Shown here piece by piece: positions 1-46,013 of a DNA stretch of 46,013 bases. Position 1 is the stretch's first letter. Every line of letters begins with the position of its first letter. The notes beneath the pieces were generated by a model. That model made no database searches and was not told the origin of the DNA. It was given only the letters and a program-made list of their open reading frames with translations. Source of the stretch: Planctomycetota bacterium (GTDB lineage Bacteria; Planctomycetota; Phycisphaerae; Phycisphaerales; Phycisphaeraceae). A program made the position numbers and the translations under genes. The stretch covers positions 1 through 46,013 of the forward strand of contig JAJRXX010000069.1 in assembly GCA_024276075.1 (NCBI GenBank), written 5' to 3'.

Positions 1-7
1 GCCACCC

Positions 8-145
8 CGCTGTCTCGCCTACGCGCTGTCTCGCCTACGCGCTGTCTCGCCTACGCGCTGTCTCGCCTACGCGCTGTCTCGCCTACGCGCTGTCTCGCCT
101 ACGCGCTGTCTCGCCTACGCGCTGTCTCGCCTACGCGCTGTCTCG
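8..145. repeat. 16-bp tandem repeat array at the 3' end of nuoC
   Basis: Eight perfect head-to-tail copies of the unit CGCTGTCTCGCCTACG (first at 8-23, last full copy at 120-135) are followed by a ten-base partial copy to 145. On the minus strand every unit carries a TAG. The first one met by the nuoC reading frame is its stop codon, so the last residues of NuoC (RDSA) are repeat-encoded. Because 16 is not a multiple of 3, each added unit changes the downstream frame, but the first TAG shields the protein. The array may continue upstream of the window only as the different sequence seen at 1-7. Confidence 0.97.
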
Positions 146-727
146 ACCGACCACACGGTACCCCTCACGCTCGCCCCGGCCACGCAACGGGTAATCCTTG
201 CGCAACGGGTGTGCTGGGTACGCCTCCCATGTGAGTATCCGCCGCAGGTCCGGGTGCTCGTCAAACCGGATACCGTACATGTCAAATACCTCGCGCTCGG
301 GCCATTCAGCACCGGGCCACAGGTCGCAGACGCTCGCCACGCGTAGCGACGGGTCTTGCTCGATCCCCCGCGTGTCACGAGACGGGTTTAGCATCACCTT
401 TACAAATAAACGCCGGTTGTTCTCGTGGCTCACCAACATGTAGATCACCGCAAACCGTCCGCCACCCCCCGGCGCGTCGGATCGCCCCTTGGCGGGGTAG
501 TTCAGGTAGTCCACACCGATCACGTCGGATAGGAAATTGTACGCGCACGCCGAGTCGTCCCGCAGAAACGCCATCACGTCATGCAATTTGTCCGCAGGCA
601 CCACCAGCGTCGTCTGACCACGGAACTCGGCTGCCAAAAACTTGACGCCCACAAAGCGCTGTTTCACCAGTGCCAGGGTTGGATGATCGAGATTCGGCTT
701 AGCCAAGCGGGACCCCTTCGATAGCAC
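131..727 (-). CDS. nuoC: NADH-quinone oxidoreductase subunit C
   Basis: This is the 30-kDa subunit of respiratory complex I, part of the peripheral arm that passes electrons from NADH toward quinone on the cytoplasmic face of the membrane. The C-terminal half has the family signature: a W-P-G-A-E-W-P-E-R-E-V-F-D-M-Y-G stretch, then FDEHPDLRRIL and the closing HPLRKDYPL. The length of 198 residues suits a stand-alone NuoC not fused to NuoD. The start is uncertain: GTG at 727 gives the longest frame but has no good ribosome site, while TTG at 706 follows a GAAGGGG at a proper distance. The gene upstream is not nuoB but an unknown protein, so nuoA/nuoB must lie elsewhere. nuoD could follow beyond the window edge. 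The last codons and stop lie in a tandem repeat. Confidence 0.93.
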   Translation of the reverse strand: MLSKGSRLAKPNLDHPTLALVKQRFVGVKFLAAEFRGQTTLVVPADKLHDVMAFLRDDSACAYNFLSDVIGVDYLNYPAKGRSDAPGGGGRFAVIYMLVSHENNRRLFVKVMLNPSRDTRGIEQDPSLRVASVCDLWPGAEWPEREVFDMYGIRFDEHPDLRRILTWEAYPAHPLRKDYPLRGRGEREGYRVVGRDSA

Positions 728-769
728 AGTGACTATTCATGTCACCCATCACACCAGCTCGAACCGCAC

Positions 770-1393
770 TCACGAAGCCGAGTCGTCGCTGCCTTCTTCG
801 ATCCACCTGATCATCTCCGCAATGAACCGGTCCCACCGCTCGACCGTCTCGGGCCACTCGTACGCCAGCGCGTCTGCCAGTGCCACCGAATCGCCTGAAG
901 ACAACATCTCCCGAAGTGATCGGAGCTGACCGAGCAGACCATCGGTAATCTGACTAACCGATTGATCGTCCACGGTCTTGGTATCAAAGTCAATATCGAG
1001 AAGCTGCGACGACGTCAGCACCGCCTGCTGCAACTGCTGCCACACCGTCACCGCCCGTCCGACTTCCGCCATCGCTTCGTTCTGCTGGTCCTGCTGAAAT
1101 AGCTCAGCCGCCCGCAACTGCGCCTCGGCAGCGTCGTCGAGCTTTTCCTGGACCTGCTGAAGTGTGGCCACCGCCAACTCACGGGGGTCGGCGCTATACA
1201 GCCGTAGCTCCGCTTCGAGCGGATCGACCTGTTGCTTTTCGTCGAGATCGTCCCCCACCACCGGCTGGCCGTCTACGTGTACCTCCACCACGACCCTCCC
1301 CGAAGGCGCTAGCCGATCTTTCGCCGACGCCAACACAGACGCCAAGTCGACGCCTTCCAATTGCACCTGCTCATCGTCGAGGTATACAGCCAT
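770..1393 (-). CDS. Hypothetical acidic protein, helical, upstream of nuoC
   Basis: The family is not recognised. The 207-residue product is acidic and has no signal peptide or membrane segment, so it is probably cytoplasmic. Residues 1-75 look like a small alpha/beta domain (VVVEVHVDGQPV). The rest is rich in Gln, Glu and Leu and looks helical, possibly coiled-coil, with a Gln-rich patch near residues 93-130. The start is the ATG at 1393; no clear ribosome site precedes it. It lies 42 bases upstream of nuoC on the same strand, so the two may be co-transcribed. That is proximity only; nothing in the sequence shows a link to complex I. The 120-base gap to the divergent dehydrogenase gene should hold promoters for both. 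Confidence 0.75.
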   Translation of the reverse strand: MAVYLDDEQVQLEGVDLASVLASAKDRLAPSGRVVVEVHVDGQPVVGDDLDEKQQVDPLEAELRLYSADPRELAVATLQQVQEKLDDAAEAQLRAAELFQQDQQNEAMAEVGRAVTVWQQLQQAVLTSSQLLDIDFDTKTVDDQSVSQITDGLLGQLRSLREMLSSGDSVALADALAYEWPETVERWDRFIAEMIRWIEEGSDDSAS

Positions 1394-1513
1394 AATGGCG
1401 ATATCATACGGTCCTCGCCGCGACTACACCAGTCCCAACGGCGAGCCGAGCCAAGCGTCTGTTACCATCAATTGCTCCTTTCTAATTAATACCACGCAAA
1501 GGAGCTCCGAGCC

Positions 1514-2536
1514 ATGGTGCCGAAGATCGTTGTCCTCGACGGCTACACCCTCGCACCCGACCAGGGCATCACACCCCCAACCGCGCCCAACGCTACACCC
1601 GGTGCCGCACTAGAAACCATCGACTGGAGCACGCTTCGCACGCTCGGCGACCTGACCGTGTACGATCGCTCCACCGAGGCCCAGGCCATCGAGCGCGCTG
1701 CGGACGCTGCGATTGTGATCACCAATAAGACCCTGCTATCCGCCCAGACCATCGCCGCCCTGCCTAGGCTCCGATACATCGGCGTATCGGCTACCGGGGT
1801 CAACATCGTCGACCTCGCCGCCGCTCGCAGCCACGACGTCGTCGTCACCAACGCGCCCGCCTACAGCACCGACTCCGTAGCCCAGCACACCTTTGCATTG
1901 ATACTCGAACTGGTTAATCACGTCGGCGCTCACGACCACGCCGTCCGCGACGGTCAATGGTCACGCTGCCCCGACTTCAGCTTCACCGTCGCGCCCATCA
2001 CCGAACTGGCGGGCAAGACCCTTGGTATCGTCGGCCTGGGCGCCATCGGCCAACGCGTCGCGCAGATCGCTGCAGCAATGGGTATGAAGATCGCCGCTGC
2101 ACATCAGTCGAGCATGGGCCGCGTTTCGCTCCCGAATATTGACATCGATTGGCTGCCCCTGGACTCACTCGTCGCCACAGCAGACGTCATCACCCTGCAC
2201 TGTCCGTTGACCGATCAGACCCGCCACGTGATCAACGCCGACCGCCTCGCGATGACCAAGCCCTGCGCCATCCTGATTAACACCGCGCGCGGCGCGCTCG
2301 TGGACGAACAGGCCTTGGCTCGTGCGCTGCGCGATGGTCAGATCGCCGCAGCAGGCCTGGACGTTTTGGACGCCGAGCCGCCACCGGTAGACAGCCCCCT
2401 TTTGCACGCGCCTCGATGCGTCGTCACGCCCCACGTGGCTTGGGCAAGCAGCGCGTTACGCCAACGCCTGATGAACCTGATTACCGATAATGTCAAAGCC
2501 TTCCTCGACGGCTGCCCCGTCAACGTCGTCAATTAA
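1514..2536 (+). CDS. D-2-hydroxyacid dehydrogenase (NAD-dependent)
   Basis: An oxidoreductase of the D-isomer-specific 2-hydroxyacid dehydrogenase family (340 residues, normal length), probably cytoplasmic. It has the N-terminal substrate domain, then the Rossmann motif GIVGLGAIGQRVA near residue 172. The three catalytic signatures follow in order: Arg in INTARGALVDE, the acidic residue in GLDVLDAEPP, and His in TPHVAWAS. The close pairing of a glycerate/hydroxypyruvate-type core with no regulatory domain suggests glycerate or hydroxypyruvate as substrate, but the sequence does not settle this. The ATG at 1514 follows an AAAGGAG at good spacing. It reads away from the unknown gene at 770-1393 and stands 31 bases before the phosphorylase gene, so the two are probably co-transcribed. 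Confidence 0.92.
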   Translation: MVPKIVVLDGYTLAPDQGITPPTAPNATPGAALETIDWSTLRTLGDLTVYDRSTEAQAIERAADAAIVITNKTLLSAQTIAALPRLRYIGVSATGVNIVDLAAARSHDVVVTNAPAYSTDSVAQHTFALILELVNHVGAHDHAVRDGQWSRCPDFSFTVAPITELAGKTLGIVGLGAIGQRVAQIAAAMGMKIAAAHQSSMGRVSLPNIDIDWLPLDSLVATADVITLHCPLTDQTRHVINADRLAMTKPCAILINTARGALVDEQALARALRDGQIAAAGLDVLDAEPPPVDSPLLHAPRCVVTPHVAWASSALRQRLMNLITDNVKAFLDGCPVNVVN

Positions 2537-2567
2537 CCTTCCACACGCTACACCCACACCCACTGAC

Positions 2568-3353
2568 ATGGATCAAAACGCCTCCGATACCTGTTGCCCC
2601 ACTACCGTCGCCATCCTCACGGCACTGTACGATGAGTTAGCACCCATCATCGATCGGTTGGGCCTGAAACCGGTGGGCCCCGACTATGAAGCGAACCACT
2701 CGGGCACGCGCATCGTCGCCACTGTCACCGGCGTCGGTGCCACAAGCGCCATGACCACAGCCCAACGCATCTTCGATCAATACAAACCCTCTTGGGTGAT
2801 CGTGCTCGGTTTCGCCGGGGGCCTCGACCCTCAACTATCACCCGCCACCGTCTTGCCGATCGCGTGGGTCGTCGACGAGCAAAACTCACTGATACAGCTT
2901 GGCGACGCCGATGCCCCGCCCGTCGACGACGATCCCACCACGCCAACCGTACCGCGACGAGTCGAAAACGTCTCCCATCGCCCCGCACAGCATTCACTAC
3001 TGACCATCGACCGCATTGCCGACTCCGTAGCCGCCAAACGACAGCTATTCGACCGATACCAATGCGCCGCTGTGGATATGGAGACCTATCACCTCGCCGC
3101 GTTGGCAGCCCAGCGCGACTTGCCGCTGACCGTCCTGCGTGCTGTCACCGACGCTGCCGACACCGCGTTACCCCCGGAAGCCGCCCATTGGATCGACCCG
3201 CGTGGCCGGGCACATACCGCCACAATTGCTTGGTACCTGGCGACACACCCCTGGCAAATCGGCTTACTACTCAAACTACGCAAAAACGCACAACTCGCCG
3301 CGACACGCCTAGCCGACCACACCGAAGCGTTAATCCAAAGCCTCACGCCATAG
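2568..3353 (+). CDS. Nucleoside phosphorylase / MTA-SAH nucleosidase family protein, HpnG-like
   Basis: A 261-residue protein of the PNP/UDP phosphorylase superfamily. It begins with VAILTALYDEL, has the Gly-rich phosphate-side motif VTGVGATSA near residue 53, WVIVLGFAGGLDP, and the purine/ribose motif VDMETYHLA near 173, followed by LRAVTDAAD. Family members cleave a purine nucleoside, for example methylthioadenosine or S-adenosylhomocysteine. The C-terminal part (ALPPEA... WYLATHPWQIGLLLKLRKNAQLAA) resembles hopanoid-associated phosphorylases (HpnG), which act on adenosylhopane. No hopanoid gene is visible nearby, so this assignment is tentative. The ATG at 2568 gives a start at the conserved beta strand; an upstream in-frame start at 2490 would overlap the dehydrogenase and adds 26 residues of low complexity. 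Confidence 0.82.
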   Translation: MDQNASDTCCPTTVAILTALYDELAPIIDRLGLKPVGPDYEANHSGTRIVATVTGVGATSAMTTAQRIFDQYKPSWVIVLGFAGGLDPQLSPATVLPIAWVVDEQNSLIQLGDADAPPVDDDPTTPTVPRRVENVSHRPAQHSLLTIDRIADSVAAKRQLFDRYQCAAVDMETYHLAALAAQRDLPLTVLRAVTDAADTALPPEAAHWIDPRGRAHTATIAWYLATHPWQIGLLLKLRKNAQLAATRLADHTEALIQSLTP

Positions 3354-3402
3354 CACCCGACGAGATTTCTACTTCGCCGATCACCCCAGCTAAACTGCAC
3401 AC

Positions 3403-4080
3403 ATGGACCTGCGAGCCTGCAAAACGATCCTCATCTACGGCGGTAGCTTCGACCCACCGCACACCGCACATATAGAGCTTCCGTCGCTGGCCATGCGCGC
3501 CATCGGCGCCGACGCTGTGGCGTACATCCCCGCTGGTGCCCAACCCCTCAAACTCGACACCGGCCAGACACCCGCACACCACCGCCTGGCTATGCTCCGG
3601 CTGGCACTGCAAGACCAACCCCACGCCCACGTCCTCACCGACGAGATCGACCGCGTAGCCGCGAATCAAACCGACCCTCACGGGGCAACGGCAACCGCTC
3701 CCACACAGCCACGCCCCACCTACACCGTCGATACCCTCGAAGCCCTGCACACTCGTCTGGGCCCGGGCGTCACCATGCGCCTGCTCATCGGCGGCGACAA
3801 CCTGCGCACACTCGATCAGTGGCACAAGCCCGATCGCATCATCGAACTAGCCGAACCTCTCGTCATGATTCGGCCGCCCGATACCGACCAGGACCTACTC
3901 GCACACCTGCCGCACGGCTATGACCGTGATACCTGGTCACGCCGGCTTGTTGATGTCCCACTGATCGACGTCAGTTCAACACACATCCGTCAGCTCGCCG
4001 CCCGGGGCCAACCCCTGGCCGGGCTGGTCCCGCCGCCGGTCGAGACCTACATCCGTCAACACAACCTGTATCGTGCCTAA
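3403..4080 (+). CDS. nadD: Nicotinate-nucleotide adenylyltransferase
   Basis: Transfers AMP from ATP to nicotinic acid mononucleotide to form deamido-NAD in NAD biosynthesis; cytoplasmic. The N-terminus carries the nucleotidyltransferase motif GGSFDPPHTAH, and the C-terminus has the second ATP-binding motif in SSTHIRQLAARG, followed by the usual closing ETYIRQHNLY. The middle has IPAGAQPLK (substrate loop) and GGDNLRTLDQWHKP. The length of 225 residues is slightly above average, with a small insertion around residues 90-100. It follows the phosphorylase gene by 49 bases and is convergent with hemA, whose stop lies 52 bases away. No clear terminator hairpin was seen between the two. Confidence 0.95.
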   Translation: MDLRACKTILIYGGSFDPPHTAHIELPSLAMRAIGADAVAYIPAGAQPLKLDTGQTPAHHRLAMLRLALQDQPHAHVLTDEIDRVAANQTDPHGATATAPTQPRPTYTVDTLEALHTRLGPGVTMRLLIGGDNLRTLDQWHKPDRIIELAEPLVMIRPPDTDQDLLAHLPHGYDRDTWSRRLVDVPLIDVSSTHIRQLAARGQPLAGLVPPPVETYIRQHNLYRA

Positions 4081-4132
4081 CGCCTCCTTGATTCGAGCGT
4101 TTTCTAAATGGGTATTATTTGCCGTCGATGGG

Positions 4133-5542
4133 TTACGCACGCTCTCGCACAGGCGTCGTCCGGGGCGGGGTGTCATTGATCTCGACACGCAGACCCTCGG
4201 AACTTGAATCCGCTGATGGCCCATCTGTCTCGACTTGGGTCAGCGACGTCTGCTGCTGGTCTAACCCGAATAATTCACGCAACGCAGCTGCGTAAAACCC
4301 CAAGCTGGACGCCGGCTTGCGAGAATCGAGTTGACTCAACGGCAGGTGCAGGACCTTGTTAATCAGCCGCTGCGTGTGCTCTTCGATCAACTCGTGCGTC
4401 AGGCCCTCGGCCCCGCCCGCCGCCAACTTACGCATCGTTCGCTGCTGCTCTGCAAGGCCGATGTCATGCAGGTGCTTACGCAACGCACTCACAAGCTGAC
4501 CGATATCACGATTCTGTACCTGCGACATACACGACGAAACCGCCTCGGTCAGCATCGCCTCGCACACTTCGACCAACCCTTCGCGCCGACCGTGCGTCCG
4601 CTCCACCACCCGCTGTAGATCGTCAAGGTTGTACAGGTACACGTTCTCAAATTCGCCCACCGCAGGCTCCACGTCGCGAGGCACCGCGGTATCGATCATG
4701 AACAAGGGCCTATGACGACGACGACGCCACACAGGTTTAAAACGCTCAGCCGTGACGATCGGCTGTGACGCACCCGTACTGGTCAGCACGATGTCCGCCT
4801 CGACCAACAATTCGTCGAGTTCTTCATAAGGCCGAGCCCCGCCTGCCTCGCCGCCCAGCCCCAGCTTCGACGCGATGACCTGTGCCTTATCAGGCGACCG
4901 ATTCGCCACCCACAACTTCGCAGGCCTCAGACGCTTGAGATAGCCCAGCATCGGCTTGGCCAGCTCACCCGCGCCGATCCCCACAATCGTCTTGTCGTCG
5001 AACCGTTCAAATATCTGCTTCGCAAAGTCCACCGCCACCGACCCGATCGACACCCTCCCCGAAGCGATTCCCGTCTGCGTCCGCACCCGCTTCGCCACAC
5101 GGATCGCACGCTGAAACACCTGGTGCAGCACCGGCCCCACAACACCCCGCCCGTGCGCCGCTTCATACGCACGCTTAACCTGCCCCAGCACCTGTGGCTC
5201 GCCCAGCACCATCGACTCCAAGCCACACGCCACGCGAAATACATGATTCACCGCCTGCTCGTTGCGCAGGTCCACCAACGCGCCGCCCACCACCTCGGGG
5301 TCCAAGCCGCTCATCTCTATTAAATACGCCTTGACCTGATCCACTGACGGCGCCGCACGCGACGGCCTGGCTATGTACAACTCCGTTCGGTTGCACGTCG
5401 ACAAGATCACCACCTCCGCCGCTGGGAACCGCTCGCGAAGCTGCTCAACCACGCTGTCTAGCTGCGTGCCGCTGATCGCCAACCGCTCGCGCAGCTCCAC
5501 GCCCGCCGTCCGATGATTAATACCCAGCATCATCACGTGCAT
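4133..5542 (-). CDS. hemA: Glutamyl-tRNA reductase
   Basis: Reduces glutamyl-tRNA to glutamate-1-semialdehyde with NADPH, the first committed step of tetrapyrrole synthesis by the C5 route. The 469-residue product has the catalytic Cys50 in STCNRTELY, the conserved GLESMVLGEPQVLGQVK, the NADPH-binding stretch IVGIGAGELAKPML, and the C-terminal helical dimerisation region. A tail of about 50 residues beyond the family core is rich in Ser, Thr and Glu. The start is the ATG at 5542, preceded by AGGAG; the frame is open much further upstream but those residues are out-of-frame readings of the previous gene. TGATG at 5544-5540 joins the upstream stop and this start, which indicates translational coupling with the HemX/CcsA-like gene. 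Confidence 0.97.
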   Translation of the reverse strand: MHVMMLGINHRTAGVELRERLAISGTQLDSVVEQLRERFPAAEVVILSTCNRTELYIARPSRAAPSVDQVKAYLIEMSGLDPEVVGGALVDLRNEQAVNHVFRVACGLESMVLGEPQVLGQVKRAYEAAHGRGVVGPVLHQVFQRAIRVAKRVRTQTGIASGRVSIGSVAVDFAKQIFERFDDKTIVGIGAGELAKPMLGYLKRLRPAKLWVANRSPDKAQVIASKLGLGGEAGGARPYEELDELLVEADIVLTSTGASQPIVTAERFKPVWRRRRHRPLFMIDTAVPRDVEPAVGEFENVYLYNLDDLQRVVERTHGRREGLVEVCEAMLTEAVSSCMSQVQNRDIGQLVSALRKHLHDIGLAEQQRTMRKLAAGGAEGLTHELIEEHTQRLINKVLHLPLSQLDSRKPASSLGFYAAALRELFGLDQQQTSLTQVETDGPSADSSSEGLRVEINDTPPRTTPVRERA

Positions 5543-6426
5543 CAGTTCGCTGCTCCTACATGAGTCAAACCGATACCGAATTCTGCTGTGTCGGCGTTGG
5601 CGTCGGATGTCGCGTGCACCAGCCCAAACGTCACCAGCAGCAGCACCAATCCCGCGATACTCAGCCATGCCGCGCGCGCGCCACGGTAGCTTGCCGCGTG
5701 TCGGGCGTTCATCACGGCTCCGTAGATCAACCACACCGCGGTGGCCGCGACAAATTTCGGCGAATACCACCACCCCTCCCCCAGCTTTGTCGGACCCGAC
5801 GCCACCAGAATCAACCCCATCGCCAGCCCCAACGACAACAGGGCAAAACCCGACGCCGACGCCCACACGATCAATCGCTCAATCGCCTCCAGACTCGCCA
5901 GCCCACGACCACCCCCCAATCGCTTGCAACGCAGACCCCGCTGCACGTACAAGAACATCCCCCCGCCGATCGCCGCCACCGCAAAGAACAGCGTGCCCAA
6001 GTACACCGCCGCCAGGTGCACCGTCTTCCACACCGAATCGATTTCAAAAAAGTAAAACGTCCACGCGCTCGCACAGATCGCCCACGCCAGGATGAGCGTC
6101 AGCACCGGCAACGCAAACGTTGCCAAGCCCGCCACACCTCCCAGACTTTGCAAAAATAAGACCATCACCGCAAAGAGCGCCGCGATCAGCAGCAGCCCAT
6201 CCACGTGCGACTCCAACGGCTGCCAACCTCGATGCACCACCAACGCCCGGTAGGTAAATAACCCCATACTCCCTGCTGTGCACAACCCTGTCAGCGATAG
6301 CTGTACACACCACAAACCCCGACCCGCCGACTTTTTACGCAGGCGTACCACCGCTACCAGGCACGCCGCCGCCGACAGCACCGTCAACACAATCAAAACC
6401 CAGGTCGTAAGCTTATCGTGGATCAT
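5542..6426 (-). CDS. HemX/CcsA-like cytochrome c assembly-type membrane protein
   Basis: An integral inner-membrane protein of 294 residues with about eight hydrophobic segments, from LIVLTVLSAAACLVAV at the N-terminus to LVLLLVTFGLVHA near the end. It has the conserved pattern of the CcsA/HemX family, including LESHVDGLLLIAALFA, where a His is placed as in heme-handling members, and WWYSPKFVAATAVWLIYGAVM. In HemX-type proteins the role is tied to regulation of HemA level; in CcsA it is heme delivery for cytochrome c assembly. Position directly before hemA, with a one-base stop-start overlap, favours the HemX role. The Met8-like gene lies 54 bases upstream on the same strand. Confidence 0.87.
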   Translation of the reverse strand: MIHDKLTTWVLIVLTVLSAAACLVAVVRLRKKSAGRGLWCVQLSLTGLCTAGSMGLFTYRALVVHRGWQPLESHVDGLLLIAALFAVMVLFLQSLGGVAGLATFALPVLTLILAWAICASAWTFYFFEIDSVWKTVHLAAVYLGTLFFAVAAIGGGMFLYVQRGLRCKRLGGGRGLASLEAIERLIVWASASGFALLSLGLAMGLILVASGPTKLGEGWWYSPKFVAATAVWLIYGAVMNARHAASYRGARAAWLSIAGLVLLLVTFGLVHATSDANADTAEFGIGLTHVGAAN

Positions 6427-6480
6427 CAGCCACCCGCCTCATCCCCCCCCGAGCCTCTAAACCCACAGCATACCTATTTT

Positions 6481-7122
6481 TCAAGACTCATTCGGCCCAC
6501 CTACGATCTCGTCACAGTAACGACGCAGTCCCTCGAGCCCATCACGCTTGAGCGTCGCCATCGCCGACTCACCGCCCAACGCCGCCAGGCGCTCTCGCCT
6601 CAAGGTCGGGGTCAACACATCTCGACGAATCACCTCCCGGTACGGCCCCACGATCTCCAACAGCTTGGGCCAATCCTCGTCCAGCGCAGCCGACAACTCC
6701 CGCCGTATCGCACCCGCTGCCGACGACGACGCACCCCCCGTATACACAGCCACCGTCACCGGGCCGTGGTGGGCGTGAGCGGGGATCATCAGATCACCTT
6801 CCGATGGCTCGTCCGCACGATTAATCAATACCCCGCTGGCCCTCGCCTCCTGCGCCACCTGACGGTTTACCTCCAGGTCATCCGTCGCGATCACCACCAG
6901 CATCGCACCCTTTAGATCACCCTGCTGATAGGGCCGTCGCTCGATCTCAACGCCCAATCCTGTCAACACCCGTTCGTGCTCCGGCTCGATCCGCCTGGCG
7001 ATCACCACCACGTCGGCACCCGCATCGCGCAGCGACCCCGCACGTCGGCACGCCACCGCACCGCCGCCGACCACCACACACCGCCGACCCGTCACACACA
7101 AAATAACCGGCAAGTCAGACAT
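6481..7122 (-). CDS. Precorrin-2 dehydrogenase / sirohydrochlorin ferrochelatase (Met8/CysG N-terminal type)
   Basis: Oxidises precorrin-2 to sirohydrochlorin with NAD, and in many members also inserts iron, leading to siroheme or heme d1. The 213-residue product opens with the family's Rossmann motif CVVVGGGAVACRRAGSLRDAGADVVVIA, followed by LVVIATDDLEVNRQVAQEA, then INRADEPSEGDLMIPA and GPVTVAVYTGGASSSAAGAIRREL. The last of these is the signature that ends with the catalytic-domain helix. The Cys usually seen near N-V-A-D is replaced by the INRADEP stretch. It is the first gene of a minus-strand group with hemX-like and hemA, so the group links general tetrapyrrole synthesis with the siroheme branch. 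Confidence 0.9.
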   Translation of the reverse strand: MSDLPVILCVTGRRCVVVGGGAVACRRAGSLRDAGADVVVIARRIEPEHERVLTGLGVEIERRPYQQGDLKGAMLVVIATDDLEVNRQVAQEARASGVLINRADEPSEGDLMIPAHAHHGPVTVAVYTGGASSSAAGAIRRELSAALDEDWPKLLEIVGPYREVIRRDVLTPTLRRERLAALGGESAMATLKRDGLEGLRRYCDEIVGGPNES

Positions 7123-7203
7123 ACCACGCCACCCTATTCACACACGCAGATATTGACCACCATTACCCAATGTCACCAAGATATCACCATGCGATCACAC
7201 TAC

Positions 7204-7243
7204 AAAAAAAGAAGCGCCAAGGCCTAAAACCTTCACGCTTCTT
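7204..7243 (-). terminator. Rho-independent terminator after the first chemoreceptor gene
   Basis: On the minus strand AAGAAGCG (7243-7236) pairs with CGCTTCTT (7216-7209) across a loop of about 19 bases, and the 3' arm runs into seven T residues (7210-7204). It lies 74 bases past the stop of the chemoreceptor gene that ends at 7317, on the correct strand. Confidence 0.82.
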
Positions 7244-7316
7244 CGTAACAAATTCAATTATATTGACAGGCCAGCGATCGCATCATCCACGATCAAAGCC
7301 CACTTGCACCCGATTA

Positions 7317-9104
7317 TCAGTCGGCAGTCGTCTTAAACCGGCTGATCAAACTCTGTAGCTGCTCCGCCCTCACCGATAGTTGCTTGGCAGCCTGCGTCGA
7401 TTGATTCGCACCCTCATTGGCATGACGGGTCACGGCGGACACTGATTGAATGCTACGACTAACCTCCTCACTAGCGGCAGACTGCTGCTCAGCCGCAGCG
7501 GCAATCGACTGGATCATGCCCGCCACCTCCTGAGCGCTATTGACAATCTGCTGCAGGCTCTGACCCGCCTGCGTCGCACTCTCAACGCCCACCATCACCT
7601 GTTCCGTACCCGCGTTCATACGATCCACCGCCTCGGTCGTTTCGGTCTGGATCGCCTTGATCGAATCGCCGATTTCCTCGGTCGCCTTCGTCGTCCGGTC
7701 AGCGAGCTTGCGCACCTCGTCCGCCACCACGGCAAACCCACGACCGTGCTCACCCGCGCGTGCCGCCTCGATCGCCGCGTTCAACGCCAACAGGTTCGTC
7801 TGATCCGCGATGTCGTTAATCACTTCAATAATCTGACCGATCTGCTCGCCACGTTTTCCAAGCTCCGACACACTCGCCGCGCCGGCGCTGACCGCATCGC
7901 TGATCGCTCGCATACCCTCGATCGTCTCGTTGACGACCTTGCCGCCCTCCTGAGCGACCTTGCCCGACTCGCTGGCATTGTTCGCCGCGTCGGCACTCTT
8001 TTTGGCCACTTCCACCACCGACGCCGACATCTGCTCAATCGCCGCTGATATCTGCGTTACCTGCTGGTCCTGCTCGCTCATGCCTTGCGCCATCTCGTCG
8101 CTCGACACCGCGATCTGTGTAGCCGCACTGGCGACCGAACCCGTGGCACTTCCGACCTCGACGATCACGTTGTGAAGCTGCTCGATCGACGTATTAAAAC
8201 ACTGAGCCATCTCGCCGAATTCATCCTGACGCTTCACCTCCACACGCTGCGTCAAATCACCCTGGGCGATCCGCTTGAGACGATCGATCATCGCGTTCAC
8301 AGGCTTGGTCACGTCGTTATGGATAAAATGAAACGCCACAAACAGACACCCGCCACCCACAACCACCAGCCAGATCACCATCCAGCGGGCGCTCGCGTTC
8401 GCCACCGCACCGGCTTCTTCCAGGCTCACTTCGACTTCCACCGCGCCCATCAGGTCGTTCAACTGGAACGCCCTGCCCCGTTCAACACCCTCCTTGCTGC
8501 GGATCGACAACACGTCGGCACGGTTCTCCAATTTATTGTGACACGACACACACGCCATCCCCGCCGCCACATCTGCCGCCACGAACCGTAATACCCGCTT
8601 GCCGTTGACTTCCTCCACCCGCGTGAACGGCTCCCAGCCAGCGAACTTCCGCGTCGGTGACAGCTCCCCCGAAGCCTTCGCCTGCTTCTCCTGCTCGATC
8701 AGGTTCGCAAAGCCTTCCTTGAGGAAGCCATCCTTCAGATTGTTACCCGGATTGATGTTCCACCGACTCACCAGGCTGTACCGGTACTCGTCCTGCGACG
8801 AGCTGACATCCTCCGCCACGCCCATGACAAACGTCGCCGGCAGTGGCACGTTCGGCGAGGCGTCGGTATACCCTTCCTTCGGGGCAAATTCAGTGCCCTT
8901 AAGTTTCTTCACCACGCCTTTGACATAGTGCGACCGGTCAGCGATGACCTGATTGGCGACGATCTGAGCCATTTTCGTAGCCTGAAGCTCGATCACTCGC
9001 TTGTTGCCACGAAGCGTCATCGTGATTGACACAGCCAATACCACGACGACAACACCCACTATCAGCAACAACAACCTCGTGGACGTTTTTATGCTATTAA
9101 ACAC
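7317..9104 (-). CDS. Methyl-accepting chemotaxis protein with DUF3365-like heme-type sensor
   Basis: A transmembrane chemoreceptor. In order: TM1 about residues 6-28; a periplasmic Tll0287/DUF3365-like domain about 35-225 with a c-type heme motif CVSCH at 185-189; TM2 about 238-258; HAMP about 260-312; and the cytoplasmic signalling domain to residue 595. The signalling domain has the hairpin-tip sequence conserved for CheA/CheW contact ([20 protein letters not shown] region). The start chosen is GTG at 9104, not the upstream TTG at 9119. GGGAGG sits seven bases before this GTG, and the resulting MFNSIK matches the MFNKIK start of the second receptor. No che gene lies nearby. Its signalling domain is near-identical in DNA to that of the next receptor. 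Confidence 0.95.
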
Positions 9105-9567
9105 AATCAGGCCTCCCAATGATCTGTGATACTTTCAAGCCGTTTGTCAGAGATCGTTTGACCCACGTTTCATCAATCGCTTAACCCCAACCTCGCCACC
9201 GACCGATAATCCGATCCTTGCATTACATGACAAACTGCAAAAGGTCGATAGTTTCTGATCGTTCAATACGATCGTCTTCTTTACACACAATTGCCTTTTT
9301 TGCTATAGGCTTTTGTCCTTAAGGTACTTCAGCCCACTCCCTAAAATCACCTGTCTGCACGATGTGGTGATACATGTCTTGTCCATGAAATGACGTGTTG
9401 TATCGTATTTTTTCGACGGCCCACGCCTACCCTTGCGCCTAAACCACAGCGCAAAGTGATTCAAAAGACTTTTGTTGTGTTTTTTTATTGGCCTCTCAGC
9501 GATACATCCCGCCATAGAAACCATCCCTACCGAAAACGGTCCTGTTTACGCTTATACCAATCAAGCT
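9105..9567. other. Intergenic region upstream of the first chemoreceptor
   Basis: About 460 bases with no gene I can support. A 73-codon minus-strand frame at 9303-9524 has no ribosome site or recognisable similarity. The sequence is richer in A and T than its neighbours and should hold the promoter for the minus-strand chemoreceptor. It is much longer than the equivalent gap upstream of the second receptor (12148-12424) and the two gaps look unrelated by eye, so it has diverged or been replaced since the duplication. Confidence 0.5.
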
Positions 9568-9764
9568 TAGAGCAACTTGCGTAATTATTCTCCATCTCCC
9601 CAAGAAGAAGGCAGGTCAATGACCTGCCCTACTCCAGAACTGACATGGCGATTATTTATGCAAGGTGCTCTAATACTTGCGCGGCATCTGCGAACGCGAA
9701 GACAAAACAGACAATAACTTACATCATTTACGACGCGCTAGAACTATACGCAATGCGCATTACA
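9551..9764 (-). repeat. Repeat family R2, copy c, interrupted by a MITE
   Basis: Reverse-oriented copy of the roughly 106-base R2 repeat seen whole at 28125-28230. From high to low coordinate it reads the near-palindrome around 9745-9760, then GCGCGTCGTAA, GATGTAAGTTATTG and CGCAAGTATTA. It is then split by a 105-base element (9568-9672) and resumes with TTGATTGGTATAAGCG. The insertion point is a TA that is single in the uninterrupted copy. Confidence 0.82.
9568..9672. mobile_element. Type A MITE, copy 1 (105 bp)
   Basis: Ends are TAGAGCAACTTGCGTAA and, inverted, TAGAGCACCTTGCATAA, so the terminal repeats match at 15 of 17 positions. TA bounds both sides, as for IS630/Tc1-type elements that duplicate TA. 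The centre has an internal palindrome GGCAGGTCAATGACCTGCC. It has no coding capacity. A second copy at 41951-42055 has the same length and differs at a single position (GACATGG versus GATATGG). It interrupts an R2 repeat. Confidence 0.9.
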
Positions 9765-9786
9765 CCTGATATTTAAGTAGCCACCC

Positions 9787-9870
9787 GGCTCATTGGACAC
9801 ACCGCGTCGGGCCAACCGCGAGGCCACCGAGCCACTGGCGATTCGTATACGAGCTACACCCACTCGATCG
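9787..9870 (+). pseudogene. Decayed fragment of the rarA 5' end
   Basis: The stretch from about 9796 matches the first ~25 codons of rarA (12425 onward) at roughly four of five bases, including a shared run of GAGCCACTGGCG. Translated, MDTPRRANREATEPLAIRIR aligns with the RarA start LWDTQRQANRKAAEPLAVRMR. The match ends just before the stop of the second chemoreceptor. No ATP-binding motif remains, so it is not a functional gene. It marks the junction of a tandem duplication that included a chemoreceptor and the start of rarA. Confidence 0.83.
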
Positions 9871-9900
9871 ACAGACCGCCCGCCCAATCTACGCAGATCT

Positions 9901-12147
9901 TCACGCCGCAGCCTTCGAGCCGGATTTACGCGCTGTAAACCCCATCGACTCGGCCACGCTGAACACCTGGCCCTTGTTAATCGGCTTCGTCAGATACGCG
10001 TCGCAGTCCTCACGGAATGCCTTGAGCTTATCCTGAGGCGTATCCAATGCTGAGACCATCACCACTTTGCTGCGATGACGGCCACCGACCCCGAACTGAC
10101 GCTCCATCGCTCGCAGTTCCGTGAGGACCTTACGCCCATCCTTATCGGGCATCATGATGTCGAGACACACCAGGTCATAACAATGGCCCTGATCGAGCAA
10201 GCTGCGGAAAGACGACACCGCTTGATTACCGCCGCTTGCCAGTGAGCAATCCCCGTAGTCCGCCAGATGATGCTTGAGCAGGTCCAATGCGCTCGGATCG
10301 TCGTCGACCAGCAGAATCCGAACCGGGTCTGCCGACTTACGCGACCACTTCGCAGCGTCACCAACCAGGTCCGTGTTAAGCTTGAACTGGCTAAGTATGG
10401 CTTGTAATTGTGACGATCGCTGCGCCAAGCCGTTGACCGCCTCCGCTGCCTGAGTCGCACCCAGAGTCGCCTGATCGGCAATACCCTTAATCGACCCGAT
10501 CGATCGGCTCACCTGCTCGCTGGCAGCAGACTGCTCTTCCGCAGCAGCGGCGATCGATTGGATCATGCTCGCCACCTCCTGCGAACTGGTCACGATTTGT
10601 TCGAGGCTCTTGCCCGCTTCGGTCGCTCTGGCCACGCCCTCTTTGACCTGATTAGCTCCCGCGTTCATGCGATCCACCGCCTCGGTCGTTTCGGTCTGAA
10701 TCGCCATGATCGAATCGCCAATCTCCTCGGTCGCCTTCGTCGTCCGGTCAGCGAGCTTGCGCACCTCGTCCGCCACCACGGCAAACCCGCGTCCGTGTTC
10801 GCCGGCCCGTGCCGCCTCGATCGCCGCGTTCAACGCCAACAGGTTCGTCTGATCCGCGATGTCGTTAATCACTTCAATAATCTGGCCGATCTGTTCGCCT
10901 CGTTTGCCCAGTTCCGTCACCGAAGCCACACCCGCATCGACTGCTGCACGGATCGAATTCATACCCTCGATCGTCTCGGTGACGACTTGGCCGCCCTCCT
11001 GAGCAGCCCGGCCCGCATCCGCAGCCGAGCCCGCTGCGTCGGCACTCTTCCTGGCTACCTCAACCACCGACACCGACATCTGCTCAATCGCAGACGAGAC
11101 CTGCGTCACTTGCTGGTTCTGATCGCTCATGCCACGCGACATTTCTTCGCTAGACGCCGCGACCTCCGTCGACGTCGTCGCCACCTCACTAGCCGTCGTC
11201 GATACCTCAGAGATCACATCGTGGATCTTCTCCACAAAGACGTTGAACCATTTGCCCAATTGACCCACTTCATCTTGGCTGCTTACCGCGACTCGCTTGG
11301 TCAAGTCCCCTTCACCCTGAGCGATGTCCCTTACTCGCTCGATCAGCGCCGCCATCGGCCTGCCGAACATCACACGCAACAGCACCACAAACAGCACCAC
11401 CGCACCGATCACCAGCGGCACCGTCCACACCAGACCGTTACCAATAAAACTAGCCACCTGCGCGTCCACGGGGTCCAGCGGCATCACCACATGATACGCA
11501 CCGTGCATATAACCCACCGTCCAACTCTCCATCGGGAAGCCGATCGGGTCTATCCCGTTCTTATCCGTGTCCCACTCGTTGCCCGGCACGCCGTGGCACA
11601 TCATGCACTCGTTCGTCAGCTTGATCGCACGCATGTAGTGCAACTCGTTCGTCGCATCGTTCACGCGGTACGCGATCTCCGAACCGCCCGAAGCCACCTG
11701 GTTGGTCAGGTCACGAAGCAAGCCCTCCTCAAACGATCCCGCTGCCGGTTCATTTTGTTTGTTACGCGCCTCAAACGACGACACGCGGAAGTCGATGTTC
11801 TCCCGCGCCGCAGCCTCCTGCGCAGCCGTCCACCCCGCCACCACCGGGATCGTCCCGAAGATTTTCGCATCCGAAGCCGGCTTGCCCGCAGCTAATGCCT
11901 GCTGGAGTTCGTCTAGCAGGTTTTCCGTATCGAATACCCCGTCGTTGTTGAGCTTGCCCACGTGGTTCTTCGCCTCGTCCGCCACCGCGGTAAACGCAGC
12001 CGCCCTCTCGACCATCGCCTCATGAGCGCTATGCTCATATCCCCTGACGAAGATCACATAATTCACCGCCACCACCGTCAGCAGAATGGTTAGCGTCACC
12101 GCGATGATCCGAGTACCCAAGCCGAGAGATTTGATCTTGTTAAACAC
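9901..12147 (-). CDS. Chemoreceptor with heme-type sensor fused to a response-regulator receiver domain
   Basis: A 748-residue hybrid. TM1 is about residues 12-34. The periplasmic DUF3365-like domain carries the heme motif CMMCH at 181-185. TM2 is about 237-259, HAMP about 260-315, and the methyl-accepting signalling domain runs to about 590. A linker then leads to a complete receiver domain at 609-735. The receiver retains its acidic pair (Asp615, Asp616), phospho-acceptor Asp663 in [11 protein letters not shown], the switch Ser699 and Lys721 in LTKP, so it should accept phosphate. The start is GTG at 12147, giving MFNKIK. The signalling half is near-identical in DNA to the receptor at 7317-9104, while the sensor halves differ strongly. 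The likely cue is redox state or a heme ligand. Confidence 0.95.
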
Positions 12148-12250
12148 GCCTATACCCCTGTTCTTAGAAGAACAGCACGCACACAGACATCAAAAAATAC
12201 CATTGTCTTGTACTAAAGCTCCATCGGCACTTTCCAGTTTAAAATTAGGT

Positions 12251-12272
12251 ATACCACCTATATTTATAGGTG
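12251..12272. promoter_or_regulatory. Palindrome between divergent chemoreceptor and rarA genes
   Basis: CACCTATA (12255-12262) and TATAGGTG (12265-12272) form an inverted repeat with a two-base centre, and a further AGGTATACC precedes it. It lies in the gap between two divergent genes, about 108 bases upstream of the chemoreceptor start and 153 bases upstream of rarA. It could be an operator. No T-run follows, so a terminator is unlikely. The regulator is unknown. Confidence 0.4.
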
Positions 12273-12424
12273 TAACTTATTAAAGACGTCGGCTTGCACA
12301 GGTTTTTCGTTTCGTCTAATCCTTTCTACCCAATCCGATGCCCGCGTCTCTGTAATAAATGACTCGCTGCAAGTCCGTAGGAAGCATCCACATATCCAAT
12401 CGCCGACGGTGCTATCATTTCCAG

Positions 12425-13864
12425 ATGCCAGGCTTATGGGACACACAACGTCAAGCCAACCGCAAGGCCGCTGAGCCACTGGCGGTTCGCATGCGGCCAC
12501 GTACGCTCGACGAGTTCGTCGGTCAGCAGCACTTCCTAGGGCCCGACAAACTCCTGCGACGCATGCTCGCTGCGGATCGCCTCACCAGCTTGGTCTTCTA
12601 CGGCCCGCCGGGCACCGGCAAGACCACACTCGCACAGATCATCGCCAACACCACCGACCGCCGATTCGAACGCGCCAACGCCGCAGCTGTCGGGGTACGC
12701 GAGGTTCGGCACGTGCTCGACGAAGCCCGCCGCGCACTCGAAGCCGACAAGACCCGCACCATTTTCTTCCTCGACGAGATACACCGCTTCAGCAGAGCAC
12801 AACAGGACGTGCTGCTTGACGACGTCGAACGCGGCATCGTCACGCTAATCGGTGCCACCACGGAAAATCCTTTTTTCGCCATCAACTCGCCGCTGGTGAG
12901 CAGGTCGCAGGTCTTCCAATTTGAGTCGCTCGACGAACAGCAGATTGCTGTCATCCTCCGAAGTGCTATCACCGACCCGGACCGCGGCTACGGCCAACTC
13001 AAGCTCCGCGTCAGCGATGACGCCATCGCCCACTGGGCTAAGACCTGCGACGGCGACGCGCGACGTGCACTGACCGCGCTTGAGATCGCCGTCATCAGCA
13101 GCCAGACTCATATTGCTTCAACTTTAACCACCCCAAATATCGACCCGCACCCCACGCCCACCGACGCCGGGCCGATCGACATCGACCTCGACACCGCTCA
13201 ACAGTCGATCCAGCGCAAAGCCATCGTCTACGACGGTACCGGCGACGGTCACTACGACGCCGCATCCGCATTGATCAAGTCCATGCGAGGCAGCGACCCG
13301 GACGCCGCGGTCTATTGGCTCGCCAAGATGCTCCACGCAGGCGAAGACCCCCGCTTCATCGCAAGGCGCATCGCCATCCTCGCCAGCGAGGACATCGGCA
13401 ACGCCGACCCACGCGCCCTCACCGTCGCCGCAGCCGCTTTTGACATCACCGAGCGCGTCGGCATGCCCGAGTGCCAACTCACGCTCGCCCAAGCAGTCAT
13501 CTACATGGCCACCGCACCCAAGAGCAACGCCGCCGCCACCGCCATCTGGGCCGCTATGAAAGACGTCAAAAACGACCGCACCATCCCCGTACCCCGCCAC
13601 CTCCGCGACGGGCACTACCCCGGTGCAAAAAAACTCGGCAACGCACAAGGCTACCAATACGCACACAACAGCCCCACCGGCTACGTCGAGCAGGACTACC
13701 TCGGCGTCGACAAGACCTATTACAAACCCACCGGGCGCGGTTACGAGCAACAAATTAAGCGATTCCTCGACCAACTGGGCCCTCAGCAAGACGACCAAAC
13801 CCCAATCAAGCCCGAAATCCACACCCCGCCCACACCCCGAACCAACCCTGCAGAATCTTCTTGA
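12425..13864 (+). CDS. rarA: Replication-associated recombination protein A (AAA ATPase)
   Basis: A clamp-loader-related ATPase (also called MgsA) that acts at stalled replication forks. The 479-residue product has Walker A GPPGTGKT at 60-67, Walker B FFLDEIH, sensor 1 in LIGATTENPFF, and the arginine-finger region. It then has the tetramerisation domain with the family signature DAASALIKSMRGSDPDAAVYWLAKML and the C-terminal RHLRDGHYPGAKKLGNAQGYQYAH. The chosen ATG at 12425 fits the conserved start of the family; an in-frame ATG at 12359 adds 22 unlikely residues. The start region is duplicated as a decayed fragment at about 9787-9870. Confidence 0.95.
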   Translation: MPGLWDTQRQANRKAAEPLAVRMRPRTLDEFVGQQHFLGPDKLLRRMLAADRLTSLVFYGPPGTGKTTLAQIIANTTDRRFERANAAAVGVREVRHVLDEARRALEADKTRTIFFLDEIHRFSRAQQDVLLDDVERGIVTLIGATTENPFFAINSPLVSRSQVFQFESLDEQQIAVILRSAITDPDRGYGQLKLRVSDDAIAHWAKTCDGDARRALTALEIAVISSQTHIASTLTTPNIDPHPTPTDAGPIDIDLDTAQQSIQRKAIVYDGTGDGHYDAASALIKSMRGSDPDAAVYWLAKMLHAGEDPRFIARRIAILASEDIGNADPRALTVAAAAFDITERVGMPECQLTLAQAVIYMATAPKSNAAATAIWAAMKDVKNDRTIPVPRHLRDGHYPGAKKLGNAQGYQYAHNSPTGYVEQDYLGVDKTYYKPTGRGYEQQIKRFLDQLGPQQDDQTPIKPEIHTPPTPRTNPAESS

Positions 13865-14027
13865 TCTGCTATCGTGGGCCACACTATCCAAGCCACAGCT
13901 TACGGGTCTCCGACCCATTGTTGTCGGCATCGGAATCGCGGCTTGCCAACCGCCTTGACGGCAGACGTCAAACCGTCGATCCTGAACCGCTTGTTCTGCT
14001 ACCCGATCCCACTGCAGGAGTAAACGA

Positions 14028-15251
14028 ATGGCTCTCGCCTCACAAATGGCACGCTCGGCTTCGGGCCGACGATACATGGCGTCACGACGCCGAAGATCAA
14101 AGTTACGATGGCTCGTGCCTCTGCTGATATTGACCGTAGTTGCGGTTATCTGGTTGTGGCGCGACACCGACACAGCCCCTGATCAAAACCCCATACAAAA
14201 TACACCTGTCCCAAGCGCCAACGCCACCAGCCAAGCCATTCCCCCAGCCGCGGCTCGCACAGCAGCACCCGCGCCCGTACCAGCGCCCGTCGAGCACGAG
14301 CAGCCCGGCCACACCACAGCCACAAGCATCCGGGCCGCTTCGCTTTTTAATTCACGTGCCGAGCCCACGCCCATCGCACAGCCAAACCCGACCGCACCCG
14401 CCTTGCCTGCCAAGCCCAAAACGACCCTCGCCAATCGGCAAGACCCGACACCCGCGCACACACCCGCAAATATGACGTTCGACGACGCCGGCCCAATTGC
14501 ACTGGCATCCAGGCTCATCAACGACGGCCACCTCGTACAGGCACGCATCACCCTGAACACCGCGCTGAACAACCCCAGCCACGCCGCATCACCATCCCAA
14601 AGCCAAGCCATCCGCAACACGCTCGCGCAACTCAACGAGACGCTCATCTTCTCGTCACGCGTCATACCCGACGACCCGCTCACCAAGCGGCACAAAATCC
14701 AAGCAGGCGAATTCCTCGCGAGCATCGCGCCGAAATACCACACCACCTACCAACTCATCGAACACATCAACGGCATCGACGCACGCCGTATCCAAGTCGG
14801 CCAACGCATCAAAGTCGTCCAAGGCCCGTTCCACGCGGTCATCCACAAGTCGCAGTTCCGAATGGACGTGTTCCTCCCAAGCCCCGACGGTGAGATGGTC
14901 TACATCCGCAGCTTCCCGGTCGGCCTGGGCGAAGACGATTCCACACCCGTGGGCAACTGGATCGCCCGCCGCGGCTCCAAAGTCGCCAACCCAGGCTGGA
15001 CCAACCCCCGCTCCGGAAAAGTCTACAACCCCGACGACCCGCGAAACCCCATTGGTGAGTTCTGGATCGGCCTCGAGGGCATCGACGACAACACCAAAGG
15101 GTTGGCAGGCTACGGTGTCCACGGCACCATCGAGCCCGACAGCATCGGCAAACAGGTATCCATGGGTTGCATCCGCTTGGGACCCGAAGATATCGAGATG
15201 GTGTACAAGCTGCTGGTCGATGGGAAAAGCACCATCGCCGTTCGTCCGTAA
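14028..15251 (+). CDS. L,D-transpeptidase (YkuD) with LysM, membrane-anchored
   Basis: A cell-wall enzyme that forms 3-3 cross-links or anchors proteins to peptidoglycan. Domains in order: a basic N-terminus; one membrane segment about residues 25-42; a long Pro/Ala-rich linker; a helical stretch about 150-210 (PIALASRLINDGHLVQARI); a LysM-like module (KIQAGEFLASIAPKY...); and the YkuD catalytic domain. The catalytic domain keeps His365 in YGVHGT and Cys381 in SMGCIRL, so it looks active. The ATG at 14028 follows AGGAG. The TAA stop is provided by the left end of a MITE-like element that fills the gap to ispE. Confidence 0.93.
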   Translation: MALASQMARSASGRRYMASRRRRSKLRWLVPLLILTVVAVIWLWRDTDTAPDQNPIQNTPVPSANATSQAIPPAAARTAAPAPVPAPVEHEQPGHTTATSIRAASLFNSRAEPTPIAQPNPTAPALPAKPKTTLANRQDPTPAHTPANMTFDDAGPIALASRLINDGHLVQARITLNTALNNPSHAASPSQSQAIRNTLAQLNETLIFSSRVIPDDPLTKRHKIQAGEFLASIAPKYHTTYQLIEHINGIDARRIQVGQRIKVVQGPFHAVIHKSQFRMDVFLPSPDGEMVYIRSFPVGLGEDDSTPVGNWIARRGSKVANPGWTNPRSGKVYNPDDPRNPIGEFWIGLEGIDDNTKGLAGYGVHGTIEPDSIGKQVSMGCIRLGPEDIEMVYKLLVDGKSTIAVRP

Positions 15252-15352
15252 CGCATTTTCATACAGCCCAGCGGTTCAATACGAGCCGCGACCGTCAGGG
15301 AGCGGGCATCTCCGAGGCAGCCAGTTCGCTAAAGCCTCATCAAAATGCTCTA
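15249..15352. mobile_element. Type B MITE-like element between the L,D-transpeptidase and ispE
   Basis: The left end reads TAACGCATTTTCAT and the right end, inverted, TAGAGCATTTTGAT: 11 of 14 positions agree, and both are bounded by TA. The interior holds the R4 core (CGAGCCGCGACCGTCAGGGA). The left TA forms part of the stop codon of the upstream gene, and the right end stops six bases before the ispE ATG. A related element with the same TAGAGCATTTT end and the same core lies at 16429-16538. Confidence 0.7.
15281..15312 (+). repeat. R4 core repeat, copy 1
   Basis: CGAGCCGCGACCGTCAGGGA followed by GCGGGCATCT. Three further copies or variants occur in the window: 16467-16500, 37932-37963, and inverted and diverged at 41004-41033. 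Confidence 0.85.
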
Positions 15353-15358
15353 GCGAGG

Positions 15359-16300
15359 ATGTCCACGCCACGCACATTGACAACCGCCTGCCCCGCCAAG
15401 GTCAACCTCGCGCTATCGATCGGCCCGCCGCGACCCGATGGCTTGCACCCGTTGGCGAGTTGGATGGTCGCGCTCGACTTCGCCGACACGCTCACGATCC
15501 AGCAGACCGACGCACCCGTTAGCCGTTTTGATATCGTGCCCGCAGCATCCAAAGGTAATCCTCAACACACGCACCCCGTCCCGCCCGTGTGCATCGATTG
15601 GCCAATCGAGTCCGACCTCGCCTACCGCGCACACACGCTCATGCAAGACCACGTCGGCAGGCCTTTGCCGATCGAACTGACCCTGCGAAAGCGTATCCCC
15701 ACCGGCGCCGGGCTCGCGGGCGGGTCCTCCAACGCCGCCGCCACGCTCGTTGGCCTAAACCAACTGTTTAACCTCAACCTCGACGACAAAAAACTCCTCA
15801 ACCTCGCCCAACAATTGGGTAGCGACGTCGCTTTTATGGTCAACGCCGTCTTGGGTCACCCCTGCTCACTCGTCACCGGCTTGGGCGAGCGGATCGAGCC
15901 CTTGCCGCTGGCGCAGCCCATTCACCTCGTGCTGATTTTCCCTGGCTTCGGGTGCCCCACCGCAAGCGTCTACCAAGCCTTTGACCGTCTTCACAACCAA
16001 TCGCCTGGTGACCAAGCGCCCGACGACGCACACATCCGAGCACTAGCACAAACCCATCCGCTCGACCCCGCGGGCCTCTTCAACGACCTAGCCGAGCCCG
16101 CATTTAATGTCCGACCCGAGCTGCGCGAGGTCCGCGACCACCTTCAAAACGATCTACATACCCCCGTCCACGTCACCGGCTCCGGGTCCACGCTGTTCAT
16201 CGTCGCCGCGTCCCATGCCGACGCCCAGAGACTCGTAGCCGATGCCATATCCGCTAACGCGCCTCTCGCGATCACCGCGACCACACTCGCAACTCAATAG
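15359..16300 (+). CDS. ispE: 4-diphosphocytidyl-2-C-methyl-D-erythritol kinase
   Basis: Phosphorylates CDP-methylerythritol with ATP in the MEP route to isoprenoids; cytoplasmic. The 313-residue GHMP kinase has the N-terminal PAKVNLAL with Lys14, the glycine-rich ATP loop PTGAGLAGGSSNAAATL at 114-130, the active-site Asp in GSDVAFM, and the late GSGSTLF motif. The chosen ATG at 15359 begins just before the conserved TACPAKVNL. GAGG touches the ATG, so the ribosome site is unusually close. Starts further upstream would run through a MITE-like element and are unlikely. The insert of about 15 residues near position 60-75 (SKGNPQHTHPVPP) is not part of the core fold. Confidence 0.94.
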   Translation: MSTPRTLTTACPAKVNLALSIGPPRPDGLHPLASWMVALDFADTLTIQQTDAPVSRFDIVPAASKGNPQHTHPVPPVCIDWPIESDLAYRAHTLMQDHVGRPLPIELTLRKRIPTGAGLAGGSSNAAATLVGLNQLFNLNLDDKKLLNLAQQLGSDVAFMVNAVLGHPCSLVTGLGERIEPLPLAQPIHLVLIFPGFGCPTASVYQAFDRLHNQSPGDQAPDDAHIRALAQTHPLDPAGLFNDLAEPAFNVRPELREVRDHLQNDLHTPVHVTGSGSTLFIVAASHADAQRLVADAISANAPLAITATTLATQ

Positions 16301-16350
16301 CCTTTGAGCTTATTGATTCATACGCATTCACGACTCTGCTCGGACCTCAC

Positions 16351-16389
16351 TTAGCCACGGGTGATTACACCCGTGGCATCCGGCACCAC
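16351..16389 (+). repeat. R5 hairpin repeat, copy a
   Basis: TTAGCCACGGGTGATTACAC begins a 39-base unit in which CCACGGGTG pairs with CACCCGTGG, followed by CATCCGGCACC. An inverted copy with two substitutions lies at 40956-40992. It stands between ispE and nrdJ, both of which end here, but lacks a T-run on either strand, so it is better called a dispersed repeat than a terminator. Confidence 0.82.
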
Positions 16390-16428
16390 CATGCATCACC
16401 GCCACGAATCACGACCTTCAGGACACAA

Positions 16429-16538
16429 TAGAGCATTTTCGTTTTTGATCGCAACAGATTCCCACGACGAGCCGCGACCGTCAGGGAATGGGCTTCTTTG
16501 AACCACCCATACGCTACAGATGCATTGGGAACGCTCTA
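16429..16538. mobile_element. Type B MITE-like element, second copy, carrying R4
   Basis: The left end is TAGAGCATTTTCG; the right end inverted is TAGAGCGTTCCC. Both are bounded by TA. The interior contains the R4 core at 16467-16500 (CGAGCCGCGACCGTCAGGGA). It shares its left terminus and core with the element at 15249-15352 but the flanking interior differs, so the pair is old or composite. It carries no gene. Confidence 0.62.
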
Positions 16539-16539
16539 A

Positions 16540-16575
16540 AAAAAAATCCCCCTCAGGAGGTGGTGCCTGAGGGGG
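16540..16575 (-). terminator. Rho-independent terminator downstream of nrdJ
   Basis: CCCCCTCAGG (16548-16557) and CCTGAGGGGG (16566-16575) form a perfect ten-base stem with an eight-base loop. On the minus strand the hairpin runs directly into a T-run (plus-strand A residues to 16546). It lies about 375 bases past the nrdJ stop, so nrdJ mRNA would have a long 3' untranslated part unless an earlier signal exists. Confidence 0.85.
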
Positions 16576-16949
16576 CAGTGGAGAAGAGAGGAGAGAAGAG
16601 AGCTATATCATTTTGACCCGCGAAACGGGTTTGAATTCAACTATTTAATTCTCTTGGCTATTCCGTTATCCGATTCACAATCTCAATCACCAGGGCTACG
16701 TTTCACGCCGCATTACTTTTTCTCACACACTCCTAGTACACCCTCAGCAGCCCTTTTGTTCCCGTTTCCTTGAAGCGCGACAAACTTAATTCCGCGACCT
16801 TCGATCGACATATTCTAACTTTTTACTGTATATACACAATACCTACAGTCTGTATATACACGATGTCGTCTTCACGTCAACCGCTAACCGCGGTCCGGTG
16901 TCACTTTTTTGTACCCACACACACCGCCACGGCCTTTATCAGCCGTTTT
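16576..16949. other. Intergenic region with a 12-bp direct repeat
   Basis: About 370 bases downstream of nrdJ without a supported gene. CTGTATATACAC occurs twice (16826-16837 and 16850-16861), 24 bases apart. The motif recalls half of an E. coli-type LexA box, but the second half and spacing do not fit, and no gene starts here. A purine-rich tract at 16577-16600 is also present. Confidence 0.5.
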
Positions 16950-19900
16950 TTAACTACATCCCATGGAGTTACCGCAGTTGAGACATTTGTAGCATGTGCC
17001 GTTCCGCACGGTGATCGCACCGCACACGTCACACGCCGGCGCGTCGGTCTGCACTTGTGCCATCGCGGCAGTGAGCGTCATTGACATCCGGTTGTCGCCA
17101 GCCTTGCCCTCGGTCGGCGTCCGGCTTACCGACCCGGCAGTGGCGCCTTCCGCAGTAATCGCCCGATCCTGACGCGTATCCCCGTCTCGGGTCCTGCCGT
17201 GGCCGTTGGGCTTGTCCGTTAACCGCGGCTGATCGGTCTGACCATCTCGGTTGCCATCTGTCGCAAGGCCCGCCGTCACCAAACCATCATCGCTCAAATC
17301 AATTTCTGCTGACGGCGATTGGCTCGGCCGCGACGGAGCATTCGCCGCTCGATACCCAGGGATAAACTCCATCCCCATCCAACGGAAAATGTAGTCCACC
17401 AAACTCTTGGCAAACGGGATATCGGAGTTGTGCGTCATCCCCGCAGGTTCAAACCGCTGGTGCGTAAATTTATTCACCAGCGAATCGATCGGGACGCCGT
17501 ACTGCAGCGCCACACTCACCGCTGTGCCCAGCGAGTCCATCAGCCCGCCGATCGTAGAGCCTTCCTTGGCCATGGTGATGAACAGCTCACCCGGCAAGCC
17601 GCCATCCTCGTACAGGCCAACCGTCAGATACCCTTCGTGGCCCGCGACGTTGAACTTGTGCGTCACACTCCTGCGTGTCACGGGCAGCCTCCGACGCAGC
17701 GGACGCTCCACCACACGCTCCACGATCTTCTCGATCGTCCGCACGCGATCCTCGACCACACTACACGCTTCAGTCTCCGCATTGGCAGCTTGGCTGGCGG
17801 TCGCTGCCGCTGGGGCCACAGCCGCGTCGGATTTTCCCATTTCCAGCGACACCTCCTCATCGTCGGCGTCGCTGTCTTGCGACTTTGTGCTCAAAGGTTG
17901 GCTGAGCTTGCAGCCGTCGCGGTACAGCGCGTTCGCCTTGATCCCTAGTTCCCAACTCAAACGGTACGCTGACTTGATGTCCTCGACCGTGGCCGCGTTG
18001 GGCAGGTTAATCGTCTTGCTGATCGCCCCGGAAATAAACGGCTGGGCCGCAGCCATCATCCGAATGTGGCCCTGGGTCGCGATAAACCGCTTGCCCGTCG
18101 GCCCGCACTTGTTCGCACAATCAAACACCGGCAGGTGCTCGTCGCTCAAACCCGGCGCCCCCTCAACCGTTTGCGTGCCGCAGATGATTCGGTTGAGTGT
18201 GCCGATCTGCCGTTTGGTCAACCCCAGTGCCCGCAGCATGTTGCCGCCCGCCGCGTCGATGTCCGCCGAGGTTAATCCCAGCCTCGACATCGCCGCATCA
18301 CCGAGCGTCCAGGCGTTGAACGCGTGCTGAAGCTCGAACACCGTGGGCAGTATGTCGGTCAACTTACGCAGGTCATCTTCGACCAGGCCCTTGTCGTGTA
18401 GGAATTGGGCAAACGTCTGGGCCGCTTTGCCGTTTTCGCCCGTTGACGCCGGCTGGCCGTCCGCGCCCGGCACCGCCACGTCCAAACTCAGCGTGCCCAG
18501 CACGTAGTGCATGATGTCCTTGACCTGTTCCGGGCTATAGCCCAGGTTCACCAATGCCGGACGCAACGATTGGTTCGCAATCTTAAAGTACCCGCCGCCA
18601 GCGAGCTTCTTAAATTTAATCAACGCGAAGTCGGGTTCCACGCCCGTCGTGTCGCAGTCCATCAGCAGCCCGATGGTGCCCGTCGGCGCGATCACCGTCG
18701 CCTGTGCGTTGCGGTACCCATGTTTCACACCCAGTGCCAGCGCCTCGTCCCAGGCAGTCTTAGCACGCGTCGCCAAATCGCGCGCATTGGCTAGTTGCCC
18801 CACGTGCTCCGCTGCATCTTCGAGCGCACCCGCGTCGATCGGCACGGGCCTGACCTCCAAACCCTCGTAGTCGCCCAGTGCGCTGCCCGACGCCTCGCTC
18901 GACTGGCGTGCCACGCCGTGCGCTGCCCGCTGGTGGTTGCGGATCACACGCAGCATGTGCTCACGGTTTTTTAAATACCCCGGGAACGGCCCGAGTTGCT
19001 CGGCTAGCTCACCACTGGTCGCGTAGCTGCGCCCCGTAAGGATCGCGGTAATCGTCCCGCAGATCGCTCTGCCCTGGTCCGAGTCGTACGGCACGCCCGC
19101 CTGCATGAGCATCGCCCCGATATTCGCGTGCCCCAGGCCCAGCGTGCGGTATTCATAGCTCAATCGCGCGATCTCCTGACTGGGGAACGCCGCCATCAGC
19201 ACGCTGATCTCCAGCACCACCGTCCAGAGGCGCGTCGCGTGCTCGAACGAATCCACGTCGAACACCCGTGACTGAGCATCGAAAAACTTCAGCAGGTTCA
19301 GCGACGCCAGGTTGCACGCTGTGTTATCCAGGAACATGTACTCGCTGCACGGGTTCGACGCGTTGATCCGCCCCGATGTCGGGCACGTGTGCCACTCGTT
19401 GATCGTGGTGTCGAACTGCACGCCCGGGTCAGCGCACCGCCATGCCGCGTATGAAATCTGCTCCCACAAGCTGCGAGCGGGCACCGTCTTGAAGACCTTC
19501 CCATCGGTGCGGTTTATCAGTTCCCAATCCCCGTTGGCGTCGAGCTGCCGGAAGAACTCGTTGCCGATACGAATGGAATTATTCGAGTTCTGCCCGCTGA
19601 CGGTCTGATACGCCTCGCCGTTGAAGTCGAAGTCCAGCTTCACCTTCAGCCGTTGGGCAGCTTCTTGTTGCTCTTGGCTCAGGTGCTTCAAACCCTCGAC
19701 CATCGCGGCGACCTTGATCTCCTCACGCACCTTCCAATTGATAAACGACTCGACGTCCGGGTGATCCATGTCCAAACAGACCATTTTCGCGGCGCGTCGT
19801 GTCGTACCGCCTGACTTGATCGCACCCGCAGCACGATCGCCGATGCGTAGCCAACTCATCAGACCCGAGCTCTTGCCGCCCCCGGACAGCTTCTCCTCTT

Positions 19901-20579
19901 CGCCGCGTAGCCCGGAAAAGTTCGTACCCGTGCCCGAGCCGTACTTAAATAGTCTCGCCTCACGCACCCACAGGTCCATGATCCCGCCTTCGTTCACCAG
20001 GTCGTCGTCCACCGACTGGATAAAACACGCGTGAGGCTGCGGGTGGCTGTACGCATCATCAGCTTCCTGCGTTTGGCCCGTCACCGGGTCCGTCACCCAG
20101 TGCCCCTGCGCCGGACCGGTGATGCCGTACGCCCAATTCAGACCCGTGTTAAACCACTGCGGGCTGTTCGGAGCAGCCATCTGGTGCACCATCATGTACG
20201 ACAGCTCGTCCTCGAACGCCGCCGCGTCTTGGTCGCTGTCAAAGTACCCGTGCTTCTCGCCCCAGTGTCGCCAGCAACCCGCTAGCCGATGGATGACCTG
20301 ACGCGCCGACTTCTCCGGGCCCGTCGTCGGCTCGCCGTTTTCGTCCACGATCGGCTGCCCCTGATCGTCGAACTGAGGCACGCCCGCTTTGCGGAAGTAT
20401 TTGCTGACCATGATGTCCGTCGCGAGTTGCGACCAGTCCTTGGGCACCTGAGCGTCGTGCATCTCGAAGACCGTCGAACCGTCGAGGTTCGATATCTTGC
20501 ACGACCGCGTGGTCCACTTCACCGTTTCGAACACATCTTGGCCCGCTTTCGTAAACTTCCGCTCAAATTTCATATACAT
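16950..20579 (-). CDS. nrdJ: Vitamin B12-dependent (class II) ribonucleotide reductase
   Basis: Reduces ribonucleotides to deoxyribonucleotides with adenosylcobalamin as radical source, independent of oxygen. The 1209-residue product has the NPCSEYMFLDNTACNLASLNL motif, the loop FSGLRGEEEKLSGGG, APTGTIGLLMDCDTTGVEPDFAL, and the C-terminal Cys-rich tail CDVCGAITVRNGTCYKCLNCG ending GCS. The last two Cys-containing motifs serve in reductant exchange and metal binding. A Ser/Thr/Gly-rich linker (about residues 1080-1165) separates the catalytic body from the tail. Two ATGs six bases apart (20579 and 20573) could start it. A gene for dCTP deaminase lies about 2 kb upstream on the same strand; both feed DNA precursor supply, though unrelated genes separate them. 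No cobalamin riboswitch was recognised upstream. Confidence 0.97.
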   Translation of the reverse strand: MYMKFERKFTKAGQDVFETVKWTTRSCKISNLDGSTVFEMHDAQVPKDWSQLATDIMVSKYFRKAGVPQFDDQGQPIVDENGEPTTGPEKSARQVIHRLAGCWRHWGEKHGYFDSDQDAAAFEDELSYMMVHQMAAPNSPQWFNTGLNWAYGITGPAQGHWVTDPVTGQTQEADDAYSHPQPHACFIQSVDDDLVNEGGIMDLWVREARLFKYGSGTGTNFSGLRGEEEKLSGGGKSSGLMSWLRIGDRAAGAIKSGGTTRRAAKMVCLDMDHPDVESFINWKVREEIKVAAMVEGLKHLSQEQQEAAQRLKVKLDFDFNGEAYQTVSGQNSNNSIRIGNEFFRQLDANGDWELINRTDGKVFKTVPARSLWEQISYAAWRCADPGVQFDTTINEWHTCPTSGRINASNPCSEYMFLDNTACNLASLNLLKFFDAQSRVFDVDSFEHATRLWTVVLEISVLMAAFPSQEIARLSYEYRTLGLGHANIGAMLMQAGVPYDSDQGRAICGTITAILTGRSYATSGELAEQLGPFPGYLKNREHMLRVIRNHQRAAHGVARQSSEASGSALGDYEGLEVRPVPIDAGALEDAAEHVGQLANARDLATRAKTAWDEALALGVKHGYRNAQATVIAPTGTIGLLMDCDTTGVEPDFALIKFKKLAGGGYFKIANQSLRPALVNLGYSPEQVKDIMHYVLGTLSLDVAVPGADGQPASTGENGKAAQTFAQFLHDKGLVEDDLRKLTDILPTVFELQHAFNAWTLGDAAMSRLGLTSADIDAAGGNMLRALGLTKRQIGTLNRIICGTQTVEGAPGLSDEHLPVFDCANKCGPTGKRFIATQGHIRMMAAAQPFISGAISKTINLPNAATVEDIKSAYRLSWELGIKANALYRDGCKLSQPLSTKSQDSDADDEEVSLEMGKSDAAVAPAAATASQAANAETEACSVVEDRVRTIEKIVERVVERPLRRRLPVTRRSVTHKFNVAGHEGYLTVGLYEDGGLPGELFITMAKEGSTIGGLMDSLGTAVSVALQYGVPIDSLVNKFTHQRFEPAGMTHNSDIPFAKSLVDYIFRWMGMEFIPGYRAANAPSRPSQSPSAEIDLSDDGLVTAGLATDGNRDGQTDQPRLTDKPNGHGRTRDGDTRQDRAITAEGATAGSVSRTPTEGKAGDNRMSMTLTAAMAQVQTDAPACDVCGAITVRNGTCYKCLNCGNSMGCS

Positions 20580-20685
20580 GACCCCAATTTATAACTGCCA
20601 TCTATAAACTTCCCGCCAGCGTCCATACCAGCGGATGAATTACCCTTTTCTACTCCCGCTCATCTACAACCTTATTTCTTCCCAG

Positions 20686-21534
20686 CTAATTATCGTTGAC
20701 ACCATTCTTATATTTCGTTGAACACACGACATACTCCATAAACCTAGTAGGCGGATCGTACTCAACAAGACGCAAAGGCCGTGCTGAAACTGGAATTTCC
20801 TGCATCGCTGCAATTCCATCATTCATTATGTTGGCCAATCTCGCTTTTACTGACTCTGTAGACTGAGGCGCTAGCAGAAAACGAGATACACCAGCAACTA
20901 AATCTGCTAATGCGATCATGTCCTGACAACATCGCTTTTCTCCACGCGGCATAAGCGGTGATCGGGGAAATGGCTCCACACCTATCTCCAACAACTGTGG
21001 CTGGCATGAACGCCTTTCACAATTAAACTCCAGCGTATCTCTGAGGTAATCTGGCAATCCAGTTCCCTCAGCGTAATCTGCAGAATGACCGTCCAAATAA
21101 ATTTTTACGGCTATAGGTTCTCCTGGACAGCATAACTTCGGCAACATTGCCAAGACATTCGTTTTAGTCAAACGGTTTAGAGCCTTACTTCGACTATTAC
21201 CGTAATATTGCATATCGAATTTTTCACGCTTTATAGCCAAGGTATGTACCCGCACGGTAAAGTTTGGTACGTATAAAACCGTGTTCAACCAATCGAGTGA
21301 TACGTGAGCTTTGCCACCTGAATATCCCACAAGTTTTCCTAACTCACTAAAGCGAATACTATTCTGCCAACGGTGCATATCTCGGATGTGCTGTAGCATC
21401 GTCCCCAAGCGTTCGATTTCATTTTCTTCGCACCAGACAGATGTTACTGTCGCTACTTCATCCACATCCGGCTGGCCGGATGTGTCAATAAATGCAACCA
21501 ACCTCCGTGTCTGAACTGCATTATTACCCGTCAT
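20686..21534 (-). CDS. DUF3800-like protein in a low-GC patch
   Basis: A 282-residue protein with features of DUF3800, a family with an RNase H-like fold common near phage and defence genes. An early strand VAFIDTSG resembles the family's Asp-containing opening motif, a second strand reads IYLDGHSA, and the late helix DMIALADLVAGVSRFL matches the usual ADLVAG segment. No signal or membrane part is seen. The role is unknown. The ATG at 21534 has AAGGA upstream and is preferred to the TTG at 21552. The codon use and base composition (many AT-ending codons) differ clearly from the neighbours, which suggests recent transfer. Confidence 0.72.
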   Translation of the reverse strand: MTGNNAVQTRRLVAFIDTSGQPDVDEVATVTSVWCEENEIERLGTMLQHIRDMHRWQNSIRFSELGKLVGYSGGKAHVSLDWLNTVLYVPNFTVRVHTLAIKREKFDMQYYGNSRSKALNRLTKTNVLAMLPKLCCPGEPIAVKIYLDGHSADYAEGTGLPDYLRDTLEFNCERRSCQPQLLEIGVEPFPRSPLMPRGEKRCCQDMIALADLVAGVSRFLLAPQSTESVKARLANIMNDGIAAMQEIPVSARPLRLVEYDPPTRFMEYVVCSTKYKNGVNDN

Positions 21535-21612
21535 CAAACTATCCTTGATCAAACATTTAAATATCTCCCTCTCACCTTTCTAAAATTTTACTCGCTCAGC
21601 TCGCCGCCCTAA

Positions 21613-21705
21613 CTACCCCGCCTTCTTCCGTCCCCGTTTCGGCCTCTGCGTCAGAGCACTACCCGCCACAGACTTCGCCGCCTTTTTACCCGTGCGTTCC
21701 GACAT
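21613..21705 (-). CDS. 30-residue basic protein with a SALTQR motif
   Basis: A short frame of 30 codons starting at ATG 21705, with AAGGAG seven bases upstream, and ending with TAG at 21613. The product is Lys/Arg-rich: MSERTGKKAAKSVAGSALTQ, then RPKRGRKKAG. The AAKSVAGSALTQR portion resembles the C-terminal part of small basic hypothetical proteins that I recall from many bacterial genomes; their function is unknown to me. It starts 21 bases past the stop of the 87-residue gene upstream (21727-21990) and is probably co-transcribed with it. A DNA- or RNA-binding role is possible from charge alone. Confidence 0.7.
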   Translation of the reverse strand: MSERTGKKAAKSVAGSALTQRPKRGRKKAG

Positions 21706-21726
21706 CGGAATACTCCTTCCGTGGAA

Positions 21727-21990
21727 TCACTGCCCCGCCTTCACGTTCTCGAAGGTTTGCTCGATCAGTTCGCGACCGCCGCCGTGGTACATAGCCGTCA
21801 TAAACGCCAACGTTCGTGCCGCAGCACCGTCGAACTGCCACCCGCACTCGCTAAATACGTTGTCCTTGAGCGTGGGCAGGTCGCCGCCCTTAAAGATCAA
21901 GACACAGTTGTCGAATCGGCAGTCGGTGTAGGTATTGCCGTCGAGCTCGACGTTTTGCCCGTCGTATGTCTTGCCGATGTAATCCGCCAT
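21727..21990 (-). CDS. Small conserved-type hypothetical protein
   Basis: 87 residues from ATG 21990, preceded by a G-rich GGGGGCG. The product is soluble and compact: MADYIGKTYDGQNVELDG, then YTDCRFDNCVLIFKGGDLPTL, SECGWQFDGAAARTLAFMTAMY and ELIEQTFENV. The pattern of DCRFDNC followed by a Gly-Gly turn, and then a Trp and FDGAA, resembles short hypothetical proteins known across bacteria, with a beta-rich first half like a few pentapeptide-type turns. No function is assigned. The frame is open 55 codons further upstream, but that part overlaps the coding end of the next gene out of frame. It probably forms an operon with the 30-residue basic gene. Confidence 0.75.
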   Translation of the reverse strand: MADYIGKTYDGQNVELDGNTYTDCRFDNCVLIFKGGDLPTLKDNVFSECGWQFDGAAARTLAFMTAMYHGGGRELIEQTFENVKAGQ

Positions 21991-22033
21991 TAAAACGCCC
22001 CCGGTTACGATAGATTTCTTGAATCCCGGGCCT

Positions 22034-22573
22034 TTAGCCCACTTTGTGTAACGTTTTGTTTTGTCCCGTCTCAGCCGCGTCGCCCTGCGCTGCCCGCTCG
22101 CCAAGTGCCCGTGCCAAGTCACGCAGCGCGCCCACGTGCCAATCGTCCTGCACACTCGCTACTTCCATGCCGTTTACGTTCACCGCCCAGCGCCACGGCG
22201 GACCGGTCGGCACCATGACCTCGACCGTGACCTGACCCAGCAGCGTAGGCACGCCCTCAGACAGTCGCGTCGCGTCGTTCACGATGGCAGCGTCTTCGAC
22301 CAACTGCTCTATAAACGCCGCCGCGATTCCCATCGTCGAGCCGTTCGAAAGCTCCGTCAGGTGCGCGTCGCTCACGCCGACACTGGGCCCCATCGCGGGG
22401 TCGGTTTGCATGAAACGGTGATACATCATCGGCCCGTTGTCGCGAAGCAACCCAACCGCTGCCCCACTCCATTGGCCGGCCCGCGCCAGTGAGCCTTTGA
22501 TTGAGCCCGGCAAGCGGTAGATGCACAACACGTCCGAACTCAGCAGCGGTCTTTCGTATTCTCGGCTGGTCAT
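22034..22573 (-). CDS. Hypothetical protein, 179 residues
   Basis: Unrecognised. The ATG at 22573 follows GAGG at suitable spacing; a GTG at 22582 would sit too close to that site. The protein has no signal peptide or membrane helix. The N-terminal part includes GSIKGSLARAGQWSGAAVGLLRDNGPMMYHRF and the centre TMGIAAAFIEQLVEDAAIVND. The second half looks beta-rich (PTLLGQVTVEVMVPTGPPWRWAVNVNGMEVAS) and ends with a helix (ALRDLARALGERAAQ). It lies 43 bases upstream of the 87-residue gene on the same strand, and 102 bases downstream of dcd. Confidence 0.75.
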   Translation of the reverse strand: MTSREYERPLLSSDVLCIYRLPGSIKGSLARAGQWSGAAVGLLRDNGPMMYHRFMQTDPAMGPSVGVSDAHLTELSNGSTMGIAAAFIEQLVEDAAIVNDATRLSEGVPTLLGQVTVEVMVPTGPPWRWAVNVNGMEVASVQDDWHVGALRDLARALGERAAQGDAAETGQNKTLHKVG

Positions 22574-22675
22574 CGCATACACCTCGAACCCCCGAGCGGT
22601 TTGTAAAGCCCCAAAAACACACGCCCCGCTCCCATCCGATCACTCACCGCCTCCTTCTGCGATCTCCCGTGCCGC

Positions 22676-23248
22676 TTAATCGACCATCGGCAGCGTCAGG
22701 CCCTTTTGGTCCTGGTACTTGCCGCCCTTGTCCGCGTAGCTCACCTCGCATACACGGTCAGCCTTAATAAAGACCATCTGCGCGATGCCCTCGTTTGCGT
22801 AGATCTTCGCTGGCAACGGCGTCGTGTTGCTGATCTCGATCGTCACCTTCCCGCGCCACTCGGGCTCCAACGGGGTTACATTTACAATGATCCCGCAACG
22901 CGCATACGTGCTATTGCCCAGGCAGATCGCCAACACGTCACGCGGGATTGTGAACACCTCGACGGTCTCCGCGAGCGCGAAGCTGTTGGGCGGGATGATC
23001 ACGTGGTCCTTGCCCGTCTGGCGCGTGTCGACCGTCACGAACAGGTCGTCGGTGAAGGCCTTGGGGTCCACGACCGTCTGGCCACCCGTGGGCGATACGT
23101 TTGTAAAAACCTTAAACACCGGTCCCACACGCACGTCGTACCCGTAGCTCGACACGCCGTACGACACCTTGCCCGGGCGCTTGGTGTTCTGCTCAAACGG
23201 TTCGATCGGGATCAATTCGCGGATCTGCGTATCACAAAGAACTGCCAT
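22676..23248 (-). CDS. dcd: dCTP deaminase
   Basis: Converts dCTP to dUTP, the main source of dUMP for thymidylate synthesis; a cytoplasmic trimer. The 190-residue product has the family signatures [10 protein letters not shown] near residue 33, [21 protein letters not shown] (the catalytic Glu lies in this segment: P-L-E-P-E-W) and EGIAQMVF, with the closing [12 protein letters not shown] that contacts the triphosphate. The ATG at 23248 follows AAGGA and is preferred to the GTG at 23266. The C-terminal lid is complete. The upstream gap of about 550 bases shows no other gene. Confidence 0.95.
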
Positions 23249-23797
23249 AGCCTTTTCCTTGCTCACCCCTCAAACACACGTCCCCGACACGCCACACACA
23301 TCTCAACCCACCAGACCGCCCCCAAAAGACGCCCCAAGTCCCTCGGTAAGCCCTAATAAGACAGACCCCAAGCATGTCTTAAATTATTATCGCCCACTCC
23401 ACATCCTAGGCCGCATTAAAACACAATATCTTGTGCCTGCAACCCAAAACATTACAAAATCTAGTGTATTTTCACCCCTAAATCGTTTAAGCGCGGATCA
23501 TATCCACCCTTGCGCGCGGGCAAAATTTTTTACGACTTTCAGCAACCGACAAGTCCCCCACCACACCGGGACCGGTTCTCCACAATCCAACCCCTGTTTT
23601 CCACCGTCAGGCCTTTAAAACGTCCGCGCTGTCCAAACGGATATACCACCGCCTGACTCGCGCCATGCGAATTTAAAAACCTATAAAATATGTGGTTACG
23701 TGACCCGAATAGCCCTGTCGGCCAGCGATGGGCCCCTATCCAAGCGACCAGTGCGATCATCCGATCGGTAGGCACAAGTTCCCCATTGGTCGTGCTA
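23249..23797. other. Intergenic region upstream of dcd, no gene seen
   Basis: About 550 bases between dcd and the convergent-side end of the coiled-coil protein gene. No frame here has both a ribosome site and recognisable content. It should contain the dcd promoter. I saw no hairpin with a T-run and no copy of the R2-R5 repeats. Confidence 0.5.
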
Positions 23798-25705
23798 TCA
23801 CGCGATCGCTTCGTCGTCGTCTTCCTCGTCAGCGACCGCATAAGCGTGGCTCTGGTCATCCTCCAGCGTCTCTTCGCCAGCCCCCTCGCCCCCAGCCCCT
23901 TCCGCTAAGGCGCTGTCGGACAACACCGCCCCCTCAACGATCTCTTCTTCATCCTCCTGCCCCACCGCCCCTGCTTCTCGCGCCGCCTCCTCGGGCCAGC
24001 GATCCGAGTCATCGAGTTCTTCCAGCTCCGGGATCGATTGAGACTCAAATATCCCGATCGCCCGTGACAGCCACCAGCGGAATATCAACGCCATCAGCGC
24101 CACGAAAACAAACGTCACCACAAACGCCACCACCGACGCCATGAGCCGATCATCCTCCACCGGCTGTGGGTCACGCGCCGACGCCTGAAACGTGCGCATC
24201 GAATTTGGCCGGCCCGCGATGCGGTCTTCCATGGTGTGATGATTGATAAACGCTCTGCCCAAAGAGTCCAACACGTCCACCGCCAACACCGGATTCGTGT
24301 GACGAAGCTCCAGCGTCATCTTGCCCGGCTCCAGGAGTGTCACAACCAAGCCCCGTGTCAGCGCATCGCGCATCGCACCGACGTCTTCAAATATCCGCAC
24401 GCCTCGCTGGGCACCGAGCCGGACCGCCTCTTCGAGCATCTCGTCGCCCACCATCAGCTGGTGTTGTTTCGTTAGCCACGCGTCGCCGTAGCTCGACTCA
24501 TCAAACACCGACATCGTCACCCCGATCACCGTCGAAGCACGCCAAGTCGGCTTGACGATCCGCTGACCCACCCCGTAGCTAAAGAGCAAAATGAACAACA
24601 GACACGACACCGCGCCCCCCACCAGCCCGACGCTGCGGTGCACCGACCAACGCCGCATCATCTCCTTCTCCACCGACGTCAAAAACCGCTTTGCCTCCAA
24701 CAGTGTCTGCCGCTGCTCGAGCAGTTCCGCGTACTGCTGACGCGCCAGGTCAACCACCGCCTCGCCAGCACGCAGCTCTTGATATTGTTTCTGTAACTTG
24801 GATTGCATCGCCAGCAGCCGATCCTGCGATACCTTGCCGCCCGACGCACCCAGCTCACCGTCGTCCATAGCCTCCAGTTCCCGCTGACGACGTACCAACA
24901 GCGCCTTCTCCCGCTTCAATGCCGTCCACGACTGCTCGAGCTGACGCTTATGGACCAGTATCTGCTTCTGCTGCTTCTCTAACTCGATCTTCGCAGCCGT
25001 CTCAGCTTCCTGATCCACACCGGACGCCCCGCCAGCCTCACCGGGCTGCGCGGGTATTACCTGCACGCTAGCCATTTTCTCCTTGAGCTTCTTCTGCATT
25101 TTCGCGACTTTGTTTTTCTCTTGTGCCAGCACTTTGCGGTGCTGTTGAAGCTTCATGCCTTCCTGCGACAACCGCACGCGCATGTTCTTGAGCTCGTCGC
25201 GCTCGATCTCCAACGCCGTCGTTTGTTCCTCTAAGCTCCGCTGACGCTCGTCCAGCGCCTCGCTGTGCTCCGTGAGCCACGCTTGTGCGTGCTGCACGTG
25301 GGCCTGATCCGCCTCCGCTAGAGCCGGCGGGACGTCTTCTTCATTTTGTTTAATGCCTTGAGGCTTTTCGCGTACCGGTTCCACAGCGGATGGTTTAGAC
25401 GGCGCAGGTTCCACCGCAGCCGACGGCAGCTCGTCAACCGTCTGCGGTTCTTCCTTTGGCTTAATCTGAGGCGCTCGGCGAGACGAAGGCACTTCGGCAG
25501 GCTCGGACGCTGGCTGTTTGGGGGGAGCTGGCTCCGCAGGCGCTGGCTGCGAACGAGGCCGGACACCCTGTTCGCTTTTGACCTGTTTGAGGTAGCTCTC
25601 GAGCTCGTCCATCAGGTCCAGCGCGGACCGTCCCGCGGACTTAGGCTTGTCCGACGGCGCGGATTGGCTTTCCGGACGATTACTGGGTGTTTCGTTGCCG
25701 GCCAT
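23798..25705 (-). CDS. Wzz-like two-TM protein with long N-terminal coiled coil
   Basis: A 635-residue protein not matched to a named family. Order: a short helical start (ALDLMDELESYLKQV); a Pro/Glu/Ala-rich linker to about residue 130; a charged coiled coil of about 210 residues; TM1 about 358-380; an extracytoplasmic domain of about 140 residues (WRASTVIGVTMSVF ... HTNPVLAVDVLDSLGRAFI); TM2 about 521-544; and an acidic tail rich in Glu and Asp. Two helices flanking a domain with a VTLLEPGKMTLELRH-type strand and NPVLAVDVLDSL resemble chain-length regulators (Wzz) and BY-kinase partners. Those proteins, however, usually have their coiled coil outside. The start is the ATG at 25705. No polysaccharide gene is nearby. 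Confidence 0.8.
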   Translation of the reverse strand: MAGNETPSNRPESQSAPSDKPKSAGRSALDLMDELESYLKQVKSEQGVRPRSQPAPAEPAPPKQPASEPAEVPSSRRAPQIKPKEEPQTVDELPSAAVEPAPSKPSAVEPVREKPQGIKQNEEDVPPALAEADQAHVQHAQAWLTEHSEALDERQRSLEEQTTALEIERDELKNMRVRLSQEGMKLQQHRKVLAQEKNKVAKMQKKLKEKMASVQVIPAQPGEAGGASGVDQEAETAAKIELEKQQKQILVHKRQLEQSWTALKREKALLVRRQRELEAMDDGELGASGGKVSQDRLLAMQSKLQKQYQELRAGEAVVDLARQQYAELLEQRQTLLEAKRFLTSVEKEMMRRWSVHRSVGLVGGAVSCLLFILLFSYGVGQRIVKPTWRASTVIGVTMSVFDESSYGDAWLTKQHQLMVGDEMLEEAVRLGAQRGVRIFEDVGAMRDALTRGLVVTLLEPGKMTLELRHTNPVLAVDVLDSLGRAFINHHTMEDRIAGRPNSMRTFQASARDPQPVEDDRLMASVVAFVVTFVFVALMALIFRWWLSRAIGIFESQSIPELEELDDSDRWPEEAAREAGAVGQEDEEEIVEGAVLSDSALAEGAGGEGAGEETLEDDQSHAYAVADEEDDDEAIA

Positions 25706-25906
25706 GCGCAAGAGGATCCCTGGATCGGAGCTATAGCCCTGTGCCTCTATCGGGTAGCCGTAGCCTCAACATAACCACCCTCGCCGCGATAAGATATGAT
25801 CCATCTAGGCGCACAAACGACTTACGCAAAACACGACGCCGACACTCAAAACAACGACACACCCTTTGGCCTCCCAAAGCCCTATAACCGAAAGCCGTTG
25901 CCCACG

Positions 25907-26473
25907 ATGAACGCCAAGCTCCAACCCAGCCAAAAAGCACCCGACTTCACACTGCCCGCCACCGACGGGTCGACCGTCCACCTCGCCGACGAATTAGCCC
26001 GACACACCGCCGTCGTCGTGATGTTTCTGTGCAACCACTGCCCCTATGTCAAAGCCTATATCCCCCGCCTGATCCAGTTACAGGACCAGTTCCCCGCCGC
26101 CGCACCGCAGACCGACAAAAACGGCGTCCGCTTTCTTGGTATCTGCTCCAACGACGCTCAGACCTACCCCGAAGACAGCTTTGAAAACATGAAAAAGGCC
26201 ACCCGCGAATGGGCGTTCAACTTCCCGTACCTTCACGACCAGGACCAGTCCGTCGCACGCGCCTACGGTGCCCAGCGCACGCCGGATATCTTCCTGCTCG
26301 GCCCCGACAGCACCTGCCGATACGAAGGGGCCGTCGACGATAATTACCAGGACCCTGATCGCATCACCCAGCAGCCGCTGCGCGACGCGATCCAAGCGAT
26401 CATCGCTGGCAAGCCGATCACCGAGCCGCAAACCCAAGCCATCGGCTGCACCATCAAATGGAAAAACTCTTAA
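25907..26473 (+). CDS. Thioredoxin-fold (AhpC/TSA-type) redoxin
   Basis: A 188-residue redoxin. It opens with KLQPSQKAPDFTLPATDGSTVHLADE, then VVVMFLCNHCPYVKAY with a CxxC pair (Cys-Asn-His-Cys), followed by GICSNDAQTYPEDSFENM and YLHDQDQSVARAYGAQRTPDIFLLGPD. The cis-Pro is in the TPDIFLL part. Members reduce peroxides or act as general thiol reductants. The start is the ATG at 25907; 37 residues upstream are open but unlike the family. No signal peptide, so probably cytoplasmic. Its last 16 bases overlap the ABC ATPase gene, which indicates an operon. Confidence 0.9.
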   Translation: MNAKLQPSQKAPDFTLPATDGSTVHLADELARHTAVVVMFLCNHCPYVKAYIPRLIQLQDQFPAAAPQTDKNGVRFLGICSNDAQTYPEDSFENMKKATREWAFNFPYLHDQDQSVARAYGAQRTPDIFLLGPDSTCRYEGAVDDNYQDPDRITQQPLRDAIQAIIAGKPITEPQTQAIGCTIKWKNS

Positions 26474-27321
26474 CCCCAACCCACGACACGACGCCCACCA
26501 CCGAACTCTCCGCGCAAGGTCTGACTTTTGGCTACGAACCGGACCACCGCATCATCCAAGACCTTTCCGCCACGCTCACCGCTGGTCAGCTCTGTGCGAT
26601 GGTCGGCCCAAACGCAGCGGGCAAGTCCACCTTGCTACGCCTCTTGATCGGGCAGCTCCAGCCCTGGTCGGGTCGCGTCGATCTCGACGGCCAAGACGTC
26701 ACTGCCATGCCGCCGGGCCGCCGGGCAAAGTGGATTAGCTACGTCCCTCAGCGTGCCTGGGCAAGCTTCGCGTTCACCGTCGGGGAAGTCGTCGCGATGG
26801 GCCGATACGCACTGCGCCACGATCCCGGAGCCGTCGAACACGCGCTCCAATGCTGCGAACTCGACACGATCCGTCACAGCATCTACGCACACCTCTCGGT
26901 CGGTCAGCAGCAGCGCGTCCTGCTCGCACGCGCCTTGGCACAAGCCACTGGGCACGGCCGCGTCATGATCCTCGACGAGCCGGGCAGCGCCATGGACCTG
27001 CGTCACACCCATCAGACCATGCGCATACTCGTTCAATTGGCACGGTCGGGCGTCGCTGTGCTTGCCGTGCTCCACGACCTGACCCTCGCCGCTCGCTACG
27101 CCGATACCGTTTGGCTCATGAACGAGGGGCAAATCGCCGCTGCGGGACCGTGGCATGACGTTCTAACCCCTCAAACCCTCGAACCGGTCTACCGCGTACG
27201 CATACAGGCGCTCAACACCCCGGACCACGACCGGCCCATCTTCGATATTCAACCACACCATGGCTCTTCGGATAAACTATCTGTAACCAGGAACACGCAC
27301 CACGATTCTCCAAAATCATGA
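26458..27321 (+). CDS. ABC transporter ATP-binding protein, FecE/HmuV type
   Basis: A 287-residue ATPase of the iron-siderophore, heme and cobalamin import class. It shows Walker A GPNAAGKST, a Q-loop in VPQRAWASFAFTVGEVVAMGRYAL (the FTVGEVVAMGR wording is typical of FecE/BtuD relatives), the signature LSVGQQQRV, Walker B VMILDEPGSAMD, and the H-loop in LAVLHDL. The usual partners (permease and binding protein) are not in the window. Either it serves a transporter elsewhere or it has lost its partners. The gene overlaps the redoxin by 16 bases and the next gene by four (ATGA). The C-terminal extension after residue 255 is not part of the core. Confidence 0.92.
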   Translation: MEKLLTPTHDTTPTTELSAQGLTFGYEPDHRIIQDLSATLTAGQLCAMVGPNAAGKSTLLRLLIGQLQPWSGRVDLDGQDVTAMPPGRRAKWISYVPQRAWASFAFTVGEVVAMGRYALRHDPGAVEHALQCCELDTIRHSIYAHLSVGQQQRVLLARALAQATGHGRVMILDEPGSAMDLRHTHQTMRILVQLARSGVAVLAVLHDLTLAARYADTVWLMNEGQIAAAGPWHDVLTPQTLEPVYRVRIQALNTPDHDRPIFDIQPHHGSSDKLSVTRNTHHDSPKS

Positions 27322-28100
27322 CCACCACCACCCTCATCACGACCCTCGCACTGAGCTTTAACGACGTCCTGACCTTCGCGTTCATCGCGCTGTTCATCGT
27401 CGGGCCCTGGATATCCAAAGCCATGAAGAAAGCGGGTCAATCGGGCAGCCGTCCCACGTCGGGGCGTTCGACGGTGCGCCACACACCCTCACGCGACCTG
27501 CCCAGCGCCACCGATTTGGCGCTGCGCCGCCAAAAACGGCTACAGGAACTCGCCCAACGTCGCCGCACCGCCGCCACCGGCCAACAACCCCCACGCGGAC
27601 CCGAGCCCAGCAACCTCTCCATGGCCCAGCGCCTCGAACGACAACGCGCCAAAGCCATGTACGAACAACGCGCACGCAAACTACGCCAGCAACAAACCCA
27701 ACCCCAACAGCCCCACACCGTCATCCAGCAACCCACCCAGCGCCCTCAACAGCAGATCGCGCAGCAGCGCCTAGCCCGCCAACACGCCCGTCAGATCAAG
27801 CGCCAACAGCAACGCCAACGCGCCGAAGCACTCCGCTACATGACACAGCAGCGAAAAGCCGCCGCCGCCAAGCTGGCCCAGCCTCAGCAACGCCCAAAGC
27901 TTTCTCGCATCGCCACCAAGCACGACCGTGGCATCGTCCACCGCCACGTACCCGACGCGCCCACCACCACCGTCACCGCCGCGCACCGTCCACGCATCAG
28001 ATACCTCAACGCTCGCTCCCTGCGCAACGCCATCATGCTCAAGGAAATCCTCGACCCACCCGTGGCACTACGCCAACCCAGCGCCGAAACAAATTATTAA
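27318..28100 (+). CDS. Hypothetical membrane protein with Gln/Arg-rich cytoplasmic part
   Basis: Unrecognised, 260 residues. There is one membrane segment about residues 15-33 (DVLTFAFIALFIVGPWI) with basic residues after it, so the long part probably faces the cytoplasm. Residues 50-215 are highly basic and dominated by Gln, Arg, Ala and Pro (QRLERQRAKAM, RPQQQIAQQRLARQHARQIKRQ), with predicted long helices. The end (IRYLNARSLRNAIMLKEILDPPVAL) looks folded and resembles a short conserved tail. It overlaps the ABC ATPase gene by four bases. Binding to nucleic acid or membrane lipids could follow from the charge, but this is only a guess. R2 copy a lies after it. Confidence 0.75.
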   Translation: MTTTTLITTLALSFNDVLTFAFIALFIVGPWISKAMKKAGQSGSRPTSGRSTVRHTPSRDLPSATDLALRRQKRLQELAQRRRTAATGQQPPRGPEPSNLSMAQRLERQRAKAMYEQRARKLRQQQTQPQQPHTVIQQPTQRPQQQIAQQRLARQHARQIKRQQQRQRAEALRYMTQQRKAAAAKLAQPQQRPKLSRIATKHDRGIVHRHVPDAPTTTVTAAHRPRIRYLNARSLRNAIMLKEILDPPVALRQPSAETNY

Positions 28101-28124
28101 TTAGCCGTCGCCCGCGCCACCTCA

Positions 28125-28230
28125 TAATACGCATTGCGTATATTTCCAGCGCGTCGTAAGCGATGTAAGTTATTGCTTGCCCTGTTTTCGCGTTCGTAGA
28201 CACCGCGCAAGTATTAATTTGAATTGGTAT
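28125..28230 (+). repeat. Repeat family R2, copy a, uninterrupted
   Basis: The only intact R2 in the window. It begins at TAATACGCATTGCGTATATT, in which 15 bases (ATACGC... to GCGTAT) are a perfect palindrome around the central base. It continues through GCGCGTCGTAAGCGATGTAA, GTTATTGCTTGCCCTG and GCGCAAGTATTAATTTG, and ends near GAATTGGTAT. The same sequence, split by a MITE, is at 41905-42109 and, reversed, at 9551-9764. Its 3' end contributes the stop and last codons of mfd (TNSN-stop on the minus strand). Confidence 0.87.
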
Positions 28231-31200
28231 TACTCACTCGTACATTGCCCACCAGCACCTTCCGCAACACCGCTAGCAGCGTGCTTGGCTCAAGGTACTT
28301 TTTCGGCGGCCGCCAATACACCGTCAGATCATCAATCACGCTTACCCGTCCCGGCGCATCGGTCAACACCGGCTCGAGCTTGCCGGGCCGCGGCGTCGCA
28401 AAGATCACATCAGGCCCATCGAGCTTGACCGACTCGATTCCCAACAGCGTCGCCGCCACGCGCAATTGGGCAAGCTCCAGCAGCACCCGTGCCTGACGCG
28501 GCGCCTCACCGTATGCGTCCGTCAGGTCACGCGTCACCGCTTCGAGTTCTTCAAGCGTCACCGCTCTGCCCAGACGCCGGTACGCTTCGATCCGGAACTT
28601 GTCCGACCCGATGTACCGCTTGGGCAGGTACCCCGATACCGGTAGCTCCAGGTGCGTCTTGGCAGGCTCCACAATCGGCTCCTGACGCAGCCGTCGCGCC
28701 GCCTGCTCCAACAATTGACAGTACATCTCGTAACCCACCGCCGCGATGTGACCACTCTGCTGCGCACCCAGCAGGTTGCCCGCACCACGAATTTCCAAAT
28801 CTCGCATCGCGATTTTAAACCCCGCGCCGAGCATCGAGTACTGCTCGATCGCTCGCAGCCGCCGCGACGCCGTCTCCGTCACCGGCCGATCATCCGGCAA
28901 GAGCAGATAGCAATACGCCCGGTGCTTGTACCGACCTACGCGACCCCGTAGCTGGTGCAAGTCCGCCAAACCAAACCGGTCCGCCCCGTTAATAAAAATC
29001 GTGTTCGCCGTAGGGATGTCGAGCCCCGATTCGATGATCGTCGTGCACACCAGCACGTCCACCTCACGCCGCATGAACCGCAGCATCACCTCCTCGAGCT
29101 CGTGCGCACCCATCTGACCGTGTCCCACCGCCACCCGCGCCTCGGGCACCAGCTTCTGCACCTCGTCCGCCACGAACCCGATGTTGTGCACACGGTTGTG
29201 CACGAAGTACACCTGCCCCTCACGATTTAGCTCACGCACAATCGCCTGCTTGATCCGTTGCGCGTCATAAGGCACCACCTCCGTCATAATCGCGCGGCGG
29301 TCCAACGGCGGGGTCGATAGCGAGCTGATGTCACGCAGGCCTAGCATCGACATGTGCAACGTCCGTGGTATCGGTGTCGCCGACAGCGTTAATACGTCCA
29401 CCGTTAGGCGCAGCCGCATCAGCTTATGCTTGTGCTCCACGCCAAACCGCTGCTCCTCGTCGATCACCACCAGCCCCAGGTCGGCGAACTTTACATCACC
29501 CGATAGCAACCGGTGCGTACCGATGATGACGTCCACCGCGCCCCGCGCCAGATCCGCCAAGACCGCCGCCACCTGGGCCGCCGTCTTGAACCGGCTGATC
29601 GACGCCACGCAAAACGGGTAATCCGCCATGCGCTCACAAAACGTGCGCTCGTGCTGCTCAGCCAACACCGTCGTGGGCACCAGTATCGCTACCTGTTTGC
29701 CCTGCTCGACCGCCTTGAACGCGGCACGCACCGCCAACTCCGTCTTGCCGAACCCCACGTCACCGCAGATCAGCCGGTCCATCGGCGTCGCGGCGCTCAT
29801 GTCACGCTTAATCTCCGCAATCGCCGCGAGCTGGTCCTGCGTCTCGTCGTACGGGAACTCCGCTTCAAACTTACGCTGCCAAGGCGTGTCGGCCCCATAG
29901 CTAATCCCCGGCAGGCTCGACCTCGCCGCCTGCACGCGCAGCAGCTCCGCTGCCAGGTCCTTCACCGCCTCGGCGACCTGCTGTTTCTGCTTCGACCAAC
30001 GCTTGCCGCCAAGCAGACTCAACGGCGGCTTACCGTGGAAGCCACCGATGTACTTCTGCACCAGCTCGATCTGCGACGCCGGCACGTGCAACTGCGCGCT
30101 CTGCGCAAACGTCAGCGTCAGGTACTCCTGCGTCCCGCTTTTGCGCGTGAGCGTGCGCATCCCCTCGTACCGCGCGATCCCGTGCTCCACGTGCACCACG
30201 TAGTCACCGACCTCCACGTCCAAGAACACGTCTCGGACACCCCGGCCCGCGCCGCTCGCCCCCCCATGCCCCGGACGCACGCGCCGACGAACGTGATACC
30301 TATGAAACAACTCATGGTGCCCCACCAGATGCAGCGCCTCATCGTGCTGTTCACCCCACACAAAGCCCCGGTGCAGGTACCCCACCTCGACCCGCACCGC
30401 CGCCCCACCCCCCGGCGCATGCTCAGTTAACAGCTCGCGTAGCCGATCCCGTTCTGCGGTGTTCTGGCACAGCACCACCACCCCAGCATCAGCCTGATCG
30501 CCGTTCCCAGATGCCCGGGCCAGCCCCGACGCTAGCTCGCCCAACTCACGCACCGCAACCGCTGCGCTGTGATCAAAATTCGTCAACGCACCCACCGGTA
30601 GCGTCATCGCCGCGTTGCGCCCCGCTGCCGCACCGTACTGGTTCACCTCCACATGCAGACGCGCGTTCAACGCGGCGAACAACGATTGCGGCGAGTAGAT
30701 GCCTCGCGGATTTGTCAGGCGCTCGTAATAACCCCGCCCCTGCTCAGCCAACTCCAACGGCTCGTGCATCACCACCACCGCATCATCAGGCAGCAGCGAC
30801 AATACACTAACCGTCTCGCTATCACGGTGCAGTTGATCCGCACGCGCGCCGATTACCCGCACCCGCTCCAGCGGCGCGCCCGACCCCATCGTCTCCGGAT
30901 CGATCATGGTGATTGATTCGACCGTGTCCCCGAAAAAGTCGACACGCACCGGCCCGCCACCCAAACCGCCACCGCTAGCTCCCTCCACACCACCCAATAA
31001 ACCTGCCGGCAGATACACGTCTACGATCCCGCCGCGCGACGCAAACTGACCCGGTTGCTCGACCACCTCCACACGCTCGTACCCCACCGAGCTTAGCCAT
31101 TCCAACAATTGGCCTAACGCATAATCCCTACCCGCCTCCAGCGTCAGCGACAGTTCACCGACCGACTCGGGCCGCGGCACGCCCTGCATCACCGCTTGAA

Positions 31201-31603
31201 TCGACCCCACCAGCACGCACGCCCCGCTGTCGCTCTGATCGCCACCCATCCCCGCCAGCCAACTCACCACGTCCAGCCGCTCACCAAGCAGTTCCAGATT
31301 CACCCCCGTCTCGCCCGGCAACACCTCCAGCGCCCCCAGCCGCCGCACGTCGACCCGCCACGCGCCCTCGTCCAATATCGCCAAATCCTCCACCGCGTCA
31401 TCCGCCTCGTCCGGATGCGCCACCAATAGCAGCACCAATCGCCCCGTGCGCACCGCCAGCGCACCAGCCACCAAAGCGGTGCTCGACCCTCTGCTGCCCT
31501 GCGCCGCTACGCTCTGACCCGACGTGACCTGCTCGCAAAGCGCATCGATCGCCGACGAATGAACGATGCGCTCCAACCAACCGTGTAACCGCCCGTTTGC
31601 CAT
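28214..31603 (-). CDS. mfd: Transcription-repair coupling factor
   Basis: Removes RNA polymerase stalled at DNA lesions and recruits UvrA. The 1129-residue protein has the N-terminal UvrB-like part (residues 1-350), the RNA-polymerase-interaction domain about 465-525 (DYVVHVEHGIARYEGM), and the helicase core. The core has Walker A GDVGFGKT at 614-621, the DEEQRFG box, SATPIPRTLHMSMLGLRDIS, the translocation motif and the C-terminal D7 domain. It lacks an obvious truncation, though at 1129 residues it is slightly shorter than E. coli Mfd. The last four codons and stop come from R2. The start is ATG 31603. With ligA and uvrC nearby, the segment is rich in repair genes. Confidence 0.97.
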   Translation of the reverse strand: MANGRLHGWLERIVHSSAIDALCEQVTSGQSVAAQGSRGSSTALVAGALAVRTGRLVLLLVAHPDEADDAVEDLAILDEGAWRVDVRRLGALEVLPGETGVNLELLGERLDVVSWLAGMGGDQSDSGACVLVGSIQAVMQGVPRPESVGELSLTLEAGRDYALGQLLEWLSSVGYERVEVVEQPGQFASRGGIVDVYLPAGLLGGVEGASGGGLGGGPVRVDFFGDTVESITMIDPETMGSGAPLERVRVIGARADQLHRDSETVSVLSLLPDDAVVVMHEPLELAEQGRGYYERLTNPRGIYSPQSLFAALNARLHVEVNQYGAAAGRNAAMTLPVGALTNFDHSAAVAVRELGELASGLARASGNGDQADAGVVVLCQNTAERDRLRELLTEHAPGGGAAVRVEVGYLHRGFVWGEQHDEALHLVGHHELFHRYHVRRRVRPGHGGASGAGRGVRDVFLDVEVGDYVVHVEHGIARYEGMRTLTRKSGTQEYLTLTFAQSAQLHVPASQIELVQKYIGGFHGKPPLSLLGGKRWSKQKQQVAEAVKDLAAELLRVQAARSSLPGISYGADTPWQRKFEAEFPYDETQDQLAAIAEIKRDMSAATPMDRLICGDVGFGKTELAVRAAFKAVEQGKQVAILVPTTVLAEQHERTFCERMADYPFCVASISRFKTAAQVAAVLADLARGAVDVIIGTHRLLSGDVKFADLGLVVIDEEQRFGVEHKHKLMRLRLTVDVLTLSATPIPRTLHMSMLGLRDISSLSTPPLDRRAIMTEVVPYDAQRIKQAIVRELNREGQVYFVHNRVHNIGFVADEVQKLVPEARVAVGHGQMGAHELEEVMLRFMRREVDVLVCTTIIESGLDIPTANTIFINGADRFGLADLHQLRGRVGRYKHRAYCYLLLPDDRPVTETASRRLRAIEQYSMLGAGFKIAMRDLEIRGAGNLLGAQQSGHIAAVGYEMYCQLLEQAARRLRQEPIVEPAKTHLELPVSGYLPKRYIGSDKFRIEAYRRLGRAVTLEELEAVTRDLTDAYGEAPRQARVLLELAQLRVAATLLGIESVKLDGPDVIFATPRPGKLEPVLTDAPGRVSVIDDLTVYWRPPKKYLEPSTLLAVLRKVLVGNVRVSNTNSN

Positions 31604-31628
31604 GCGAAAGCTCGAACCGGCTTTATCA

Positions 31629-31651
31629 CCCCCTCCCTTTCAGGGAGGGGG
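31629..31651. repeat. Palindromic hairpin upstream of mfd
   Basis: CCCCCTCCCT (31629-31638) pairs with AGGGAGGGGG (31642-31651) across three bases. It lies 26 bases upstream of the mfd start. There is no T-run, so it is not a plain terminator. A related GC-rich palindrome follows at 31704-31725, so both may be members of a dispersed repeat. Confidence 0.6.
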
Positions 31652-31703
31652 AAGGGGGAGGGTTGTGCGCCCGTGATTTACGAGGCTTTCACCCCTCACC
31701 CTG

Positions 31704-31725
31704 CCTCTCCCCTCGAGGGGAGAGG
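31704..31725. repeat. Perfect 22-bp palindrome
   Basis: CCTCTCCCCTC is followed directly by its reverse complement, GAGGGGAGAGG. It sits between the GNAT gene (ends 31850) and mfd (starts 31603), both on the minus strand. No T-run follows. Confidence 0.7.
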
Positions 31726-31849
31726 GGCTTTGAAACAACCTGCCAAAAATCACGCCCGGCGCGCACGCGCAAACGTAGCCGTGCTGTACGCACTGCCACG
31801 CCGGGCACCCGATCTATGCTCTCTCCCCTGTCGCTACAACCTTATCGCC

Positions 31850-32431
31850 TCATTCAGGCGCTTCGTCCATTTTCGGTCGCCGCTCCACACGCGCAGGCCT
31901 CACGCTCAGCGTCACGGGCACCTCGTAGCTGTCCGCCGCTGGCAGTTCGGGCGTCATGCCACCCGAAGCGTCCGGCACATCATCCAACACGCGCACCATT
32001 GCCACCTCGTCACACGCCTGGCTCTTAGAGCAACGCACGCAGTCGCTCCACACTTTCAACGGCAGGCTCTGACGATCCACCACCTCAAACCCACACGACT
32101 CGAAAAACCGCGTCTCGTACGTCAGCGTCATCAGCCGGCGCAGCCCCAACTCCCTCGCCTCTTCCACGCACGCCTCCACCAATTGCTTGCCCAACCCGCG
32201 CCCCCGGCACCCTGGCACCACCGCTAGGGAATACACCTCCGCCAGATTCGCCCACACGATACTCAGCCCGCACACCCCCACCACAACCCCGCTCTCTTGG
32301 GCCACGTGAAACTCGCGCACGTGCTCGTACAAAAACGACGCGGACCGATGCAGCATCAGCCCGTACTCAGCACTGTCGTTGATAATCTTGCCCACCGCGG
32401 GCACGTCGTGCACTGTCGCGTGTCGGATCAT
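31850..32431 (-). CDS. GNAT acetyltransferase, short ArgA-like
   Basis: A 193-residue GNAT enzyme. The acetyl-CoA site is VYSLAVVPGCRGRGLGKQLVE (R/QxxGxG/A type), followed by LMTLTYETRFFESCGFEVVDR. The segment LKVWSDCVRCSKSQACDEVAM has a Cys cluster typical of short bacterial N-acetylglutamate synthase-like proteins, so glutamate acetylation for arginine synthesis is possible; other substrates cannot be excluded. About 40 residues at the C-terminus (DDVPDASGG onward) lie beyond the domain. The start is ATG 32431. No arginine gene is visible nearby. Confidence 0.88.
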   Translation of the reverse strand: MIRHATVHDVPAVGKIINDSAEYGLMLHRSASFLYEHVREFHVAQESGVVVGVCGLSIVWANLAEVYSLAVVPGCRGRGLGKQLVEACVEEARELGLRRLMTLTYETRFFESCGFEVVDRQSLPLKVWSDCVRCSKSQACDEVAMVRVLDDVPDASGGMTPELPAADSYEVPVTLSVRPARVERRPKMDEAPE

Positions 32432-32576
32432 GTCAACACACCATCCCTACAACCGAACTTTATAAAAATCTTCACACTCATCGAACATATTGTACGCCGC
32501 CTCTCAACACGACCACCGCCACCCTAGCCACGCCGGACTCCGCCGCCCGTCGCACCAGTGTCAAACACACCCCCGT

Positions 32577-34811
<2,235 letters not shown>

Positions 34812-34938
34812 CTACTCCCAACCCAATGCACCGCCGTGCCCACACCAGCCCCACACGCGAACACCCCTGCGCTATGCCCAACCCGAACCGTATGGTCACA
34901 GCAGCCCCTCGCCAGCCCCGCCGACCACGGTCATGTTG

Positions 34939-35583
34939 TTAATTGCGTATCGCTTTTTTGAGCGTCCGACGCGCCTCGGGGATCAATTTCCCCTGCAGCG
35001 CACGGTCGAGCAGATCGGCCTGCCCCTCACGCTTGGCTGTGCGCACCAGTTCCACCAGATGCCGGTCTCGGTCTCGGGCAAATCGCTCGAACCCCTGCTC
35101 TAGTTCGTGACGATTGTACTTCGACAACGGATCGGTCAACCCCGTCTGCGCCACCGCCCAGTCGATTAGGCTCCTCGCCTCCGTGCTGAACCGGAAGCTA
35201 TCGAGCGTCGCTTGCAGACGCGCGCCCAGACTAGCGAACAAATCCGTCATTGCCTCGGGCAACGACCACAATTCTTCCACACCCCCGCCCGACTTCTCCA
35301 ACGATGACAACCACCCTTTACCAGCCGATGACGACACCGCTGGCGTACTTGAATTCGACATAACAACTCCTAATCCTTCTGATCCTTTTCGTTTCGCTCT
35401 CAACTGAGCAACCGCCGTGTTCACCGCCACGCGCCCGTGGTTCGAAAAACGTATCGTCAGTCGCTGCGCCGCCCTGCCCTCGTGCTTGATCTCCCTGGCC
35501 TGCTCCACCACGCCCTCACCCCACTCGGGTCGCTTGGCGTGAAAAACCACGTCACCCCGCTCAAAACGCACCCCTTCCACCAT
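34939..35583 (-). CDS. DUF3553-containing protein
   Basis: 214 residues. The N-terminal 60 residues match DUF3553 (FERGDVVFHAKRPEWGEGVV... RLTIRFSNHGRVAVNTAVAQL), a small beta domain also found at the C-terminus of UvrD-type helicases and likely to bind protein or DNA. The rest is an unrecognised helical part ending in a Lys/Arg-rich tail. The start is the ATG at 35583 with AGGG upstream; the frame is open 29 codons further but without a good site. It lies upstream of ligA on the same strand, with a 151-base gap, which suggests a link to DNA transactions but does not prove it. Confidence 0.78.
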   Translation of the reverse strand: MVEGVRFERGDVVFHAKRPEWGEGVVEQAREIKHEGRAAQRLTIRFSNHGRVAVNTAVAQLRAKRKGSEGLGVVMSNSSTPAVSSSAGKGWLSSLEKSGGGVEELWSLPEAMTDLFASLGARLQATLDSFRFSTEARSLIDWAVAQTGLTDPLSKYNRHELEQGFERFARDRDRHLVELVRTAKREGQADLLDRALQGKLIPEARRTLKKAIRN

Positions 35584-36189
35584 CTTCACCCTAGCCCCTG
35601 ACTCTGCCCTTAACTTAAACCGGTCTCCCGATCGCGGGTACGATTCTCTCAAAAGACTCGCTAGCCACACACACCGCTAGAAACACTCGCCATTCGCATC
35701 CGTAGCACGCACTGCGATACACGCATGAGCATGACTTCAATCCGTGTTGTTGTGTCATCACGCCCACGACCCGCGAGCTAAGCGAACCCCCGCCTCCCAA
35801 GTCGCTTTCCAGCGTTGTGACTATTCTTTCTCCACCCGACCCCAAGGACATTGCCACGCTTCATCGCGGGTCACTTGCTCTTAGATTAGTCTGGGGCGCT
35901 TGGGTTGGAAAACACCCAAGCGATGCTTAGCTCTTATCGGCTTTCCCAAACCCCTTCATCAACAATTCATCTAACAAGATTGTACAGACTCTGCCCCGCA
36001 TCTCAACCCGCCGTTACGCCGCGACAGTTTTTGTGGATTTTTCTCCCTCAACGCAAATCCCCCCATCACCGCAACCGTCAAACACGCACGCCTCACGCCC
36101 CCAAACGACGACACGACGCGATTAATGCCGTGCCTACCGCCATCGCCACCGCTCCATCTCAAACCCCTCTTGCCGCTTATAATCACACG
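35584..36189. other. Divergent intergenic region before uvrC
   Basis: About 600 bases between the DUF3553 gene (minus) and uvrC (plus). The uvrC frame is open from 35905, but that region has neither a ribosome site nor family similarity. A hairpin is formed by CGCTTGGGT (35897-35905) and ACCCAAGCG (35914-35922) without a T-run. No other gene or repeat is recognised. The promoters of both genes should lie here. Confidence 0.55.
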
Positions 36190-37527
36190 ATGACCGACCG
36201 TTCCCAAGTCCTGCAACGCCTGCGCGACAAAGCCCGCAGCCTGACCAAAACACCAGGCGTCTACCTCATGAAAGACGCTCAGGGCCGGGTGCTCTACGTC
36301 GGTAAAGCCGCCTGTCTGCCCGACCGCGTCGCAAGCTATTTCATTCCCTCGACCGACCTGGGCCCCAAAAAACAACCCATGCTCGACGTCATCGACGACT
36401 TCGACGTGATCGAATGCGAAGGCGAATGGGAAGCCCTGCTCGCTGAGAACCGCTTGATTAAGGACATCCACCCCCGCTTCAACGCCGACCTCAAAGACGA
36501 CAAGACCTACCCCTACCTCGTGATCACCACACGCGACGACTTTCCGGGTGTCTTCATCACCCGCCAGCCCGCCGCTCCGCAGTTCCGTGGCGCCAAGGTC
36601 CTGGGGCCTTTCACCACCGTCTACGCACTCCGCGAATCGATTCAGCTCCTGCAACGCGTCTTCAAATTCCGCACCTGCACGCTCGACATCCGCGAGGGCG
36701 ACGATACGCGGCGATTCTTTAGGCCATGTTTGCTGCACCCCATCAAGCAGTGCACCGCGCCTTGTGGCGACAAAATCTCCAAAGATGACTACCGCACCGA
36801 CATTGATCGGTTCATCCGATTTATCCAATCCAAACGCTCCGTCATGCTCCGCGAAATGCGCGACGAGATGACCCAAGCCTCAGCGAAACAAGACTACGAA
36901 CGCGCCGCCGCCCTGCGTGATCAGGTCCAAGCCCTTGAAAAACTCGACCAACGCGGCAAGCGCTCCGATCGCTGGCAGCCCGAGACAGAGTCATTTCAAA
37001 TCGACCCGCGCAAGGGTCTCGAATCGCTGCGTCGCACGCTCGAGCTAGACACGCCCATCCGCTGCGTCGAGTGCATCGACATCGCACACCTGCAAGGCCA
37101 ACAGACCGTTGGGTCCAAGGTCTGTTTCGTCGATGGTCGGCCGTTTAAGAACGAATACCGCCGCTACAAGATCCAAACTGCCGCCAACGACGACTACGCC
37201 GCCATCCGCGAGGTCGTGCTCCGCCGCTACCGCGACGCCGGCAAAGGCCAAGCGCTCTACCCCGACCTGATCATCATCGACGGCGGCCTCGGACAACTCA
37301 ATACCGCGATACAGGCGTTCGAGTCGCTCGACGTCAGCCCCCCCATGGTAATCTCGTTAGCCAAGAAAGAAGAACTCATCTACGCCCAGCACCGCGCCGA
37401 ACCGATCCGCTTATCACGCCGAAACGCCGGGCTGCGCCTGTGCCAAGCCATCCGCGACGAAGCCCACCGCTTCGCGCAGCACTACCACCACCTGCTACGC
37501 CAGAAAAAATCGCTCGATAAGAATTAA
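36190..37527 (+). CDS. uvrC: UvrC-like nuclease without C-terminal HhH
   Basis: Makes the two incisions in nucleotide excision repair with UvrB. The 445-residue product has the GIY-YIG domain at the N-terminus (PGVYLMKDAQGRVLYVGKA with its family Glu in EALLAENRLIKDIHPRF), a UvrB-binding UVR segment around residues 230-260 (YERAAALRDQVQALEKL), and the RNase H-like endonuclease. The endonuclease has CIDIAHLQGQQ and IIIDGGLGQLNTA as its acidic motifs and EAHRFAQHYHHLLRQKK at its end. Then it stops; the tandem HhH of ordinary UvrC (about 600 residues) is absent. No HhH is seen in the other frames just downstream. The ATG at 36190 lacks a strong ribosome site but matches the family start. Confidence 0.92.
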   Translation: MTDRSQVLQRLRDKARSLTKTPGVYLMKDAQGRVLYVGKAACLPDRVASYFIPSTDLGPKKQPMLDVIDDFDVIECEGEWEALLAENRLIKDIHPRFNADLKDDKTYPYLVITTRDDFPGVFITRQPAAPQFRGAKVLGPFTTVYALRESIQLLQRVFKFRTCTLDIREGDDTRRFFRPCLLHPIKQCTAPCGDKISKDDYRTDIDRFIRFIQSKRSVMLREMRDEMTQASAKQDYERAAALRDQVQALEKLDQRGKRSDRWQPETESFQIDPRKGLESLRRTLELDTPIRCVECIDIAHLQGQQTVGSKVCFVDGRPFKNEYRRYKIQTAANDDYAAIREVVLRRYRDAGKGQALYPDLIIIDGGLGQLNTAIQAFESLDVSPPMVISLAKKEELIYAQHRAEPIRLSRRNAGLRLCQAIRDEAHRFAQHYHHLLRQKKSLDKN

Positions 37528-37578
37528 CCACACGTCACCCGTGCGCGTCCCACGCCGATACTCCCTCAGACCACCGAC

Positions 37579-37899
37579 ATGACAGACCACGCCCTCCGAT
37601 CCACCTTGACCGCCACGCCCGACGGCGTCACCCTGCGCGTCAAGGTCGTCCCTGGCGCCAAGCGCACTCGGCTCGTCGGCATACTCGACGACCGTGTGAA
37701 GATCACCGTCGCCGCACCGCCCGAAGCCGGCCAAGCCAACCGCGCTGTCTGTAAATTGTTAGCCGACCTCTTGAACCTGCCCCGCCGGGACGTCACCGTC
37801 ACCACAGGCCATTCGCAACCCCGCAAAACAATCGAACTCGTAGGCCTGTCCCTCTGCGACGCAACCGATTGCCTGCGCCGATTGCTGCAATCCAACTAA
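37579..37899 (+). CDS. DUF167 (YggU-like) family protein
   Basis: A 106-residue protein of the DUF167 family with the typical sequence GVTLRVKVVPGAKRTRLVG, VKITVAAPPEAGQANRAVCKLLADLL and VTVTTGHSQPRKTIELVGL. The function of the family is not established; structures show a compact alpha/beta fold. It lies 51 bases after uvrC on the same strand and could share a transcript. The C-terminal 15 residues are variable. Confidence 0.9.
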   Translation: MTDHALRSTLTATPDGVTLRVKVVPGAKRTRLVGILDDRVKITVAAPPEAGQANRAVCKLLADLLNLPRRDVTVTTGHSQPRKTIELVGLSLCDATDCLRRLLQSN

Positions 37900-37931
37900 T
37901 TCGCATTCAAATTAATCCTTGTGCGTACACA

Positions 37932-37963
37932 ACGAGCCGCGACTGTAAGGGAGCGGTCTTCTT
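37932..37963 (+). repeat. R4 core repeat, copy 3
   Basis: ACGAGCCGCGACTGTAAGGG then AGCGGTCTTCTT, a variant of the copy at 16467-16500, with which it also shares the following TTCTTTG. It lies in the 167-base gap between the convergent DUF167 and PEP-CTERM genes. No inverted ends were confirmed here. Confidence 0.78.
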
Positions 37964-38066
37964 TGTGGCGATTGAAGCACAAAAGTAAATCAGAAAGCGT
38001 ATGGAATAACCATTAGAAACGTGCCCAAAGAAAAGCAAACCACACCCACCACCGATGAGATGACCG

Positions 38067-39074
38067 CTAAGCTTTCCGCTCACCGCTGTGGTAAAAATAC
38101 AACCGCCGTGACCGACGTCGGATCAGCACCATCCCAAACACCCCCAACACCGCAGCACTGCTTGGCTCGGGAATGAGCGACACAATCTGGTCACGATAGA
38201 CCGACAGGTCCGCCATCAGCGTCGCGTTGCCGAACACCGATGTTTGGCCCACGCCCAACGGCCCATCGGGCTGATTCCCGAATGTTGATACCGCGATCAT
38301 CACCCCGCCCAATTGCCAATCTCCGTTACCCGTCACATCGACGAACACCGCACCACCTGAATCCTTGGCAGCCGCCTGCCCTTCGCCAGTCGAATTGTCG
38401 AAAACCGTGCCAAATCCCGATACGTCCAAACCTATGCCAGCCACGTTGAACACAAAACCGCTGTTGCCCGGGGACTCTTGCGCCACCGTGTTATCGCCCC
38501 AGGTTTTTAACCGGCTACCCGACCAATCGTAGCCTTGATGACCACTGGGATAAGTCGTCAGGGCGCTACCCCGCTCCACACCCGTACCGATCATAACTAC
38601 CGAATCACCGATGCCGGGCGTGTTCTGGATGATGTCAAGCGTCGCCAGCCCCGGGTCCTGCTGTATTCGAAACATCACCAAGTCGGTATCCGACCCGTCC
38701 GGGTTCTTCAATCGCACCGATGCGGTCGCCGGGTCCTTCGTATACAGCGTCCCCGAGCCAAAGGTATCACCAAGCGTGATCTGGTTTCCGATGGTGTGGC
38801 CAGCTGTCAACACCCACCGATTTCCCAAGTAGATGGCACTGCCCGGACTGCTCGCAGCGGTCCCGTTGCTGCCCCACCCCACGTTGTCCCAGCCGGGATC
38901 GGTCGTCGGACGTGTCGTGTGAGCCGCGGGTGTCGATGTGCCCGCCCCCCCTTGGATGACCAACGCCTGAGTCGGCACCACACTCCAACACCACACCGCC
39001 AGGCACGCGCAGACTATGCCAAGCCGTCTCTCCGTGATTAACACTCGTAACAAGCGATGCCCCTTCCGCTCCAT
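38067..39074 (-). CDS. PEP-CTERM-anchored trypsin-like serine protease
   Basis: A secreted protein of 335 residues. Residues about 17-38 form a signal peptide (GIVCACLAVWCW ... PTQA). The central domain has a chymotrypsin-like triad: His93 in LTAGHT, Asp131 in DTDLVMFRI, and Ser239 in AAKDSGGAVF (the common GDSGG here reads KDSGG). The C-terminus IPEPSSAAVLGVFGMVLIRRRSRR is a PEP-CTERM sorting signal, so the protein should be processed by an exosortase and retained at the envelope. The ATG at 39074 lacks a ribosome site; a TTG seven codons in (39053), after AAGGGG, is an alternative. A strong promoter lies 100 bases upstream. Confidence 0.9.
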   Translation of the reverse strand: MERKGHRLLRVLITERRLGIVCACLAVWCWSVVPTQALVIQGGAGTSTPAAHTTRPTTDPGWDNVGWGSNGTAASSPGSAIYLGNRWVLTAGHTIGNQITLGDTFGSGTLYTKDPATASVRLKNPDGSDTDLVMFRIQQDPGLATLDIIQNTPGIGDSVVMIGTGVERGSALTTYPSGHQGYDWSGSRLKTWGDNTVAQESPGNSGFVFNVAGIGLDVSGFGTVFDNSTGEGQAAAKDSGGAVFVDVTGNGDWQLGGVMIAVSTFGNQPDGPLGVGQTSVFGNATLMADLSVYRDQIVSLIPEPSSAAVLGVFGMVLIRRRSRRLYFYHSGERKA

Positions 39075-39173
39075 TAAGTAGTAAACTCAAACACAACAGC
39101 CTTTGGTCGAACTGTTGGGGTGGGTCGTTCTCCGCTCACACAAAGCTGGCTACAGCCTCATGCTAGCCCCTTT

Positions 39174-39202
39174 ATTTTACCCCTAAGTAGCTGATATGTC
39201 AA
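39174..39202 (-). promoter_or_regulatory. Sigma70-type promoter of the PEP-CTERM protease gene
   Basis: On the minus strand TTGACA (39202-39197) and TAAAAT (39179-39174) are separated by exactly 17 bases, near-ideal for a housekeeping promoter. Transcription would start near 39167, leaving an untranslated leader of roughly 90 bases before 39074. Confidence 0.8.
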
Positions 39203-39344
39203 TGATTTTCATATCTCCTCCATGCCCAAACGCTCCTGAACTACCCCCTGGGAATCCCGCAAAATCGTCATAATCCTCACAACCGTCACAATCCCAACCA
39301 TAGCGACAACACTGCTCTAAGTGGCTTGAATTGAATCTAGTGGT

Positions 39345-39575
39345 TCATTGCATCTGTATTGAAGGGTAGAGCTTCATCCATTTGATGCGTGCGTCTTCGG
39401 TCGTAAATTGCCTGTTCACCTTGACCCCGTCGTCGTTGCGTTGTTGCCAAGCGACGACCTGAGAGGCTAAAGCCTCGTGATCGGGGATACGCTGATCCAG
39501 GCATTGCCGAGCCAAGACGCTCAACTCCATCTCCGCGACGTTGAGCCAATTGCCGTGCTCGTAGGTGTAACAAAC
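39345..39575 (-). pseudogene. C-terminal remnant of an IS630-type transposase
   Basis: On the minus strand the frame reads YEHGNWLNVAEMELSVLARQ, then CLDQRIPDHEALASQVVAWQ and FTTEDARIKWMKLYPSIQ, ending at TGA 39345. This matches the conserved C-terminus of IS630-family DDE transposases (HGSWLNMAEIELSVLxRQCL and WQFTTEDARIKLKRLYP). The N-terminal domain and first catalytic residues are missing. The frame is cut off at about 39570, where repeat R3 begins. It cannot be active, but it shows that an IS630-type source was present near the TA-bounded MITEs. Confidence 0.9.
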
Positions 39576-39649
39576 ATCTGTATTTCACGGCTTGCAAGCA
39601 AGCTGTGCCACCCGGTCAATAATGAAGATTAATGACGCCAGTTGCTCTA
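39566..39649. repeat. Repeat R3, copy a
   Basis: An 84-base unit beginning TGTAACAAACATCTGTATTT and ending in TTGCTCTA, the same terminal octamer-like end (GCTCTA) as the type A MITE. The centre is a near-palindrome in which CACGGCTTGC and its inverted form flank one base. Copy b at 42111-42191 lacks a three-base AAT duplication found here. It abuts the truncated IS630 transposase at its left edge. Confidence 0.83.
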
Positions 39650-39718
39650 GAGCCAAAAACCCGCTTGCTGACGCGCGCGGCTCGCTGAGATACCCGTATG
39701 CGAAATCAAAAAAATACT

Positions 39719-40774
39719 CTATATCCCCTTCCACGAGCGTCGCTTGCGTTTGCTGGGCATGCGTTGGGCTAGGGCTTGGGTCAGGATCGGTAGCGCAATG
39801 GTCGCGTCGCAGTAGCACTGTGTGAAGCCGCCCTTGGGGTCTTCCTTGCCCCAGGAGACCGCTTCGTCGAACGTGCAGCCGCTCAAGCCACCCCACTGCG
39901 GTGAGTCGGTGGTGACCTGCACGGCGTACTTGTGGGGGTGGTACTGCTCGTCGGTGCCCAGTCTGACCTTGGGCTTGCGCCTGCCGGGGACCTGGTAGCC
40001 GGGGTACAGCAAACCCGCGGTCACAGCGAATAGCTGGATGAAGTCCTTGGGCACGCCGCCGCCGATGTAGATCACCCCGGTTTCAGCGACCTGCTCTGAG
40101 AGTTGCATGAACTGGACGTAGTCCTTGACGCCGTCGAGCACAAGGTCGAAGCCCTTGCTCTTGGCGATCAGCGCGGCGTCGCCGTAGGGGCTGTCGACGA
40201 TCGCGGGGCAGAAGACGGGGACCTTGTGCTTCGCAGCGACGCTGACGATTGATCTGATTTTCTTTTTGCCCAGCCACTTCCCGAAGCCATACAGGAACTC
40301 ACGAGACGAGTACCCGTGGCCCGACTTTAGCTCCAAGATGTATTTGGAGATCAGCTCCGTCATGTCCAGGTAGTCGTCTTCGCGGCCATACACGTCGTAG
40401 TAACGGTTGTACCCCTGCTCGAAGAGCGCCTCGTCGTCGGCGCGTGGGGTGCCCTGGATGTAGGGGTGGCCCATGGCGTCGACGATGTCCTCGCTGAGGT
40501 TGGCGCCCGTGCCGACGAGGATGTCCACGCAGCCGTTTTCGATGAGCCAATTGATGATCTCGTACTGGCCCGTGGTCGACAGCGAGCCTGCGTAGCCCAG
40601 CAGCACCGTGACCTTGGGGTCGCGCATCATCTTGACCAGGGTGTCGGCACATTGCGCCAGGCTCCTGCCCTGGAAGCCGGTCTTGCTCATGTCTTCGAGC
40701 AAGGCGGAGACCGAACGATTTTTCTTCACGCGGACCTGTTGGACCGGTGCACCTCGGAGTCTTTTTTTGGCCAT
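39719..40774 (-). CDS. Deoxyhypusine synthase-like protein
   Basis: 351 residues of the deoxyhypusine synthase family, with VLLGYAGSLSTTGQ, VDILVGTGANLSEDI, and the NAD-binding and active-site segment YIGGGVPKDFIQLFAV. The catalytic Lys of the eukaryotic enzyme aligns with Lys243. The end reads YAVQVTTDSPQWGGLSGCTFDEAVSWGK. In bacteria, which lack hypusine-modified eIF5A, relatives work in polyamine metabolism (for example homospermidine formation), so a polyamine role is likely but the exact product is not determinable. The ATG at 40774 follows GAGGG; 60 codons upstream are open but unlike the family. It stands alone with no polyamine genes next to it. Confidence 0.9.
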   Translation of the reverse strand: MAKKRLRGAPVQQVRVKKNRSVSALLEDMSKTGFQGRSLAQCADTLVKMMRDPKVTVLLGYAGSLSTTGQYEIINWLIENGCVDILVGTGANLSEDIVDAMGHPYIQGTPRADDEALFEQGYNRYYDVYGREDDYLDMTELISKYILELKSGHGYSSREFLYGFGKWLGKKKIRSIVSVAAKHKVPVFCPAIVDSPYGDAALIAKSKGFDLVLDGVKDYVQFMQLSEQVAETGVIYIGGGVPKDFIQLFAVTAGLLYPGYQVPGRRKPKVRLGTDEQYHPHKYAVQVTTDSPQWGGLSGCTFDEAVSWGKEDPKGGFTQCYCDATIALPILTQALAQRMPSKRKRRSWKGI

Positions 40775-40955
40775 GATTCCCTCTGCGTCGAGATGATTCG
40801 CTTGATCAAAACTTATTGTAAACACAGGCTCTACAAGCCCAGTCCCGGAGTGTACATCCTGGTCGTCGCTGTGCAAACCTTTGCTGTATAGGCTCGCAAA
40901 GCGGTAGTGGGTCAGTTTGAATATTTTTGCGGGAATTGTCGTTCGAGACGTCAAT

Positions 40956-40992
40956 GGTGCCGGATACCACGGGTGTGATCACCCGTGGCTAA
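40956..40992 (-). repeat. R5 hairpin repeat, copy b
   Basis: Inverted copy of the unit at 16351-16389, including CCACGGGTGTGATCACCCGTGG-type pairing of CCACGGGTG with CACCCGTGG and the GGTGCCGGATA flank. It is inside the type E MITE. Confidence 0.8.
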
Positions 40993-41003
40993 ATAGGTGG
41001 AAG

Positions 41004-41033
41004 AGGCCCGCTCCATAACGGAAAGCGGCTCGT
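41004..41033 (-). repeat. R4 core repeat, copy 4, diverged
   Basis: Read on the minus strand, ACGAGCCGCTTTCCGTTATG followed by GAGCGGGCCT; it retains both ends of the R4 core but with a changed middle. It lies in the type E MITE. Confidence 0.6.
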
Positions 41034-41116
41034 AGCGGTGACGCTCGGATTCAAACTGACCCGCTACCTAAACTCGCAAGGGCGCACCTGAAGGCGTTAA
41101 ATTTATGGCATGGGTC

Positions 41117-41147
41117 TTGACTTGCACCCCTGTACCTGGGCTATAAT
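41117..41147 (+). promoter_or_regulatory. Possible promoter of the first phosphatase-like lipoprotein gene
   Basis: TTGACT (41117-41122) and a perfect TATAAT (41142-41147) with 19 bases between them, slightly longer than usual. The start would leave about 185 untranslated bases to 41338. Confidence 0.5.
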
Positions 41148-41337
41148 GTTAACGAATAGACCTGCCTTGATAATCCCCGCTTGCCCCCCCGATCGTTTCC
41201 CCTGACAGCCCCCTGCCCGATAGCCCCTAGCAAAACCCGCACGACCTGCCCCAGCCCCACGCTACCCACGCCGCAACCCGCCAAAAAACTTGCCCCGCAC
41301 CCGTTGTTTTAGAGATTAAGTAGAAGGAGAAATTACG

Positions 41338-41892
41338 ATGCCCACCGCGCATACTCGTCTCATCGCTGGGGCCTGCCTGGTGTTCGTGACCTCGCTGTCC
41401 GGCTGTTCTTCACACACATTCTTCGCTGCCAACAAGCTCGAGCCCTTCCATTTTGGGGATATCCTGCGTTTGCATACCTTTGCCGGAATCTTCCTTTCCA
41501 GTCAGCCTAAACCCGACGACTTCCGCCAAGCACAAAAGGCAGGGATCAAGACCATCGTAAGTCTACGGCTACCGGGTGAGGTCGCGGACTTCGACGAGCC
41601 CGCTCTCATCACCGAACTGGGCATGACCTACTACAACGTGGGTTTTGATGACTTTGCAACCCTCGACGAAGAAGTCCTGGACCGCGCACGGGCTCTGCTG
41701 AACCGCCACAATGAAAAGCCCATCCTCATCCACAGCGCTTCGGCGAACCGCGTCGGAGCCATCTGGCTGGCGTACCGTGCTATCGACCACCACGTCCCCT
41801 ACGACCAAGCGTTGGCCGAGGCAAAGGAAGTCGGGCTCAGATCACCCGCGTACGAACAGGTCGTCAGGCGATACGTCCAGCAACAACTCTGA
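41338..41892 (+). CDS. Phosphatase-like lipoprotein with Cys-to-Ser change (predicted inactive)
   Basis: 184 residues. Signal peptide with lipobox LSGC, so Cys23 should be lipidated. The rest is a dual-specificity phosphatase-like domain (DUF442/cysteine-phosphatase type), with IFLSSQPKPDDFRQAQKAGIKTIVSLRLPG and the P-loop HSASANRVG at 132-140. Ordinary members have H-C-x5-R; here the nucleophile Cys is Ser133 while Arg138 remains. The neighbouring paralog keeps Cys. The change is one base (AGC versus TGC). It may bind phosphorylated targets without hydrolysis. AAGGAG precedes the ATG. Confidence 0.9.
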   Translation: MPTAHTRLIAGACLVFVTSLSGCSSHTFFAANKLEPFHFGDILRLHTFAGIFLSSQPKPDDFRQAQKAGIKTIVSLRLPGEVADFDEPALITELGMTYYNVGFDDFATLDEEVLDRARALLNRHNEKPILIHSASANRVGAIWLAYRAIDHHVPYDQALAEAKEVGLRSPAYEQVVRRYVQQQL

Positions 41893-41904
41893 CACCCAAC
41901 CGAT

Positions 41905-42109
41905 TATACGCATTGCGTATATTTCTAGCGCTTCGATAGGTGATGTAAGTTAGAGCAACTTGCGTAATTATTCTCCATCTCCCCAAGAAGAAGGCAGGTC
42001 AATGACCTGCCCTACTCCAGAACTGATATGGCGATTATTTATGCAAGGTGCTCTAATGTCTGTTCTGTTCCCGTGTTTGCAGATGCTGCGCAAGTATTAA
42101 TCTTGATTG
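41905..42109 (+). repeat. Repeat family R2, copy b, interrupted by a MITE
   Basis: Same orientation as the copy at 28125-28230: begins with ATTATACGCATTGCGTATAT, includes GATGTAAGT, then is split by a 105-base type A MITE (41951-42055) and resumes with ATGTCTGTTCTGTTCC and GCGCAAGTATTAAT. In the unoccupied copy GATGTAAGTTATTGC has a single TA; here TA is found at each side of the insert. Confidence 0.86.
41951..42055. mobile_element. Type A MITE, copy 2 (105 bp)
   Basis: Differs from the copy at 9568-9672 at a single base and has the same terminal repeats TAGAGCAACTTGCGTAA and TAGAGCACCTTGCATAA. It stands in the opposite direction relative to R2 compared with copy 1, and at a different TA within R2. 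Confidence 0.92.
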
Positions 42110-42110
42110 T

Positions 42111-42191
42111 TGTAACAAACATCTGTATTTCACGGCTTGCAAGCAAGCCGTGCCACCCGGTCAATGAAGATTAATGACGCCATTTGCTCTA
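42111..42191. repeat. Repeat R3, copy b
   Basis: 81 bases, beginning TGTAACAAACATCTGTATTT and ending TTTGCTCTA. The centre is a perfect inverted repeat: CACGGCTTGC and GCAAGCCGTG around two bases. It follows directly after R2 copy b, so three families are stacked in the gap between the two lipoprotein genes. Confidence 0.85.
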
Positions 42192-42245
42192 AACTATACA
42201 TCTGTTCCGGGACCGTCCGCACTCTTTACACACTGAGGACCAACC

Positions 42246-42803
42246 ATGATGCGCATTGATCTACGCCGAATGACCATCGTCTACCTGCTGCTAACCACCA
42301 CCACCCTGATCGGCTGCGCCTCGCACACCGCCATCACCACCGACAAGCTCGAACCCTATGAGTGCGGCACCGTGACCCGGCTGCACACCTTCGGTGGCAT
42401 TTTCCTCGCCAGTCAGCCAAAGCCCGACGACTTCCGCCAAGCACAAAAGGGTGGTATCAAAACCGTCATCAACCTACGCCTACCGGGCGAGGTCACGGAC
42501 TTCGACGAGCCCGCCCTCATCGCCGAACTGGGTATGACCTACTACAACGTCCCCTTCAACGGGCCCGACATGCTCACCGACGAGGTGATCGACAACACAC
42601 GCGCCCTGCTCAACAACGACCAGATCAAACCCCTCCTCCTGCACTGCAGCTCCGCAAACCGCGTCGGTGCTATCTGGCTGGCGTATCGTGCCATCGACCA
42701 CGGCTTACCCTACAATCAGGCGCTGGCTGAAGCGAAGACCGTCGGGCTCAAATCACCCACCTACGAGCAGATCGTCAAGCGCTACATCGGACGCCACCAG
42801 TGA
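42246..42803 (+). CDS. Phosphatase-like lipoprotein with intact catalytic Cys
   Basis: 185 residues, paralog of the protein at 41338-41892 (about two residues in three match along the domain). Lipobox LIGC, so Cys24 is the lipid site. P-loop HCSSANRVG at 133-141 keeps nucleophile Cys134 and Arg139. A conserved acidic residue in the loop TDFDEPAL is a candidate general acid. It is predicted to be an envelope phosphatase; the substrate could be protein or a small phosphoester. GAGG precedes the ATG at 42246. Its last codon overlaps the GTG start of the SppA-like gene (GTGA), so the two are translationally coupled. Confidence 0.9.
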   Translation: MMRIDLRRMTIVYLLLTTTTLIGCASHTAITTDKLEPYECGTVTRLHTFGGIFLASQPKPDDFRQAQKGGIKTVINLRLPGEVTDFDEPALIAELGMTYYNVPFNGPDMLTDEVIDNTRALLNNDQIKPLLLHCSSANRVGAIWLAYRAIDHGLPYNQALAEAKTVGLKSPTYEQIVKRYIGRHQ

Positions 42804-43834
42804 TCTCTATCGAGCTTAACCACCACGCCCCTGTGCGTACCCGGCTATCGCACATCCTGGCGCTGTGCCTGGCACTGACAGGGTGCGGGCCTATGACCTT
42901 TATCGTGGGTATGTCACCCGGTGACCAGGCGATCAAGTCCACCGTGGTCGAGGACTCGGGGCGTTGGTTTAGCCCGCGCGTGGCGATCGTCGACGTCACC
43001 GGAACGATCGTAAACGCGCACCGTCGCGGGTTGATCTCACAAGGCGACAACCCCGTCGAGTTGCTCCATGAAAAGCTCGAAATGGCTCGCCGCGACCCCT
43101 CCGTTAAGGCCATTATCCTGCGCCTGAACACGCCCGGCGGGGGCGTCGGCGCCAGCCACACCATGTACGGCATGCTCGGGCGGTTTAAGAAACAGTCCGC
43201 CAAGCCCGTCGTCGCGCTCATGATGGACGTCGCCGCCAGCGGTGGGTACTACCTCGCTTGTGGGGCCGATACCATCGTGGCCTACCCGACGACCATCACC
43301 GGCTCCATCGGTGTGATTGTGCAAACCATCAGCCTCAAGCCCGCGATGGACCGCATCGGCATCCATACCGAGGCGTTCACCACCGGCCCCAATAAGGACG
43401 CCGGCTCACCGCTGAGCACACTCACCGACGAACACCGGGCTGTGCTGCGCACACTGATCGACGATTTTTATCAGCGGTTTCTTGACGTGGTGCGTCAGGC
43501 CCGACCAAACATCCCGCCCGATCGGTTCGCCCAAGCTACCGATGGCCGCGTGGTCACGGGTGGTGATGCGCTCGATTTGGGCTTGGTCGACCATATCGGC
43601 GACCTCTATACCGCCTTCGATTTAGCCCAGCAGTTAGCCGGGATCGAGCACGCCGACCTGATCCTCTACCACCGTCCCATGCAGCACGTCGCCTCTCCCT
43701 ACGCCTTGGCACCGACCTCCCACATGTCCGCTGCGACCCAAACCCAGATCAACCTGGCACAATTTAATTTCACCGGCTCACTGGCACGACCGGCGGTGCA
43801 ATTCTACTATCTCTGGCAGCCACAGTTACCGTAA
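42800..43834 (+). CDS. SppA-like (S49) signal-peptide peptidase lipoprotein
   Basis: 344 residues with a GTG start at 42800 that overlaps the previous stop. Signal peptide and lipobox LTGC (Cys29). The S49 peptidase domain has a Ser/Lys dyad: Ser147 in DVAASGGYYLA and Lys199 in TGPNKDAGSPL. It has the fold markers LNTPGGGVGASHTMY and TGSIGV. SppA enzymes degrade cleaved signal peptides or membrane-anchored proteins. Here the enzyme is itself lipid-anchored, unlike the TM-anchored E. coli form, so it probably acts on the periplasmic side. The coupling with a lipoprotein phosphatase is unusual. Confidence 0.9.
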   Translation: MISIELNHHAPVRTRLSHILALCLALTGCGPMTFIVGMSPGDQAIKSTVVEDSGRWFSPRVAIVDVTGTIVNAHRRGLISQGDNPVELLHEKLEMARRDPSVKAIILRLNTPGGGVGASHTMYGMLGRFKKQSAKPVVALMMDVAASGGYYLACGADTIVAYPTTITGSIGVIVQTISLKPAMDRIGIHTEAFTTGPNKDAGSPLSTLTDEHRAVLRTLIDDFYQRFLDVVRQARPNIPPDRFAQATDGRVVTGGDALDLGLVDHIGDLYTAFDLAQQLAGIEHADLILYHRPMQHVASPYALAPTSHMSAATQTQINLAQFNFTGSLARPAVQFYYLWQPQLP

Positions 43835-44002
43835 TCGGGACCCGGCTGTGCACCCTAGACCGGTGCCACAGCCCGACGGCGTACCCGTGACAAAATTTCA
43901 CCACAACCGCCGATACCAATCACCCGCCCTACACCCACGAGAGGGGCCCCGAGCCACCCCACACCGTAACCCGTGCCACCCGCCACACCGAGGACGCTAT
44001 CC

Positions 44003-45112
44003 ATGGAATCGCTGGAGCTAACCTGTCCATTCTGCGACAAGCTCCTGGTCCTCGACGCCGGGTTTGCAGGCGGTGTCTGCCGATGCTCAAACTGCGGCAT
44101 GCTCATGCAGGTGCCCGCTTCCCCATCGACCAAACGACGATCAACCCGCACCCGTCCCGATCGTCCCGACACACCCCGCTCATCGAAGCCCTCCACCAAG
44201 CCCGTCGTCGAAGCTCAGGTTGACCGCGACCCGCCGGCACCGCCACCCGCTGTTTCAAAAAAACGATCCACCCCCAACAAATCTGCCAAGCGCACCACCA
44301 AACCCAAACGCCAACACACCCCAACGCCTCCACCCAGCGCCCCCAAACCTCCGGATAAAAAAACCACTCTCACACCCGCTCAGACACATGCCGTAGAGCG
44401 TGCCAAGGGCAAACGCCACCTGGCGATCCAGGTCTCGCTGATCGCCGCTTTTGTAGCCATCATTGCGATGAGTGTATTAGCTATCACCGCTGTCGTTCGG
44501 CATCAGATACGCCACGCCACCCCCAAGAACAACACCCCTGGGCTCGTCGTTAAGTTTGATTACGACTCAACGGCCAACCCTTATCTCATGGACAAACCCA
44601 ACGTCCTGGGCATCCCCCTGAGCCCGCGCACTGTCGTCGTAATCGACGCCTCTTCAGCAAGCAGAAAATGGCTGGGGCTGGTCAAAGACGCGATCCTCGC
44701 GGGCAGTAACTTCGACACCTCCGCCGTCACCCTGATGCTCGTCGTCGGCACGGAGGACCGTCAAGCGGTTTTCCCAGAGTCTTTTACCAAGCTCATCCGT
44801 CTGCCTCGTGAGGACCTGCGCACCTTTCTCAACAGCATCCTCGCGTTCGGCGTGACCGACCCCGTCAACGCCGTCCGCACCGCCCTGACGACAAAGCCCG
44901 ATCAGTTCGTCCTTATCACCAGCCAGGAACTGCCCCGCGAACATGTCAACGCCATACGAGGCCTACTCAAAGCTTCCCCCAGCACACGGTTTGATGCTGT
45001 ACTGATCGACGCCCAGGCGATCGACCTGCTGTCCATCACCAGCTTGCGCGGCGGGCAATACATCACACTCTCCACGCAGCAAATCACGGATTGGCGATAC
45101 GCTAACCAGTGA
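44003..45112 (+). CDS. Zinc-ribbon, single-TM protein with a VWA-like C-terminal domain
   Basis: 369 residues. A short N-terminal zinc ribbon (Cys8, Cys11, Cys28, Cys31 with a further Cys26) is followed by a Lys/Pro/Thr-rich linker to about 130, a membrane helix at 142-166, then a domain that opens VVVIDASSASRKWLGLVKDAI and includes LMLVVGTEDRQAV and FVLITSQELP, like a von Willebrand A fold with the usual metal-site Asp-x-Ser-x-Ser. No named family was recognised. The ATG at 44003 follows GAGGA. The linker suggests a tether between cytoplasm and an outside VWA-like sensor. Confidence 0.8.
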   Translation: MESLELTCPFCDKLLVLDAGFAGGVCRCSNCGMLMQVPASPSTKRRSTRTRPDRPDTPRSSKPSTKPVVEAQVDRDPPAPPPAVSKKRSTPNKSAKRTTKPKRQHTPTPPPSAPKPPDKKTTLTPAQTHAVERAKGKRHLAIQVSLIAAFVAIIAMSVLAITAVVRHQIRHATPKNNTPGLVVKFDYDSTANPYLMDKPNVLGIPLSPRTVVVIDASSASRKWLGLVKDAILAGSNFDTSAVTLMLVVGTEDRQAVFPESFTKLIRLPREDLRTFLNSILAFGVTDPVNAVRTALTTKPDQFVLITSQELPREHVNAIRGLLKASPSTRFDAVLIDAQAIDLLSITSLRGGQYITLSTQQITDWRYANQ

Positions 45113-45160
45113 TACGCATCTGCGTAGTTTTGACCGCGTCGTAATCGCTTAAATCGTTGT
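45113..45160 (+). repeat. Possible diverged R2 fragment
   Basis: TGATACGCATCTGCGTAGTT then GACCGCGTCGTAATCGCTTA resembles the first half of R2 (ATACGCATTGCGTA... GCGTCGTAA... ). The second half does not match well. Confidence 0.4.
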
Positions 45161-45314
45161 GGGCCAAATCCCGCGTACAAACATATTGCGACAATATTTT
45201 CTGTGATTGATAGTATCCCCGCTTGCCACCGCGCGCTGCGGAAGTATCCTGACACCACGCCGACTAGCCGTGTGGCTATACCCATTATTTGCATACCCCT
45301 ATACGAGCTGTCAC

Positions 45315-46013
45315 ATGAAAATTCACCTATCCAAGAAAACGCCAAGTCTCCTTCTCCTGCCGCTGCTGATCGGATGCAACGGTCAGCCTCGCAACTTCAC
45401 CGCTGATCAGCTCGCCTCACCCGACCTGCGTGCCCAAGCCGCCGATCTCTACTGGAAGCGCCACCATGTCCCCGACATGCGCAACCGCGGCTACAAACGT
45501 GTCGCGCTGCTCGATTTCTCCATCGAGTTTGTCACGGTCAAGATGGAATCGCCCTTCGGGACCCAGTCCATGCTCAGCGCGCCGCCCGCCACGCCGCCTC
45601 AGGCAGGCATTGCCTTTTCGGGCCTGCATCGCCGTTACAATAAATTCGATCCCGCGTTCTACAAGCAACTCACCGACGAGATGCATACGCTGCTGGTCAA
45701 TATCCTCGAAGAACGGGGGCTGGAGGTCGTCGTGCCGTCGGACGTGACGTCCACGCGTGCCTATAAACGGTTCTCCACGCTCGGGCATGCTGACAGCACT
45801 TCTCGGGGGACTATAGGCATGGCTGGCTCCGACGCGGGTCGTGTCAAGAAGACCGCCACCTACCCCGCCACCGGGCTACAGATCATCAACGACGCCCGCA
45901 ATGAAGACGTCGAAGACGTGGAGGCTGACCTGCTCGAAGAACTCGATGCCGACGTCGCTCTGCGCGTGCGGATCCGTGTGGGTGTATTCCGTGGCCGAGC
46001 GGCCTTGGAGTAC
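45315..46013 (+). CDS. Lipoprotein of unknown function, open at the window end
   Basis: A frame with ATG at 45315 and no stop through 46013 (233 codons seen), so the C-terminus is missing from this window. Signal peptide and lipobox LIGC (Cys18). The domain begins KRVALLDFSIEF and later has ILEERGLEVVVPSDVTSTRAY and ADLLEELDADVALRVRIRVG. The alternation of short strands and a helix resembles bacterial outer-membrane-associated lipoproteins of the CsgG/DUF799-like kind, but this is weak. No function assigned. No good ribosome site precedes the ATG. Confidence 0.8.
   Translation, partial: MKIHLSKKTPSLLLLPLLIGCNGQPRNFTADQLASPDLRAQAADLYWKRHHVPDMRNRGYKRVALLDFSIEFVTVKMESPFGTQSMLSAPPATPPQAGIAFSGLHRRYNKFDPAFYKQLTDEMHTLLVNILEERGLEVVVPSDVTSTRAYKRFSTLGHADSTSRGTIGMAGSDAGRVKKTATYPATGLQIINDARNEDVEDVEADLLEELDADVALRVRIRVGVFRGRAALEY

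Follow-up and report, generated by a model that had tools for sequence, protein, structure and literature searches.

A lipoprotein pair with serine and cysteine at the catalytic position

Two paralogous predicted lipoproteins are encoded side by side in the window (the whole 46,013-nucleotide stretch analyzed here, from a member of the Phycisphaeraceae), and one of them (SER) has serine where the other (CYS) has the catalytic cysteine of a C(X)4R P-loop. We give about an even chance to the reading that SER, a duplicate of CYS kept by selection, is a pseudoenzyme with a lipid anchor and the C(X)4R DSP fold, that CYS is the catalytic copy and that the adjoining S49 peptidase is independent of them. 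The original prediction had described three open reading frames at this locus, the first with Ser in place of the catalytic Cys and the rest of its P-loop retained, including Arg (HSASANR versus HCSSANR). All of this was borne out (Table 1).

Table 1. Features of the SER-CYS locus and its surroundings (window positions)
Feature	Position	Strand	Description
Deoxyhypusine-synthase-like gene	39719..40954	-	Divergent neighbor; same position in the syntenic relative OFTM12 (L029/L082)
SER copy	41338..41892	+	184 aa lipoprotein (predicted), C(X)4R-type DSP-fold domain, Ser133 at the catalytic-Cys position
SER P-loop HSASANR	41731-41751	+	Ser133, codon AGC
SER-CYS spacer	41893..42245	+	353 bp, largely genome-wide repeats
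Palindromic MITE-like element	41950-42056		107 bp, inside the SER-CYS spacer
CYS copy	42246..42803	+	185 aa paralogous lipoprotein (predicted), intact P-loop, second cysteine Cys40
CYS P-loop HCSSANR	42642-42662	+	Cys134, codon TGC
S49 (SppA-type) lipoprotein (predicted)	42800..43834	+	344 aa, GTG start; Ser147 and Lys199 present
Zinc-ribbon / TM / vWA-like protein	44003..45112	+	Domains named by eye; Pfam cut-offs not reached; alternative start exists

Lipobox-like cysteines, read by eye from the sequence, occur at C23 (SER), C24 (CYS) and C29 (S49 peptidase) and suggest that all three proteins are lipidated.

Family and fold of the two copies

SER and CYS are 68% identical over 160 codons and pair together in an 18-row tree (support 100/99). 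This tree omits L025, L013, L040 and L006 (the last of which ends before the P-loop), as well as L049 and L050, which the motif filter did not catch. The P-loop of both copies has the C(X)4R form of NMA1982 and DUF442, not the classical C(X)5R form; CYS has HCSSANR and NMA1982 has C-R-T-G-T-R. Against PF04273 (DUF442 / BLH_phosphatase) CYS scored 26.1 bits, exactly the Pfam gathering score of 26.1. SER did not reach PF04273 at E<=0.1 in the Pfam search and so falls short of the gathering score; it also lacks the catalytic Cys of DUF442. Its scores for Tc-R-P (20.9 bits) and Y_phosphatase2 (13.6 bits) were below the cut-off of 27 that applies to each. We assign SER to the DUF442 kinship on account of its identity to CYS and its fold.

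The predicted models of both copies are DSP folds with a DUF442 structure as best match. In the fold search the SER model (pLDDT 81.4) had DUF442 structures 3gxh/3gxg at PDB ranks 1-3 and TpbA C132S (4r0t) at rank 5, and the CYS model (pLDDT 82.6, below 50 at residues 42-44) had 3gxh at rank 1, TpbA (4r0s) at rank 5 and NMA1982 (2f46) at rank 11. The pair resembles NMA1982 and the other PF04273 C(X)4R proteins in fold, P-loop and alignment over most of the domain. In contrast to these, the window proteins have lipobox-like signals, and SER differs further from NMA1982 in having Ser at the nucleophile position and Ala at the D71 position. The acid position of NMA1982 is D108 in CYS and A107 in SER; because it varies across the clade (D, E, A or T), its loss in SER says little.

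Possible chemistry of CYS and probable inactivity of SER

An active and an inactive phosphatase had been predicted. What holds is that active-looking and inactive-looking members of one envelope family are present; the word phosphatase is unproven, and DUF442 domains vary in their chemistry. NMA1982 is a weak phosphatase (PMC10716126). The DUF442 domain of Blh is a sulfur transferase.

One possibility, which we regard as somewhat unlikely, is that the pair takes part in sulfur or redox chemistry at the envelope, with CYS using Cys134 and perhaps Cys40, and SER being a thiol-less binding variant. This idea concerns the chemistry of CYS and is compatible with SER being a pseudoenzyme. Consistent with it, the NCBIfam family that CYS matches best by E-value is TIGR01244, named “sulfur transferase”, although neither CYS (36.7 bits) nor SER (20.4 bits) reached the cut-off of 85.85, and SER has neither of the non-lipid cysteines of CYS. 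TIGR01244 and the Blh domain belong to the same superfamily as the window pair; on the other hand, the window proteins score far under the family cut-offs and carry no fused dioxygenase domain. Some relatives have stress or sulfur genes nearby (Usp, HSP20 and ferritin-like genes; rhodanese plus metallo-beta-lactamase), but the neighbors of other relatives are unrelated, a GH17 protein and a sigma factor among them.

Nor is Cys40 a rule of the family. It occurs in part of it; L007 and L028, which belong to the clade of the window pair, and L008-L011 are without it yet keep HC. We considered whether the joint loss of both cysteines points to a Cys-Cys pair; the case is weakened by Cys40 not being invariant in the 13 Cys-bearing rows of the clade; the raw substitution rate gives such a joint loss a chance of about 0.10. 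A separate joint-loss test (34/39 kept, chance 0.013) is not evidence, because its ten rows were all chosen for Cys40 and invariance was built in.

By analogy with NMA1982, SER would be catalytically inactive: in that enzyme the catalytic Cys is the nucleophile, and the C95S form has no detectable activity up to 60 uM (PMC10716126). Alternatively, SER could be a slow enzyme in which Ser133 serves as nucleophile or another residue does the chemistry. Where confirmed homologues lack the Cys, only Ser was found in its place, so that a hydroxyl is kept. TpbA C132S, which is related by the PTP fold and has been reported as inactive, gave crystals in which the added pTyr was found dephosphorylated (PMC4409338). 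A Cys-to-Ser form may therefore retain some activity, and the TpbA authors caution that mutants of this kind may be less than ideal when substrates are to be isolated (PMC4409338). We nevertheless judge slow catalysis by SER to be improbable, as NMA1982 is the closer, C(X)4R enzyme. Moreover, Ser is one base away from TGT/TGC and is the most isosteric replacement, so its presence alone is no sign of catalysis. TpbA of Pseudomonas aeruginosa is, like the window pair, an envelope-located DSP fold, and SER in its natural state resembles the C132S form made of it in the laboratory. TpbA differs in being an active enzyme with a longer HCXXXXXR loop that is reportedly secreted to the periplasm, and identity in the fold match is about 20%.

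Constraint on the SER copy

SER differs from CYS with a dS of about 0.95 and a dN/dS of 0.24, and its reading frame and lipobox are intact. In a simple neutral simulation, half of the observed dS was enough for 99% of the sequences to gain a stop. The 17 Cys-bearing rows of the tree share 18 invariant positions, and of these SER alters the catalytic Cys alone; within its own clade (13 Cys rows) it alters three of the 26 invariant positions (A55S, C134S and I181V) and keeps the P-loop Arg. With the catalytic residue lost and the modeled fold and most invariant residues (17/18) kept, SER has the makings of a pseudoenzyme.

SER has also evolved fast. It carries 36 lineage-specific residues compared to 5 in CYS (chi2 23.4) and 23 lineage-specific changes at the second codon position compared to 1, and its branch in the 18-row tree is 0.49 long, that of CYS 0. 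A SER copy at this locus was found in one genome, the relatives searched including no genome of the window's genus. Together with a dN/dS about twice that of the Ser-bearing clade described below, this rate makes partial relaxation possible. SER could accordingly be a duplicate under relaxed constraint that is heading for loss, its Ser being one of many drifting changes. The rate asymmetry, the branch lengths and the occurrence in a single genome all favor such an explanation. We consider it unlikely, however, in view of the intact frame and lipobox at this dS, the confinement of change at the family-invariant positions to the catalytic Cys, and the retention of the same Cys-to-Ser change in another genus at a dN/dS of about 0.1. 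Assembly or read error is an unlikely origin of the Ser, given the 36 lineage-specific changes and the same residue in a second genus.

Recurrence of the substitution in another genus

Restriction of the Ser to this strain seemed to hold in the class (397 genomes) and in the family (51 genomes) and was overturned by a search of the phylum, in which HSASANRVG was also found in three species of genus g345 (G783, G807 and G809). Their Ser codons are TCT, TCA and AGT; congeners have TGT (Cys). Two of these genomes are single contigs and the third consists of 80. The three proteins form a clade (support 99/96) with pairwise dN/dS of 0.09-0.12, compared to 0.08-0.15 in four pairs of Cys congeners. 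Judging from these ratios, the g345 Ser proteins are under purifying selection. The check for conservation of the Ser that accompanied the original prediction thus came out in its favor, and the occurrence of the same change in a distant genus suggests a real non-catalytic protein. In the g345 species the Ser gene is single-copy and has no close Cys paralogue, so acting as a decoy for CYS is not a general role.

We also left the catalytic codon free. Across 392 genomes of the phylum and 170 of the family, confirmed homologues had Cys or Ser only, and none showed another loss state (Ala, Gly, Asp, etc.). To fit the pattern, His must directly precede the catalytic codon and a fixed S-A-N-R-V-G-like frame must follow, and homologues with other P-loops are therefore missed; L049 (KCGSANRVA) and L050 (KCGSSNRVG), which keep the Cys, lie outside it. 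As for extra matches to the motif, tblastn matched none of L170-L181 to the family, and G912, G926 and G931, which are without a locus, are known by motif only.

A proposed origin and role for SER

We propose that the enzyme-type gene CYS was duplicated in this Phycisphaeraceae lineage to give SER. The duplicate would have kept the fold, the P-loop backbone with its Arg and the oxyanion pocket and lost the catalytic thiol, the second cysteine of CYS having gone with it or separately. Selection would then retain SER. At the envelope it may act as a receptor, scaffold or decoy that binds either a protein partner or an oxyanion-bearing ligand (phosphate, phosphoprotein or sulfur oxyanion), presumably with little turnover or none. 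CYS would be the catalytically competent copy, either a phosphatase or a sulfur transferase, and the S49 peptidase would be an independent, widespread family gene that lies downstream by chance.

More tentatively, and with rather less confidence than an even chance, these proteins could represent pseudophosphatases of the bacterial envelope that form a class of their own, recurring within the C(X)4R DSP-fold family of Planctomycetota. Cys would have changed to Ser at least two times, possibly three by codon parsimony, and the product been fixed as a non-catalytic ligand-binder, once beside the active paralogue and once in its place. Pseudophosphatases are known mainly from eukaryotes, STYX being one of them. 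Another, PTPRU, described as redox-sensitive, is a PTP-fold protein that has lost catalysis, as proposed for SER; it differs from SER in sequence family and cell compartment. A limited search of the open-access literature showed no bacterial PTP-fold pseudophosphatase among the matches listed. The repeated, conserved Cys-to-Ser change, which in one case adjoins an enzyme-type paralogue, provides a natural matched pair for seeking the ligand of a largely uncharacterized family.

The S49 peptidase and its neighborhood

The original prediction further suggested a control circuit of the three envelope proteins in which the inactive member binds or protects the substrate. In the form considered here, SER would protect or present a substrate that CYS and the S49 protease share, within one envelope complex. 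The genes are adjacent, all three products have lipobox-like signals, and the GTG start of the S49 peptidase overlaps the TGA of CYS by 4 bases. In OFTM12, moreover, a CYS-type gene, S49 and the vWA-like gene are syntenic with the window. The translational coupling that had been proposed for CYS and S49 is uncertain. The S49 start could also be another GTG in the same frame, some 33 bases downstream of 42800 (by eye), and in OFTM12 about 41 bases separate the two genes when the longest reading frame is taken.

Comparison with relatives makes such a circuit highly improbable. OFTM12 has a single phosphatase-family copy, which bears Cys. Strong S49 matches (best E<=1e-60) were found in 46 of the 51 family genomes, but two of the 30 best-matching loci have a phosphatase homologue within 1.5 kb of S49, and one, the window itself, has both SER and CYS. 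Seven g345 stretches contained no match to the window SppA (E<=1e-3, ORFs >=100 aa); the three Ser species are all among them, with flanks of about 8 kb on both sides. A conserved SER-CYS-S49 cassette is rejected on these counts from the family genomes and the 30 loci, and the expectation that the neighborhood would be kept in relatives failed. Within the window, SER and CYS are separated by the repeat-rich spacer with its strong palindrome. A promoter and terminator scan bearing on co-transcription of SER with CYS gave 2 promoter-like sites (shuffle mean 1.3) and 1 terminator-like site (shuffle mean 2.1), numbers that speak neither for nor against it.

The S49 peptidase passes NCBIfam SppA_dom (TIGR00706) with 187.1 bits (cut-off 155.45). 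Like SppA / Protease 4 (3bez, 4kwb and 3rst), it has an S49 domain, and its Ser147 and Lys199 correspond in the alignment to the Ser of SGGY and the Lys of GTYK in E. coli Protease 4, which we take to be the catalytic residues. It differs from those proteins in its predicted lipid anchor, its conserved start motif and its vWA-like neighbor. Of the 30 loci read, 29 have the motif as C-G-P and L075 has it as C-S-P, and the zinc-ribbon/vWA-like gene adjoins S49 in 21 of the 30 best-matching loci, L067 and L081 matching its zinc-ribbon part only.

A predicted serine-bearing lipoprotein retains the fold and nearly all invariant positions of its family

The original prediction placed two paralogous lipoprotein genes, one with the catalytic cysteine (CYS, motif HCSSANR, Cys134) and one with serine instead (SER, HSASANR, Ser133), next to an S49 peptidase lipoprotein gene. 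All three open reading frames were confirmed at the predicted positions on contig C63 of this 2.88-Mb, 77-contig genome, with a 4-base overlap between CYS and the peptidase gene.

Features of the window
Feature	Coordinates	Remarks
DHS-like gene (deoxyhypusine-synthase-like)	39719-40954	bacterial type; divergent from the phosphatase genes; PF01916, 289 bits
SER	41338-41892	+ strand
107-bp palindromic element	41950-42056; 9567-9673	MITE-like; ends TTAGAGCA...TGCTCTAA
Second spacer repeat	42111-42191	~81 bp
CYS	42246-42803	+ strand
S49 peptidase	42800-43834	+ strand
S49 and zinc-ribbon/vWA-like pair	42800-45112	recurrent across the family

SER and CYS are 68% identical over 160 codons and are the only two matches to the CYS query in the genome at E<=0.01. 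In a Pfam profile scan CYS scored exactly at the PF04273 cut-off and SER exceeded the cut-off of no family. AlphaFold models built on five-row alignments (pLDDT 82.6 for CYS, 81.4 for SER) both matched the DSP fold. The best PDB match of CYS was the DUF442 protein 3gxh, while TpbA ranked fifth and NMA1982 eleventh; SER matched 3gxh/3gxg at ranks 1-3 and TpbA C132S at rank 5. The P-loop of both proteins is of the C(X)4R type, like that of NMA1982 (PMC10716126) and unlike the classical C(X)5R loop. In a phmmer alignment D108 of CYS aligns with the acid D71 of NMA1982; its SER counterpart is A107, at a position that varies across the clade.

SER and CYS were sisters in an 18-row tree (support 100/99), with branch lengths of 0.49 for SER and 0 for CYS. 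Relative to the orthologue in OFTM12, a syntenic relative, SER carries 36 lineage-specific residues versus 5 in CYS (chi2 23.4) and 31 lineage-specific third-codon-position changes versus 14. The SER-CYS dS (0.948; dN 0.227, dN/dS 0.24) is close to the CYS-OFTM12 dS (1.06), so the SER copy is not recent. The 17 Cys-bearing rows of the tree share 18 invariant positions, and SER departs from them at one, the catalytic cysteine. Its own clade has 13 Cys rows with 26 invariant positions, of which SER alters 3 (A55S, C134S, I181V). SER lacks the catalytic thiol and conserves the fold and nearly all family-invariant positions.

SER also has Phe at the position of CYS Cys40, a residue present in all ten Cys-bearing rows first compared, which had been selected for carrying it. 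From the raw substitution rate, the chance of losing both cysteines together is ~0.10. Given that preselection, and given that Cys40 is missing from L007 and L028 of this clade and from L008-L011 beyond it, all of which keep the catalytic cysteine, losing the two together is no more than suggestive.

The SER-CYS spacer (353 bp) is rich in genome-wide repeats. Beyond its two copies in the window, the 107-bp element occurs in at least 38 further places of the genome at 94-99% identity (40 of 327 candidates scored), which points to recent spread; the second repeat has several full or partial copies.

The serine state recurs in another genus

Homologues (E<=1e-12) were found at 15 places in 11 of the 51 genomes of the window's family; the P-loop was visible at 14, with 13 Cys and the single Ser of the window. 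Across the class, 14 of 397 genomes contained the pattern H-[Cys/Ser/Thr-like]-x-S-A/G-N-R-V-G, and after removal of G129, G183, G184, G204, and G257, whose ORFs looked unlike the family, the window alone had Ser. Matches followed in 19 of 392 phylum genomes and in 29 of 170 genomes in the family of a new match, and these included the identical motif HSASANRVG in three species of one genus, g345 (G783, G807, and G809). The Ser is therefore not limited to the window, and it is conserved in another genus. Pooled over the class and phylum searches and that in the family of the new match, distinct confirmed homologues comprised 44 Cys and 4 Ser, partial L132 included. A search of the 392 phylum and 170 family genomes with any codon allowed at that place again gave Cys or Ser alone among confirmed homologues.

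The Ser codons of G783, G807, and G809 are TCT, TCA, and AGT, and their congeners have TGT. As TCN and AGY are more than one step apart, parsimony favors two independent Cys-to-Ser changes in the genus over a single change; however, the three sequences form one clade (support 99/96), so one or two changes may have occurred. Pairwise dN/dS was 0.09-0.12 among the three and 0.14-0.19 for each Ser sequence against the Cys congener G814; the range for four Cys-congener pairs was 0.08-0.15. No close Cys paralogue of these proteins was detected in 17 genomes searched (11 with matches), the sole other matches being distant DSP-like genes of 27-30% identity. By eye, the three have a cleavable signal peptide, not a lipobox. 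In G783, a rhodanese/metallo-beta-lactamase gene and another DUF442 gene are located ~5-6 kb away from the Ser gene.

A protein of the DUF442 type may work as a phosphatase or as a sulfur transferase (PMC10716126, PMC5823870). The same substitution in the C(X)4R enzyme NMA1982, C95S, left no detectable activity, according to PMC10716126. In TpbA C132S crystals, as PMC4409338 reports, pTyr was found dephosphorylated, so a Ser form is not necessarily wholly inert. We infer that SER would act at the envelope by binding a ligand or a partner, with turnover slight or absent; in doing so it may oppose CYS, sense the ligand, or serve as a scaffold for another protein. SER would be a natural, bacterial Ser form of the DUF442/DSP fold, predicted to be envelope-located and of convergent origin.

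The S49 peptidase gene has a different regular neighbor

A circuit in which an inactive and an active phosphatase act with the S49 protease, as originally predicted, is possible; gene neighborhoods gave it no comparative support. Of the 51 family genomes, 46, among them that of the window, have a strong match to the S49 lipoprotein (best E<=1e-60), with some matches cut at contig ends. A phosphatase homologue lay within 1.5 kb in only 2 of the 30 best-matching loci, the window and OFTM12, and OFTM12 (gene order DHS, CYS, S49, vWA-like) has a single, Cys-bearing copy. No match to the window's SppA (E<=1e-3) was found in seven g345 stretches (six of 17.5 kb, one of 12.5 kb). Synteny of the DHS-like gene is also kept in OFTM12.

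Downstream of S49 in the window lies a zinc-ribbon/vWA-like gene, above no Pfam family cut-off. A match to it was present within 1.5 kb of S49 in 21 of the 30 loci, confined to the zinc-ribbon part in L067 and L081. The pair recurs across the family (L052-L081) and may be the more regular envelope-protease module of this region. The S49 motif at the lipobox-like cysteine reads C-G-P in 29 of these 30 loci and C-S-P in L075.

Elsewhere, the family domain (HCGSANR) is fused to a SAM methyltransferase domain in L040/L095 (8569-9909). By eye, an L026 ORF seems to run from two rhodanese-like regions into a DUF442-type domain with HCASGGR, and the HCRTGNR family domain of L013 is part of a longer protein that also shows a CxxCH haem-like motif. 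Ten hand-picked neighbor proteins of Cys genes were scanned, revealing a universal stress protein, a tRNA-editing-domain protein, HSP20, and a LuxR-type regulator in G430, a ferritin-like protein in G431, a double universal stress protein in PHYC, and a sigma factor and a GH17 protein in PL25a.
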